This document shows, piece after piece, positions 1-46,434 of a stretch of DNA of 46,434 bases. A program made the translations under genes and the position numbers. The DNA lies in contig JAFXZW010000099.1 in assembly GCA_017541035.1 (NCBI GenBank), positions 1-46,434 on the forward strand, in the 5' to 3' direction. Each line of letters starts with the position of its first letter. Position 1 is the stretch's first letter. The notes under the pieces are model-generated. The model did not search any database. It worked only from the letters and a program-made list of their open reading frames with translations, and was not told where the DNA came from. Origin of the DNA: Eubacterium sp. GTDB taxonomy: Bacteria; Bacillota; Clostridia; Lachnospirales; Lachnospiraceae.

Positions 1-65
1 ATGTTGATGCGTTAGCACCCATCATTATACAAGGAGATGAACGCGTAGTGACCTTTCTTTTTATT

Positions 66-133
66 TGGCCGTTTCTGTCCGACTGAAAATGGCCCTTTCT
101 ATTCGACTACGAGTGTGGCCCTTTTCACCCGAC
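66..133. mobile_element. IS21-like terminal repeats (three 18-mers), element remnant
   Basis: Three spaced direct repeats of the form TGGCCNTTTCNNNNCGAC lie at 66-83, 90-107 and 116-133. The 19-base string TTTTCACCCGACCCGTACA, which begins inside the third repeat at 122-140, occurs again exactly at 290-308. IS21-family elements are known to carry several short repeats of this sort inside their ends, so this may be an element terminus. No transposase gene is visible; only a short open frame runs in from the window edge (about 3-83), and its product is not recognisable. The IS21 assignment is an inference from the repeat pattern. Confidence 0.35.
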
Positions 134-181
134 CCGTACATGACCTGGAAAATGGAATTGTTCGGCGGCGTCCGCTGAGTC

Positions 182-221
182 AGTAAAAGGCATTCGGGAT
201 TGCTCCTGAATGCCTTTTACT
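182..221. terminator. bidirectional hairpin terminator
   Basis: AGTAAAAGGCATTC (182-195) pairs perfectly with GAATGCCTTTTACT (208-221), and a short inner stem GGA/TCC closes the loop. The A-rich and T-rich flanks make it usable as a factor-independent terminator in both directions. It sits between the two 19-base repeats of the presumed element scar. Confidence 0.5.
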
Positions 222-308
222 AATATAAGCTGTTCCACTTATGCCCTTAGAAGTTTTAACTTTGCCTGCTTCTGAAAGAACGCTACGCTTTTTCACCCGA
301 CCCGTACA

Positions 309-468
309 ACGCCATAGAATAGTATCTGCTCATAACCATCAATACCTTCAGCATACTTTTCATCTATAATTAGTTTTATAGCCTTGTTGCAATCTATTTC
401 CAGATCAGATTCTTTATCAGATTTCTTTGCTTCTATGATGATGATGGCTCTACGGTTTCGTCTATAAT
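309..468 (-). pseudogene. fragment of PD-(D/E)XK nuclease (DUF1703/AAA-associated) gene
   Basis: Read on the minus strand, this stretch encodes about 50 residues containing NRRAIIIIEAKKSD, then a D-x-C-N-K-A-I run and KYAEGIDGYEQILFYG. That is the C-terminal PD-(D/E)XK nuclease block found at the end of the AAA-ATPase-like/DUF1703 proteins common in gut Firmicutes. The ATPase part is absent. On one side the frame runs directly into the 74-bp repeat array at 469. On the other it runs into the second copy of the element-like 19-mer (290-308), after which it stops. It is therefore a broken remnant, probably trapped between two repeat elements. Confidence 0.6.
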
Positions 469-1060
469 AGTGACCTCCGGGGTAACATTTTAACAATAAA
501 ACATCTAATTGTTACCAGCCGGAGCGCTTTCCGGGGCATATTAGTGACCTCCGGGGTAACATTTTAACTATAAAACATCTAATTGTTACCAGCCGGCGCG
601 CTTTCCGGTGCAAAATAGTGACCTCTGGGGTAACATTTTAACAATAAAACAACTGATTGTTACCAGCCGGCGTGCTTTCCGGGGCATATTAGTGACCTCT
701 GGGGTAACATTTAAACTATAAAACAGCTAATTGTTACCAGCCGGCGCGCTTTCCGGTGCAAAATAGTGACCTCCGGGGTAACATTTTAACAATAAAACAT
801 CTAATTGTTACCAGCCGGCGCGTTTTCCGGGGCATATTAGTGACCTCCGGAGTAACATTTTAACAATAAAACAGCTAATTGTTACCAGCCGGCGCGCTTC
901 CCGGGGCATATTAGTGACCTCCGGGGTAACATTTTAACAATAAAACAACCAATTGTTACCAGCCGGCGTTCTTACCGGGGCATATAAGTGACCTCCGGGG
1001 TAACATTTTAACAATAAAACAACTAATTGTTACCAGCCGGCGCGCTTTCTGGTGCAAAAT
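469..1060. repeat. tandem array, eight 74-bp units
   Basis: Units begin (AGTGACC) at 469, 543, 617, 691, 765, 839, 913 and 987, exactly 74 bp apart. A decayed ninth start follows at 1061. Each unit contains GGTAACA, an A/T-rich middle, TTGTTACC (an inverted pair), then a CCGGC...CCGG block. Unit ends alternate between GGGGCATATT and GGTGCAAAAT for the first five units, which suggests that some duplication happened in 148-bp steps. No coding frame is plausible across the array. Its role is unknown. Confidence 0.85.
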
Positions 1061-1231
1061 AATGACTGACGGGATAATGAGCAATGCGAGCGTATATTTG
1101 CTTTTCAACTATGAATGAAGAGATAGCCAAATACATTATGTAGAAACTTGTTGGCATCAACAAAAAAACATGGTGTTTTTCCGAGAATAGTAAAAAACAA
1201 CCGAAATATATCCATTCCTGATGATAAAAAG

Positions 1232-1260
1232 TTGACAAAAGGGCTAAATGGTGATATTGT
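1232..1260 (+). promoter_or_regulatory. promoter for the XRE-Uma2 gene
   Basis: TTGACA at 1232-1237, a 17-base spacer and TATTGT at 1255-1260 form a good sigma-A-type promoter about 50 bases before the start codon. The 1061-1231 stretch between the repeat array and this promoter shows no gene. Confidence 0.6.
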
Positions 1261-1308
1261 GGATATACAAAGGGGGATTTATGGGTTTTGTTTCGGAGGT
1301 GCAGGTCA

Positions 1309-2148
1309 ATGACGGTTGAGGAAATGAAAAAGAAAAAGAAGGAAATGGGGCTCACCTACAGGCAGATCGCGGAGAAAAGCGGCGTGCCGCTGGGGACGGT
1401 ACAGAAGGTTTTCGGCGGAGATACGGACACTCCCCGTTATGACACGCTTCAGAAGCTTTCGGCGATATTTACGGAGTACAAGCCGTATACGGATACCTAT
1501 GCGGATGGGTCGGTTGGCTGCGTCAGAGAGCAGGCAGCATATAAAGTGAATTGTGAAGTGGGGAGCAACGGAGTGCATTCCTTTTCCCATCAGGAGGAGG
1601 GGGGTAAAACGCTGGAGGATTATCTTGCACTGCCGGATGATAAGAGAGTGGAAATGATCGATGGAGTATTCTACGATATGTCCTCACCGACAAGCCTTCA
1701 TCAGCTGATTGGAGGGGAGATCCATCGTATGCTGGTGAATCATGTAGAAGAACATGAAGGGGAATGCATTCCCTTTATTGCTCCGATGGATGTACAGCTG
1801 GATCGGGATGATAAGACCATCGTGGAGCCGGATGTTTTTGTGGTCTGCGACCGGAGTCAGATTACGCGGCCCCGAATAGTCGGTGCACCGGATCTGGTGA
1901 TTGAGGTGCTTTCTCCCAGCAACTGGTATCATGATATGGTACGAAAGCTGAGAAAGTATAAAAATGCCGGTGTGAAAGAGTACTGGATCATATTGCCGGA
2001 TCAAAGCAAGGTGCTGGTTTACTGGTTTGCAGAGGGGGATCTGCCGACGGAATATTCTTTCACGGACAGGATTCCGGTACGGATCTGGGATGGAAGTCTG
2101 GAGATTGATTTTAACAAAGTTGAGAAGAGGGTCGCCTTTCTCCGTTAA
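1309..2148 (+). CDS. XRE-family HTH / Uma2-family PD-(D/E)XK fusion protein
   Basis: The 279-residue protein has two parts. Residues about 1-60 form a Cro/C1-type helix-turn-helix (LTYRQIAEKSGVPLGTVQKV). Residues about 95-270 are a Uma2-type restriction-endonuclease-fold domain with the family signatures VEPDVFVV, PDLVIEVLSP and the GVKEYWII strand. ATG at 1309 was chosen over an upstream in-frame ATG at 1288 because GGAGGT lies at the right distance before it. Uma2 proteins keep a PD-(D/E)XK fold, but their substrate is unsettled. The fusion may link DNA binding to nuclease-like activity or may simply be regulatory. It has its own promoter and no co-transcribed neighbour. Confidence 0.85.
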   Translation: MTVEEMKKKKKEMGLTYRQIAEKSGVPLGTVQKVFGGDTDTPRYDTLQKLSAIFTEYKPYTDTYADGSVGCVREQAAYKVNCEVGSNGVHSFSHQEEGGKTLEDYLALPDDKRVEMIDGVFYDMSSPTSLHQLIGGEIHRMLVNHVEEHEGECIPFIAPMDVQLDRDDKTIVEPDVFVVCDRSQITRPRIVGAPDLVIEVLSPSNWYHDMVRKLRKYKNAGVKEYWIILPDQSKVLVYWFAEGDLPTEYSFTDRIPVRIWDGSLEIDFNKVEKRVAFLR

Positions 2149-2234
2149 GTGTTTTCTTTTTTCTGAATGTTATACTTGTAACTCCAAAGTCTGAAAATGA
2201 TGTACGATTACAAGTTACACTTGGCAATCAGAAC

Positions 2235-2254
2235 CCCACGGGCTTGCCCGTGGG
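2235..2254. terminator. hairpin after the Uma2 gene
   Basis: CCCACGGGC (2235-2243) and GCCCGTGGG (2246-2254) form a 9-bp stem with a two-base loop, 86 bases after the Uma2 stop. It lacks a clear U-tract, so it may be a repeat-type hairpin rather than a terminator. A weaker ACTTGTAA/TTACAAGT pair lies at 2174-2215. Confidence 0.35.
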
Positions 2255-2275
2255 AGCAGTCAGTCCTTCAAAACG

Positions 2276-2320
2276 AAACGCCGGATCACGGGATGTCAAA
2301 GCTCCGTGGTCCGGCGTTTT
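2276..2320. terminator. convergent bidirectional terminator
   Basis: AAACGCCGGATCACGG (2276-2291) pairs almost perfectly with CCGTGGTCCGGCGTTT (2304-2319). It sits immediately after the minus-strand zinc-ribbon gene (ends 2326) and between convergent transcription units, so it fits termination in both directions. Confidence 0.7.
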
Positions 2321-2325
2321 GCAGG

Positions 2326-3279
2326 CTATTTTATCAGAGGGAGATTACATTTTCGACAGGTATCGGCTGATGTCGGGTTATGAGTCATGCAGCCGACGCA
2401 GACAATATAGGGGGCCTTTGATTTGTCATAGTGTTCATAAGGGAAATTGAACTGCGGGTGATAACGGAAACGGTCTCCGACATTCAGATAGTAATAGGCC
2501 CAGATCTGTGAACCCTCCCGTTCGATGATCTTGTGCTTCTTTCCGTTGTCCTCTTTTGCGATGGTAACATATTCGGTGTAGGTGCGATGATAATCGGAGT
2601 TTCGGTTATCGGACCGCTCCCGGGTATGCTTATCGGTCACCACGGCATCGTAGGTATTTCCCGCGCGGCTGTGAAGGAGACTGAACAGGGCAAAGAGCAG
2701 GAAGACACCGGAAATGATACCGCCATAGAGAAGAGCGGATTTCATTTCCATTTTATCGGAAACGGCACTGTAGATTACAAAACCGAGGAAGGGGAGTGGA
2801 ACGAAGATCAAGCCAAAGATTCCAGCCGCCTTGCGGTTTTTTTTGACGGCGGCAAGGATGGCGGGATCATTAGCGCGAACAGAGAAGCCGGGTGTGTAAT
2901 ACTGAGAAAGTGACTCCGGATACATTCTTTGTTGGGAATATACTCCCTGTGTTTGCTGAGAGTATGGGCCTTGTTGGGGAAATGCGTTCTGCGACTGATG
3001 GGGATATAGCTCCTGCTGAGGGTATGCACCCTGCGGCTGCTGGGGATATAGCTCCTGCTGAGGGTATGCACCCTGCGGCTGCTGGGGATATGGTCCTTGT
3101 TGAGGAAATACTCTCTGCTGTTGCTGTGGAAACTGCCCCTGCTGGGGATGTGTTTCCTGTGGCGGAGGGCAGTAAGGCTGAGACTGTGCATATTGCGGAG
3201 CAGCCTGAAGAGAACCTCCGCAGACCGGACAGAAAGCGGCGTTGTCAGGGTATTGAGCTCCGCAATAGGGACAGTTCAT
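2326..3279 (-). CDS. zinc-ribbon, Gln/Pro-rich repeat membrane protein
   Basis: The 317-residue protein opens with a zinc ribbon (MNCPYCGAQYPD...FCPVCGG, two CxxC knuckles). A long Pro/Gln/Tyr region with repeats such as YPQQPQGAYPQQ follows (about 30-120). Two hydrophobic segments come next (about 153-175 and 185-205). A soluble domain then ends in a second cysteine pair motif (CVGCMTHNPTSADTCRKC). Two zinc knuckles bracketing two membrane spans suggest that both ends are cytoplasmic. No enzymatic motif is seen. It lies 48 bases after argS in the same direction with its own GGAGG site, so it may be co-transcribed. A protein of similar plan is encoded at 30946-32550. Confidence 0.8.
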   Translation of the reverse strand: MNCPYCGAQYPDNAAFCPVCGGSLQAAPQYAQSQPYCPPPQETHPQQGQFPQQQQRVFPQQGPYPQQPQGAYPQQELYPQQPQGAYPQQELYPHQSQNAFPQQGPYSQQTQGVYSQQRMYPESLSQYYTPGFSVRANDPAILAAVKKNRKAAGIFGLIFVPLPFLGFVIYSAVSDKMEMKSALLYGGIISGVFLLFALFSLLHSRAGNTYDAVVTDKHTRERSDNRNSDYHRTYTEYVTIAKEDNGKKHKIIEREGSQIWAYYYLNVGDRFRYHPQFNFPYEHYDKSKAPYIVCVGCMTHNPTSADTCRKCNLPLIK

Positions 3280-3327
3280 ACAGATACCTCCGTTTCACAT
3301 TTACAGACGGTATTATGTTCAGATCAT

Positions 3328-5019
3328 TTACATCGCTTCCACACAGGTGATACCCAGCAGAGCCAGGGCGTCGCGAAGGGTGCGGCGGGTGATATCCACC
3401 AGAAGGACACGGGCGTTCCGGATATTGTCTTCCGGAACATTGATCCGGTTTACGGTGTAATAATGGTTGAAGGCCTGTGCCACGGCAATGGCGTAGCGGG
3501 CAATGACGCAGGGCTCGTAACGGGTAGCGGCTTCCTGAACGGCCGAGGGGAAGAGCTCCAGCTGCTTCAGCAGAGCCAGGGATGCTTCGTCCGTCAGGTA
3601 GGAGCAGTCAATATCCGCGTCAGGAGAGTAGTTCTCCACCTTCCGGAGGATGCTGGAGCAGCGGGCGTAGGTGTACTGAACATAAGGACCTGTCTCACCC
3701 TCAAAGTTCAGAAGATGCTCCCAGCGGAAGGACACATCCTTGATCCGCTGATTATAAAGGTCATTGAAGATTACGGCACCGACACCGACCTTTTCTGCAA
3801 CCGTATCCTTGTCTTCCAGCTCCGGATTCCGCTCCTCAATGATCTCGCGTACTTTCTTGACGGCTTCCAGAAGGATATCCTCCGCGAAGATTACATTTCC
3901 ATCACGGGAGGACAGTTTCTCTCCGCCGAGGCTGACGAGACCGTAGGGGATGTGTACCAGACCGTCCTTGGCCCATTCATTTCCCAGAAGCTCCATTACC
4001 TTGAATACCTGTCGGAAATGCAGGCGCTGTTCCTGGCCGGTGACATAGAGACATTTTTCAAAATTATAATTTTCTTTCCGGTAAATGATGGCGGCGATGT
4101 CGCGGGTGGCGTAAATCGAGCTGCCGTCCTTCTTCAGGATAAGGCAGGGAGCCATATCGTATGCGGAAAGATCCACAATGCGCGCGCCCTCGCTCTCCGT
4201 AAGGATACCCGCATCGGACAGGCGTTTTACCACATCCGCGGTCTTGTCCCGGTAGAAGCTCTCGCCGGTATAATGATCGAATTCCATTCCCAGAAGCTTG
4301 TAGGTACGTTTGAATTCTTCAAGACTGATATCCACAAACCATTTCCAGATGGAGAGGGCTTCTTCATCCCCCTGCTCCATTTTCGCGAACCAGGCACGGG
4401 CTTCATCCTCAAGCGCAGGATCCTTATCCGCCTCCTGATGGAAGAGGACGTAAAGACGCATCAGCTCCTCAATTCCCTTTTCCTTTACGGCTTCCTCGGA
4501 ACCCCAGTTCTTATAAGCCACGATCAGCTTTCCGAACTGCGTGCCCCAGTCTCCCAGGTGATTGATCCGTTCCACATGATAGCCCAGCTTTTTGAAAATG
4601 AGATGAAGGGAATTTCCGATGATGGTGGTGCGGAGATGTCCGACGTGGAAATTCTTTGCCACGTTGGGCGAGGAATAATCAATGCAGATCGTTTTTCCTT
4701 CCCCTTCGGAGCTGCTGCCGTAATTCTCCTTCCGGACTTTCTCCAGAATGGATGCGACAAAGCCCTCTTTCTTGAGGAAGAAGTTGATATATGCACCGAC
4801 AACCTTCACTTCATCAACGGCGTCAGGCAGGGAGAGGGAGGCAGCGATCTCCGAAGCAATCATAGGAGGTGCCTTCCGCAGGGTCTTTGCCAACCGGAAG
4901 CAGGGGAATGCAAAATCGCCCATGTCCGGCGTAGGGGGGATCTCAATCAGAGAGGAGATCTCCTCTGCGGTAAGAGACGGAATGGCAGCAGCCAGTGTGG
5001 TTACGATCTGTTCTTTCAT
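3328..5019 (-). CDS. argS: arginyl-tRNA synthetase
   Basis: This is a class Ia aminoacyl-tRNA synthetase of 563 residues, the usual length, which charges tRNA-Arg with arginine in the cytosol. The HIGH signature appears as NFHVGHLRTT. The KMSKS-equivalent loop appears as KLSSRDGN, the usual form in this family. The C-terminal DALRA anticodon-binding domain is present (EGETGPYVQYTYAR and LRDALALLGI near the end). The start at 5019 follows an AAAGGAA site. No T-box leader is visible upstream, where the space is filled by palindromic repeats. Confidence 0.97.
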   Translation of the reverse strand: MKEQIVTTLAAAIPSLTAEEISSLIEIPPTPDMGDFAFPCFRLAKTLRKAPPMIASEIAASLSLPDAVDEVKVVGAYINFFLKKEGFVASILEKVRKENYGSSSEGEGKTICIDYSSPNVAKNFHVGHLRTTIIGNSLHLIFKKLGYHVERINHLGDWGTQFGKLIVAYKNWGSEEAVKEKGIEELMRLYVLFHQEADKDPALEDEARAWFAKMEQGDEEALSIWKWFVDISLEEFKRTYKLLGMEFDHYTGESFYRDKTADVVKRLSDAGILTESEGARIVDLSAYDMAPCLILKKDGSSIYATRDIAAIIYRKENYNFEKCLYVTGQEQRLHFRQVFKVMELLGNEWAKDGLVHIPYGLVSLGGEKLSSRDGNVIFAEDILLEAVKKVREIIEERNPELEDKDTVAEKVGVGAVIFNDLYNQRIKDVSFRWEHLLNFEGETGPYVQYTYARCSSILRKVENYSPDADIDCSYLTDEASLALLKQLELFPSAVQEAATRYEPCVIARYAIAVAQAFNHYYTVNRINVPEDNIRNARVLLVDITRRTLRDALALLGITCVEAM

Positions 5020-5067
5020 GTGGGGTTCCTTTCTTTATTGGTATTCGGGTTGTCGCCCGGGTTTAAT

Positions 5068-5360
5068 GTCATTCGGAAGCCGTAAGGCCTATAGATCCCT
5101 CGCGATGCTCGGGATGACAGAGTGTGTCATTCTGAGGCCGTAAGGCCTATAGATCCCTCGCGATGCTCGGGATGACAGGAGTGTGTCATTCGGAAGCCGT
5201 AAGGCTTATAGATCCCTCGCGATGCTCGGGATGACAGAGTGTGTCATTCGGAAGCCGTAAGGCTTATAGATCCCTCGCGATGCTTGGGATGACAGGAGTG
5301 TGTCATTCTGAGGCCGGAGGCCGAAGAATCTATAGATACCTCGCGATGCTCGGGATGACA
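5068..5360. repeat. five tandem extragenic palindromes (58-66 bp)
   Basis: Units begin with GTCATTC at about 5068, 5126, 5185, 5243 and 5302 and end in GGGATGACA. Each unit is bounded by the TGTCAT/ATGACA inverted pair and contains an inner AAGCC/GGCTT or AGGCC/GGCCT hairpin and a CCCTCGCGATGCTCGGG core. This matches a widespread type of bacterial intergenic palindrome (GTCATCCCGAG...GAGGGATC in the other direction). The array separates the histidine kinase gene from argS, both on the minus strand, and could stall or end transcription. No gene is present. Confidence 0.85.
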
Positions 5361-5371
5361 GGAGCGTGTCG

Positions 5372-6487
5372 TCACAGCGGTATGGAGAACCGGATGGTGG
5401 TTCCATGATTGACGGCGCCGGTGATCTGCAAATGTCCTTCCAGCAGATAGAGAAGCTCGTCAGCCTTATGTAAACCACTGTACCAGGGGGCATTTGTCCG
5501 ATCCTCGTCCCGTATTCCTTTCCCGTTATCAGACAGGAAGACATCGATCTCTCTTCCCGTGACCTGAACTCGCAGACGAACCTGGTTAGCATCTGCGTGC
5601 TGGATGATATTTTCCATAAAAATGTCAAGCAGACGATACAGGGTGAGACCGCGGATATAGGGGATCACCAGAGATTCATCCCTCACGCTCACGGAAGTCT
5701 CCAGAACAAATTCCGGATGCGCGTCCCTGAGGGCCATGATCCACTTATCTAGGGACTGAGCGATGGGTGCGGTTTCATCAAATGTTGGCTGCAGGCGATC
5801 CAGCTGCTCCCTGAGTGTGGAACAGATATCTTTTCTTCTGCTTATCATCTCGCCGATGATGAGAGATGCCTGCCGCGGATCGTTTTGGATGAGCCTTTTT
5901 AACTGCTCCATGCGCTGACTCTCAGATTCCAGAGGCTGCTGAACCCTTTTCGAAAGAATGGCCTTCAGATAGGCACGGTTAAAGGCATCCAGATTCAGGA
6001 TACGTTCGCCGTGTCCCGAAGTATCGGCGACATCCTCCGGCGGTTCTATGAATTCGATGATATCCTCCGGATCCTCAGTATCTGTAAAGGCCGGATCCCT
6101 GCTTAGCCGGGCTGTGGCATGAAGAGCCTTGCGGAGCATTTGCAGCTTGCTCTCGATACCGGCAAGCTTTTCCTGTTCGACATTCAGCTGTTCCGTCAGT
6201 GCTTCCTTACGTTCGGTAAGTTCACGGATGGACTTCTCCAACTGAGACTCCTTTTCCGTATTCTGGTCATCCAGAGGAATGGGACTGAATACATTTTTAC
6301 GGGAGCTGGCGTTCATGGCATACAGACTGCGTGTGCGCCCCTTCTCATCCAGACGGATATCCAGTTCGAAAAGCTCCTGTCGGATGGCCTGAATCCGAGT
6401 GCTGGCTTCATTCTCTTTTTTGGAGAAATAGCTCTGCATCTCGGTGGTCGCTTTCAGGATGGAGGTTAACTGCTCTTTCTTATCCAT
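5372..6487 (-). CDS. soluble histidine kinase-like sensor (coiled coil + HATPase)
   Basis: The 371-residue protein has no membrane span. An N-terminal coiled coil (about 1-125) is followed by a helical region (about 170-250) that could be the dimerisation part. A HATPase_c domain follows, with N box FMENIIQHADANQVRL, G1 box LSDNGKGI and a C-terminal GTTIRFSIPL. A canonical phospho-accepting H-E/D motif is not obvious, so it may be a DegS-like kinase or an anti-sigma-type ATPase. Its start codon overlaps the end of the upstream carboxypeptidase gene by 8 bases, implying translational coupling and a link to the cell wall. No response regulator is adjacent. Confidence 0.75.
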   Translation of the reverse strand: MDKKEQLTSILKATTEMQSYFSKKENEASTRIQAIRQELFELDIRLDEKGRTRSLYAMNASSRKNVFSPIPLDDQNTEKESQLEKSIRELTERKEALTEQLNVEQEKLAGIESKLQMLRKALHATARLSRDPAFTDTEDPEDIIEFIEPPEDVADTSGHGERILNLDAFNRAYLKAILSKRVQQPLESESQRMEQLKRLIQNDPRQASLIIGEMISRRKDICSTLREQLDRLQPTFDETAPIAQSLDKWIMALRDAHPEFVLETSVSVRDESLVIPYIRGLTLYRLLDIFMENIIQHADANQVRLRVQVTGREIDVFLSDNGKGIRDEDRTNAPWYSGLHKADELLYLLEGHLQITGAVNHGTTIRFSIPL

Positions 6488-8522
6488 GGAGATCCTTTCC
6501 TCGCTGTGCGTTTTTTCTCGGTCGAGTGTTGTTTTCTGGTCTTACAGAGGTGCTGCGCTGTTCTCCCGGTCTCTTTTCGCTGCGGCGTATTTCACCGCTT
6601 TGCTGGGATTCACGTCCCTGCCGGGCTTCGCGGCTTACGTTTCCCTGCCTTGTTTCCGTCCGGCGAACATCCCTGCGCTGCTGCAGATCACTGTCAAGCT
6701 GCAGCTCATCTCTCTGGCGTATTTCGCGCCGCTTACTTACATCGCTGTTTCGACGAATGTTATCTCTCTGATGCAGTTCATCTCTCTGTCGGATCTCACG
6801 CCGCTCTCTCACATCGTTGTTTCGGCGGATTTCGTCTCTCTGACGCCGCTCATCTCTCTGTCGGATTTCACGCCGCTCTCTCACATCGCTGTTTCGGCGA
6901 ATTTCGTCTCTCTGACGCAGTTCATTTCGCTGACGGTCATTACTTCGTTGCTGAAGTCTGTCGTTCTGTTGGGATACCCGTCTTCGCCGTGCATTGTATG
7001 TATCCTCATCCACCGGTCTTCTTTCTGCTTCACGCCGCACGCCTCCGGAGGATCCTCCCCGGGCAGTGCGCCGGATTTTTTCCGGCAGCTGATTTCCTGC
7101 GGGTGGCGGAGTAGTCCGGTCCCCGTCTCCCATGTAGCGGCGGACCCGAACACGCTTCTTCTCCTGAGTCCTTCTCAGCAGGTGGAGCAGGATCAGCACT
7201 GCGGTAACGGCAGCAATGGCGATCAGGATTCCGGGACCGTATTTACGGAGCGTGTCACCTAAGATGGCACTTTTCTCCTTTCCCGCAGAGGAGTCATCGG
7301 AAGTTTTTTCCTCCGTGGTCAGCGCCATGCTGTTCCGGTCCGAGGCCAGCAGTGATTCATCGATCATGATGGGAACTGACTTCAGATCATTTCCCTTATA
7401 GGAAAGAGTGAGTTTCCCGGCAACGCCGTCGGTAATGGTGCCGAACAGCTGGACTTTTTTACTGATGTCATCTGCGGTAACAGAGGAGCGGGTGTAAAAA
7501 CGGACGCTGTTATCAATGGTATAGGACGGCAGCGGATGGTCGAGAGTGGAGTAGTAATTCTGATCGACGGTTCCTGATGGGGACGGTTCTGTGTTGATAG
7601 CATAATCCTGCAAAGGACGCAGGACATGATACTCCTTCAGGCCGAAATCCAGCAGGGCAGCCGCATCCAGGAAACGATCCACGCTGGTTGGACAGCCAAA
7701 GACGGTGATCACGATGCGTCGATGATCTTTTTCGGCAAAGGCCACCATGGTGTAGCCGGCCTCTCCGGTATAACCCGTTTTTCCACCGGTGCAGTCCGGA
7801 TAATAAAGCTCCGTCACGTCATAAAGCAGCTCATTTGTGGTCCAAAGCTCGCGCTGGCCGGATAGATTTGTGGCCTGCATCCAGTAGCTTGGGGTTTTGA
7901 TTACCTCTCGGATCCGTGAGCGGTCATAGGCGGCAGCGGCGATCAGTGCCATGTCATAAGGCGTTGTATAATGGTTATCATCATGCAATCCGTTGGCATT
8001 GGCAAAATGTGTATTTGTGCAGCCCAGGTCGGCTGCTTTGTTATTCATCATTGTAACGAAGTCGGATACTTTGCCGGCTACACCTTCTGCGATGGCATTG
8101 GCAGCATCATTCGCGGAAGGAAGGAGCATGCCGTACAGAATCTCCTTGGATGAAATCTGTTCGCCGGGGATAAGGCCGATGGTAACGGCGTCCTCAATCA
8201 GATTCGTATAGATTCCATCCGTCACATTGATTATGTCCGAGGGTGATGTATTTTCGACCAGAAGAAGCGCTGTCATAAGCTTTGTGGTGCTTGCCGGATA
8301 GACCTTCTCATGAGGATTCAGCTGATAAAGCACATCCCCCGTATCCATATCCATCACAATGGCAGAGGTGCCGGTAAGATTTGGACCGTCCCCGGGGAAA
8401 GCGCCTTCTGAACTTCCGGAGGATTCATTTCCGGGAATATCCTGAGGCCATGCAGCCTGCGCCTGCAGCGGGAAGGCAAAAAGCAATATGAAAATGAGAA
8501 GAATAGAAGCAGTCTTCTTCAT
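6480..8522 (-). CDS. dacF: D-alanyl-D-alanine carboxypeptidase with Arg-rich C-terminal tail
   Basis: This is a penicillin-binding protein of the PBP5/DacF type (peptidase S11) that trims the terminal D-Ala of peptidoglycan stem peptides. A signal peptide covers residues 1-24. The catalytic triad motifs are S78-T-T-K81, S136-A-N138 and K248-T-G250. A PBP5 C-terminal domain runs to about 390 and a membrane span to about 449. Family members are usually 380-450 residues. This one is 680 because about 230 residues follow the span, composed of degenerate Arg/Gln/Asp/Glu repeats (RQRDE, IRRNSDVRERRE). By topology this tail should be cytoplasmic. The gene overlaps the histidine kinase gene downstream. 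The symbol is a family-level guess. Confidence 0.9.
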   Translation of the reverse strand: MKKTASILLIFILLFAFPLQAQAAWPQDIPGNESSGSSEGAFPGDGPNLTGTSAIVMDMDTGDVLYQLNPHEKVYPASTTKLMTALLLVENTSPSDIINVTDGIYTNLIEDAVTIGLIPGEQISSKEILYGMLLPSANDAANAIAEGVAGKVSDFVTMMNNKAADLGCTNTHFANANGLHDDNHYTTPYDMALIAAAAYDRSRIREVIKTPSYWMQATNLSGQRELWTTNELLYDVTELYYPDCTGGKTGYTGEAGYTMVAFAEKDHRRIVITVFGCPTSVDRFLDAAALLDFGLKEYHVLRPLQDYAINTEPSPSGTVDQNYYSTLDHPLPSYTIDNSVRFYTRSSVTADDISKKVQLFGTITDGVAGKLTLSYKGNDLKSVPIMIDESLLASDRNSMALTTEEKTSDDSSAGKEKSAILGDTLRKYGPGILIAIAAVTAVLILLHLLRRTQEKKRVRVRRYMGDGDRTTPPPAGNQLPEKIRRTARGGSSGGVRREAERRPVDEDTYNARRRRVSQQNDRLQQRSNDRQRNELRQRDEIRRNSDVRERREIRQRDERRQRDEIRRNNDVRERREIRQRDELHQRDNIRRNSDVSKRREIRQRDELQLDSDLQQRRDVRRTETRQGNVSREARQGRESQQSGEIRRSEKRPGEQRSTSVRPENNTRPRKNAQRGKDLHG

Positions 8523-8558
8523 GGGGTATTCCTTCTGTTAAATGGATTCTAAAACCCT

Positions 8559-8588
8559 ATTGTAACAGATTTTCCTTTGAGATGACAA
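8559..8588 (-). promoter_or_regulatory. promoter of the carboxypeptidase gene
   Basis: Read on the minus strand, TTGTCA (8583-8588) is followed by an 18-base spacer and TACAAT (8559-8564), 36 bases before the start codon. It is back to back with the trmB promoter. Confidence 0.6.
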
Positions 8589-8603
8589 GGCTTTCGGAAA
8601 TGG

Positions 8604-8633
8604 TTTGCATTTTTTTATCTGATTTTTTATAAT
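8604..8633 (+). promoter_or_regulatory. promoter of trmB
   Basis: TTTGCA (8604-8609), an 18-base T-rich spacer and a perfect TATAAT (8628-8633) lie about 64 bases before the trmB start. Confidence 0.6.
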
Positions 8634-8696
8634 GGGAACAACAATCAGCATGATTCTGAAAATGATCATCGGGATTTAAGAAATGGAGAGAAAAGA

Positions 8697-9404
8697 ATGC
8701 GGCTTAGAAATGTACCCGGGTCCAGGGAAGTGATCGCGGTCAGCAGGGACGTGATCCATGATGAAAAGAAGTGGAAGGGCCGCTGGCGGGAGGCCTTTGG
8801 AAATGATAATCCGATCCGCATCGAGATCGGAATGGGAAAGGGAAGTTTCATCCTCACGATGGCGGCTATGAATCCGGGGGTGAATTTCATCGGGATCGAG
8901 AAGTATTCCAGCGTACTTTTACGTGCCGTTGAAAAGCATGTCGAACACCCGGAGATCACGAACCTATACTTCATCCGTATGGATGCGGAAGAGATCGAGG
9001 ATGTTTTCGCGGAAGGAGAGGTGGATTCCATTTACCTGAACTTCTCGGATCCCTGGCCGAAGGATCGCCACGCAAAGAGAAGACTGACCTCGGACCGGTT
9101 TCTGAAACGATATGAGAAATTCCTCAAGCCGGGAGGGACCGTGACCTTTAAGACGGATAACCGCGACCTTTTTGAGTTCTCTGTGGAATCGGCACTGGCA
9201 AGCGGATGGGAGCTTGTGGAGATCACTCGGGATCTGCATAATAGCGTGTATGCCGCAGGAAATGTCATGACCGAGTATGAAGAAAAGTTCTCTGCCCTGG
9301 GAAACAGGATCTGCATGCTGAAGATAAGACCGAGAAGAAATTCCAGTGATCCCGAGTTGTCAGAATTCCCCACACCCCCGACTCCGGACCAAAACGAGTG
9401 GTGA
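8697..9404 (+). CDS. trmB: tRNA (guanine-N7-)-methyltransferase
   Basis: TrmB uses S-adenosylmethionine to make m7G46 in the variable loop of tRNAs. The 235-residue protein shows the SAM-binding loop EIGMGKGSF, the acidic strand-2 motif FIGIEKYSS, and the family signature NFSDPWPKDRHAKRRLT. A TEYEEKF block, which recognises the tRNA or guanine, is also present. A Pro/Glu/Asp-rich tail of about 20 residues after IRPRRN is an extension of no evident function. The ATG follows GGAGAG. The gene stands upstream of tRNA-Lys but in a separate unit, since the tRNA has its own promoter. Confidence 0.95.
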   Translation: MRLRNVPGSREVIAVSRDVIHDEKKWKGRWREAFGNDNPIRIEIGMGKGSFILTMAAMNPGVNFIGIEKYSSVLLRAVEKHVEHPEITNLYFIRMDAEEIEDVFAEGEVDSIYLNFSDPWPKDRHAKRRLTSDRFLKRYEKFLKPGGTVTFKTDNRDLFEFSVESALASGWELVEITRDLHNSVYAAGNVMTEYEEKFSALGNRICMLKIRPRRNSSDPELSEFPTPPTPDQNEW

Positions 9405-9499
9405 AACGAGCCCGAAAATGTTCAAAAGTAGCAAAATCCGTAAAAACCTGTGTAAATTTTGTGCAAACTTCCAAAAAGAAGACACACGTAAAAAAAATG

Positions 9500-9528
9500 T
9501 TGCAATTCAAAAGATGATGTAATATACT
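9500..9528 (+). promoter_or_regulatory. promoter of tRNA-Lys
   Basis: TTGCAA (9500-9505), a 17-base spacer and TATACT (9523-9528) end 38 bases before the mature tRNA. A small GAGTGC...GCACTC hairpin lies in the 5' leader between them. The 9405-9499 stretch holds nothing else recognisable. Confidence 0.6.
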
Positions 9529-9566
9529 AAGTGAGTGCTCGCGAGACGGGCACTCATATATTATAC

Positions 9567-9639
9567 GGGCCGCTAGCTCATTTGATAGAGCACCTGACTC
9601 TTAATCAGGGTGTGCGGGGTTCGAGCCCCCGGCGGCCCA
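9567..9639 (+). tRNA. tRNA-Lys (anticodon CTT)
   Basis: The 73-base cloverleaf is complete. The acceptor stem is GGGCCGC/GCGGCCC with discriminator A. The D arm contains AGCTCATTTGATAGAGC. The anticodon stem CCTGA/TCAGG carries the loop CTCTTAA with anticodon CTT at 9600-9602. The T arm is CGGGG-TTCGAGC-CCCCG. CCA is not encoded. It decodes AAG. Confidence 0.96.
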
Positions 9640-9656
9640 CTACAGGAGGGCTGAGG

Positions 9657-9677
9657 ACTTTGCTTTGCAAGGTTTTT
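9657..9677 (+). terminator. terminator of tRNA-Lys
   Basis: ACTTTGC and GCAAGGT (9657-9673) form a 7-bp stem with a three-base loop, followed by a T run. This is a short factor-independent terminator 17 bases after the tRNA. Confidence 0.5.
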
Positions 9678-9694
9678 GGCTCTTTTTTTCGTGC

Positions 9695-9833
9695 GACCCC
9701 GCCCTCTCACCCGGACTCGCGCGAAGCGCAACATAAAACAAAGGAGGCCCCCCGTGAGCTTGCTCACAAGGGGGAGCCTCCTTTGTTTTATGTAGGTGGC
9801 GAAGCCACCGTGAGTCCGGGGGAGGGCGGGGTC
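9695..9833. repeat. 139-bp multi-arm palindrome
   Basis: The outer arms are GACCCCGCCCTC (9695-9706) and GAGGGCGGGGTC (9822-9833). A second pair, CCCGGACTC (9710-9718) and GAGTCCGGG (9812-9820), lies inside. Within these are three structures. One is a small hairpin GCGC-GAA-GCGC (9719-9729). One is an 18-bp perfect stem ACATAAAACAAAGGAGGC (9731-9748) / GCCTCCTTTGTTTTATGT (9776-9793), capped by GTGAGCTTGCTCAC. One is a hairpin GGTGGC-GAA-GCCACC (9795-9809). The whole would fold as a multi-branched cruciform. It probably represents an extragenic structured repeat. Confidence 0.85.
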
Positions 9834-9881
9834 ATAGGAAAACCCCCCGGCCCCGAGGGAGGCGAAGCCTCCGGAGGGGCA

Positions 9882-9911
9882 CACAAGGGGGGGCCTCCTT
9901 TGTTTTATGTT
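9882..9911. repeat. partial second copy of the palindrome's right inner arm
   Basis: The CACAAGGGGG...GCCTCCTTTGTTTTATGT segment of the preceding palindrome is repeated here without its left partner. A GAGGC-GAA-GCCTC hairpin lies just before it (about 9859-9872). It suggests duplication or partial insertion of the element. Confidence 0.7.
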
Positions 9912-9920
9912 TCTCACATA

Positions 9921-9949
9921 TTGCAGTACACTTCTCTTTTGGGTAATAT
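9921..9949 (+). promoter_or_regulatory. promoter of the first NCTGF-family gene
   Basis: TTGCAG (9921-9926), a 17-base spacer and TAATAT (9944-9949) lie about 70 bases before the start codon. The leader contains a small ATGGC...GCCAT inverted pair. Confidence 0.5.
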
Positions 9950-10019
9950 ATACACATATCATGCAGGAAAGAAACCATGGCATTCCACGCCATCCAATCA
10001 TAAAAAAAAGGGGAACACT

Positions 10020-11261
10020 ATGAGAAAATACCTGACCATTCTATTGGTACTATTGCTTTTTGCCGCAGCATGGGCACAAAAGCCGGCCAGCGCTGCCGAG
10101 TGGCCGTACTCATGGGGACACGAGATCACAACGGATATCACCGATGGCCGTTATCTGACAGAGAATCTTGGCATGGAGCATGTTACCCGGCAGAGGATGC
10201 TGCAGGTGATTAAAAGCAACTGGACGGAGGGTCTGTGTTATCACGATGCGATCTATTCCGGCGCATGGCGTAATCCCCCAAAGGCAGTGAACTACGGAAC
10301 CATGCAGTATTCCGGGCGCGCCCGAGAGGGATACGGATATAACTGTACCGGGTTCGTAGCATCCGTGCTTTATTATGCCAACGGAGGAAGTCCGGAAAAT
10401 GCACTTGCTGAAATGAATGAATTATACAAGGATGTTGCAGTGACCAGAGTGCCCGGCAAGCAGTACGGATATGCAGATGGAACCGCGTGGTATTATTACT
10501 TTAATGGGATGAAGGATGGAAAAAAGGGAGCTCTCCCCAGGACAAATCTCTACCTGCTGGAAAAGGCTGAGAACACGGACGCCATGCAAAAGCTCCTGGA
10601 TCAGGCGGATGAGGAGGGGAAGCTGAAGGAAGGATACATCCTATATTTCTGGCCGCTGGAAAATACGGACTGCCATTTGGCTGTATACGCTGGCCGTGAC
10701 CGTAATGGTCTGCATCAGATGTATCATGCAATAGGAGGCGCGGGAAAGACAAAACATGGTGTATATATAGAAAGTGATATCACACTTTCTCAGGTGACCG
10801 GTTTCCCTTCGGATATTCTGATCGTTCCCCTGCCAGAGGGAGACGATAAAGCCTTCGACGCCATGGTACAGACAAAGAATGAAGAAGATCTGATCGGTTG
10901 GCAGAAGAGCAATCGGAAATGGTATTATTACAAAACACCCGGAGAATTGCAGAAAGGCTGGAAGAAGCTGGCCGGCAAGTGGTACTACTTTGATGAGTCG
11001 GGGGCAATGCAGACCGGCTGGAGAATGATCGATGATAAGTGGTATTTCTTTAAATCCGGCGGAGCTATGGCTGCGGGCGAGTACTGCAGGGGTTACTGGC
11101 TTAACAGGAATGGAACATGGACCTATAAAGCCAGAGCCTCCTGGAACCGTGACAGCAAAGGATGGAAGTACACGGACACGAGAGGCTGGCAGGCAAGCAA
11201 TGAGGTCTATACCATAGACGGAACCGAATACCGGTTTACGGTAGACGGTTATCTGCAATAG
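10020..11261 (+). CDS. secreted NlpC/P60-like cysteine peptidase with wall-binding repeats
   Basis: The 413-residue product begins with a signal peptide (cleavage near ASA-AEW, about residue 26). The catalytic-looking core has C109 in YGYNCTGFVASVL and H219 in TDCHLAVYAG, the Cys-His order of NlpC/P60 and CHAP enzymes. From about residue 292 come choline-binding-type repeats (GWKKLAGKWYYFDESGAMQ, GWRMIDDKWYFF). The Lachnospiraceae-type C-terminal module GYWLNRNGTWTY follows. The likely role is peptidoglycan cleavage or remodelling at the cell surface. ATG at 10020 was chosen for its signal peptide and AGGGGA site; the open frame upstream crosses the tRNA. It converges with the next two genes, which share the same core. 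Confidence 0.8.
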   Translation: MRKYLTILLVLLLFAAAWAQKPASAAEWPYSWGHEITTDITDGRYLTENLGMEHVTRQRMLQVIKSNWTEGLCYHDAIYSGAWRNPPKAVNYGTMQYSGRAREGYGYNCTGFVASVLYYANGGSPENALAEMNELYKDVAVTRVPGKQYGYADGTAWYYYFNGMKDGKKGALPRTNLYLLEKAENTDAMQKLLDQADEEGKLKEGYILYFWPLENTDCHLAVYAGRDRNGLHQMYHAIGGAGKTKHGVYIESDITLSQVTGFPSDILIVPLPEGDDKAFDAMVQTKNEEDLIGWQKSNRKWYYYKTPGELQKGWKKLAGKWYYFDESGAMQTGWRMIDDKWYFFKSGGAMAAGEYCRGYWLNRNGTWTYKARASWNRDSKGWKYTDTRGWQASNEVYTIDGTEYRFTVDGYLQ

Positions 11262-11293
11262 CAAATGCGGCTTTCCCTGGGATGAAGTGTATT

Positions 11294-12202
11294 TTAGTAC
11301 CCGTTAATCGGGAAGAGGTACAGCTTCTCCACCGGATCGTCCATGACGATGGTGGTCACATCATTTTTGATATTCCAGTTCTGATTCCACATCTTATTAT
11401 CGGAGGAGGTATCTCCCCAGAAAATGCCGATATGACAGTCGGCGTTGGCACGGTTCCAGTCCGGTTCCAGGTAGAGAATATCACCCTTCCGACCCTTGCC
11501 GCTTTGCAGGAATTCGTCTACGGAATCAAAGGCGTAGTACTGAACATATCCCTGAGTTGCCAGCCGTTTGTAATTATCCGCATTTGCGTACTGTCCCTTC
11601 AGTCCCATGTAGCTGACCAGATCCAGATTCCCGCCGGCGGATTTCAGAAGATGGGCCACAAAGCCCGTACAGTTCATGGAGCTCTCGTCGCCATACTCCT
11701 TGTAATTACGCAGCAGCATTTCCGGCGTATCCGTGAAATCCGTCATGGGCACAAAGTTCGTATTCCTGTAATCATCAAAATGTTCTGTCATCCAGCCGGC
11801 CAGATGACTGCAGCCAAGATATTTGTCAATGGTGGGAAGACGCCCGGACCGGTCTTCGGTGGAAAGGCTCCCGTCCTCATTTACATACACCCAGCTGTCT
11901 CCGTCTTTTTTCCAGCCGGTGGCGGACTCCTGTGCTTCGGTATCCTGCGAGGTATCCTCGGATACATTCTCTGTAGCGGCCGTATTTATTTCGGAGCTGC
12001 CGGTTGCGGCTTTTTCCGTAACGGTTGTCTTCTCTGTTACAGGGGAAACGGACGCGGAGGTATTCCCGGTGGAGGCTTTTCCTGCCGGGGCAGGTGCAGT
12101 ATTTTTCCTTCCTTTTCCACCGATCAGAACAGCAGAAAGGATGATCAGAGCCAGGAGCAGGATCACGACAAGAATCCCGCGGTTATTATTCGGTTTCATC
12201 AT
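11294..12202 (-). CDS. membrane-anchored NlpC/P60-like cysteine peptidase, short form
   Basis: The 302-residue product has one N-terminal membrane span (about 9-28) with no clear cleavage site. A Thr/Ser/Ala-rich linker (about 33-95) follows, then a single GW-type half repeat (GWKKDGDSWVYVNEDGS). The enzyme core has C178 in MNCTGFVAHLL and H257 in ADCHIGIFWGDT. The linker and anchor suggest an enzyme held just outside the membrane. It is the second gene of a two-gene minus-strand unit, 36 bases after the larger paralogue. It ends 32 bases from the convergent family member, with no terminator visible in the gap. Confidence 0.78.
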   Translation of the reverse strand: MMKPNNNRGILVVILLLALIILSAVLIGGKGRKNTAPAPAGKASTGNTSASVSPVTEKTTVTEKAATGSSEINTAATENVSEDTSQDTEAQESATGWKKDGDSWVYVNEDGSLSTEDRSGRLPTIDKYLGCSHLAGWMTEHFDDYRNTNFVPMTDFTDTPEMLLRNYKEYGDESSMNCTGFVAHLLKSAGGNLDLVSYMGLKGQYANADNYKRLATQGYVQYYAFDSVDEFLQSGKGRKGDILYLEPDWNRANADCHIGIFWGDTSSDNKMWNQNWNIKNDVTTIVMDDPVEKLYLFPINGY

Positions 12203-12238
12203 TTACTCACTTTCTTTTCGAAATAACATCCGGCAAAT

Positions 12239-13570
12239 CTACTCCCCCGAGATCGGGAATACGTATACCGCGCCGATCTCATATTTATAGGTGATCTCGG
12301 TGATGTTGCAGAGGTTGGCGTAGGTCTGGCTCCAGAGCTTGTTCTCGGAGGGGGTGTCTCCCCAGAAGACGCCTACGTGACAGTCCGCATTCGGGTCATC
12401 CCGCTTGGAGGGCATGAGGTAGATGAAGTCTCCCTTTCTGGCCTTTCCGCTGTCCAGATACTCCTGGACCGAATCATATTTGGCATAACGGACGTAGCCC
12501 CGGAGACCCAGATAGAGATAACTGTCCGCATCGCCGTAGCTTCCCTCCAAACCCATTTCGGCAACCTTATCCAGATCGCCGCCAGAATAATGAACCAGAC
12601 TCGACAGGAAACCGGTACAGTTCATACCGCCCTGGTCACCGAATTCGCCGTAGGGACGGATCAGCTCCTCCGGGTGGTACAGGTGATCCCAGAGTCCGGT
12701 ATAGGGAGTCTTGAAGAAATAGTCGTTAAAATGACTGTTCATGAAGTCGAGCAAATGGTAGCAGCCCAGATACTGGTCGATGTACGGTGTTCCGTCCACC
12801 CGGGAACCGAAGCGCTCCATAAAATAGTAATTTCCGTCAACCTTGATGTATTCATAGCTGGCGAACTTCCCATTTTCGTCGGAATAGTAGGTCTTCCCGT
12901 TATGCTCAAACCATCCGGCCTTCTTTCTTACGGAACCGTCCTCCTGTGCAAAGTACAGTTCGTCATTGTTAAAATAAAAATCGGATACCACCATCCAGCC
13001 TTCTTCATTCAGATAGACACTGATCCCATCCTTATCCTGCATGGAGTCTGTGACCAGGGTGCCGTCTGTTCCGGCATAGTACCAGCCTCCGTCGATCTCC
13101 TGCCAGCCTGTAAGAGGTGTCAGAGCACCGGAGCCGTCTGCAGACCATGCCTTTTGATCAAGTACGAAGCTGGAAGAAATGACCAGATTTCCGTCCTCAT
13201 CCAGATAATAGCTTTTTCCCTGATCCTCAATAATCTTTCCCTTGACAGCAGAACCTGATTCATCCAGATACTGATACTTTCCGCTTTCTCCTACCCAACC
13301 GGTCTTTGCTGCTTCGGCCGGACCTTCTTCTCCCACGCTTTTTTCTTCCGGGGAGTAGGATGATGTTACGGGCACACAGTTGTTGCCGCCGCAGCTGTAT
13401 GCGGAAACCGTGGCAACTCCCGTAGCAACGGAAGAAGGCTTGGTGCCGTCATCCAGAAGCAGGATGGCCGAGAAAATGGCAACGAGAAGAAAGGACATAC
13501 TGATCAGCAGTCCTCTTCGGAGCCCTTGATTCGTTTTGACATTTTCGGGAGTGGACTGACTGTCACTCAT
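12239..13570 (-). CDS. membrane-anchored NlpC/P60-like cysteine peptidase with wall-binding repeats
   Basis: In this 443-residue protein a cytoplasmic head of about 18 residues precedes one membrane span (about 20-39). About five degenerate wall-binding repeats follow (residues about 92-255, e.g. GWQEIDGGWYYAGTDGT and GWFEHNGKTYYSDENGK). The core is C-terminal, with C318 in MNCTGFLSSLV and H398 in ADCHVGVFWGDT. Domain order is the reverse of the gene at 10020, where the core precedes the repeats. ATG at 13570 has a GAGG site. It is probably transcribed with the gene at 11294. Confidence 0.78.
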   Translation of the reverse strand: MSDSQSTPENVKTNQGLRRGLLISMSFLLVAIFSAILLLDDGTKPSSVATGVATVSAYSCGGNNCVPVTSSYSPEEKSVGEEGPAEAAKTGWVGESGKYQYLDESGSAVKGKIIEDQGKSYYLDEDGNLVISSSFVLDQKAWSADGSGALTPLTGWQEIDGGWYYAGTDGTLVTDSMQDKDGISVYLNEEGWMVVSDFYFNNDELYFAQEDGSVRKKAGWFEHNGKTYYSDENGKFASYEYIKVDGNYYFMERFGSRVDGTPYIDQYLGCYHLLDFMNSHFNDYFFKTPYTGLWDHLYHPEELIRPYGEFGDQGGMNCTGFLSSLVHYSGGDLDKVAEMGLEGSYGDADSYLYLGLRGYVRYAKYDSVQEYLDSGKARKGDFIYLMPSKRDDPNADCHVGVFWGDTPSENKLWSQTYANLCNITEITYKYEIGAVYVFPISGE

Positions 13571-13650
13571 TGTTATAACCTCATTCCGAACATAGTATTG
13601 CAGGCTTATCGGCGGTACATTTTACCTGCCCGGCGAAGCCCGTGGGATGG

Positions 13651-13679
13651 ATTATAACATATTAAATGGGAAAATGGAA
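13651..13679 (-). promoter_or_regulatory. possible promoter of the anchored peptidase pair
   Basis: On the minus strand TTCCAT (13674-13679), a 17-base spacer and TATAAT (13651-13656) lie about 80 bases before the start. The -35 match is weak. Confidence 0.35.
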
Positions 13680-13706
13680 TATGATTGTTTTGCGGGAACT
13701 TAAGTC

Positions 13707-13736
13707 TTGCATATCCTTCCTTCCGCAAGTTATAAT
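13707..13736 (+). promoter_or_regulatory. promoter of the signalling operon
   Basis: TTGCAT (13707-13712), an 18-base spacer and TATAAT (13731-13736) lie 49 bases before the diguanylate cyclase start. Confidence 0.6.
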
Positions 13737-13785
13737 AACGGTGGATATATGGGGTTAAACGACACAACAGTCGGAGGGGTTATTT

Positions 13786-15138
13786 ATGAGCAAAATTCTT
13801 GTGGTTGATGATGAAGAAATGATGCGTATGATCGCACGCCGTATCCTGTCGAAGGATTATGAGGTGATCCTGGCGGGCAGCGGTGCGGAAGCCATTGAGA
13901 TCTATGATAAAGAGCGGCCGGAGCTGATTCTGTCGGATCTTCTGATGCCGGGGATGAATGGCTTCGAAATGCATAAGATCCTGCAGGATAAATACAGGGA
14001 AAATGTCCATATCATGTACATGACCGCAGATGGCGCGGAGGAGACGGAGGGACAGGGGTTTGACCTGGGAGCGGAGGATTTTATCCGCAAGCCTTTCCGG
14101 CCGGATGTCCTTCTGAAGCGTGTCCAGAATATCATGGACAATCTGAAGCAGATCAGCTCCCTTACGGAGGAAGCAACCATTGATAAGCTGACGGGACTTC
14201 TGAATAAGGGCAGTTCCGCGAAGGCGCTTTCCGAGGCGTGTGCCAGGGAGAATGGTGCCCTGCTGATGGTGGATCTTGACAGCTTCAAGCTGGTAAACGA
14301 TATGTACGGCCATGATATGGGTGACCAGGTATTGAAGGGCTTCGCAGGTATCCTCACCAGTAATACGGAACCTCAGGATATCCGGTGTCGGATCGGAGGA
14401 GATGAATTCAGCCTTTTTATCAAGGGTGTGACAGATGAAAAGGTCCTTAAGGATATGTCCGAGCGTGTGAACCGCCAGATCCTTGATATGGCGCGCAGCC
14501 TTATGGGAGAGGAAATGCAGATCCCTCTGGGGGCATCCTTCGGTGTGGCATTCGTTCCCCAGCAGGGAAGGAATTATGATGAGCTGACACGGAAGGCCGA
14601 TCGGGCACTCTACCTGGTAAAGAAGAACGGTAAGCATGGCATCGCCTTCTTCCGTGAGGAACTGGCAAAAATCGAAACGCAGTCGGAAGCATCCATAGAC
14701 GAGCTTCGTCGCATCCGTCAGGTGCTGGAAGAGAGAAATATCACGAATTCAGCGCTTCGTCTTGATAAGGAAGCCTTTACCGTGGCATACCGTTTTATGC
14801 TGCGTTACATTAAAACCTACCGGACCGTTGCCTACACTTCACTGGTCACATTGACGAAAAAGGATGAATCCACATCCGATATTGATTTTGCGGAAATGAC
14901 GGAGGAGTTTGGAAATGTGATCGATCATGCCCTCCGGAAGAGCGATATTATGATGCGGAGCCGGATGAATCAGTATTTCCTGTTGCTTCCCGAGCTGGAG
15001 GATGAATTCGCAGAATCCGTTTTTGCCCGGATCCGGAATAACTGGAAAAAGACGCCGTACTATGAGAAGACACTGATCCGTTTTGACGCGGAGAAGATTG
15101 CCAGCAAGGAGAATCCGGTGGAGGATCGCAGAAGGTAA
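13786..15138 (+). CDS. response regulator with diguanylate cyclase (REC-GGDEF)
   Basis: The 450-residue protein is predicted to make cyclic di-GMP from two GTP under phosphorylation control. The receiver (1-120) has acidic D8/D9, phospho-acceptor D51 in LILSDLLMPG and K102 in IRKPF. The GGDEF domain (about 130-295) is intact, with DKLTGLLNK and IGGDEF at 203-208. The inhibitory RxxD site before it is missing (EPQD instead). The last 130 residues look like a second, degenerate GGDEF fold (KSDIMMRSRMNQYFLLLP in place of the active loop). The gene lies 27 bases before the hybrid kinase gene, a likely phospho-donor. Confidence 0.9.
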   Translation: MSKILVVDDEEMMRMIARRILSKDYEVILAGSGAEAIEIYDKERPELILSDLLMPGMNGFEMHKILQDKYRENVHIMYMTADGAEETEGQGFDLGAEDFIRKPFRPDVLLKRVQNIMDNLKQISSLTEEATIDKLTGLLNKGSSAKALSEACARENGALLMVDLDSFKLVNDMYGHDMGDQVLKGFAGILTSNTEPQDIRCRIGGDEFSLFIKGVTDEKVLKDMSERVNRQILDMARSLMGEEMQIPLGASFGVAFVPQQGRNYDELTRKADRALYLVKKNGKHGIAFFREELAKIETQSEASIDELRRIRQVLEERNITNSALRLDKEAFTVAYRFMLRYIKTYRTVAYTSLVTLTKKDESTSDIDFAEMTEEFGNVIDHALRKSDIMMRSRMNQYFLLLPELEDEFAESVFARIRNNWKKTPYYEKTLIRFDAEKIASKENPVEDRRR

Positions 15139-15165
15139 GACGCTATTCATTTTTCGGAGATTGCC

Positions 15166-18100
15166 ATGAAAAAAACCATGAAAAAATCGGATCTGATCAT
15201 CGTAGCCTGTCTGATCCTGGTTTTTACGGTGATCATTTTCATGAATACCAGCCTCATCAATCGGACGATGATGAATCAGGTGGAGAAGTCCAGTCTGGAC
15301 CGTTTGAAGCTGATAAGGTATGAATATGAAAATGTATCCGCGGATGTGGAGAAGCTGCTCACGTCCATCGTCTACGGCGCGGATTCCGTGATCGCCGGGG
15401 GTGGAACGCGTGAGGATATAGAGGATTTCATACAGAAACAAAATATCTCTGTTGCCCAGCGGAGCAACGGGATCATTTTCCGTCTGTACATTGCCGGACC
15501 TGACTGGGAATATATACCCGGCGCGGATGTGCCGAAGGGATACCGGGCTTCCGATCAGGAGTGGTTTAAGGAGGCAAAGGAAAACAGGGGGAAGATGATT
15601 GTTACCGATCCCTATCATGACCGCCTTTCCGGTACTTTGTGCTCGACTCTGTCCATGTCCCTTCATGATAAGGACATGGTGGTGGGAATGGATATGACTC
15701 TGGATGGCATACAGGATTACATTACCCGTATGTCCGGTGAGAATCACAGTAAGGCCATGATCGTGACGGATAATGGAATGATCGTCGGTTACAGTGACAT
15801 GAACTACGTGGGGACGAAGCTTTCGGCTTCCTTACCTGAGTATGATTCCGTTCTGAGCAAGATCATTCAATCCTCCGAGGATGACAATTATTTCAAGGTT
15901 AATCTGTCGGAGGGGGAGGTTACGGCCGTTTATTCCAAGATGGCCAACGGCTGGTACATGGCGGTCTTTCTGACGGACAAGGATATGTACGGTGATGCCA
16001 TCGCCTACCGGTGGGCAAATATTATCGTAAATGTTCTGCTGCTCCTCTTCATTGTAATAAGCTTTATCATGGGCTCCCGGAACCGGATCAGGGCGCAGGA
16101 GGCGCTTCGGAGCAGAGAGGCCTTTATCGGGGGCATCCTGAATAAGCTGCATGATCCCCTGGGAAATATCCTCCGGCTCAGTGACATGGAGCGCTTCAAC
16201 AACTCCAATGATATCAAGGCGGATATGGCGGATATCAAGGCGTCCAGTCTGCAGCTGAAGGAAATGATGGATAATCTCCGTTCCTATTCCACCATCGTGT
16301 CGGAAAGCGGAGTGAATCTGAGCGTAAAGAAAAAGGAACGACGCGAACTTGCCCAGACTATCCGGCGGTTTCGGAACGTCATTATCGTGATCCTGATCCT
16401 GGTTTCGGGACTCAGCATGTATTTCTACGTTCGTAACAGAGGAAGCGTGGTGCGTGAGACCGTGCTCGGTGAGCTGGATGATTATATGATGGAGCTGAAT
16501 GTGTGGGAGGTGGGTCAGACAACGGCGCTGCAGATGTTCACGGAGAACATTTCCTCCCAGCCGGATATGCTGAAGGACTATGAAAGCACAAAAGCCTGGC
16601 TGAGCAAGATGGCCCTGAAGGACAGCTCCTGTTCCATGTGTTATATCGCAAATCCTTACGCGGAGCACACGCTGATCTCCAACACCGGATGGGTACCGGA
16701 TGAAGACTTTGATTTTACTCAGAGAGACTGGTATCAGGAGGCCTATCGCCATTATCCCGACCAGTATATCTCGAAACCTTATTTTGAAGAATCCGAAGGA
16801 AAATACTGCATAACCTTTTCCCAGGCCGTTTTTGATGAGAACATGAACTTTCTCGGCGTCTTCGGGATCGATATCCATCTGGAGAAGCTGGTTCAGATCT
16901 TCGACGGTGTGACATCCGAGAATAAATATGCTTTCCTGGTAGACTGCAACGGAAATATCATGAATCATCCGAACCCGGATTATAAGATGACAACAGAGCA
17001 CCAGATGAATATCGCGGATACCCCGTATTCCGGAGCATATCTGGGCGCGGGAAATGAATCTGTTCGTTATATCCGTGACTACGACGGAACCTACAGTATC
17101 TGTGTATGCAAGACGGATAAATCCGGCTTCACGGTGGTCATGGTGGGTAACTTCTGGGTGTGGTACAAGGAGATCATTCTGTATTGCGGGGTATATCTCT
17201 TCTTTATCGTCAGCAGCATCATTACCGTGATCCTTCTGCTGAACAGGGTTATCCGGTCACAGGCGGAAATGAACCACGAGCTTTCGGTAACAGCCGACAG
17301 GGCCATGGTGGCAGGTAGGGCAAAGTCCGACTTCCTGGCGCAGATGAGCCATGAGATCCGGACTCCCATCAATGCCGTGATCGGTATGGATGAAATGATC
17401 CTCCGGGAGAACAACGACCCCGAGATCAGGGACTATGCGGAGAATATCAAGAGTGCCAGCCAGACATTGCTTACGTTGATCAACGGAATTCTGGATTTCT
17501 CCAAGATCGAAAGCGGTAAAATGGAAATCCTGTGTGTTCGGTATGAAACACTGGATATGATCGACAATTTGGTCAATGTCGTTGCTGACAGGGCAGAGAA
17601 GAAGGGGCTGAACCTGATTCTGGACATCGATCCGAAGCTTCCGAGCTCTCTTCTCGGTGACGATCTGCGTATCCGCCAGGTGATCACGAATCTTCTGACA
17701 AATGCAGTGAAATATACCCAGGAGGGCGATGTAACGCTGTCTATCAAATATGTGCCCGGAGAAGAGGATGCCTGCTTCCTTGACGTAGCAGTAGCCGATA
17801 CCGGTATCGGTATCAAGAAGGAGGACATGGAAGCGCTCTTCCAGTCCTTCCAGCGTCTGGATGAGGTGAAGAACAGACACATCGAAGGCACCGGCCTTGG
17901 TATGTCCATCGTACAGGGTCTGCTCGGCATGATGAACAGCAAGCTGGATGTGGAGAGTACCTACGGAAAAGGTTCCACATTTTCCTTCCGTCTGGAGCAG
18001 AAGGTGATCGACAGCACCGAGATCGGAGAGTACCAGCGGCTCAGAAATAAGGATGAAGAGAAGAAGGTAGTAAAGAAGAGCTTCATCCTGAAGGATACGA

Positions 18101-19056
18101 AAATCCTTGTCGTGGACGATAATGAAATGAATCTGAAGGTGGCAAAGGGATTGCTCAAACGTTATCTGGTAGTTCCGGATCTCTGCGCCAGCGGACGGAA
18201 GAGTCTCACAATGGTGCAGGAGAAGGCTTACGACCTTGTGCTGATGGATCATATGATGCCGGGACTGGATGGTGTCGAGGCCCTGAAGGAGATACGGGAA
18301 AAGAAGCTGATGTCGGAGAAGATCCCTGTCATCGCGCTTACGGCCAACGCCATTCTGGGAGCCCGGGAGGAGTACCTTGGTTACGGCTTCAGTGACTATC
18401 TCTCCAAGCCCATTGACATCCAGCAGCTGGAAGAAATGCTGATCAAATATCTTCCGGAAGAGAAGGTCATCTATGTTGAGAATTCAGACAGTGCGGCTAA
18501 TGGTTCAGATAGCAACACGGCGGTGAGTGATTCGGACGGTGCGGTAGAAGGATCAGACGGTTCGGCAGATGGATCAGACGGTTCGGCAGATGGATCAGAC
18601 GGTTCGACAGATGGATCAGACGGGACTGCAACGATGAATGATTCAGACAGTACGGAAGGTGGTTCAGACGGAGCCGGAGGATCTGCCGATACGGCTTTGG
18701 GCAGCTTCACGGATAAACTGGCAGCGGCAGGCTTCAATATCGAGGAAGCCCACAGCTATACCATGGATGATGACGAATTCTATCTTGAACTGCTGCAGAC
18801 CTTTGCGGGAACAGCAGGAGAGAAGGAAGAGACCGTCCGGAAGCTCTATGAAGAAGAAAACTGGAAGGATTACCAGATCGCCGTTCATGGGCTGAAGAGC
18901 TCCGCACGTACCATCGGTGCAGACACCCTGGCGGATCTGGCGCTGGCTCAGGAGATGGCTGCCAAAGGCAATGATATTTCGACCATCCGGGCCGGTGTGG
19001 ACGAGCTGTTGAAGGTCCTTCATGAAACTACCAAAACCATTGAAGACGCCATCTGA
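15166..19056 (+). CDS. hybrid histidine kinase with two sensor halves, REC and Hpt
   Basis: This is a 1296-residue multi-step phosphorelay sensor. The first half has a span (about 8-27), a dCache-like outer domain (about 30-280) and a span (about 284-303). A kinase-dimerisation-like helix pair (residues 310-380, NKLHDPLGNIL) follows, with no ATPase domain after it. The second half has a span (about 404-421), another dCache-like domain (to about 660) and a span (about 670-692). Then come HisKA with H729 (MSHEIRTPIN), HATPase (DTGIGI, GTGLGM), a receiver with D1028 and an Hpt domain with H1241 (VHGLKSS). A Ser/Asp/Gly repeat linker (about 1107-1175) joins receiver and Hpt. The arrangement suggests an internal fusion of two receptors. 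It lies just downstream of the REC-GGDEF gene. Confidence 0.9.
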   Translation: MKKTMKKSDLIIVACLILVFTVIIFMNTSLINRTMMNQVEKSSLDRLKLIRYEYENVSADVEKLLTSIVYGADSVIAGGGTREDIEDFIQKQNISVAQRSNGIIFRLYIAGPDWEYIPGADVPKGYRASDQEWFKEAKENRGKMIVTDPYHDRLSGTLCSTLSMSLHDKDMVVGMDMTLDGIQDYITRMSGENHSKAMIVTDNGMIVGYSDMNYVGTKLSASLPEYDSVLSKIIQSSEDDNYFKVNLSEGEVTAVYSKMANGWYMAVFLTDKDMYGDAIAYRWANIIVNVLLLLFIVISFIMGSRNRIRAQEALRSREAFIGGILNKLHDPLGNILRLSDMERFNNSNDIKADMADIKASSLQLKEMMDNLRSYSTIVSESGVNLSVKKKERRELAQTIRRFRNVIIVILILVSGLSMYFYVRNRGSVVRETVLGELDDYMMELNVWEVGQTTALQMFTENISSQPDMLKDYESTKAWLSKMALKDSSCSMCYIANPYAEHTLISNTGWVPDEDFDFTQRDWYQEAYRHYPDQYISKPYFEESEGKYCITFSQAVFDENMNFLGVFGIDIHLEKLVQIFDGVTSENKYAFLVDCNGNIMNHPNPDYKMTTEHQMNIADTPYSGAYLGAGNESVRYIRDYDGTYSICVCKTDKSGFTVVMVGNFWVWYKEIILYCGVYLFFIVSSIITVILLLNRVIRSQAEMNHELSVTADRAMVAGRAKSDFLAQMSHEIRTPINAVIGMDEMILRENNDPEIRDYAENIKSASQTLLTLINGILDFSKIESGKMEILCVRYETLDMIDNLVNVVADRAEKKGLNLILDIDPKLPSSLLGDDLRIRQVITNLLTNAVKYTQEGDVTLSIKYVPGEEDACFLDVAVADTGIGIKKEDMEALFQSFQRLDEVKNRHIEGTGLGMSIVQGLLGMMNSKLDVESTYGKGSTFSFRLEQKVIDSTEIGEYQRLRNKDEEKKVVKKSFILKDTKILVVDDNEMNLKVAKGLLKRYLVVPDLCASGRKSLTMVQEKAYDLVLMDHMMPGLDGVEALKEIREKKLMSEKIPVIALTANAILGAREEYLGYGFSDYLSKPIDIQQLEEMLIKYLPEEKVIYVENSDSAANGSDSNTAVSDSDGAVEGSDGSADGSDGSADGSDGSTDGSDGTATMNDSDSTEGGSDGAGGSADTALGSFTDKLAAAGFNIEEAHSYTMDDDEFYLELLQTFAGTAGEKEETVRKLYEEENWKDYQIAVHGLKSSARTIGADTLADLALAQEMAAKGNDISTIRAGVDELLKVLHETTKTIEDAI

Positions 19057-19086
19057 CTGGTAATGGAGATGTAAAAAATAACAAGC

Positions 19087-19120
19087 AAATCGCCTGGACC
19101 TTACGGCCCAGGCGATTTTT
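19087..19120. terminator. terminator of the signalling operon (bidirectional)
   Basis: AAATCGCCTGG (19087-19097) pairs with CCAGGCGATTT (19108-19118), followed by more T on the plus strand and preceded by A on the other. It lies between convergent genes. Confidence 0.75.
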
Positions 19121-19174
19121 ATAATTCTTTCAGAGGAGTTTTTACAGACCCTGAGGCAGATTGCCATTTACTTA

Positions 19175-22100
19175 TCAAAGGATACGGTTTTTGGGTACCT
19201 GCATTTTCTCTTTCAGACGCGTCTTCTCGGAAACGCCACGAGTTTTTGACTGATTCAGGAAGCGGGTCTGGGATTTGACAAGTTCCTTACAGTATTCACC
19301 GCTCTCCAGTTTCTGTCTGAACTCCCGGTTGATGGTACCATTTTCGTTAAAGACACGGAGATGCTTCCGCTCTATATAAGCCATGGCTTCAACCTTCACA
19401 TCCGAGAAGCTGATCTTTTTTGCTGCTACAGCCTGACGAAGCATACTGAACATCGGATTTGCAAGCAGCTGATTTCCGAGGACATCTGCCAGTCGGCTGT
19501 TCTGTGCGTTTTTAGCTTTCGGGTTGTTGTTATTCGGGATCAATAACATGTCCTGATCACCGTGTTCACCGTAGGCCACATATCCCGAAAGCCCTTGAAG
19601 ATCCGCCTTTTCCTTCATTTTCTCCAGCGTGGATGCCGCTGCTATTTTCTTCGCATCAGCCTGATCCATAATCTTTTTCCACTGAGAATAGTAATCCTCC
19701 GGATATTTTTCCGCAATACTCTTGAAAACGGGATTCTTCTCCAGCTCGCTTACCTGTCCTTTGAAACCATTGTTTACGATCGCAATCGTAAGTCCGTTGA
19801 GAACATTCAGATCGGCATCCGGAGCTTCTGCCGTATCAAGAAAATACTTTGCCACACAGTTCTTTGCCAGCTCATGGAGGCTCTTTGGCTGGTCATTCTC
19901 CATTAGAGCTCCGTCCGGGTCCCACTTTGTCAGATCATTCATGATTGACTTTCCGCAAGCCTTTTCCAAAGCTTTATACATGCGATATCTGGCGTTGGCT
20001 TTTGCTTCGGTCATTCCGCTGACCGCATTTCTTTCATTTTGGGGTGCATGCCGCAGATTATAAGCCTGGGCGGCATCCACAACCCTCTTGGAAAGCTCTC
20101 GCCAGGTTAAATCCACACCCAGTGTCGATCTCATGGAGTCGTACATTTCTTCCGTGTTATTCAGAGGTTTCACTGCCTCATAGAAAATGTACTGCAATAC
20201 CTTCGCTTTTTCGTAATCCCTCCCCTTATTGAGTTTGATCATGGAACTCATCTCATTCAGACTGCTGTACATCTGAAGAGGAGTTGTTTTACTGCTGTTC
20301 AGGGTTACCAAACATGTAATCATTGACTGAAGGATGTCTTCCTCGGAATCTGTCAGATCGAATCTGTCATTATAGGGAGCACGCATCTGCTGTATCGTTG
20401 CGATAACGCGTGACCGGGTGATCTGAAGATTGTCCATGGTTTTAAGGAATGCCTCAGCCGCGGCTTTTTCCTTGTCAGGCTTCTTGATAATATCATCGGC
20501 TTCTTTATCAGGCTTCATGCTTGTTGTGATAATATCATCCGTTTCTTTTTCCTGATCAGGCTTCGTGCTTGTTGTGATGATACGATCGGTTCCTTTTTTC
20601 TGCTCAAACTTCTTGTTTGCATTTATGATATTATCGAGGATATCATCATCGAAATCATGTGTCCTATCTGTTTTCTTTTTTGTTGTATTGACAGGAGAGG
20701 CGTCCCTTTTTACATTGATGATGTTATTGGACTCCTTTTTTACTTTGGATTTTCCGGTCAGTATGATATTTTCCTGGGATTCGTTATCGTCAGAAGATTC
20801 ATCATATTCAAAAAGAATACTCTGTTTTTTGGGTTTTTTGACAACCGGTTTTTTCTTATTCATGATACCGGCAAGTTCATTATCGTTTGTATTCTTCGGA
20901 ATGATTTCGCTCTTGTCATCATGAATGATATTAGTCTCATTGATTTTATGGATCACAGGCTTTTGATTCTTTATTTCAGCCTCTTCCTTCTTACTGAGCT
21001 GCGGCAGTTGACTGGAAACGGCCTTCGATTCTCTTTCTGTTGCTTTGACATAGAATTCAGACAGCTCCTCGTCCTTATATTTCTTCAGTATTTGTCCTGC
21101 CTCATCCTCAAAGGCCATCCGTCCTACGGAATTTGCATTCATGCTGCCAATGAGCTTCCGAAATTCAGGCAGATTGCCTGCGATTTCTGCTGCGTACCGT
21201 TCCATCTCGTGCATCGGACCATTTTTAATACGTGTCCATCGGTAAATACGGTCTGCCATAATATCCTTCAGATATCCGGTTGCCTTCTCTTTGTCCTTTC
21301 CTTCAAAAGTACTTTTCTTCTGCAGCATCTCGCCCAGCTTTTCTGTCGCCCGGATGGAGCGATCGATCAATTCTTTTCCGGCAGGAGGCAGCCCGTTTTT
21401 TTCCACCTCCAGCCGTTCTTTTTTCTGCCGGATCAGGGCATTGATCCCTTCCGGAGACGGATCTTCATAGGTTTTGCCATATTTCTGAAGTGTTTTTTCA
21501 CGCTCCGCATTGCGCTGCGGTTCCAGGATTCCTTCTTTATTCCATGTCAGGTTTCTGGAAAGCTTGCGAAGCATACAGATAATGGGTTTACGCTCTTCTG
21601 ATTTATCATTTTTGTGTTCGTCAAGGTAATTTTTAATATTCTCCGTTAACCCATCGATGGAATTCGTATAGGTTTTCAGATCCTCTGCAGAAGCCGTTTC
21701 TGCTTTTGCCATGGAATCGGCTTGTTTCCGCAGATCATCCATGCCTGTTCTGATATGCTGAAGAGATGCATCATCTGTATCCTTTTTTACTGCATAATCA
21801 AAGTCACCGATATATTCATCTATTCTGCTTACATTTCTCTGAAGATTCTTTTTGTCATAAGCCCTCAATTTGTTATGCTTCCGGGCATAACCGATGGAAA
21901 TATCCGCGATGGCCGTGTCAATCTCCTGATTGAAAGCATCATAGTCCGGCTTGCATAATTCCTTATACCGATCCAACTCAGGATCGCGGGGCAGCTTCTT
22001 CAGCGACGAGAATCCTTGGGAGGTGGTATCTGTCAAATGCATGAGCTGATCCTCAAGATCTCTTCCTTTCGCATTGAGAAGATTTTGAAAGGTCTCCGTC

Positions 22101-23218
22101 TTCCGGATGGAATCCATATAGTACTCTCTGAGCTTCTGGATTCCATTCGGTCTGGACATGATTACTTCCTCGGTAGAAGGGGAATTATTCATGATATTCG
22201 TGATGACTTTCCCGTATACCAGGCTTCCGTTTTCCGCGTTCGCAAGCATTTCCAGATATTCCGGAGAACTCATATCTACTCCGTACTTTTCCAGAAGCTC
22301 CGTGGTAAGAGCATCCTGCATTCTGCCCTGAGTCCGTGTACCTTCCTCCAGAATGCCGGATACATATTCGTAAAACATCAGATCCGCCACCAGATCCGCA
22401 CGTTCTTTGGAACCTGCCGCAGGAGGCTTCGTCATCATTTGGTATTTTAAATTATAGACATGATCTCTGGCCTTTGACTGATTGTAGACCGCATTCAGCT
22501 TCATTCTGTCATATTCGGGAAGCCGGATATGATCCTTAAAAGGTTCTTTATTCATCAGTTCAGCGGCCAAACGTTCCACGGATTTGGTATTAAGGAAAAC
22601 CGAGTCGCTCAGATTAAGGGCGCTGGTGTATTGCTTGTCATTTTTCACACATTTCGCAGCATAGGATACAAACCGCTGTATGTATGCATATACCATCTCG
22701 GGATGTCCATTATCGTATTCCTGAAGGGCTTTTGTCGTATCAAGCTTTGCCTGAATCATGGTCTCCGGAAAATATCCCATTCGATACATCTCTGTGGGCT
22801 TCATATTCTCCAAAAGGAACACACGGTTAAAATCAATATAATTTGAGCTTCCTGCTGTAAAACTGGAGCCCGTCATAACCCGGTTCAGATAGTAGGGATT
22901 CATCGCTGCTCCCAGATAAATGGCAGCGATCATATTGTCATCCAGAGTCTTGCTTTTCGGGATGACCAGCTTATCATAACGCTTTTTTAAGGGAACATCG
23001 GCCGGGAATTTCCCCTGCCTTCCATAGATGGACCGAAGCTGTCTGTAGGGATCCTTTGCTCTGGCACTGTAATCACGCAGACCACTTATCAGGTTCTGCT
23101 TTTCCCTTTTCCTTTTTTCTTCCAGTCGTTTTTTCTCTTCTTCCTCTTCCTGCTGCCTTTTTTTGGCATCCCGGTCGTTCATTTCATTTTTTGTTTTTTC
23201 ATCTTTCGGATCCGGCAT
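19175..23218 (-). CDS. 1347-residue hypothetical helical protein
   Basis: I do not recognise the family. The protein has no signal peptide and no membrane span. It starts with a Lys/Glu/Arg coiled coil (about 5-42). A long, probably helical region runs to about 750 and contains landmarks such as PYRQLRSIYGRQGKFP and MIAAIYLGAAMNPYYLNRVM. Residues about 750-926 are a low-complexity Lys/Asp/Asn/Thr linker with repeats (DDIITTSMKPD). A second folded region of about 420 residues ends in a basic tail. It has a strong AGGAGG site, its own transcription unit and a terminator shared with the operon opposite. Size and architecture resemble a scaffold, a structural protein or an exported effector, but nothing in the sequence decides between them. 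Confidence 0.8.
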   Translation of the reverse strand: MPDPKDEKTKNEMNDRDAKKRQQEEEEEKKRLEEKRKREKQNLISGLRDYSARAKDPYRQLRSIYGRQGKFPADVPLKKRYDKLVIPKSKTLDDNMIAAIYLGAAMNPYYLNRVMTGSSFTAGSSNYIDFNRVFLLENMKPTEMYRMGYFPETMIQAKLDTTKALQEYDNGHPEMVYAYIQRFVSYAAKCVKNDKQYTSALNLSDSVFLNTKSVERLAAELMNKEPFKDHIRLPEYDRMKLNAVYNQSKARDHVYNLKYQMMTKPPAAGSKERADLVADLMFYEYVSGILEEGTRTQGRMQDALTTELLEKYGVDMSSPEYLEMLANAENGSLVYGKVITNIMNNSPSTEEVIMSRPNGIQKLREYYMDSIRKTETFQNLLNAKGRDLEDQLMHLTDTTSQGFSSLKKLPRDPELDRYKELCKPDYDAFNQEIDTAIADISIGYARKHNKLRAYDKKNLQRNVSRIDEYIGDFDYAVKKDTDDASLQHIRTGMDDLRKQADSMAKAETASAEDLKTYTNSIDGLTENIKNYLDEHKNDKSEERKPIICMLRKLSRNLTWNKEGILEPQRNAEREKTLQKYGKTYEDPSPEGINALIRQKKERLEVEKNGLPPAGKELIDRSIRATEKLGEMLQKKSTFEGKDKEKATGYLKDIMADRIYRWTRIKNGPMHEMERYAAEIAGNLPEFRKLIGSMNANSVGRMAFEDEAGQILKKYKDEELSEFYVKATERESKAVSSQLPQLSKKEEAEIKNQKPVIHKINETNIIHDDKSEIIPKNTNDNELAGIMNKKKPVVKKPKKQSILFEYDESSDDNESQENIILTGKSKVKKESNNIINVKRDASPVNTTKKKTDRTHDFDDDILDNIINANKKFEQKKGTDRIITTSTKPDQEKETDDIITTSMKPDKEADDIIKKPDKEKAAAEAFLKTMDNLQITRSRVIATIQQMRAPYNDRFDLTDSEEDILQSMITCLVTLNSSKTTPLQMYSSLNEMSSMIKLNKGRDYEKAKVLQYIFYEAVKPLNNTEEMYDSMRSTLGVDLTWRELSKRVVDAAQAYNLRHAPQNERNAVSGMTEAKANARYRMYKALEKACGKSIMNDLTKWDPDGALMENDQPKSLHELAKNCVAKYFLDTAEAPDADLNVLNGLTIAIVNNGFKGQVSELEKNPVFKSIAEKYPEDYYSQWKKIMDQADAKKIAAASTLEKMKEKADLQGLSGYVAYGEHGDQDMLLIPNNNNPKAKNAQNSRLADVLGNQLLANPMFSMLRQAVAAKKISFSDVKVEAMAYIERKHLRVFNENGTINREFRQKLESGEYCKELVKSQTRFLNQSKTRGVSEKTRLKEKMQVPKNRIL

Positions 23219-23396
23219 AATTTTGTCCTCCTGTGTGTAAGCGGTGTTTAATGATGGTTATTTTCAAGGCAACGATTCAGTTCCTCACTTCTTCGGGCAG
23301 TGGAATCGTTACTTTTCAGGATGGTTTGCTCATTTGTCCCAGTCCGGATGCATCTGACCGGATTGAGATGATTTATGATCGTAAAATGTACCGTTT

Positions 23397-23419
23397 GTCA
23401 TTTTGCGCAGCAAAATGAC
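23397..23419. repeat. short perfect hairpin
   Basis: GTCATTTTGC and GCAAAATGAC form a 10-bp stem with a three-base loop, directly abutting the dispersed repeat that follows. The 23219-23396 interval before it contains no supported gene. Confidence 0.6.
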
Positions 23420-23510
23420 GGGAGCCGTGAGTGTTCTCGCAGCACATTGCACACACAGTGTGCGTGCTGCGAATCATCAGCAGGGGGCAAGATACCTTTT
23501 GACCCCTGCA
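23416..23510. repeat. dispersed structured repeat, copy 1
   Basis: This 95-base sequence runs from TGACGGGAGCCGTGAG to TTGACCCC. It recurs at 44249-44330 with few changes apart from a 12-base segment present only here. Its centre is a long hairpin TCGCAGCAC...GTGCTGCGA (23437-23471) with an inner GCACAC/GTGTGC pair. Both copies end in a TTGACCCC string. Confidence 0.85.
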
Positions 23511-23557
23511 TCATTATTATAGCACTTTACATATAACAAAAGCGCAACAAAAGAAGA

Positions 23558-23593
23558 GGGTCCGGAAATGGAGGGATGACCATTTCCGGACCC
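23558..23593 (-). terminator. terminator of the CHAP-protein gene
   Basis: GGGTCCGGAAATGG (23558-23571) pairs perfectly with CCATTTCCGGACCC (23580-23593). On the minus strand it is followed by TCTTCTTTTG. It lies 18 bases after the stop codon. Confidence 0.8.
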
Positions 23594-23611
23594 AATTGTC
23601 TGAATCCGCCT

Positions 23612-25804
23612 TTAGGGATATGTACAATATCCGGCACTATTAAATATGCAGTTTGTATCATCGATGATCAGAGTGAGGTTCCTTGCATACCAGCCGGAAG
23701 CATCACCGTACCACCAGCCGATGGAGTTCCTGTGCCAGGATGCTTTGTATGCATAAGTCCAGGTTCCGTTATGGTTCAGCCAGTAGCCGCTTTTGTATTC
23801 CCCGGCTGTCATGGATCCGTTATTCTTGAAGAAATACCAATTACCGGATATCTTTCTCCATCCGGTAGCCATGATACCGGAGTCCGGATCCAGATAATAC
23901 CATTTTCCGTTATCCTTTCTCCATCCAGTCTGCATGACGCCTGATTGATCCAGATAGTACCATTTTCCGTCAAGGGAAAGCCAGCCGGTTTTCTTTTCCC
24001 CATCCTTTCCGAAATAATACCGCAAACTGTTCTCGGTTACCCATCCGTCTTCGAAAACCCGAATCCGGATTGCCAGAGCCCCGTCGTCAAAGACAAGGGC
24101 CAGATTATGCTCCCCATTCTTCAGCCCACGGAGCATTTTTGCGGGCAGGGTGACCTTCCCGTTCCGATAGGTTATTTCATTCTTTTTGCTTTCATATGTA
24201 GCACCGTCTCCGTAAACAACGACGGATCCGGAGGTTGAATCCGTTTGGAGCGTAATGCTTTCCTGAGCTTTCCTGTTCCAGATAAAGGCGGTTCGGTCAG
24301 CGGAGATTGCCTTTTTCTCTGCTTCCGGCAGGATCACAGGCTTCGGATCTACATGCGGTTCCTTCTCGTAAACGGTGATATGGAGAGTAATGCACCCGTC
24401 GGAGAAAACCAGCGTAAGGATTCCCTCACCGTTTTTCATATGCTCTAGGAGTCGCGGCGTGAGAGTTACCATTCCATCCTCAATGGAGACTTCACCCGTT
24501 TTGGACTTTGCTGTAAAGCCATCTCCGTAAACTTCCAGTGTCGAAGAATTCGAGGTTGTCTGAAGCGTTATTCCCTCGTCGGAACCCCTTTTCCAGGAAA
24601 AGGAGGTCTGATCAGCCCCGATCGCAGGAGAAGAGATCTTCACATTGATCATAAGACTTCCGTCCTCAAATTCCAGAGTGATGGTATTATCTCCATCCGG
24701 CAGATAGTCCAGCAGTGCCGCGCCGATGGTTACTTCACCGTACCGCAGGATCAGCTGCGCCGGCCAGGTCTGATTCGAATCGAAAAAGCCGCTGTCCGCT
24801 GTAAGAAGCACGGTCTTTGAATCCGTATTGGTTTTAACCAGAAGGCTCTCCCCGCTGTTGCGCACCCATTCGAAGGTGGTTTTGTCCGCTGTGATCTCCT
24901 TTGGCTGAGGAGCGCTGTAGGACACGTATTCTGCGTATGCCATGATGCGGTTGGCATTTACGGTCTTAACCTGTCCGTGGTAGGCTTCGTCTGCATCCAG
25001 ATCCATAACACGGGTGGTCACTGCATAGTCCACATTTCCATTGATATAGGTGAGCTCATGCGTTTCGGAATTATAGTCCACCACTATACCCACATGGCTG
25101 AAATACCTTCCCGAGGCATCCCAGGAGAAGAAGATCATCCCACCCGGTTTGTAGGGGATTTCATAGGGACTGATATCTGTATGGGTGTAACGGCTCCAGT
25201 TGTAGGCTTCCACCTTGCCTGCCGCTGCCGGCGTATACCACACCCGGTCATGATCGAAATTGAAGGCCTCGATCCAGCTGCCTGCGGTACGTTCTTCCCG
25301 GGGATCCGCATAGTAGGAATAAAAATACTTCTTCAGCTCGGCATCACTGTAATATCCGGCCTGATACATGCACCAGCTGGCAAAGATCGCACACCAGTCA
25401 CAGTCCAGATAGCGATCATTACCGGAACGGTTCATGACATACTCCTGAGCCCAGCGGGTGTATTCCGTATTGCCGGCTCCGGAGGCATTGTCACCGTCGC
25501 AGTCCTCACCGGTCCAGAGATACCCGGCTTCCCGTGCAGCCTCCGGTGTCGTCCCTGCCATACAATAATCCCGGTAACCTTCCTGGGACTGTGCGATGGC
25601 AAGCACACGCGACATGATGTCCAGACCCGCGCTCTCCGTAAGAGCTGTCTGAAGGCGGCTGTAGTACGGACTGCCCTTATACTCTTCGGAAAATGATACG
25701 TCCTCGTCCGCTTTCGCGGCAATAGGCATCATCGTGGTCATCAGCACAAGTAAAAATGCCAGACCTATGCTCAGTAATCTCTTATTCGGAAAAAATGATT
25801 TCAT
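23612..25804 (-). CDS. secreted CHAP-like amidase/peptidase with X2-like modules and wall-binding repeats
   Basis: The 730-residue product has a signal peptide (about 1-32). A CHAP-type cysteine amidase domain follows, with C138 in DCDWCAIFASW, H237 in YFSHVGIVV and a GN pair in YINGN. From about 303 to 590 come three similar modules of about 85-95 residues (ADxTxFxWxR...LKNGEHxLxLVFDDG). These resemble CBM_X2/X2-type beta-sandwich spacers. Residues about 590-690 are choline-binding-type repeats, and the end is the GYWLNHNGTWTY module. It should act on peptidoglycan while bound to the wall. It lies 76 bases after the MATE gene with no terminator between. Confidence 0.85.
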   Translation of the reverse strand: MKSFFPNKRLLSIGLAFLLVLMTTMMPIAAKADEDVSFSEEYKGSPYYSRLQTALTESAGLDIMSRVLAIAQSQEGYRDYCMAGTTPEAAREAGYLWTGEDCDGDNASGAGNTEYTRWAQEYVMNRSGNDRYLDCDWCAIFASWCMYQAGYYSDAELKKYFYSYYADPREERTAGSWIEAFNFDHDRVWYTPAAAGKVEAYNWSRYTHTDISPYEIPYKPGGMIFFSWDASGRYFSHVGIVVDYNSETHELTYINGNVDYAVTTRVMDLDADEAYHGQVKTVNANRIMAYAEYVSYSAPQPKEITADKTTFEWVRNSGESLLVKTNTDSKTVLLTADSGFFDSNQTWPAQLILRYGEVTIGAALLDYLPDGDNTITLEFEDGSLMINVKISSPAIGADQTSFSWKRGSDEGITLQTTSNSSTLEVYGDGFTAKSKTGEVSIEDGMVTLTPRLLEHMKNGEGILTLVFSDGCITLHITVYEKEPHVDPKPVILPEAEKKAISADRTAFIWNRKAQESITLQTDSTSGSVVVYGDGATYESKKNEITYRNGKVTLPAKMLRGLKNGEHNLALVFDDGALAIRIRVFEDGWVTENSLRYYFGKDGEKKTGWLSLDGKWYYLDQSGVMQTGWRKDNGKWYYLDPDSGIMATGWRKISGNWYFFKNNGSMTAGEYKSGYWLNHNGTWTYAYKASWHRNSIGWWYGDASGWYARNLTLIIDDTNCIFNSAGYCTYP

Positions 25805-25825
25805 GCGGCGAACTCCTTAATTGTA

Positions 25826-25879
25826 ATTCTGCAGTGAATAGTCATTCTGTATTGAATGGACATTCTGCACTGAAATAGT
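25826..25879. repeat. three 18-bp direct repeats upstream of the CHAP gene
   Basis: ATTCTGCAGTGAATAGTC, ATTCTGTATTGAATGGAC and ATTCTGCACTGAAATAGT start at 25826, 25844 and 25862, an exact 18-bp period. The only intergenic space between the MATE stop and the CHAP start is used by them, so they are candidate regulator sites. Confidence 0.6.
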
Positions 25880-25880
25880 A

Positions 25881-27233
25881 TCACACATTTCCGGATAAGG
25901 CCACACGCTTTTTTTCCCTCCTCAGGATCAACAGGAAGGCAATAAGGAGAAATGAATCCGCGGCCAGCCAGGCGGAGGGATTGGCCATGCAGGCGGCGGG
26001 GTAGCCGTAGACATCAACAAAGACAAAGCCCACAAGGGAGCGGGCGATCATTTCAAAAAAGCCCGCTGCGATGGCAAGGACGGAATACCCCATGCCCTGG
26101 ATCATGAAGCGTACGATATTGACAAAAGCAAGGAAGAAGTAAAATGCACTGTTGAATTTCAAAAAGAGATGTGCATTTTCTTCAATGAAAGCATCGGGGT
26201 GATCCATGAAGAGCCGCGAGAGCGGTCCGCCGAAGAGCCAGAGAACGGCAGCTGCGACGATGGAATAGATCAGTCCGTATAAAAGCAGGATCCGGACACC
26301 CTTACCGATCCGGTCGGGTCGCCCCGCACCGATATTCTGGCCGCCATAGGTGGCTGCCGTATTACCCAGAGCTTCATAGGGGCAGCAGAAGAACATGGAC
26401 AGCTTTGCACCGGCTGACATGGCGGCTACATAAGCCGATCCGAGCCCGTTCACCGCAGTCTGCAGGATCACGCTGCCGATGGCGGTGATGGAATACTGCA
26501 GGCCCATGGGAAGGCCCTGCATCAGAAGACGCCCCACATGAGGAAGAGAGATGCTTTTTTCGCTGCTTTCCGGTCTGATGATGGGGTATTTTTTCCACAT
26601 ATAAATGAGGCACAGCACAGCGGAAACGCCCTGTGAGATCACGGTTGCCCATGCCGGACCGGCGATTCCGAAGGGTTTTACCAGGATCAGATCCAGAATA
26701 ATATTCAGAAGTGAAGAAATGATCAGGAAGTAAAGCGGCGTTTTGCTGTCCCCCATGGCACGTACAACGCTGGCGCAGAGGTTGTACAGGATAGTCAGAG
26801 GGATCCCCATAAAGAGGATGGAGACGTAGGTGTAGGAGCCGTCGTAAATGTCGGCGGGAGTATTCATGGCCTGCAGGATATTGTCGCAGTAAATCAGAAC
26901 CGTTGTGGTGATCACTATGGCCAGAACGGCAGATGTAAAGAAGGCATTGACGATATAGCGACGCATTTCCGGATAATCCTTTGCCCCGAAACGTTGCGCT
27001 ATAGGGATGCCGAAGCCGGCACAGATTCCCAGACACAGGCCGATGATCATAAAGCAGATGGAGCCGGTAGCACCGACGGAGGCGAGAGCGGAGATTCCGA
27101 GATACTGTCCGATGATCACGGTATCCACCATATTATAAAACTGCTGGAAGAGATTTCCGAGCAGCAAAGGAACGGCAAAGCGCAGGATGTGCTTTGCCGG
27201 CGAACCGGTTGTCATATTATTTATGCTCGACAT
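25881..27233 (-). CDS. MATE family efflux transporter
   Basis: This 450-residue, 12-span polytopic membrane protein belongs to the MATE family (DinF/NorM-like), which exports cationic compounds using a Na+ or H+ gradient. Family landmarks are PLLLGNLFQQFYNMVDTVII near the start, the repeated half-domain beginning around LPMGLQYSITAIGS and RAMGDSKTP. Substrate cannot be inferred. The start ATG at 27233 has only a moderately placed GAGG site. Its leader contains two GATGC-AAA-GCATC hairpins. Confidence 0.93.
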   Translation of the reverse strand: MSSINNMTTGSPAKHILRFAVPLLLGNLFQQFYNMVDTVIIGQYLGISALASVGATGSICFMIIGLCLGICAGFGIPIAQRFGAKDYPEMRRYIVNAFFTSAVLAIVITTTVLIYCDNILQAMNTPADIYDGSYTYVSILFMGIPLTILYNLCASVVRAMGDSKTPLYFLIISSLLNIILDLILVKPFGIAGPAWATVISQGVSAVLCLIYMWKKYPIIRPESSEKSISLPHVGRLLMQGLPMGLQYSITAIGSVILQTAVNGLGSAYVAAMSAGAKLSMFFCCPYEALGNTAATYGGQNIGAGRPDRIGKGVRILLLYGLIYSIVAAAVLWLFGGPLSRLFMDHPDAFIEENAHLFLKFNSAFYFFLAFVNIVRFMIQGMGYSVLAIAAGFFEMIARSLVGFVFVDVYGYPAACMANPSAWLAADSFLLIAFLLILRREKKRVALSGNV

Positions 27234-27276
27234 AGATCAGATTACCTCATGGCAGACGTCTTTCCGGGCAGGCGTG

Positions 27277-27315
27277 ATGCAAAGCATCTCCGTGCTTCGG
27301 ATGCAAAGCATCCGG
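27277..27315. repeat. twin hairpins in the MATE leader
   Basis: GATGC-AAA-GCATC (27277-27289) and CGGATGC-AAA-GCATCCG (27299-27315) share the same core and lie 45-85 bases before the MATE start codon. They could be transcript structures or a regulator target. Confidence 0.5.
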
Positions 27316-27422
27316 ATTTGCGGGGAGTTCAATCGTTATCTGCATTATAATGATAATCTTCCGTAGTTATATTAAAAAAAAGTCTATTTTTTTAATTTGA
27401 TGTGCTATTTTACAAGAAACTC

Positions 27423-27451
27423 TTGACTTTTCTAATTTAACGCGTTAAAGT
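27423..27451 (+). promoter_or_regulatory. upstream promoter with 14-bp perfect palindrome
   Basis: TTGACT (27423-27428), a 17-base spacer and TAAAGT (27446-27451). The palindrome TTTAACGCGTTAAA (27436-27449) overlaps the spacer and -10 box, an operator-like placement. It could serve the antiporter gene or a divergent MATE promoter. Confidence 0.45.
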
Positions 27452-27491
27452 AACAGAGCAAAAGGCGAGAGAAAAGGGGACTGAAAATCTC

Positions 27492-27515
27492 TTGACGCAT
27501 TCCATAAAATGGAAT
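27492..27515 (+). promoter_or_regulatory. -35 box and inverted repeat before the antiporter gene
   Basis: TTGACG (27492-27497) is followed at once by ATTCCAT-AAA-ATGGAAT (27499-27515), a perfect 7-bp inverted repeat. Candidate -10 boxes are TAGTCT at 27515-27520 or TATGAT at 27520-27525. The inverted repeat looks like a repressor site within the promoter. Confidence 0.45.
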
Positions 27516-27560
27516 AGTCTATGATAGTATTTATCTGACAGATATTTCAGGAGGAATGTG

Positions 27561-28547
27561 ATGAAGATATTATTGGATATCCTGATCCTTCTTGTGGGCT
27601 TTGTGGCACTGATCAAAGGAGCAGACTGGTTTGTGGATGGAAGCGCCGCAGTGGCACGGAGGTTCCGGGTTCCGGGAGTGATCATCGGGCTTACCATTGT
27701 TGCTATGGGAACCTCGGCTCCGGAGTTGGCCGTCAGCACATCGGCTGCGATCCAGGGCTCCAACGAGATCGCCATCAGTAATGTGGTGGGATCGAATATA
27801 TTCAACCTGCTGATGGTGCTTGGAATCTGCGCGATCATTCATGCGGTTCCGGTGGATAAGGTGATCCTGAAGAGGGATTACCCGGTGAATCTGGGGATCA
27901 CCATTATGCTTTTCCTTTTCGCAGGTCTTCCGGCTCTTCTTGACGGACGCCTTTTCAGCCATGGGATGACAGAGGATGTGGGAAATGTGAGCCGGGTCTG
28001 CGGGATCATTTGTCTTGTGATCTTTGCCGGATACGTTTTCTTCCTCATCAGAGATGCGAAGAAAAACAAAACGGAAGAAGAGGAAAATGATGAGGCTCCG
28101 ATGCCTTCGTGGAAGTGCGTTCTGTTCATTCTTGTGGGAATCGGTCTGATCGTAGGCGGCGGTGAGGCAGTTGTCTATGGTGCCAAAAATATCGCCCTGG
28201 CAGCAGGTATGTCGGAAACCCTTGTGGGGCTTACCATCGTTGCTCTGGGAACCAGTCTTCCCGAGCTGGTGACCTCCATTGTGGCAGCCCGGAAGGGCCA
28301 GGTGGATATGGCGGTTGGAAACTGCATAGGCTCCAACATTTTCAATATCCTGCTGATCCTGGGCGTGTCCGCAACAATCCATCCCATAGCTGTAAAGGTG
28401 GCAAATATATGGGACCTGATCATCCTGATTGTTGTGAGCATAGTGACGCTGCTGTTCTGCATCAATAAAAAGAAAATTACCAGATGGGAAGGTATCGTTA
28501 TGGTACTGATGTATCTGGGAAGCATGGTCTTCGCGATCGTGCGATAG
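27561..28547 (+). CDS. calcium/sodium antiporter (CaCA family, YrbG-like)
   Basis: This 328-residue membrane exchanger has the two inverted alpha repeats of the CaCA superfamily. They are GLTIVAMGTSAPELAVS with SNVVGSNIFN in the first half and GLTIVALGTSLPELVTS with GNCIGSNIFN in the second. The acidic Glu of each GTS-PE motif binds the cation. It moves Ca2+ (or Na+) across the cytoplasmic membrane. ATG at 27561 was preferred to a GTG three bases earlier because AGGAGG (27549-27554) is better spaced. It lies 24 bases before the DAHP synthase gene, so the two are probably co-transcribed. Confidence 0.92.
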   Translation: MKILLDILILLVGFVALIKGADWFVDGSAAVARRFRVPGVIIGLTIVAMGTSAPELAVSTSAAIQGSNEIAISNVVGSNIFNLLMVLGICAIIHAVPVDKVILKRDYPVNLGITIMLFLFAGLPALLDGRLFSHGMTEDVGNVSRVCGIICLVIFAGYVFFLIRDAKKNKTEEEENDEAPMPSWKCVLFILVGIGLIVGGGEAVVYGAKNIALAAGMSETLVGLTIVALGTSLPELVTSIVAARKGQVDMAVGNCIGSNIFNILLILGVSATIHPIAVKVANIWDLIILIVVSIVTLLFCINKKKITRWEGIVMVLMYLGSMVFAIVR

Positions 28548-28571
28548 TATATACGAAAGAGAGAAAAAAAT

Positions 28572-29603
28572 ATGGATATGAAATTCATCCGCAAATTGCC
28601 GACCCCTCAGGAGCTGAAGGAGGAGTTCCCCATCAGCGCCGAGATTACGGCAGCAAAGGAAAAAAGAGACGAGGAGATCCGCAGGATCTTCACCGGAGAA
28701 AGCGATAAGTTCCTGCTTATCATCGGACCCTGTTCGGCAGACAATGAGGAAGCGGTGCTGGATTACATGCACCGTCTCGCCGGTGTGGCTGACAAGGTGA
28801 AGGATAAGATATTCATCATTCCCCGTGTCTATACGAATAAACCCCGGACGACCGGTATCGGTTACAAGGGGATGCTCCATCAGCCGAATCCGGAGGGTAA
28901 GGAAGATCTTCTGGCCGGAATCATTGCGATCCGTGAAATGCATGCCCGGGTCGTTCGGGAAACCGGCTTCACCTGTGCGGAGGAAATGCTTTATCCGGAG
29001 AACCACCGTTATCTGTCCGATCTGCTCTCCTATGTAGCCATCGGGGCTCGTTCCGTAGAGGATCAGCAGCACCGTCTGGTTGCCAGTGGCATCGGCATCC
29101 CTGTGGGTATGAAGAATCCCACAGGCGGTGATATGTCCGTTATGATGAATTCCATCATCGCAGCCCAGAGCAAACAGCGTTTCCTGTATCGCGGTTGGGA
29201 GGTTGAGACTCCGGGAAACCAGCTGGCGCACGCCATTATGCGCGGTTATGTGGATAAGTTCGGACGGAACATTCCCAACTACCATTACGAAGACCTCCGT
29301 CAGCTGCTGGATGCGTATGCGGAGAAGAAGGAACTGCTGAATCCGGCCTGCATCGTGGACTGCAATCATTCCAATTCCGGAAAGAAGTACCTTGAGCAGA
29401 TCCGTATCGCCCAGGATGTCCTGCACAGCCGCAGGGTATCCGCCGACATCAGAGGCCTCGTAAAAGGTCTTATGATCGAGAGCTACATCGAGGATGGCGC
29501 TCAGAAGATCGGCGAGGGCATTTACGGAAAGTCCATCACCGACCCCTGCCTTGGCTGGGAAAAGACCGAGAAGCTGATTCTGGAGCTGGCAGACGAGCTT
29601 TAA
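28572..29603 (+). CDS. aroF: 3-deoxy-7-phosphoheptulonate synthase (DAHP synthase, type I)
   Basis: The enzyme condenses phosphoenolpyruvate with erythrose-4-phosphate, the first step of the shikimate pathway to aromatic amino acids. The 343-residue protein matches AroF/G/H enzymes. It has LLIIGPCSADN (metal-binding Cys), YTNKPRTTGIGYKG, GMKNPTGGDMSVM and IVDCNHSNSGKK. The pairing with a cation antiporter is unexpected and may only reflect read-through. Which feedback type (Phe, Tyr or Trp) it is cannot be read, so the letter in the symbol is nominal. A terminator follows. Confidence 0.93.
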   Translation: MDMKFIRKLPTPQELKEEFPISAEITAAKEKRDEEIRRIFTGESDKFLLIIGPCSADNEEAVLDYMHRLAGVADKVKDKIFIIPRVYTNKPRTTGIGYKGMLHQPNPEGKEDLLAGIIAIREMHARVVRETGFTCAEEMLYPENHRYLSDLLSYVAIGARSVEDQQHRLVASGIGIPVGMKNPTGGDMSVMMNSIIAAQSKQRFLYRGWEVETPGNQLAHAIMRGYVDKFGRNIPNYHYEDLRQLLDAYAEKKELLNPACIVDCNHSNSGKKYLEQIRIAQDVLHSRRVSADIRGLVKGLMIESYIEDGAQKIGEGIYGKSITDPCLGWEKTEKLILELADEL

Positions 29604-29650
29604 ATAAAGGGTAGGTCTTTGCCGCACAAAAAGGATATCTATATGAGAGA

Positions 29651-29690
29651 AGAGCCGTGAACCGATATCTCAGGTTTACGGCTCTTTTTG
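29651..29690 (+). terminator. terminator after DAHP synthase gene
   Basis: AGAGCCGTGAACC (29651-29663) pairs with GGTTTACGGCTCT (29673-29685), followed by a T run. Confidence 0.8.
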
Positions 29691-29703
29691 CTAAAATGAA
29701 TTC

Positions 29704-29733
29704 TTGACATATAAGAGCAGAAAATAATAAAAT
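29704..29733 (+). promoter_or_regulatory. promoter before the AAA ATPase gene
   Basis: A consensus TTGACA (29704-29709), an 18-base spacer and TAAAAT (29728-29733) start a very AT-rich 165-base leader. Confidence 0.55.
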
Positions 29734-29750
29734 ATAAATGAATATAAACG

Positions 29751-29815
29751 ACTATAAAAATATAAACAACTATAAATGAATATAAACGACTATAAAGAAA
29801 AATATCGACTATAAA
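29751..29815. repeat. four iterated ACTATAAA motifs
   Basis: ACTATAAA occurs at 29751, 29769, 29789 and 29808. The 18-20-base intervals are roughly two helical turns, and each motif is preceded by an AATATAAAC- or AATATCG-like string. The pattern sits between promoter and start codon, so it may be a binding-site array for an autoregulator. Confidence 0.5.
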
Positions 29816-29871
29816 CAAACAGAATGATACCGGTGCAAGAATTATTATGTCCCGGTTGCTGAGGAGAAATG

Positions 29872-30915
29872 ATGAAAAATAATCCATTTTCTTTGATGTT
29901 CGGAAAAGAGCCGGGTCAGATGATTGATCGGGTAGTACAAAGAGATGAAGTAGTCGAAACCTTTCTGTCATTAGAACCGTCACAAATGGTATATATGGTT
30001 GCGGGTGTTCGGGGATCAGGAAAAACCGTCTTTCTGACGGACATCATGAACATTTTCAGAAAACAAAAAGACTGGATCGTCCTTCAGCTTAACCCTGAAA
30101 GAGACCTTCTCCAGGCACTTCTCGCAAAGCTTTGTGCGGAGAGTGCAATTATTAAGATACTGAAAAATACAAGTTTAAATCTGTCATTCTTTGGATTGGG
30201 AGTTACCGTGGAACGTAATGAGCCGCCCATCACAGATGTTGAGGCTGCGCTGACCGGGGTTTTGGAGCAGGTGAAAAAGAATGGGAAACGGGTATTGATT
30301 GCAATCGATGAGGTGTCGAATAATCCCAATATCAAAACCTTTTCGGCTGCATACCAGATCTTTGTGCAGCAGGAACTGCCTGTATTTCTGGTTATGACCG
30401 GTCTTTATGAGAATATTTATAATCTTCAAAATGAAAAAACCCTTACATTCCTGTACCGTGCACCAAAGCTGAGACTAAGGGCACTCAATATAGGTAGTAT
30501 GGCAGCAAGCTATCTCCGAACGCTTGATATTTCAGAGGAAACGGCTCGGAAAATGGCACAGCTGACAAAGGGGTATGCATTCGCATTTCAGGTTCTTGGG
30601 TATTATACTTTTCAAAATGACGGAGACTATGAGAAAGCCATCGCTCCCACCCGTTTGTATCTCGAGGAATATGTGTATGAGAGAATCTGGATGGATCTTT
30701 CAGCAAGAGACAGGAAAATCCTCTACGTAATTACCCAAACACCTTCCTGCACGGTAATGGAGGTAAGGGAGAAACTGGAAATGAAGCCGAATGAATTTGC
30801 TCCCTACCGTGAACGGCTGATCCGTAAAGGAATTTTGGATGGAAGTGAACGAGGTATGTTGTATTTTTCACTGCCTTTTATTGAAGAATATGTGGTTGAT
30901 CACTATTTTGAGTGA
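29872..30915 (+). CDS. AAA-type ATPase with winged-helix C-terminus
   Basis: The 347-residue protein is a P-loop ATPase of the ATPase_2/Orc-Cdc6-like group. It has Walker A GVRGSGKT near residue 47, Walker B VLIAIDEV near 145 and a sensor-like VMTGLYENI. The C-terminal part (about 265-347, ARDRKILYVITQTPSCTVMEVREKL) looks like a winged helix. Such proteins are scattered in accessory DNA, and their function is unclear. Of two adjacent ATG codons the second (29872) is better placed after GAGGAG. The gene is more AT-rich than its neighbours, a sign of possible transfer. It lies 30 bases before the zinc-ribbon gene. Confidence 0.82.
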   Translation: MKNNPFSLMFGKEPGQMIDRVVQRDEVVETFLSLEPSQMVYMVAGVRGSGKTVFLTDIMNIFRKQKDWIVLQLNPERDLLQALLAKLCAESAIIKILKNTSLNLSFFGLGVTVERNEPPITDVEAALTGVLEQVKKNGKRVLIAIDEVSNNPNIKTFSAAYQIFVQQELPVFLVMTGLYENIYNLQNEKTLTFLYRAPKLRLRALNIGSMAASYLRTLDISEETARKMAQLTKGYAFAFQVLGYYTFQNDGDYEKAIAPTRLYLEEYVYERIWMDLSARDRKILYVITQTPSCTVMEVREKLEMKPNEFAPYRERLIRKGILDGSERGMLYFSLPFIEEYVVDHYFE

Positions 30916-30945
30916 CGGAAAGCAGTCAGAAGTAAGGAGGTTTGT

Positions 30946-32550
30946 ATGGTATATTGTATCAGATGTGGAAATCAGCTGCCGAATGGGACGCAGGTCTGCC
31001 CGCATTGCGGCACGCCGATACAGGGTTATCCTCAGAGCGGTAATCAGCCGGGCCAGGGCCAGAACCATCCGCAGGGCCAGATGCGCCAGCCGGGTCAGGG
31101 TCAGAACTATCCACAGGGTCAGATGAACCAGCCTGGCCAGGGCCAGAACTATCCGCAGGGCCAGATGAACCAGCCGGGTCAGGGCCAGAATTATCCGCAG
31201 GGACAGATGCGTCAGCCGGGCCAGGGCCAGAACTACCCGCAGGGGCAGATGCGTCAGCCGGGCCAGGGCCAGAACTATCCGCAAGGACAGATGCGCCAGC
31301 CGGGCCAGGGCCAGAACTATCCGCAAGGACAGATGCGCCAGCCGGGTCAGGGCCAGAACTATCCTCAGCAGAATTACCCGCAGGGGCAGATGCGTCAGCC
31401 GGGTCAGGGTCAGAATTACCCGCAGGGACAGATACATCAGCCGGGTCAGGGGCAGAGCTATCCACAGGGACAGATGCGTCAGCCGGGGCCGGGTCAGAAT
31501 TACCCGCAGGGACAGATACATCAGCCGGGTCAGGGGCAGAGCTATCCACAGGGACAGATGCGTCAGCCGGGGCCGCAGCAGAATTATCCGCAGGGACAGA
31601 TGTATTCGCCGAACAGGTACCCCAACGGACAAGGCTACGGAGGACCGGAGAAGAAATCCCACACCGGCCTGATCATCGGGATCATTTCCGCCGTTGTTGT
31701 GATCGCGGCACTGGTGATCGTGCTTTTCGTATGGCCGGGAGTGCTCACAAATAAAGAGGAAGAAGGCACCACGGCCCTGCAGGGAACGGAGCAGGACATT
31801 ACGGAAGGCCCGGGCACCAAAACAGAAACCCCGACGGAGGAGAAAACGGAAGCCCGATCGACAGAAGAGAAGACCGAAGTAAAGACCGAGAAGAAGACGG
31901 AAGAAAAGACAGAAAAGAAGACAGAGGAAAAAACGGAAAAACCCACAGAAAAACCGACCGAAGCAAAGAATGGTACCTCCTTTGAAGATTACGGTATGGT
32001 AACAAACCTGAAGCTGAATAAGAGTGCGAAATTAAAGACCTGCTCATGGGACAATCCCGATGCGGAGGTTGTGGCTACGGTAACCTGGACGAAGTACGAG
32101 TCGGAAGCGGTTTCCGATGAAGTGCTGGCATTCGGAAAAGAGAACGGCTTTGATCTCACCGGATATGAGCGGAAGAGAGTCGAACTGGAGATGGACTTTG
32201 ACGCAACGGACAATTTTGATAAATACGGCGCAATGGTCCGGCCCTGGATTGAGGACTGGTATAATGTGGATCTTTTCGAGGACAGTATGGAAGAATTTAC
32301 AGATTCCTATGAAGAAAACTACTACCGGGCAAAGATCATAGTAAACGGGAAAGAACAGTTCGTGTATCTCTGGTACGATTATGATTTCGACCTGCAGAAA
32401 CGGCATATGTCACAGTCCTTTGTTGCACTGGTACCGGCCGGTTATGACGGGGTTGTTGTGGGAATATCCGACGCCAGATTACCGGATACCGAAGACCATA
32501 TTTATAAAATTTACGATAAGGACAAGTTCCTCCTGCTGTATATGAAATAG
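30946..32550 (+). CDS. zinc-ribbon, QPGQGQNYPQGQM-repeat membrane protein
   Basis: The 534-residue protein has an N-terminal zinc ribbon (CIRCGNQLPNGTQVCPHCG). About fifteen near-perfect repeats of 14 residues follow (QPGQGQNYPQGQMR, residues about 32-225). One membrane span comes next (about 239-264), then a Thr/Glu/Lys repeat stalk (EEKTEKKTEEKTEKPTEKP, about 275-343). A C-terminal domain of about 190 residues of unknown family ends the protein. The span places the zinc ribbon and repeats inside the cell and the stalk and end domain outside. The start follows a perfect AAGGAGG. The plan resembles the protein at 2326-3279. Confidence 0.82.
   Translation: MVYCIRCGNQLPNGTQVCPHCGTPIQGYPQSGNQPGQGQNHPQGQMRQPGQGQNYPQGQMNQPGQGQNYPQGQMNQPGQGQNYPQGQMRQPGQGQNYPQGQMRQPGQGQNYPQGQMRQPGQGQNYPQGQMRQPGQGQNYPQQNYPQGQMRQPGQGQNYPQGQIHQPGQGQSYPQGQMRQPGPGQNYPQGQIHQPGQGQSYPQGQMRQPGPQQNYPQGQMYSPNRYPNGQGYGGPEKKSHTGLIIGIISAVVVIAALVIVLFVWPGVLTNKEEEGTTALQGTEQDITEGPGTKTETPTEEKTEARSTEEKTEVKTEKKTEEKTEKKTEEKTEKPTEKPTEAKNGTSFEDYGMVTNLKLNKSAKLKTCSWDNPDAEVVATVTWTKYESEAVSDEVLAFGKENGFDLTGYERKRVELEMDFDATDNFDKYGAMVRPWIEDWYNVDLFEDSMEEFTDSYEENYYRAKIIVNGKEQFVYLWYDYDFDLQKRHMSQSFVALVPAGYDGVVVGISDARLPDTEDHIYKIYDKDKFLLLYMK
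31040..31610 (+). repeat. in-frame tandem repeats of about 42 bp
   Basis: The DNA coding for the QPGQGQNYPQGQMR units is itself repetitive, with synonymous changes (CCGGGTCAGGG or CCGGGCCAGGG). An inserted short unit near 31366-31380 and a repeated two-unit block near 31425-31575 are also present. The array is prone to slippage, so copy number may vary between strains. Confidence 0.85.
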
Positions 32551-32560
32551 CAGGTTCTGC

Positions 32561-32598
32561 GGGATCCATCTGATGCATTCGGATGGATCCCTTTTTTT
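32561..32598 (+). terminator. terminator after the zinc-ribbon gene
   Basis: GGGATCCATC (32561-32570) pairs with GATGGATCCC (32582-32591), followed by seven T. Confidence 0.88.
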
Positions 32599-32634
32599 GC
32601 ACGATAAGGTAAGGATAATTCCCGAGAATAATGG

Positions 32635-32663
32635 TTTTCAAATTTCCTTTGTCATGATACAAT
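32635..32663 (+). promoter_or_regulatory. promoter of ptsI
   Basis: TTTTCA (32635-32640), a 17-base spacer and TACAAT (32658-32663) lie 85 bases before the start codon. Confidence 0.5.
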
Positions 32664-32747
32664 GGGTTACAGATGAGTGAAAAGGATTTCAATAATATGA
32701 GATCCTGGCGGCGGGTTACGGTCTTTGATTTGCAAGGAGGGCAATGT

Positions 32748-34394
32748 ATGGTTATTTATGAGGGAAAAGCGGTATTTGAGGGTGTTGCGATCGGAAAGCT
32801 TTCGGTTTACAAAAAAAATGAAGAGACGGTAAAGCGTATTAAGGTAGATGCTCCGGAAGAGGAGATCGCGCGGTATGCAGCAGCCCGTGAGGAAGCGGTT
32901 AAGCAGCTGCAGGCGCTTTATGAAAAGGCGGTGAAAGAGGTCGGTGAGGCTTCGGCCGAGATCTTCGAGGCGCATCAGATGATGGTTGACGACGATGACT
33001 TCGTGGAATCCGTGGAGGGCATCATTGAGAGCCAGGGCGTCAATGCAGAATATGCGGTTGCGGAAACCGGTGATAATTTCAAGAAAATGTTTGAGGAAAT
33101 GGATGATGAGTATTTCCGCGGCAGAGCGGCGGATATAAAGGATATTTCCGAGCGCATCATCCGGATCCTGCAGGGAAATGGAGGAGCCGGCATTGAGTCA
33201 GAAGAACCGGTGATCGTAGTCGCAGACGACCTGGCTCCCTCCGAGACGGTACAGATGGATAAGGACAAGATCCTTTCTTTCGTGACGGTACACGGTTCAG
33301 CGAATTCCCATACTTCGATTTTGGCGAAGACCATGAATATCCCGGCCATAATCACCTGCCCCATTCCGCTTTCGGAGGAAGTGGATGGCAAGGAGGCTAT
33401 CGTGGATGGCTTTGAGGGCAAGGTTTATGTGGATCCTACGCCGGAGATCCTGGCTGAGAAGCAGAAGCTTGCAGCAGCGGAACTGGAGAAGAAGCAGCTT
33501 CTGGAGCAGCTGAAGGGCAAGGAAAATGTCACACTGGACGGACAGAAGATCAACCTGTATGCCAATATCGGAAACACCAAGGACCTGGGACTGGTGCTGA
33601 AGAACGATGCCGGCGGAATCGGTCTGTTCCGTTCCGAGTTCATCTATCTCGGTTCTGAAGACTATCCCACAGAGGATGAGCAGTTTGCCATTTACAAGCA
33701 GGTGGCGGAAACTCTGGCAGGTAAGAAAGTAATTATCCGTACACTGGATATCGGTGCGGATAAACAGGCGGATTATTTCAAACTGCCGGCAGAGGAGAAT
33801 CCGGCCCTGGGGCTTCGGGCAATCCGGATCTGCCTCACCCGTCCTGAGATCTTCAAGACCCAGCTGCGTGCCATCCTGCGTGCGTCTGCCTTCGGAAAGG
33901 TTTCCATCATGTTCCCCATGATCATTTCCGTGGAGGAGGTGAAGGAGATCCAGAGTATTCTGGCGGAAGTAAAGGCAGAGCTGGATGCAGATGGTATCGC
34001 ATACGACAAACAGATTGAGACAGGCATCATGATCGAGACACCGGCCTCCGTCATCATGGCAGAGGAACTGGCAAAGGAAGTGGATTTCTTCAGTATCGGA
34101 ACCAACGATCTGACACAGTACACGCTGGCCATCGACCGTCAGAATCAGTCTTTGGACAGATTCTATGATTCCCATCATCCGGCGATCCTGAAGATGCTGA
34201 AAATGGTGGTTGATGCAGCTCATAAGTACGGAAAATGGGCTGGCATCTGCGGTGAGCTCGGTGCGGATCTGTCGCTGACAAAGGAATTCCTGGCTATGGG
34301 CTTTGATGAACTTTCCGTATCACCGGGACGTATCCTCCCGATCCGGAAGATCGTACGGGAGACGGACGTTTCCGCATACAAGGCAGGAAAATAA
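32748..34394 (+). CDS. ptsI: phosphoenolpyruvate-protein phosphotransferase (PTS enzyme I)
   Basis: Enzyme I takes phosphate from phosphoenolpyruvate and passes it to HPr, the first step of all PTS sugar uptake. The protein is 548 residues. The phosphorylated histidine is H188 in GSANSHTSILAKTMNIPAI. The PEP-binding barrel shows GGIGLFRSEFIYL, RTLDIGADKQ and the WAGICGELGAD motif with the conserved Cys. ATG at 32748 was chosen because AAGGAGG stands seven bases before it; the open frame upstream has no such site. It is a single-gene unit with its own terminator, separated from ptsH by the sucrose genes. Confidence 0.97.
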   Translation: MVIYEGKAVFEGVAIGKLSVYKKNEETVKRIKVDAPEEEIARYAAAREEAVKQLQALYEKAVKEVGEASAEIFEAHQMMVDDDDFVESVEGIIESQGVNAEYAVAETGDNFKKMFEEMDDEYFRGRAADIKDISERIIRILQGNGGAGIESEEPVIVVADDLAPSETVQMDKDKILSFVTVHGSANSHTSILAKTMNIPAIITCPIPLSEEVDGKEAIVDGFEGKVYVDPTPEILAEKQKLAAAELEKKQLLEQLKGKENVTLDGQKINLYANIGNTKDLGLVLKNDAGGIGLFRSEFIYLGSEDYPTEDEQFAIYKQVAETLAGKKVIIRTLDIGADKQADYFKLPAEENPALGLRAIRICLTRPEIFKTQLRAILRASAFGKVSIMFPMIISVEEVKEIQSILAEVKAELDADGIAYDKQIETGIMIETPASVIMAEELAKEVDFFSIGTNDLTQYTLAIDRQNQSLDRFYDSHHPAILKMLKMVVDAAHKYGKWAGICGELGADLSLTKEFLAMGFDELSVSPGRILPIRKIVRETDVSAYKAGK

Positions 34395-34426
34395 ACGGTC
34401 ATTTTTGCCGGACAGTGACCATGAAA

Positions 34427-34456
34427 AAGTGCTTGCATATTGCAGGCACTTTTTTT
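34427..34456 (+). terminator. ptsI terminator, overlapping the next promoter
   Basis: AAGTGCTTGCA (34427-34437) pairs with TGCAGGCACTT (34441-34451), with one G-T pair, followed by a T run. The same bases contain the -35 box of the downstream promoter. Confidence 0.8.
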
Positions 34457-34461
34457 ATAAT
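34433..34461 (+). promoter_or_regulatory. promoter of the amylosucrase-scrR-HAD unit
   Basis: TTGCAT (34433-34438), a 17-base spacer made largely of the ptsI terminator stem and T run, and a perfect TATAAT (34456-34461). An operator follows six bases later. Confidence 0.65.
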
Positions 34462-34466
34462 TGCAT

Positions 34467-34480
34467 TGTAAACGTTTTCA
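34467..34480. promoter_or_regulatory. ScrR/CcpA-type operator 1
   Basis: TGTAAACGTTTTCA fits the TGWAARCGYTWNCW consensus of LacI/CcpA-family sites at every position. It lies at the expected transcription start of the amylosucrase unit. The encoded LacI-type regulator is the natural candidate. CcpA would recognise the same sequence. Confidence 0.75.
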
Positions 34481-34563
34481 AAGAAAAGGCGGGAACGAAA
34501 AAGCATTCAAAGCCGGGTGCGAAAGAGAGGCCCGTCATTTATCAGATGAAGAGGGTGGAAAAT

Positions 34564-36453
34564 ATGACAGACACCATGAACTGGATGAAAAAGAAGCGTT
34601 GGGACAAGACCTTTCGGGAGCGGATGGAGACCAGATATGACGAATTGAAGTGGCTGTATGCGGAGCTTTACGGGAACGATATGCAGGCATTTCTTTATTT
34701 TTGTGAAATGCTTTATTCCTGTTTTCGGAAGAGAAGCTCTGAGCTGAAGAAGTGGGATCTGGGTCGGGAAGCGATGCCGGAGTGGTATCACGGAAATGAT
34801 CTTTTGGGTATGCTGATGTATACGAATGCTTTTGCCGGAACTCTGAAAGGAGTGCAGTCCCATCTGGATTACATTGAAGAGTGCGGGGTGAATTATTTGC
34901 ATCTGATGCCACTCCTTTCCAGCCCGAAGGGACGTTCGGACGGAGGGTACGCCGTATCGGATTTCCGGACGGTGGAGCCTTCTCTCGGAACGATGAAGGA
35001 CCTCGCGAAGCTGGCGGATGCCTGTCATGAACGGGGCATCTCCGTCTGTCTGGATTTTGTGATGAATCATACCAGCGAAGATCATGAATGGGCCCGTCGT
35101 GCCAGAGCGGGGGAGAAAGAATTCCAGGATCGTTATTTCTTCTACGATAATTGGGACATTCCCAATGAATTTGAGAAAACGGTTCCTCAGGTCTTTCCCA
35201 CAACGGCTCCGGGGAATTTCACCTGGTGTGAGGAGGCGGGAAAGGTAGTCATGACATCCTTTTATCCTTACCAGTGGGATCTGAACTATCGGAATCCTAC
35301 CGTATTCAATGACATGACTGAAAATATGCTTTTCCTCTGTAATCAGGGTGTGGATATCATCCGCCTGGACGCGGTTCCCTACATCTGGAAAACGCTGGGA
35401 ACGAACTGCCGTAATCTTCCGGAGGTACATTCCCTTGTCAGGATCATGCGGATCGCGACTGAGATCGTCTGCCCAGGCACACTGCTTTTGGGAGAAGTTG
35501 TCATGGAGCCGTCAAAGGTGGTGCCGTATTTCGGAACGGTGGATAAACCGGAATGCCACATGCTCTATAATGTGACGACTATGGCAAGCACGTGGCATAC
35601 AGTGGCAACCCGGGATGTCAGATTGCTGAAGCATCAGCTGGGAACCGTTTTTGCACTCCCAAAGCAGTATGTTTTTCTGAATTATCTCCGTTGTCACGAT
35701 GATATCGGCTGGGGCCTGGATTACCAGTTCCTGAAGCAGTTCGGAACCGAAGAAGTGGCACATAAAAAATACCTGAATGATTACCTGAAGGGAGCCTGGC
35801 CGGGAACGGATGCCCGGGGTGAGCTTTACAATGACGATCCACGGCTGGGGGATGCACGTCTCTGTGGAACCACAGCTTCTCTCTGCGGGATCGAGGCGGC
35901 AGAATATGAAGGACGGGAGGATAAACTGGAGCAGGCGATCCGTTTCGATGTGATGCTTCATGCCTTCCTTTTTACCCAAAGCGGAATCCCCGTACTCTAC
36001 AGTGGAGATGAGATCGGACAGAGGAATGATTATTCTTACCATGAGAATCCGGACAGGGCAGATGACAGCCGCTATCTGCACCGCGGGGATCTGGACTGGG
36101 AAAGCGTGGCAAAAAGAAAGACGGAAGGAACCCGTGAGCAGAGGGTTTTCGACGGGATACGAAGGCTGTCCGAGCTGCGACGGGAACACAGGGTTTTTGA
36201 AAATGAGGCGGATACCTGGATCGTGGAAACCTGGAATGATCACATTCTGGGAATCGGGCGGTATTACCGGGGTGAGAAGCTGATAGCTCTTTTCAATTTC
36301 AGTGACCGGGATGAAACAGCGTGGATCAATGAAGAGGAAGAGTATGAGGATCTTCTGACCGGAGAGAGGCGGCAGGCAAAGGCAGTGGGGATCCCCGCCC
36401 GGGACTTTATCTGGCTGGTTACGATATTTCGGGATGAAGAAAAAACGGAGTAA
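34564..36453 (+). CDS. GH13 subfamily-4-type enzyme (amylosucrase / sucrose hydrolase-like)
   Basis: The 629-residue length is that of amylosucrases, which split sucrose and transfer or release glucose. The GH13 motifs are nucleophile D269 in IIRLDAVPYIWK, acid/base E311 in LLLGEVVMEP, and H378-D379-D380 in RCHDDIGWG. The last is typical of the sucrose-acting subfamily. There is no signal peptide, so it acts on cytoplasmic sugar. ATG at 34564 follows GGTGGA. It is the first gene of a unit with the LacI-type regulator and the HAD phosphatase. Whether it polymerises glucan, hydrolyses sucrose or uses another glucoside cannot be told from sequence. Confidence 0.88.
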   Translation: MTDTMNWMKKKRWDKTFRERMETRYDELKWLYAELYGNDMQAFLYFCEMLYSCFRKRSSELKKWDLGREAMPEWYHGNDLLGMLMYTNAFAGTLKGVQSHLDYIEECGVNYLHLMPLLSSPKGRSDGGYAVSDFRTVEPSLGTMKDLAKLADACHERGISVCLDFVMNHTSEDHEWARRARAGEKEFQDRYFFYDNWDIPNEFEKTVPQVFPTTAPGNFTWCEEAGKVVMTSFYPYQWDLNYRNPTVFNDMTENMLFLCNQGVDIIRLDAVPYIWKTLGTNCRNLPEVHSLVRIMRIATEIVCPGTLLLGEVVMEPSKVVPYFGTVDKPECHMLYNVTTMASTWHTVATRDVRLLKHQLGTVFALPKQYVFLNYLRCHDDIGWGLDYQFLKQFGTEEVAHKKYLNDYLKGAWPGTDARGELYNDDPRLGDARLCGTTASLCGIEAAEYEGREDKLEQAIRFDVMLHAFLFTQSGIPVLYSGDEIGQRNDYSYHENPDRADDSRYLHRGDLDWESVAKRKTEGTREQRVFDGIRRLSELRREHRVFENEADTWIVETWNDHILGIGRYYRGEKLIALFNFSDRDETAWINEEEEYEDLLTGERRQAKAVGIPARDFIWLVTIFRDEEKTE

Positions 36454-36522
36454 AACAGGAATAAAGTCTTTTTCGGTTGATGAAAGTGATTCGGAATTTT
36501 GATATGGAAAGGGTGATCGAAG

Positions 36523-37527
36523 ATGACGATTAAGGAAGTTGCCAGACTGGCAGGCGTATCGTCAGCGGCGGTGAGCCGGTATTTCAACGGAGGTTCTCTC
36601 AGTGAAGAAAAAAGGGAACAGATCCGTAAGGTTGTGGAGAAGACAGATTATACGCCGAATGCGGCTGCACATTTGATGCGCACCGGCAGGAGCAGAATGA
36701 TCGGGGTGATCGTGCCTCACATCCATTCGGACTCCCTGTCGCAGATCTCCTCCGGGATCATGCGTGCTTTGGATGCGGAGGGATATTCTTTTATTCTGGG
36801 TTATACCGGGGGGGATACAAAAAAAGAAGTCAGGATCATAGAGGAAATGCAGCATGCTCAGATGGAGGGTATCCTTCTCATGGGGACGGTCATGAACCGG
36901 ACTTTGCGTGAAACCATTGACCGGTGCAAGGTTCCGCTGGTGGTCACAGGCCAGTGCTTTGACGGAGTTCCCAGTGTATATCATGATGATGAAAATGCTT
37001 TGCGGAAGCTGACCGGACTGATGCTGAAAAAAAACCGGAAGCATCTGGCATATATTGGTGTGACGGAGACGGATGCGGCAGCGGGACTCTCGCGCAGAAA
37101 GGGCGTGGAAAAAGCCTTTAAGGATTTCGGCAGAGAGAAAAGCGAGCTGATCCGCGGAACGGCTGATTTCAGCGTAGAGAGCGGACATTCGGTAATGGAG
37201 GAGCTGCTGAAGGAGCATCCTGAGATCGACGGTGTGATCTGCGCCACCGACCTGATCGCCCACGGAGCCATGCGGGCCCTCCGGGAAGCAGGTAAGAAGA
37301 TCCCGAAGGATGTGGCTGTTGCCGGCGTGGGTGACCACTGGGCGGATGAAGCTTCCGCACCACCGCTTACGACGGTGAAGCTGTTCTTCCGGGAGTGCGG
37401 GAAAATGGCGGTGGAACTTCTGTTTAAGCTGATCCGGGAAAAAGAGGAGGCGGAAGGCGTCTGGGAGAAAAGGAAGGATATCCAGGTAAAACTGGGATAT
37501 ACCATTGTAGAAAGGGGGTCATTATAA
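36523..37527 (+). CDS. scrR: LacI-family transcriptional regulator, sucrose type
   Basis: The 334-residue repressor has an N-terminal LacI helix-turn-helix (TIKEVARLAGVSSAAVSRYF, residues 2-21) whose VSRYFNGG string is typical of ScrR-like members. The hinge helix (NAAAHLMRTGRS) and a periplasmic-binding-protein-like sensor domain follow. Two matching operators lie in the window, one before its own unit and one before the PTS gene, which implies autoregulation and control of sucrose uptake. The stop codon directly abuts the GTG start of the next gene. Confidence 0.9.
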   Translation: MTIKEVARLAGVSSAAVSRYFNGGSLSEEKREQIRKVVEKTDYTPNAAAHLMRTGRSRMIGVIVPHIHSDSLSQISSGIMRALDAEGYSFILGYTGGDTKKEVRIIEEMQHAQMEGILLMGTVMNRTLRETIDRCKVPLVVTGQCFDGVPSVYHDDENALRKLTGLMLKKNRKHLAYIGVTETDAAAGLSRRKGVEKAFKDFGREKSELIRGTADFSVESGHSVMEELLKEHPEIDGVICATDLIAHGAMRALREAGKKIPKDVAVAGVGDHWADEASAPPLTTVKLFFRECGKMAVELLFKLIREKEEAEGVWEKRKDIQVKLGYTIVERGSL

Positions 37528-38346
37528 GTGAAGCTGATTTTTGTGGATATCGACGGAACACTGACGCGTCCCGGTGAGAATATTCCGCCGGAGAGTGCTC
37601 TTCGTGCCATCCGTGGGGCACAGGCAAAGGGAAATAAGGTGTTCCTCTGCACCGGAAGGAATCCGGATATGCTGAGTCCGCTTTTGAAATATGATTTTGA
37701 TGGATATGTAGGCTGTGGCGGAGGCTATGTGGTTGCCGGAGATGAAGTGCTTTTTGACTGCCCCATGACAGATGAGCAGCGGGAGATCGCACTCAGGACT
37801 CTGCATGACAGCGGCGTTTTCTGTACGGTTGAGGCAAAAGACGGCTCCTGGGGCGATGAGAATCTGGGAGATTTCCTGAACGGACAGGGAGAGGGAAACA
37901 GTGAGATCGAGCGTTGGAGAAAGGCACTTTCCGAGAATTTGGGGATCCGTCCCATGTCGGAATACGATAATCGGCCAATTTACAAGGTGGTGATCATGTG
38001 TACGGCCATGGAACAGCTTGACGCCTGCAAGGCGGAGCTGGAAAAGGATTTCAGCTTTGTTGTGCAGGAGGTAAAAGCCCGCAGCTGTCTGAACGGCGAG
38101 CTTGTTAACCGGAAATTCGATAAGGGTATGGGAGTTCGTCTGATCGCGGAGTATTACGGCTGCAGTATCGATGAAACCTATGGCTTCGGCGACAGTATGA
38201 ACGATCTGGAAATGATACAGACTGTGGGCACCAGCGTCTGTATGGAGAACGGGGCGGAAGCATTAAAGGATATCTCCGATATCGTCTGTCCGTCCGTGGA
38301 TGAGGACGGACTTGCGAAGGCCTTTCAGCAGCTGGAGCTGTGCTGA
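37528..38346 (+). CDS. HAD-superfamily phosphatase (Cof type)
   Basis: The 272-residue protein has HAD motif I FVDIDGTLT with nucleophile D8 and acid D10. Motif II is in VFLCTGR, the motif III lysine is near NRKFDKGMG, and motif IV is GFGDSMNDLEM. The large C2B cap marks the Cof/YidA group, which dephosphorylates sugar phosphates and related compounds. The start is GTG at 37528, with GGGGG ten bases before and no gap after the regulator's stop. Its place in the unit suggests a sugar phosphate from sucrose metabolism as substrate, but that is only inferred. Confidence 0.88.
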   Translation: MKLIFVDIDGTLTRPGENIPPESALRAIRGAQAKGNKVFLCTGRNPDMLSPLLKYDFDGYVGCGGGYVVAGDEVLFDCPMTDEQREIALRTLHDSGVFCTVEAKDGSWGDENLGDFLNGQGEGNSEIERWRKALSENLGIRPMSEYDNRPIYKVVIMCTAMEQLDACKAELEKDFSFVVQEVKARSCLNGELVNRKFDKGMGVRLIAEYYGCSIDETYGFGDSMNDLEMIQTVGTSVCMENGAEALKDISDIVCPSVDEDGLAKAFQQLELC

Positions 38347-38357
38347 TAAAAAACGGG

Positions 38358-38386
38358 TTGCGGAATCCCGGAAAAAGGATTATAAT
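38358..38386 (+). promoter_or_regulatory. promoter of the scrA-ptsH unit
   Basis: TTGCGG (38358-38363), a 17-base spacer and TATAAT (38381-38386), with the operator nine bases downstream. Confidence 0.6.
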
Positions 38387-38394
38387 ACATTTAT

Positions 38395-38408
38395 TGAAAA
38401 CGTTTTCA
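38395..38408. promoter_or_regulatory. ScrR/CcpA-type operator 2
   Basis: TGAAAACGTTTTCA is a perfect 14-bp palindrome and differs from operator 1 by one base. Its position just after the -10 box is the same. Confidence 0.8.
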
Positions 38409-38466
38409 CTCCAGAATAGAAAAGCATAGCGGAGTGATGTCGACTCAAAGAAAAGGAGGGAACGGG

Positions 38467-40383
38467 ATGGCACTGGATTACAGGAAGTGTGCTGAAGAGA
38501 TCGTTGCCAATATAGGCGGTCGTGAAAACGTAGCTCAGGCAGCACATTGCGCAACCAGGCTCCGACTGGTTATCAAGGATAACGGTAAGCTTAACAAGTC
38601 GGCGCTCGAAAATGTAGATGGTGTAAAGGGAATGTTCGAGAATAACGGACAGCTCCAGCTCATCATCGGTACCGGTACAGTCAATAAGGTTTATGATGAG
38701 TTCCTTGCAGTGACAGGAATGTCTGCAGCAACAAAGGATGATGTAAAGGCTGCCGCCGCTGCTCAGCAGCCGGCCTGGAAGAGAGCACTGAAGTCCGTGG
38801 GTGATGTATTCGTACCAATCCTTCCGGCCATCGTGGCTTCCGGTCTTCTGATGGGCGTGGTAGAGGCGCTTGGTAAGGTGTCGGAGGATTTTGCAAGCAC
38901 AGACTGGTACGCATTCCTGGATATGATCGCGAATACCGCATTTGCCTTCCTTCCTGTAATCGTAGCTATCAGTGCGGCCCGGGTTTTCGGCGGGAATGTG
39001 TATCTGGCAGCGGTTATTGGTCTGATGATGGTTCATACGAGCCTTCTGAATGGCTGGAATGTCGGAAGCGAAGAGGCCATCAACAGCTTCTTTGGTATTA
39101 CCTCCGGTAAGATCCCAACCTGGAATCTGTTCGGGAACTGGCAGATCGGAGATTACGTCGTCGGAAGCGTTTCAAGGCAGGGTTATCAGGGCCATGTCAT
39201 ACCGGTCATGATAGCTGTCTGGTTTATGAGTAAGCTGGAGAAGTGGTTGCATAAGCATGTACCGGAAATGATCGATCTTTTTGTTGTACCGATCACGACC
39301 GTTTTCCTGACAGCGCTGATCACCTTCGTAGCGATCGGCCCCGTTTTCTCCCTGATGGAGAATTATGTGCTGAAGGGTGCCAAATGGCTGGTTCAGTTCG
39401 GACCGGGTGCAATGATCATGGGCGCTTTGTACCCATTGACGGTAGTTATGGGTCTGCACCACATGTACAACGTGATCGAAGCAGGAATGCTTTCTTCTGT
39501 CGGATTAAATACGTGGATGCCCATTGCATCCGCAGCTAATTTTGCCCAGTTTGGTGCCTGCCTTGCGGTTGGTATCAAGTGTAAGCAGGGCAAGCTGAAG
39601 ACCGTTGCGATTCCGTCCTCCATGTCTGCGGCACTCGGTATCACCGAGCCTGCGATCTTCGGTGTAAACTTCCGTTTCATGAAACCGTTCATTTGCGGTA
39701 TGGCGGGAGGTGCCGCCGGAGCACTATTCGGCTCGCTGACCGGAATCGGCGCGACGGCTTATGGTGTAACAGGTATTCCGGGGTATCTGACGATAGATAA
39801 TGCGGGACTCTATACGATCCTGTTGCTTATTTCAGGAGGTGTGGCTTTTGCGCTGACCATGTTCGTCTGGAAGGAGGATCTGCCCGCAGAGACTGTCGGA
39901 GTAGCTGAGAAGGCCGCTGCCGTGGCTGCGTTGCCGGATACAGCGGATTTTGAACAGAAGACAGTTATCAAAAGTTCGGCAGGAGAGATCGGCCAGCCGA
40001 CACCGGGTAAGGTAATCCCTTATACGGAGATCCCTGATCCCACATTTGCAGCCGGAACCCTGGGACAGGGAGTCGGCATTGAGCCTGAGACAGGAGTTGT
40101 TTATGCTCCTTACGACGGAGAGATTTCCTCGGTAGCAGAGAGCAGGCATGCCATCGGAATTACCGGCGCTGAGGATCAGGAGCTTCTGATCCATGTAGGC
40201 GTTGATACGGTGGAAATGAACGGCGATGGTTTCAATACCCTTGTAAATGAAGGCGATCAGGTGAAGAAGGGTCAGAAGCTGATGGAATTTGATATCGAGA
40301 AGATCAAGGCGGCAGGCCATCCGGATACGGTAGTCGTCCTGCTGACCAACAGTGATGATTATGAAGACGTAACCTTCGGATGA
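38467..40383 (+). CDS. scrA: PTS sucrose-type EIIBCA permease
   Basis: The 638-residue permease phosphorylates its sugar during uptake. EIIB (about 1-90) carries the phospho-cysteine C28 in AAHCATRLRLVIKD. EIIC (about 105-475) is the polytopic channel of the glucose-glucoside group. A Gln/Pro-rich linker precedes a complete EIIA of the Glc type, with histidines H561 and H576 (IHVGVDTVEMNGDGF). The presence of EIIA makes it independent of a separate Crr protein. Neighbouring fructokinase, sucrose-6-phosphate hydrolase and regulator point to sucrose, although trehalose and beta-glucoside permeases are close relatives. The start at 38467 follows AAAGGAGG. Confidence 0.93.
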   Translation: MALDYRKCAEEIVANIGGRENVAQAAHCATRLRLVIKDNGKLNKSALENVDGVKGMFENNGQLQLIIGTGTVNKVYDEFLAVTGMSAATKDDVKAAAAAQQPAWKRALKSVGDVFVPILPAIVASGLLMGVVEALGKVSEDFASTDWYAFLDMIANTAFAFLPVIVAISAARVFGGNVYLAAVIGLMMVHTSLLNGWNVGSEEAINSFFGITSGKIPTWNLFGNWQIGDYVVGSVSRQGYQGHVIPVMIAVWFMSKLEKWLHKHVPEMIDLFVVPITTVFLTALITFVAIGPVFSLMENYVLKGAKWLVQFGPGAMIMGALYPLTVVMGLHHMYNVIEAGMLSSVGLNTWMPIASAANFAQFGACLAVGIKCKQGKLKTVAIPSSMSAALGITEPAIFGVNFRFMKPFICGMAGGAAGALFGSLTGIGATAYGVTGIPGYLTIDNAGLYTILLLISGGVAFALTMFVWKEDLPAETVGVAEKAAAVAALPDTADFEQKTVIKSSAGEIGQPTPGKVIPYTEIPDPTFAAGTLGQGVGIEPETGVVYAPYDGEISSVAESRHAIGITGAEDQELLIHVGVDTVEMNGDGFNTLVNEGDQVKKGQKLMEFDIEKIKAAGHPDTVVVLLTNSDDYEDVTFG

Positions 40384-40451
40384 CAGGAACGAGGGTGATC
40401 GGAGAAAAAACCATGATGTAAAATAAAAAAGGCAAAACAGGAGGAGAAAAA

Positions 40452-40709
40452 ATGAAGGAATTTAAGTATGTGATCACAGACGAAGTAGGTATTCACGCAC
40501 GTCCGGCGGGACTGCTGGTTAAGGAAGCTAAGCAGTTCACCAGTACCATCATGATCAGTAAGGGCGATAAGAGTGCAAAGGCAACCGCTCTGATGAAGCT
40601 GATGGGCATGGGAGTGAAGAAGGGCGACGAGATCACCGTAACGGTTGAAGGTGACGACGAAGACGCTGCTGCGGCTGCGATCGAGAAGTTCCTGAAAGAA
40701 AATATGTAA
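40452..40709 (+). CDS. ptsH: HPr, phosphocarrier protein of the PTS
   Basis: The 85-residue protein relays phosphate from enzyme I to EIIA. The active histidine is H15 in GIHARPAGLLV. Where low-GC Firmicutes normally have the regulatory Ser46 (KSIMG), this protein reads TALMK, with Ala at the aligned position. HPr kinase could not make P-Ser-HPr from it at that site. It lies 68 bases after scrA behind AGGAGG and is followed by the two-copy hairpin element. Confidence 0.95.
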   Translation: MKEFKYVITDEVGIHARPAGLLVKEAKQFTSTIMISKGDKSAKATALMKLMGMGVKKGDEITVTVEGDDEDAAAAAIEKFLKENM

Positions 40710-40934
40710 TACCTTTGTTGCCGCCCAAGGAAGGCGGCAACAAACCCTCGCGTTGCTCGGGCAGTTCCTTCGGAACTTGGTGCGTACGGTTCTCTTTCCG
40801 CCTGATGGCGGAAAGGAACCTATACCTTTTTGTCCGGTCAAAGAGGACCGGACAAAAATCCCGCTTCGCGGGACAACTCCTTCGGAGTTGGGCGCAGCAC
40901 GGTTTTCGAACAGCTGAAGGCTGTTCAAAAACCT
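40709..40934 (+). ncRNA. two-copy 113-nt structured element
   Basis: Two diverged units begin with ATACCTTT at 40709 and 40822. A third ATAC stands at 40935, so the period is exactly 113. Each unit has four hairpins in the same order. Hairpin 1 is TTGTTGCCGCC/GGCGGCAACAA (40715-40743) in unit one, and TTTTTGTCCGGTC/GACCGGACAAAAA (40827-40858) in unit two. Hairpin 2 is weak in unit one (40745-40761) and CCCGC-TTC-GCGGG in unit two. Hairpin 3 is AGTTCC-TTC-GGAACT or AACTCC-TTC-GGAGTT. Hairpin 4 is closed by GGTT/AACC with unrelated inner stems CTTTCCGCC or GAACAGC. Paired positions change together. It lies in the ptsH 3' region. Confidence 0.7.
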
Positions 40935-40945
40935 ATACGATGCTG

Positions 40946-40986
40946 AAAGACAGAACACCCCCGCTTGCGGGGGGTGTTCTGTCTTT
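40946..40986 (+). terminator. very strong terminator after ptsH and the hairpin element
   Basis: AAAGACAGAACACCCCCGC (40946-40964) pairs with its complement ending in TTT at 40986, with a two-base loop and one bulged G. This ends the scrA-ptsH transcript. Confidence 0.9.
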
Positions 40987-40993
40987 ATGACAC

Positions 40994-41021
40994 TGTCATA
41001 TCACCGGGCCGAAGATATAAA
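40994..41021 (+). promoter_or_regulatory. possible promoter of scrK-scrB
   Basis: TGTCAT (40994-40999), a 16-base spacer and TATAAA (41016-41021) follow the terminator. A perfect TGACACTGTCA palindrome (40988-40998) overlaps the -35 box. No copy of the ScrR-type operator is seen here. Confidence 0.35.
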
Positions 41022-41127
41022 GAGATTTCGGGAGGCCCGATGATGTGAGAATGGCGGAAGCCTGCGAAACAGGCGGGTCATCCGGAAAGGTTTTACATCT
41101 TAAATTCAGAAAAAGGAGGAGCCTGAT

Positions 41128-42015
41128 ATGTTATACGGTGCATTGGAGGCTGGTGGAACGAAGATGGTCTGTGCCATCGGCGATGAGAACGGAAGGATCC
41201 TGGAGCAGGTTTCCATTCCTACGGTAACACCGGAGGAAACCATGCCAAAGGTAATCGCATATTTTCAGGATAAAGAGATCCGGGCACTGGGCATTGCCAG
41301 CTTCGGTCCGGTGGATCTCGACAGGTCTTCCCCGACCTATGGATATATCACGAAAACGCCGAAGCTGGCCTGGGCGAACTATGACCTGGTGGGAAAAATG
41401 AAAGCGGCTCTTCAGGTTCCCATAGGCTTTGACACGGATGTGGACGGCTCGCTTCTGGGCGAGGTAACCTGGGGTGCGGCAAAGGGTCTTTCGGACGTGG
41501 CGTATATCACCATCGGAACCGGCGTTGGCGTAGGAATCCTTTCCGGTGGAAAGGTTGTTCACGGAATGATGCATCCGGAGATGGGGCATGTAAAAGTGAT
41601 TCCCGTTCCCGGAGATACCTATTCCGGGAAGTGCCCTTTTCACGGGAACTGTCTGGAAGGTATGGCTGCCGGACCGGCTATCATGGAACGCTGGGGCGCT
41701 CCGGGGCATGAGCTGGTAGATAAGCCCGAGGTCTGGGAGTATGAGGCGGACTATATCGCGCAGGCAGTCGTGATGCTGATCCTCAGTGTGAGCCCGAAAA
41801 AGGTGATTCTGGGAGGCGGCGTTATGCATCAGATGCAGCTATTTCCCCTGATTCGTGCAAAGGTTGCGGAGAAGCTGAACGGATATCTTGTGACGAAGGA
41901 GTTGGATAATCCGGACCAATATATCGTTCCTGCCGGATGTAATGACGATCAGGGAATCATGGGAGCGATCAAACTGGCTATGGATGCAGTGAGAGAGCTT
42001 CCCGGATGTTGGTGA
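41128..42015 (+). CDS. scrK: ROK-family fructokinase
   Basis: The 295-residue enzyme phosphorylates the fructose released from sucrose-6-phosphate to fructose-6-phosphate. It has the ATP-binding ALEAGGTKMVC start and the ROK signature GTGVGVGILSGG. A zinc-binding cluster (H-P-E-M-G-H...CPFHGNCLEG) of fructokinase-type ROK kinases is also present. The start has a perfect AAGGAGGAG. The sucrose-6-phosphate hydrolase gene begins 63 bases after its stop. Confidence 0.93.
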   Translation: MLYGALEAGGTKMVCAIGDENGRILEQVSIPTVTPEETMPKVIAYFQDKEIRALGIASFGPVDLDRSSPTYGYITKTPKLAWANYDLVGKMKAALQVPIGFDTDVDGSLLGEVTWGAAKGLSDVAYITIGTGVGVGILSGGKVVHGMMHPEMGHVKVIPVPGDTYSGKCPFHGNCLEGMAAGPAIMERWGAPGHELVDKPEVWEYEADYIAQAVVMLILSVSPKKVILGGGVMHQMQLFPLIRAKVAEKLNGYLVTKELDNPDQYIVPAGCNDDQGIMGAIKLAMDAVRELPGCW

Positions 42016-42078
42016 ACCACGGTGAAACGACCATTTGTCCGGTTGCCGGATCAATGATTGGGAAAGGAGAGTACGGCC

Positions 42079-43560
42079 ATGCGGGAATGGACGCGTGAAG
42101 AGAAGTACAGGTATCTGAAGGATCCACAGGAGCTGACGGAGCTATACGGAAGGATCCGGGGCTCCGTGTATCGCCAGACATTTCACAATCAGGCGGTTAC
42201 CGGTCTGATGAATGACCCCAACGGTTTTGTATGGTTTGATAACCGCTGGCACCTCTTCTATCAATGGTGCCCATGGGGTGCCGTACACGGTCTGAAGCAC
42301 TGGTATCACATCGTTTCGAAGGATCTTATCACGTGGAAGAATCTGGGAGTCTGTCTGCTTCCCGATCAGGGGGATGGATACGATAATAAGGGTGTATACT
42401 CCGGTTCGGCCATGCCCATACGGGATAAGATCTATCTGTACTATACGGGAAATCACAGGGATGCGGACTGGACACGGCATGCCTATACCTGTCTGGCCCG
42501 TCTGGGAAATGACGGTTGGCCGGAGAAATACCCTTTGCCGCTTTTCGGATCTCATCCGGATTATACGGAGCATCAGAGAGATCCGAAGATCATCTGTCTG
42601 CCGGACAGGGAAGACTATTATATGATCATCGGAGCCCAGACAAAGGAAAAGAGGGGATGCGCGCTGATCTACCATTCCGAGGATCTGCAGCACGGCTGGG
42701 AGTTTGCCGGTGAACTGACGGTTCCCGGTTATGAAGCCTTCGGAGATATGTGGGAGTGTCCCTCCATAGAGAGGATCGGCGGAAGGGATGTCTTTCTTTT
42801 CTGCCCGCAGCATCTTACGCTGCCGGGACGGGGTGACAGTCGTAATCACAATGGCTATATTATGGGAACGATGGATTGGGAAAGCCTGACTTTTACACCG
42901 GACGGGCAGTTCCATGTGCTGGATTTTGGCTTTGATTCCTATGCTGCAGCCTGCGCCAACAACATTGAGGACGCGGACAAGGCCATATTGATCGCCTGGA
43001 TGGGCGTACCGGATGTCAGCTACCCTACGGATGAAGAGGATTGGGCAGGATGTCTTACACTGCCCCGGGAACTTACGGTAAGGGGAAGGCGTCTGATCCA
43101 GCAGCCGCTTCCGGAGCTGAAGAAGCTGCGGGGGGAAAAGATCATTCCCACGCCGGACGCGAAGGGCTGCTGTGCTCTTCCCTATGCGGCGGAGCTGGAA
43201 ATGGACTGCCGGGCCGGGGATGTCTGTGTTCACCTTTTTACGGATGAAGAGGGGAAGGGTGGTTTGGAGATCCGCTATGATGATAAGGGGAGGGAAATAA
43301 CGGTTGACCGGAGCGGTCTTCGGACTCAGTTTAATGTACAGGAGGGAGCATTCCGAAAGCGTCCGTTGGAAAATGGTCTTTCCCATCTGCGGATCTTTAT
43401 CGACCGGAGTTCGGTTGAAATATTTGTAAATGACGGAGATGCGGTCTTCACCTCAAGGGTATTTCCAAAGAAGGAGGAGCATTTCTTCCGGATGGAAGGA
43501 GATCTGTTCCCACGGCTTTGGGAGCTGCGTCCTGCGGTGAAGGAGGAATTTCTGATCTGA
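42079..43560 (+). CDS. scrB: sucrose-6-phosphate hydrolase (GH32)
   Basis: The 493-residue GH32 enzyme hydrolyses sucrose-6-phosphate to glucose-6-phosphate and fructose. The nucleophile is D46 in MNDPNG, the transition-state stabiliser D168 in QRDPK and the acid/base E226 in WECPS. A C-terminal beta-sandwich ends with FIDRSSVEIFVNDG. There is no signal peptide, which fits an intracellular substrate delivered by the PTS. ATG at 42079 follows AAGGAG. Confidence 0.94.
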   Translation: MREWTREEKYRYLKDPQELTELYGRIRGSVYRQTFHNQAVTGLMNDPNGFVWFDNRWHLFYQWCPWGAVHGLKHWYHIVSKDLITWKNLGVCLLPDQGDGYDNKGVYSGSAMPIRDKIYLYYTGNHRDADWTRHAYTCLARLGNDGWPEKYPLPLFGSHPDYTEHQRDPKIICLPDREDYYMIIGAQTKEKRGCALIYHSEDLQHGWEFAGELTVPGYEAFGDMWECPSIERIGGRDVFLFCPQHLTLPGRGDSRNHNGYIMGTMDWESLTFTPDGQFHVLDFGFDSYAAACANNIEDADKAILIAWMGVPDVSYPTDEEDWAGCLTLPRELTVRGRRLIQQPLPELKKLRGEKIIPTPDAKGCCALPYAAELEMDCRAGDVCVHLFTDEEGKGGLEIRYDDKGREITVDRSGLRTQFNVQEGAFRKRPLENGLSHLRIFIDRSSVEIFVNDGDAVFTSRVFPKKEEHFFRMEGDLFPRLWELRPAVKEEFLI

Positions 43561-43570
43561 GAGCGGTATT

Positions 43571-43654
43571 TCAGACAATGCAATTTGTCAGAATACCGGC
43601 CGTAACAACGGTGAGTATTGCGATTAATAGTCTGATTTCGATTCTTTTTCTCAT
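43571..43654 (-). CDS. possible 27-residue hydrophobic peptide
   Basis: An ATG at 43654 on the minus strand is preceded by a good AGAGGTG site at normal distance. It opens a 27-codon frame beginning MRKRIEIRLL, then a hydrophobic stretch ending TNCIV. A basic head followed by one membrane span resembles small membrane peptides or type-I-toxin-like products. Its promoter is uncertain. It runs against scrB with its stop 10 bases from the scrB stop. It could be chance. Confidence 0.35.
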   Translation of the reverse strand: MRKRIEIRLLIAILTVVTAGILTNCIV

Positions 43655-43777
43655 GCAAACACCTCTTTCTGTTATAGCGTATTTTGTCATATCGCCCGGA
43701 ATTCCGGGGGAAGTATCGGATTTTGCGGTATACTAACACGCGAAAATGACTTTAAAGTGACTAAAAAGAAAATTTTG

Positions 43778-43806
43778 TGTGACAATACTGTGACATTGTG
43801 TATGAT
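43778..43806 (+). promoter_or_regulatory. promoter of small membrane protein gene
   Basis: TGTGAC (43778-43783), a 17-base spacer and TATGAT (43801-43806). A GTGTGACA string overlaps the -35 box and also occurs just before the promoter at 44202. The rest of 43561-43874 holds only the possible small peptide. Confidence 0.45.
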
Positions 43807-43874
43807 AAGCTAACCTCATCAGAAGCAAAGCCCGCTCCGAACGGGTGATACAGGCAGAAAAGGAGGATAAGGCG

Positions 43875-44096
43875 ATGTCAGGAGAGAAGATGGGAATCAG
43901 AATAGCATTATTGATTGTTTTGCTTCAGACAGTTTTTATTTATTTCGGCTTTTCGATCTATCTGGTGGCGATCCGGAATGGCATGTCATTCGGTGCGGCT
44001 CTTCTGAGACCTGAACCTCTGATCATGGCGGTGATCGCGATCGCAGCTGACCTGATCATGGTCCTGAGAAAACGCCGGAGAGTAAGAGTGGCTTAA
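43875..44096 (+). CDS. 73-residue two-span membrane protein
   Basis: The start at 43875 follows AGGAGG. Two hydrophobic segments (about 7-29 and 44-64) are separated by a short polar loop (AIRNGMSFG), and the protein ends in a strongly basic LRKRRRVRVA, placing the C-terminus inside. No family is recognised. It is a single-gene unit between its own promoter and terminator. Confidence 0.7.
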   Translation: MSGEKMGIRIALLIVLLQTVFIYFGFSIYLVAIRNGMSFGAALLRPEPLIMAVIAIAADLIMVLRKRRRVRVA

Positions 44097-44113
44097 CTGA
44101 TGTGAGAGAGAGG

Positions 44114-44145
44114 GAAGAGACGGCTTCAGGGTCGTCTCTTCTTTT
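44114..44145 (+). terminator. terminator of the small membrane protein gene
   Basis: GAAGAGACG (44114-44122) pairs with CGTCTCTTC (44133-44141), followed by TTTT. Confidence 0.8.
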
Positions 44146-44201
44146 ATACGGGCGACCGGGCGGGAAGCTCGGATTTTTATAGGTTAGTGCAAGTGTGACA
44201 G

Positions 44202-44230
44202 TTCACAAAAAAGAAATTTTATGATACGAT
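44202..44230 (+). promoter_or_regulatory. promoter of the 325-residue membrane protein gene
   Basis: TTCACA (44202-44207), a 17-base spacer and TACGAT (44225-44230). Transcription would start just before the dispersed repeat copy at 44249, placing the repeat's hairpin in the 5' leader. Confidence 0.5.
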
Positions 44231-44248
44231 AGATACGTGTATTTCGGG

Positions 44249-44330
44249 TGACGGGAGCCGTGAGTGTTCTCGCAGCACATTGCACACGTAGTGTGCGTGC
44301 TGCGAAGCATCAATACCTTTGACCCCAGCA
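44249..44330. repeat. dispersed structured repeat, copy 2
   Basis: It matches 23416-23510 closely and keeps the TCGCAGCAC/GTGCTGCGA hairpin. The GCACAC/GTGTGC inner pair is kept, and the loop differs (GTA instead of ACA). Here it lies directly before the ribosome-binding site of the next gene. Confidence 0.85.
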
Positions 44331-44353
44331 TTATAAAATTAAAGGAGGAGAGT

Positions 44354-45331
44354 ATGACAAATAAGGAAATTTACAAAAAGACGCTTGTTTTTTCCGTAAA
44401 GCGCCTGCTTTTCAACACGTTGTGTATCGTGATCGTTGCGGTTCTTGCAACGGTAGGCTTCGTGCTTTTGGAAAAGCTGAGTGACAAGGGTCTGATCGGT
44501 CTGGGAATCGGTCTTGTTCTTGGTATCATCATCGTTGCGGTGCTGGCTCATTTCATGGCATATACCTATCAGGCCGGACAGATCGCCATGATGACCAGAG
44601 CTGTGACGGAGGGCAGTCTTCCGGATGATGTATACGGGGAAGGCAAAAGGATCGTAAAGGAGAAGTTCCTGACGGTTGCTATTTACTATGCGGCCACAAG
44701 GATCATCAAGAGGATTTTTGATGAGATCGGAAAGCTGATCACCGGTGCCGGAAAGGCAATTGGCGGTGATACCGGTGAGGGGATCGCAGGTGCGATCAAC
44801 ATCGGAATCCAGGTTGTGATCGGTTTCCTCAGCGACTGCTGTCTCGGATGGGTTTTCTTCCGGAAGGATCTGAGCTCCGGCAGGGCAACTCTTGAGGGAG
44901 CGGGAATCTTCTTCAAACATGGCAAGACCCTGATCAGGAATCTGGGACGTATCTTCGGTATGGGTATTGCATCGCTGGCACTGATCGGCGGAGCCTTCTT
45001 CGGTATCTTCTACCTCATTTTCTCCAGCTTCCCGGAAATGTTCCGCGGTCTTTCCAATGAGATCGTGCAGGTGGTACAGAAGGAGGGCGAGCAGGTAAGT
45101 ATCTGGATCTCCGATCCCGGACATTTGGGAATCATCATTGCAGGTGTTCTGGCTTTCATTATCTGGCTCATTATCCACGGCGCATTTATTCGTCCTTTCA
45201 TTCTGGTAGGCGTACTCCGGAATTACATGGAAGCCGGTATGGCTCATATCCCGACTGAGTCCGAGCTGGCTGAGGTAGCACAGAAGTCCAGGAAATTCGC
45301 GGATCTGCAAAAGGAAGTCGATAAAGCGTAA
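44354..45331 (+). CDS. 325-residue polytopic membrane protein of unknown function
   Basis: Hydrophobic segments lie at about 17-38, 48-72, 205-235 and 270-300, with an amphipathic Gly/Ile-rich part around 125-165 (AGKAIGGDTGEGIAGAINIG). No transporter or enzyme motif is recognisable. The start at 44354 follows AAAGGAGGAG. Its 5' leader carries the second dispersed repeat. The broken ABC-exporter gene begins 16 bases after its stop, so the two were probably one operon before that gene was disrupted. Confidence 0.75.
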   Translation: MTNKEIYKKTLVFSVKRLLFNTLCIVIVAVLATVGFVLLEKLSDKGLIGLGIGLVLGIIIVAVLAHFMAYTYQAGQIAMMTRAVTEGSLPDDVYGEGKRIVKEKFLTVAIYYAATRIIKRIFDEIGKLITGAGKAIGGDTGEGIAGAINIGIQVVIGFLSDCCLGWVFFRKDLSSGRATLEGAGIFFKHGKTLIRNLGRIFGMGIASLALIGGAFFGIFYLIFSSFPEMFRGLSNEIVQVVQKEGEQVSIWISDPGHLGIIIAGVLAFIIWLIIHGAFIRPFILVGVLRNYMEAGMAHIPTESELAEVAQKSRKFADLQKEVDKA

Positions 45332-45346
45332 AGGAGTTAAACGCTA

Positions 45347-45515
45347 ATGAAATCGATTCTTTCCAGAGTCAAATTCAATAAAAAGCAAATGACTGTCATG
45401 ATCGCTTTGTCTGTTTTAGCGTGTGTAACCAATATTATCTCTACGAATATCGCTGCGAAGCTGACAACCAGATTCGCAGCGGATCTTCGTAAGGAGGTAT
45501 TCTACAAGGTTCAGG
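45347..45515 (+). pseudogene. truncated ABC exporter (permease N-terminus)
   Basis: About 56 residues remain. A start (MKSILSRVKFNKKQ) is followed by one hydrophobic segment and AAKLTTRFAADLRKEVFYKVQ, the coupling-region string of ABC exporter half-transporters (FARDLRKKVFEKV type). In intact proteins about 50 more residues separate the start from this string, so an internal deletion is likely. At 45516 the reading frame enters the duplicated RiPP segment and stops at 45562. No ATPase domain is present. Confidence 0.65.
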
Positions 45516-45838
45516 CTATTATATTTTTACAGACTATTATCCCAGACTCATCCAGCAGCTAAAAGTATCACCGCCGGTATTACCTCCGGCTACCAGTTCA
45601 AGCTCATCAAAAGAGAGATCTTCATCCTCACCTTGCATGCCTTCAAGGAAGCTCATCAGCTCATCCGTCGTAGCATTGCAGTCATGCTGCTTCAAGAATT
45701 CATCAACCTTTCCCTTTTGGGACGCTTCCTTTAATTCTTCCTTAAGCGCCTCACTTGCCATCACCTCATTGTACAGTTCCTGAATCGTCTTCATCTTTTA
45801 GTCCCTTTCTTCATGTAGCTTATTATTACTATTTTTCT
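45516..45838. repeat. direct duplication, copy A (contains RiPP precursor gene 1)
   Basis: This 323-bp segment and 45868-46198 share the same ends: CTATTATATTTTTACAGAC on the left and TTATTACTATTTTTCT on the right. They are nearly identical apart from the core-coding part. The left end is also the point where the ABC-exporter gene is cut. Confidence 0.85.
45537..45794 (-). CDS. Nif11-type leader RiPP precursor 1
   Basis: The 85-residue peptide has a 71-residue Nif11-like leader (MKTIQELYNEVMASEALKEE..., with EELKEASQKGKVDEF and DELMSFLEG) ending in LELVAGG, the double-glycine cleavage site. The core of 14 residues, NTGGDTFSCWMSLG, has one Cys and several Thr/Ser, so at most one thioether ring or a heterocycle is possible. 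Nif11-type leaders direct ribosomal peptides to modification enzymes and a peptidase-exporter. None is complete in this window. The site before the ATG is AAAGGGAC, weaker than that of copy 2. Confidence 0.85.
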   Translation of the reverse strand: MKTIQELYNEVMASEALKEELKEASQKGKVDEFLKQHDCNATTDELMSFLEGMQGEDEDLSFDELELVAGGNTGGDTFSCWMSLG

Positions 45839-45867
45839 CTACCTTAGGAGACCTCAATAATACATAA

Positions 45868-46198
45868 CTATTATATTTTTACAGACTATTATTGATTACA
45901 TCCCCCAAATAGCAGTAACCAGTTTTTTTGCCGTCATCCGCACCTCCTGCTACCAGTTCAAGCTCATCAAGAGAGAGATCTTCATCCTCACTCTGCACAC
46001 CCTCAAGGAAGCTCATCAGCTCGTCCATCGTTGCATTGCAGTCATGCTGCTTCAAGAATTCTTCAACCTTTCCCTTTTGGGACGCTTCCTTTAATTCTTC
46101 CTTAAGCGCCTCACTTGCCATCACCTCATTGTACAGTTCCTGAATCGTCTTCATCTTTTAGCTCCTTTCTTCATGTCACTTATTATTACTATTTTTCT
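45868..46198. repeat. direct duplication, copy B (contains RiPP precursor gene 2)
   Basis: This is the second copy of the segment described at 45516-45838. It is longer because its core-coding part is longer. A 29-bp spacer separates the copies. Confidence 0.85.
45879..46154 (-). CDS. Nif11-type leader RiPP precursor 2
   Basis: The 91-residue peptide's leader (71 residues) differs from that of precursor 1 at only a few positions (KVEEF for KVDEF, NATMDE for NATTDE, EGVQSE for EGMQGE, LSLDE for LSFDE). The core is unrelated: 20 residues, ADDGKKTGYCYLGDVINNSL, again with one Cys. The last residues and stop are read from the conserved right flank of the duplication, so the core has extended into sequence that is non-coding in copy 1. 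AAAGGAG stands before the ATG. Confidence 0.85.
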   Translation of the reverse strand: MKTIQELYNEVMASEALKEELKEASQKGKVEEFLKQHDCNATMDELMSFLEGVQSEDEDLSLDELELVAGGADDGKKTGYCYLGDVINNSL

Positions 46199-46264
46199 AT
46201 TCAGCGCCTCTGTCCTTTCTATGCTCCGGATAGGATCCGAAGTCGCGGGGCAGTTACCACTATC

Positions 46265-46362
46265 GTATCAAGGCATATACAAGGCAGTAAAGCTTGATAC
46301 CATTTAGGTATAGCAATCAAACCCTAAACAGTGTCGCTCGAACGTGTATCAAATTGTTGATA
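46265..46362. promoter_or_regulatory. cluster of TATCAA/TTGATA sites upstream of precursor 2
   Basis: GTATCAAG (46265-46272) and CTTGATAC (46293-46300) form an inverted pair, and TATCAA-ATTG-TTGATA (46347-46362) is a perfect palindrome. All lie in the presumed promoter region of the RiPP genes, which read leftward. They look like operator sites. No clear -35/-10 pair was found, and the remaining bases to the window end show no gene. Confidence 0.4.
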
Positions 46363-46434
46363 TGTTCAGGGGGAGCACCGGCATGAGACGTCCTGTTAGC
46401 TGAACTTAGCGTTCGTACTCAAAACAGTCCGCCG

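Follow-up and report, generated by a model that had tools for sequence, protein, structure and literature searches.

Two adjacent four-hairpin units lying between ptsH and the next gene are, at a probability of roughly 70%, copies of a non-autonomous REP/BIME-like interspersed palindromic DNA repeat of Lachnospiraceae. The window, i.e., the whole stretch of 46,434 nucleotides of a Eubacterium sp. contig that has been analysed, holds this pair on its plus strand, and further copies have been found between many different genes of related genomes. Such copies would spread and persist as DNA hairpins, either through a single-stranded DNA intermediate at replication or through hairpin-templated repair, so that both arms of a stem would change together. 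The RNA hairpins arising in the mRNA of neighbouring genes would then be a by-product, which, judging from sequence, may alter mRNA decay or read-through locally. An element that spreads by structure and an undescribed extragenic element had been among the options of the earlier note, and both are supported by the copies, the placement and the covariation described below.

The units start at 40709 and 40822, resulting in a spacing of 113 nt, and share an identity of about 60%. Unit 1 occupies 40709–40821 (covariance-model match 40709–40825, 121.3 bits) and unit 2 occupies 40822–40934 (match 40822–40938, 96.4 bits). Each folds into four hairpins, H1 to H4, with z-scores of −5.6 for unit 1 and −6.6 for unit 2 (the latter computed on 119 nt) and none of 200 shuffles as good; the opposite strand of unit 1, folded as DNA, has given a z-score of −8.1. 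In unit 1, H1 (40714–40744) shows a perfect 12-bp stem with a 7-nt loop, and the fold places H2 (CCC..GGG with an inner GC-GTT-GC) at 40745–40761, H3 (AGTTCC-TTC-GGAACT) at 40763–40777 and H4 with a TGAT loop at 40788–40820. Unit 2 comprises H1 at 40827–40858 with a perfect 13-bp stem, H2 at 40859–40873 (TCCCGC-TTC-GCGGGA, from sequence and fold) and, by fold, H3 at 40874–40890 (CAACTCC-TTC-GGAGTTG) and H4 at 40901–40933, where the single C·A mismatch would read as a U·G wobble in the opposite strand. Two 113-nt units with a common hairpin order, as the earlier note had described them, are thereby confirmed, the units being in register and the folds lying beyond all 200 shuffles. The same applies to stems 1 and 4, the letters of which differ between the units with pairing retained in both sequences and folds, and to the shared joining strings ATACCTTT, ACGGTT and AACCTATAC. 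The TTC loops that had been ascribed to both units are present in H3 of both and in H2 of unit 2; in H2 of unit 1 the loop reads GTT. The composite ACGGTT..AACCTAT occurs twice in the window vs a shuffle mean of 0.04, and other AACCTATAC strings of the window (8961 and 21666), being without a model match, have been taken as chance occurrences. Searched against Rfam, the two-unit stretch has no match at gathering score; at E ≤ 5 five sub-threshold matches have appeared, none of them credible.

On the left, the TAA stop of ptsH (HPr; 40452–40709, plus strand) abuts or overlaps the end of unit 1, and on the right the next gene encodes a ROK-family kinase (scrK; 41128–42015, plus strand). Pfam has identified PTS EIIBCA, HPr, ROK kinase and GH32 families among the surrounding genes; the scr and pts names beside these matches are presumed assignments of the earlier note and of our own. 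A separate hairpin at 40946–40986 (plus strand), located 3′ of the repeat, had been called a very strong terminator. Its 17-bp stem is indeed perfect but is followed by a poor T-run (TCTTTATG), which leaves it a possible terminator with a weak tail; a scan for terminator-like sites has yielded 4 vs 0.9 expected and lists the core of this hairpin on both strands. No second genomic place of the core has been found at up to one mismatch, so that it stands outside the repeat family. Elsewhere in the window, two minus-strand ORFs of 85 and 91 aa (45537–45794 and 45879–46154) share a nearly identical stretch of about 70 residues ending in ..ELVAGG, behind which their tails differ. They have no Pfam match; against the Nif11-like leader peptide family they score 21.3 and 20.4 bits, short of the cut-off of 32.3, and from their sequences they could possibly represent paired peptide precursors.

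A covariance-model search of relatives, as the earlier note had proposed, has returned many genomic copies with paired substitutions. BLASTN with the 232-nt stretch detected copies in 4 of 21 genomes, and the covariance model R1, built from 11 copies, has hit 16 of the 61 genus genomes searched, the window's own included, in which copies occur singly and in tandem. The window's genome holds 15 copies, G002 30, G039 37, G047 36 and G067 16, and the other eleven genomes hold 1–6 each. These numbers refer to the R1 search of the 61 genus genomes and not to searches of whole loci, in which cmsearch skipped every other unit of arrays as well as the window's second unit, probably owing to the 4-nt overlap of neighbouring matches. 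With the window's own genome included in both draws, R1 has matched 5 of 299 genomes drawn from the family and 13 of 392 drawn from the order, the latter all Lachnospiraceae; taken over both draws, the matches extend to six genera of the same family besides the window's, part of them being weak (e.g., a single match of 41.5 bits in G222). R1 has found no match in phage and plasmid records, and two stretches picked up by a pattern scan of viral contigs (L102 and L103) are not matched by the covariance model. Tandem arrays keep an exact period, which is 113 nt in G002 (five full units and one partial), 104 nt in G067 and 110 nt in G000 (contig 113). Several contigs of G047 (e.g., C52, C183, C250 and C335) begin inside the element at base 1–4, as expected if the repeat breaks assembly. 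The 11 copies behind R1 have also served for a sequence-only model that ignores base pairing. It has returned 70 full-length copies in 8 genomes, along with partial matches; all 70 are on the list of the structure model, and the pairing is therefore not simply an artefact of the search.

For the anatomy of the family, 99 matches have been aligned, 72 have been read out with their flanks, and 20 from other genera have been added. The order H1-H2-H3-H4 is retained across copies. CCTT precedes H1 in 64 of 86 copies, the H3 loop is TTC in 61 of 84 parsed copies and the H4 loop TGAT in 46 of 86, and the joint CTA after H4 is retained in most copies, the element ends being CCTT and CCTA. Read on the other strand, TAG stands behind H4 in 69 of 86 copies (ATAG 38, GTAG 23, TTAG 5, CTAG 3, none in 17). 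The letters of the stems, by contrast with these retained parts, are nearly free: single-linkage clustering of 85 copies has resolved 34 H1, 24 H3 and 28 H4 clusters. Two or more H4 clusters are found with 8 of the H1 clusters, and two or more H1 clusters with 7 of the H4 clusters. In G039, for instance, one H1 type is accompanied by one H4 type at L158 and L161 and by another at L162 and L168, and the latter H4 type is found with a different H1 at L171 and L178. The hairpins reassort as modules. Inverted loops have not been seen (GAA in H3 of 0 of 84 copies, ATCA in H4 of 0 of 86), and template switching that would invert the spacer is accordingly not observed. Terminal inverted repeats shared among copies have not been seen in the flanks read out within the window's genus. 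At G039 loci such as L162, L167, L174 and L181, an extra small hairpin repeat (catacttcgcg.., right flank) adjoins the copies, so that the elements form longer mosaics there.

Covariation is the standard argument for a conserved RNA structure, and a functional RNA is expected to tolerate G·U pairs on its own strand. In alignment A3, which had been fitted to the structure, both partners change in 34 of 35 pairs, 94.7% of the cells are paired (63.6% after shuffling) and 984 cells are changed on both sides (302 after shuffling); sliding the partner by one column lowers the pairing to 44–50%. Four of five covariation measures of A3 are unmatched by any of 500 shuffles, and the fifth, the number of pair types, is not exceptional, as 50 of the 500 reach its value. 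The distinct H1, H3 and H4 arm pairs of 86 copies comprise 1819 Watson-Crick (WC), 14 G·U, 32 A·C and 46 other pairs (1945, 17, 34 and 50, respectively, with eight hairpin-lacking rows put back). A rougher count by alignment column (2980 WC, 52 G·U, 62 A·C, 108 other) and a second one (2420, 8, 23 and 26) agree in kind. Among 35 distinct tRNAs, 680 WC and 60 G·U pairs have been counted (60/740, 8.1%), the A·C count there being zero by construction of the program. The element differs from the tRNAs in its G·U content at a Fisher p of 7e-22, and its wobble share amounts to 0.7% and 1.7% on its two strands vs the 8.1% of tRNA. Steps between near neighbours, counted along minimum spanning trees, point in the same direction, with 128 leading from WC to WC vs 38 one-sided ones (8 G·U, 18 A·C, 12 other) and 7 altered on both sides without WC pairing. 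The covariation of this family is not RNA-like and nearly lacks a G·U signature. From the earlier note, the covariation itself has thus proven real, and the selection as RNA on the strand then read has not been borne out. That A·C outnumbers G·U (32 vs 14, p 0.011; 34 vs 17, p 0.024 with the eight rows put back) could reflect a weak RNA-level tolerance on the reverse-complement strand, for which transcription of that strand may be the explanation. Overall, the pair pattern is such as DNA-level upkeep of palindromes would give, or a single-stranded DNA hairpin obliged to pair by WC rules. Template switching in replication has been described to re-perfect palindromes (in the part of PMC8794818 used here), and since repair at the DNA level can yield the same pattern, compensatory changes alone are no proof of an RNA function. 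With its 34 of 35 covarying pairs and near-absence of G·U, the family is a candidate case of covariation tests giving a false positive, and it lends itself naturally to studying palindrome upkeep at the DNA level.

The placement relative to genes is non-random, in line with the earlier note, which had named random placement as an argument against its reading. For 93 copies, scored with a crude calling of ORFs by greedy length and uncorrected for shared descent, both neighbours run against the element in 44 cases and along it in 9; the remaining copies lie between convergent (14) or divergent genes (4), overlap a called ORF (17, including the window copy via a 199-aa antisense frame) or miss a neighbour (5). 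The TAG at the H4 end serves as the stop of the neighbouring ORF in 38 of the 93 copies, a feature that has been published for REP ends, which supply TAG stops to flanking ORFs (in the part of PMC3733652 considered here). The neighbours include an FtsX permease, an L-PSP (RidA-type) gene, rsmI and tRNA genes. The FtsX-type permease, assigned by Pfam and represented by 33 matches in 32 of 61 genomes, has been read by eye at 30 loci, of which 4 carry a full element and 3 a remnant, all with TAG; the 23 loci without element end with TAA (15) or TAG (8), which differs from the element-bearing ones at p 0.006. The stop codon has the same position in all of these loci, so that the element sits at the native stop of the gene. 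Other tandem or hairpin-like repeats have been noticed in the gap 3′ of this gene at L235, L251, L232 and L233, which were scored as element-free, and the gap is perhaps a hot spot for short repeats. At the L-PSP gene, where 6 of 16 loci are readable, the stop in G039 is TAG with the element, whereas the corresponding codon is TGA in G032 and G010 and, without an element, TAG in G003; the gene ends one codon later in G002 and three codons later in G011. In the gap between methyltransferase and rsmI, the element and a preceding GTAG stand behind the native TGA.

Concerning the origin of the window copy, 80 HPr loci have been fetched from named genomes and 34 of them, all other than the window's, searched with R1, yielding no match, and 11 of these 34, read by eye, contain none either. 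Judged by a look at their sequences, a kinase gene comes next in 10 of these 11, as in the window, and PTS enzyme I in the remaining one (L024). The copy is consequently explained most simply as an insertion after the lineages had split; the absence in relatives could instead be due to loss. No clean pair of filled and empty genomes has been found, and the element boundaries and any target duplication are therefore putative. At one site in G002 (L143, C1:2606000–2609500), a tRNA-Leu(CAA)-like gene with further tRNA genes next to it is interrupted by a copy at 1711–1824. The D arm deduced for this single site suggests an insertion behind TA without target duplication, and ARAGORN calls tRNAs in the joined flanks at many junctions, some of them of other types. 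An insertion behind TA would convert TAA into TAG, which fits the FtsX permease site. Compared with the tRNA-Leu genes of certain phages, the sequence running from the 3′ part of the split tRNA to the end of the next one shows an identity of about 73%. No uninterrupted relative has been found in the viral contigs, loci, phages and plasmids, which have returned distant tRNA matches only, and the 0.8 Mb examined of G002 contain no further Leu(CAA) gene. A Y1 transposase (PF01797) has been rejected as mobiliser, as its co-occurrence across genomes shows no association with the element: it is present in 36 of 61 genus genomes, i.e., in 10 of 16 with and 26 of 45 without the element (p 0.78), and in G039 (97% complete, 37 copies) the only match is a fragment of 33 positions. 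In G245, units of about 308 bp that carry inverted ends (GGCTGTAAAAAATC and GGCTGTAAAAAATCAAAATAA) enclose seven of nine listed copies (L285–L291), and those at L293 and L295 lie in other inverted arms. The ends of the units have 37 matches in that genome, some pairs spanning just about 200 bp; as a general boundary of the element they have been dismissed, being not seen in the window's genus.

Regarding other explanations, a functional RNA encoded on the reverse-complement strand deserves consideration, in which an intercistronic mRNA structure reaching from the UAG stop to the next ribosome-binding site would tune decay or downstream translation. The orientation between co-directional genes (44 vs 9), the use of TAG as the neighbour's stop in 38 of 93 copies and the surplus of A·C, i.e., of wobble on that strand, speak for it. 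Against these stand the wobble share of only 1.7% on that very strand, the patchy presence between species at one and the same gene, as seen for the FtsX permease, and the other orientation of the window copy; moreover, a preference for insertion at TA or TAG combined with purging from genes could explain the placement, and we consider this RNA unlikely. Still somewhat less probable is a purely mutational upkeep, in which template switching would re-perfect any palindrome without selection and rare recombination would disperse the copies. Its mechanism is published (PMC8794818, as far as drawn on here), and the mostly WC pairs and the large excess of double changes are what it predicts. It is at odds with loops and joints that are conserved in most copies and never inverted and with the fixed hairpin order; together with the high and patchy copy number, these features suggest that the element is recognised by some factor. 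A stand-alone small RNA, or an element protecting or processing the scrA-ptsH transcript in particular, had been suggested by the earlier note and would be compatible with the position right behind ptsH and with the strong folding. Both are very improbable and unsupported: none of the 34 other HPr loci carries a copy, the element adjoins other genes as well, from the FtsX permease to tRNA genes, the stems are nearly devoid of G·U, the transcribed strand is mostly the reverse complement (44/53), and a simple consensus scan has found no promoter-like site on the plus strand of 40300–41200.

We therefore favour the REP/BIME-like DNA repeat. A more specific version of this reading, which we put forward tentatively and which is in its full form rather doubtful, would be a mobile element whose recognition depends on the shape of its hairpins, its loops and its joints and not on the letters of the stems; copying through a folded single-stranded DNA would rebuild one arm from the other, the element would insert behind TA without duplication and turn TAA into TAG plus element, and the mover would be an enzyme not yet linked to it. 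The element offers many sites at which effects on operon expression can be measured.

Among known systems, MITEs are non-autonomous, numerous derivatives of DDE transposons with terminal inverted repeats and target-site duplications, and IS200/IS605-type and REPtron systems employ HUH transposases acting on hairpin ends. The element resembles MITEs in being non-autonomous and present in many copies, and in the inverted ends seen in G245, but shared terminal inverted repeats have not been seen in the flanks read out in the window's genus, and its ends are CCTT and CCTA. With IS200/IS605-type and REPtron systems it shares hairpins near the ends and, as deduced from one site, tRNA insertion without apparent target duplication, whereas no Y1 transposase is co-distributed and the stem sequence is not conserved. 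The stem-loop families of Firmicutes such as Bcr1, Clop-1 and Efa-1 are similar in size (about 70–170 bp) and in their shared predicted folds (Petrillo et al., 2008, PMC2267715); the likeness is one of description, and the part of the species table of that paper considered here names, for low-GC Firmicutes, bacilli and two Clostridium species, with no Lachnospiraceae. Also close are the GTAG REP/BIME sequences, intergenic palindromes near ORF 3′ ends (Di Nocera et al., 2013, PMC3733652). According to the part of that article used here, they are likewise interspersed between genes near 3′ ends, supply TAG stops, occur as grouped units and form sub-families with alternative complementary stem residues. 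Unlike the GTAG tag, which is conserved in more than 90% of the members of most families, the tag found here is GTAG in 23 of 86 copies and TAG in 69 of 86; the unit comprises 113 nt and four hairpins instead of a palindrome of 20–40 bp, and the RAYT/Y1 association is replaced by 10 of 16 genomes with vs 26 of 45 without the element. G·T pairs, often observed in GTAG REPs according to the same text, are rare here. As the criteria of tag, size and transposase differ, the element has not been filed as a GTAG REP. The main text of the GTAG REP paper does not contain the words Firmicutes or Clostridi, and our literature search over open-licence papers has returned no description of a REP-like repeat in Lachnospiraceae, to which the present family would add one. 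The repeat is probably a new family of REP/BIME-like interspersed palindromic DNA elements.
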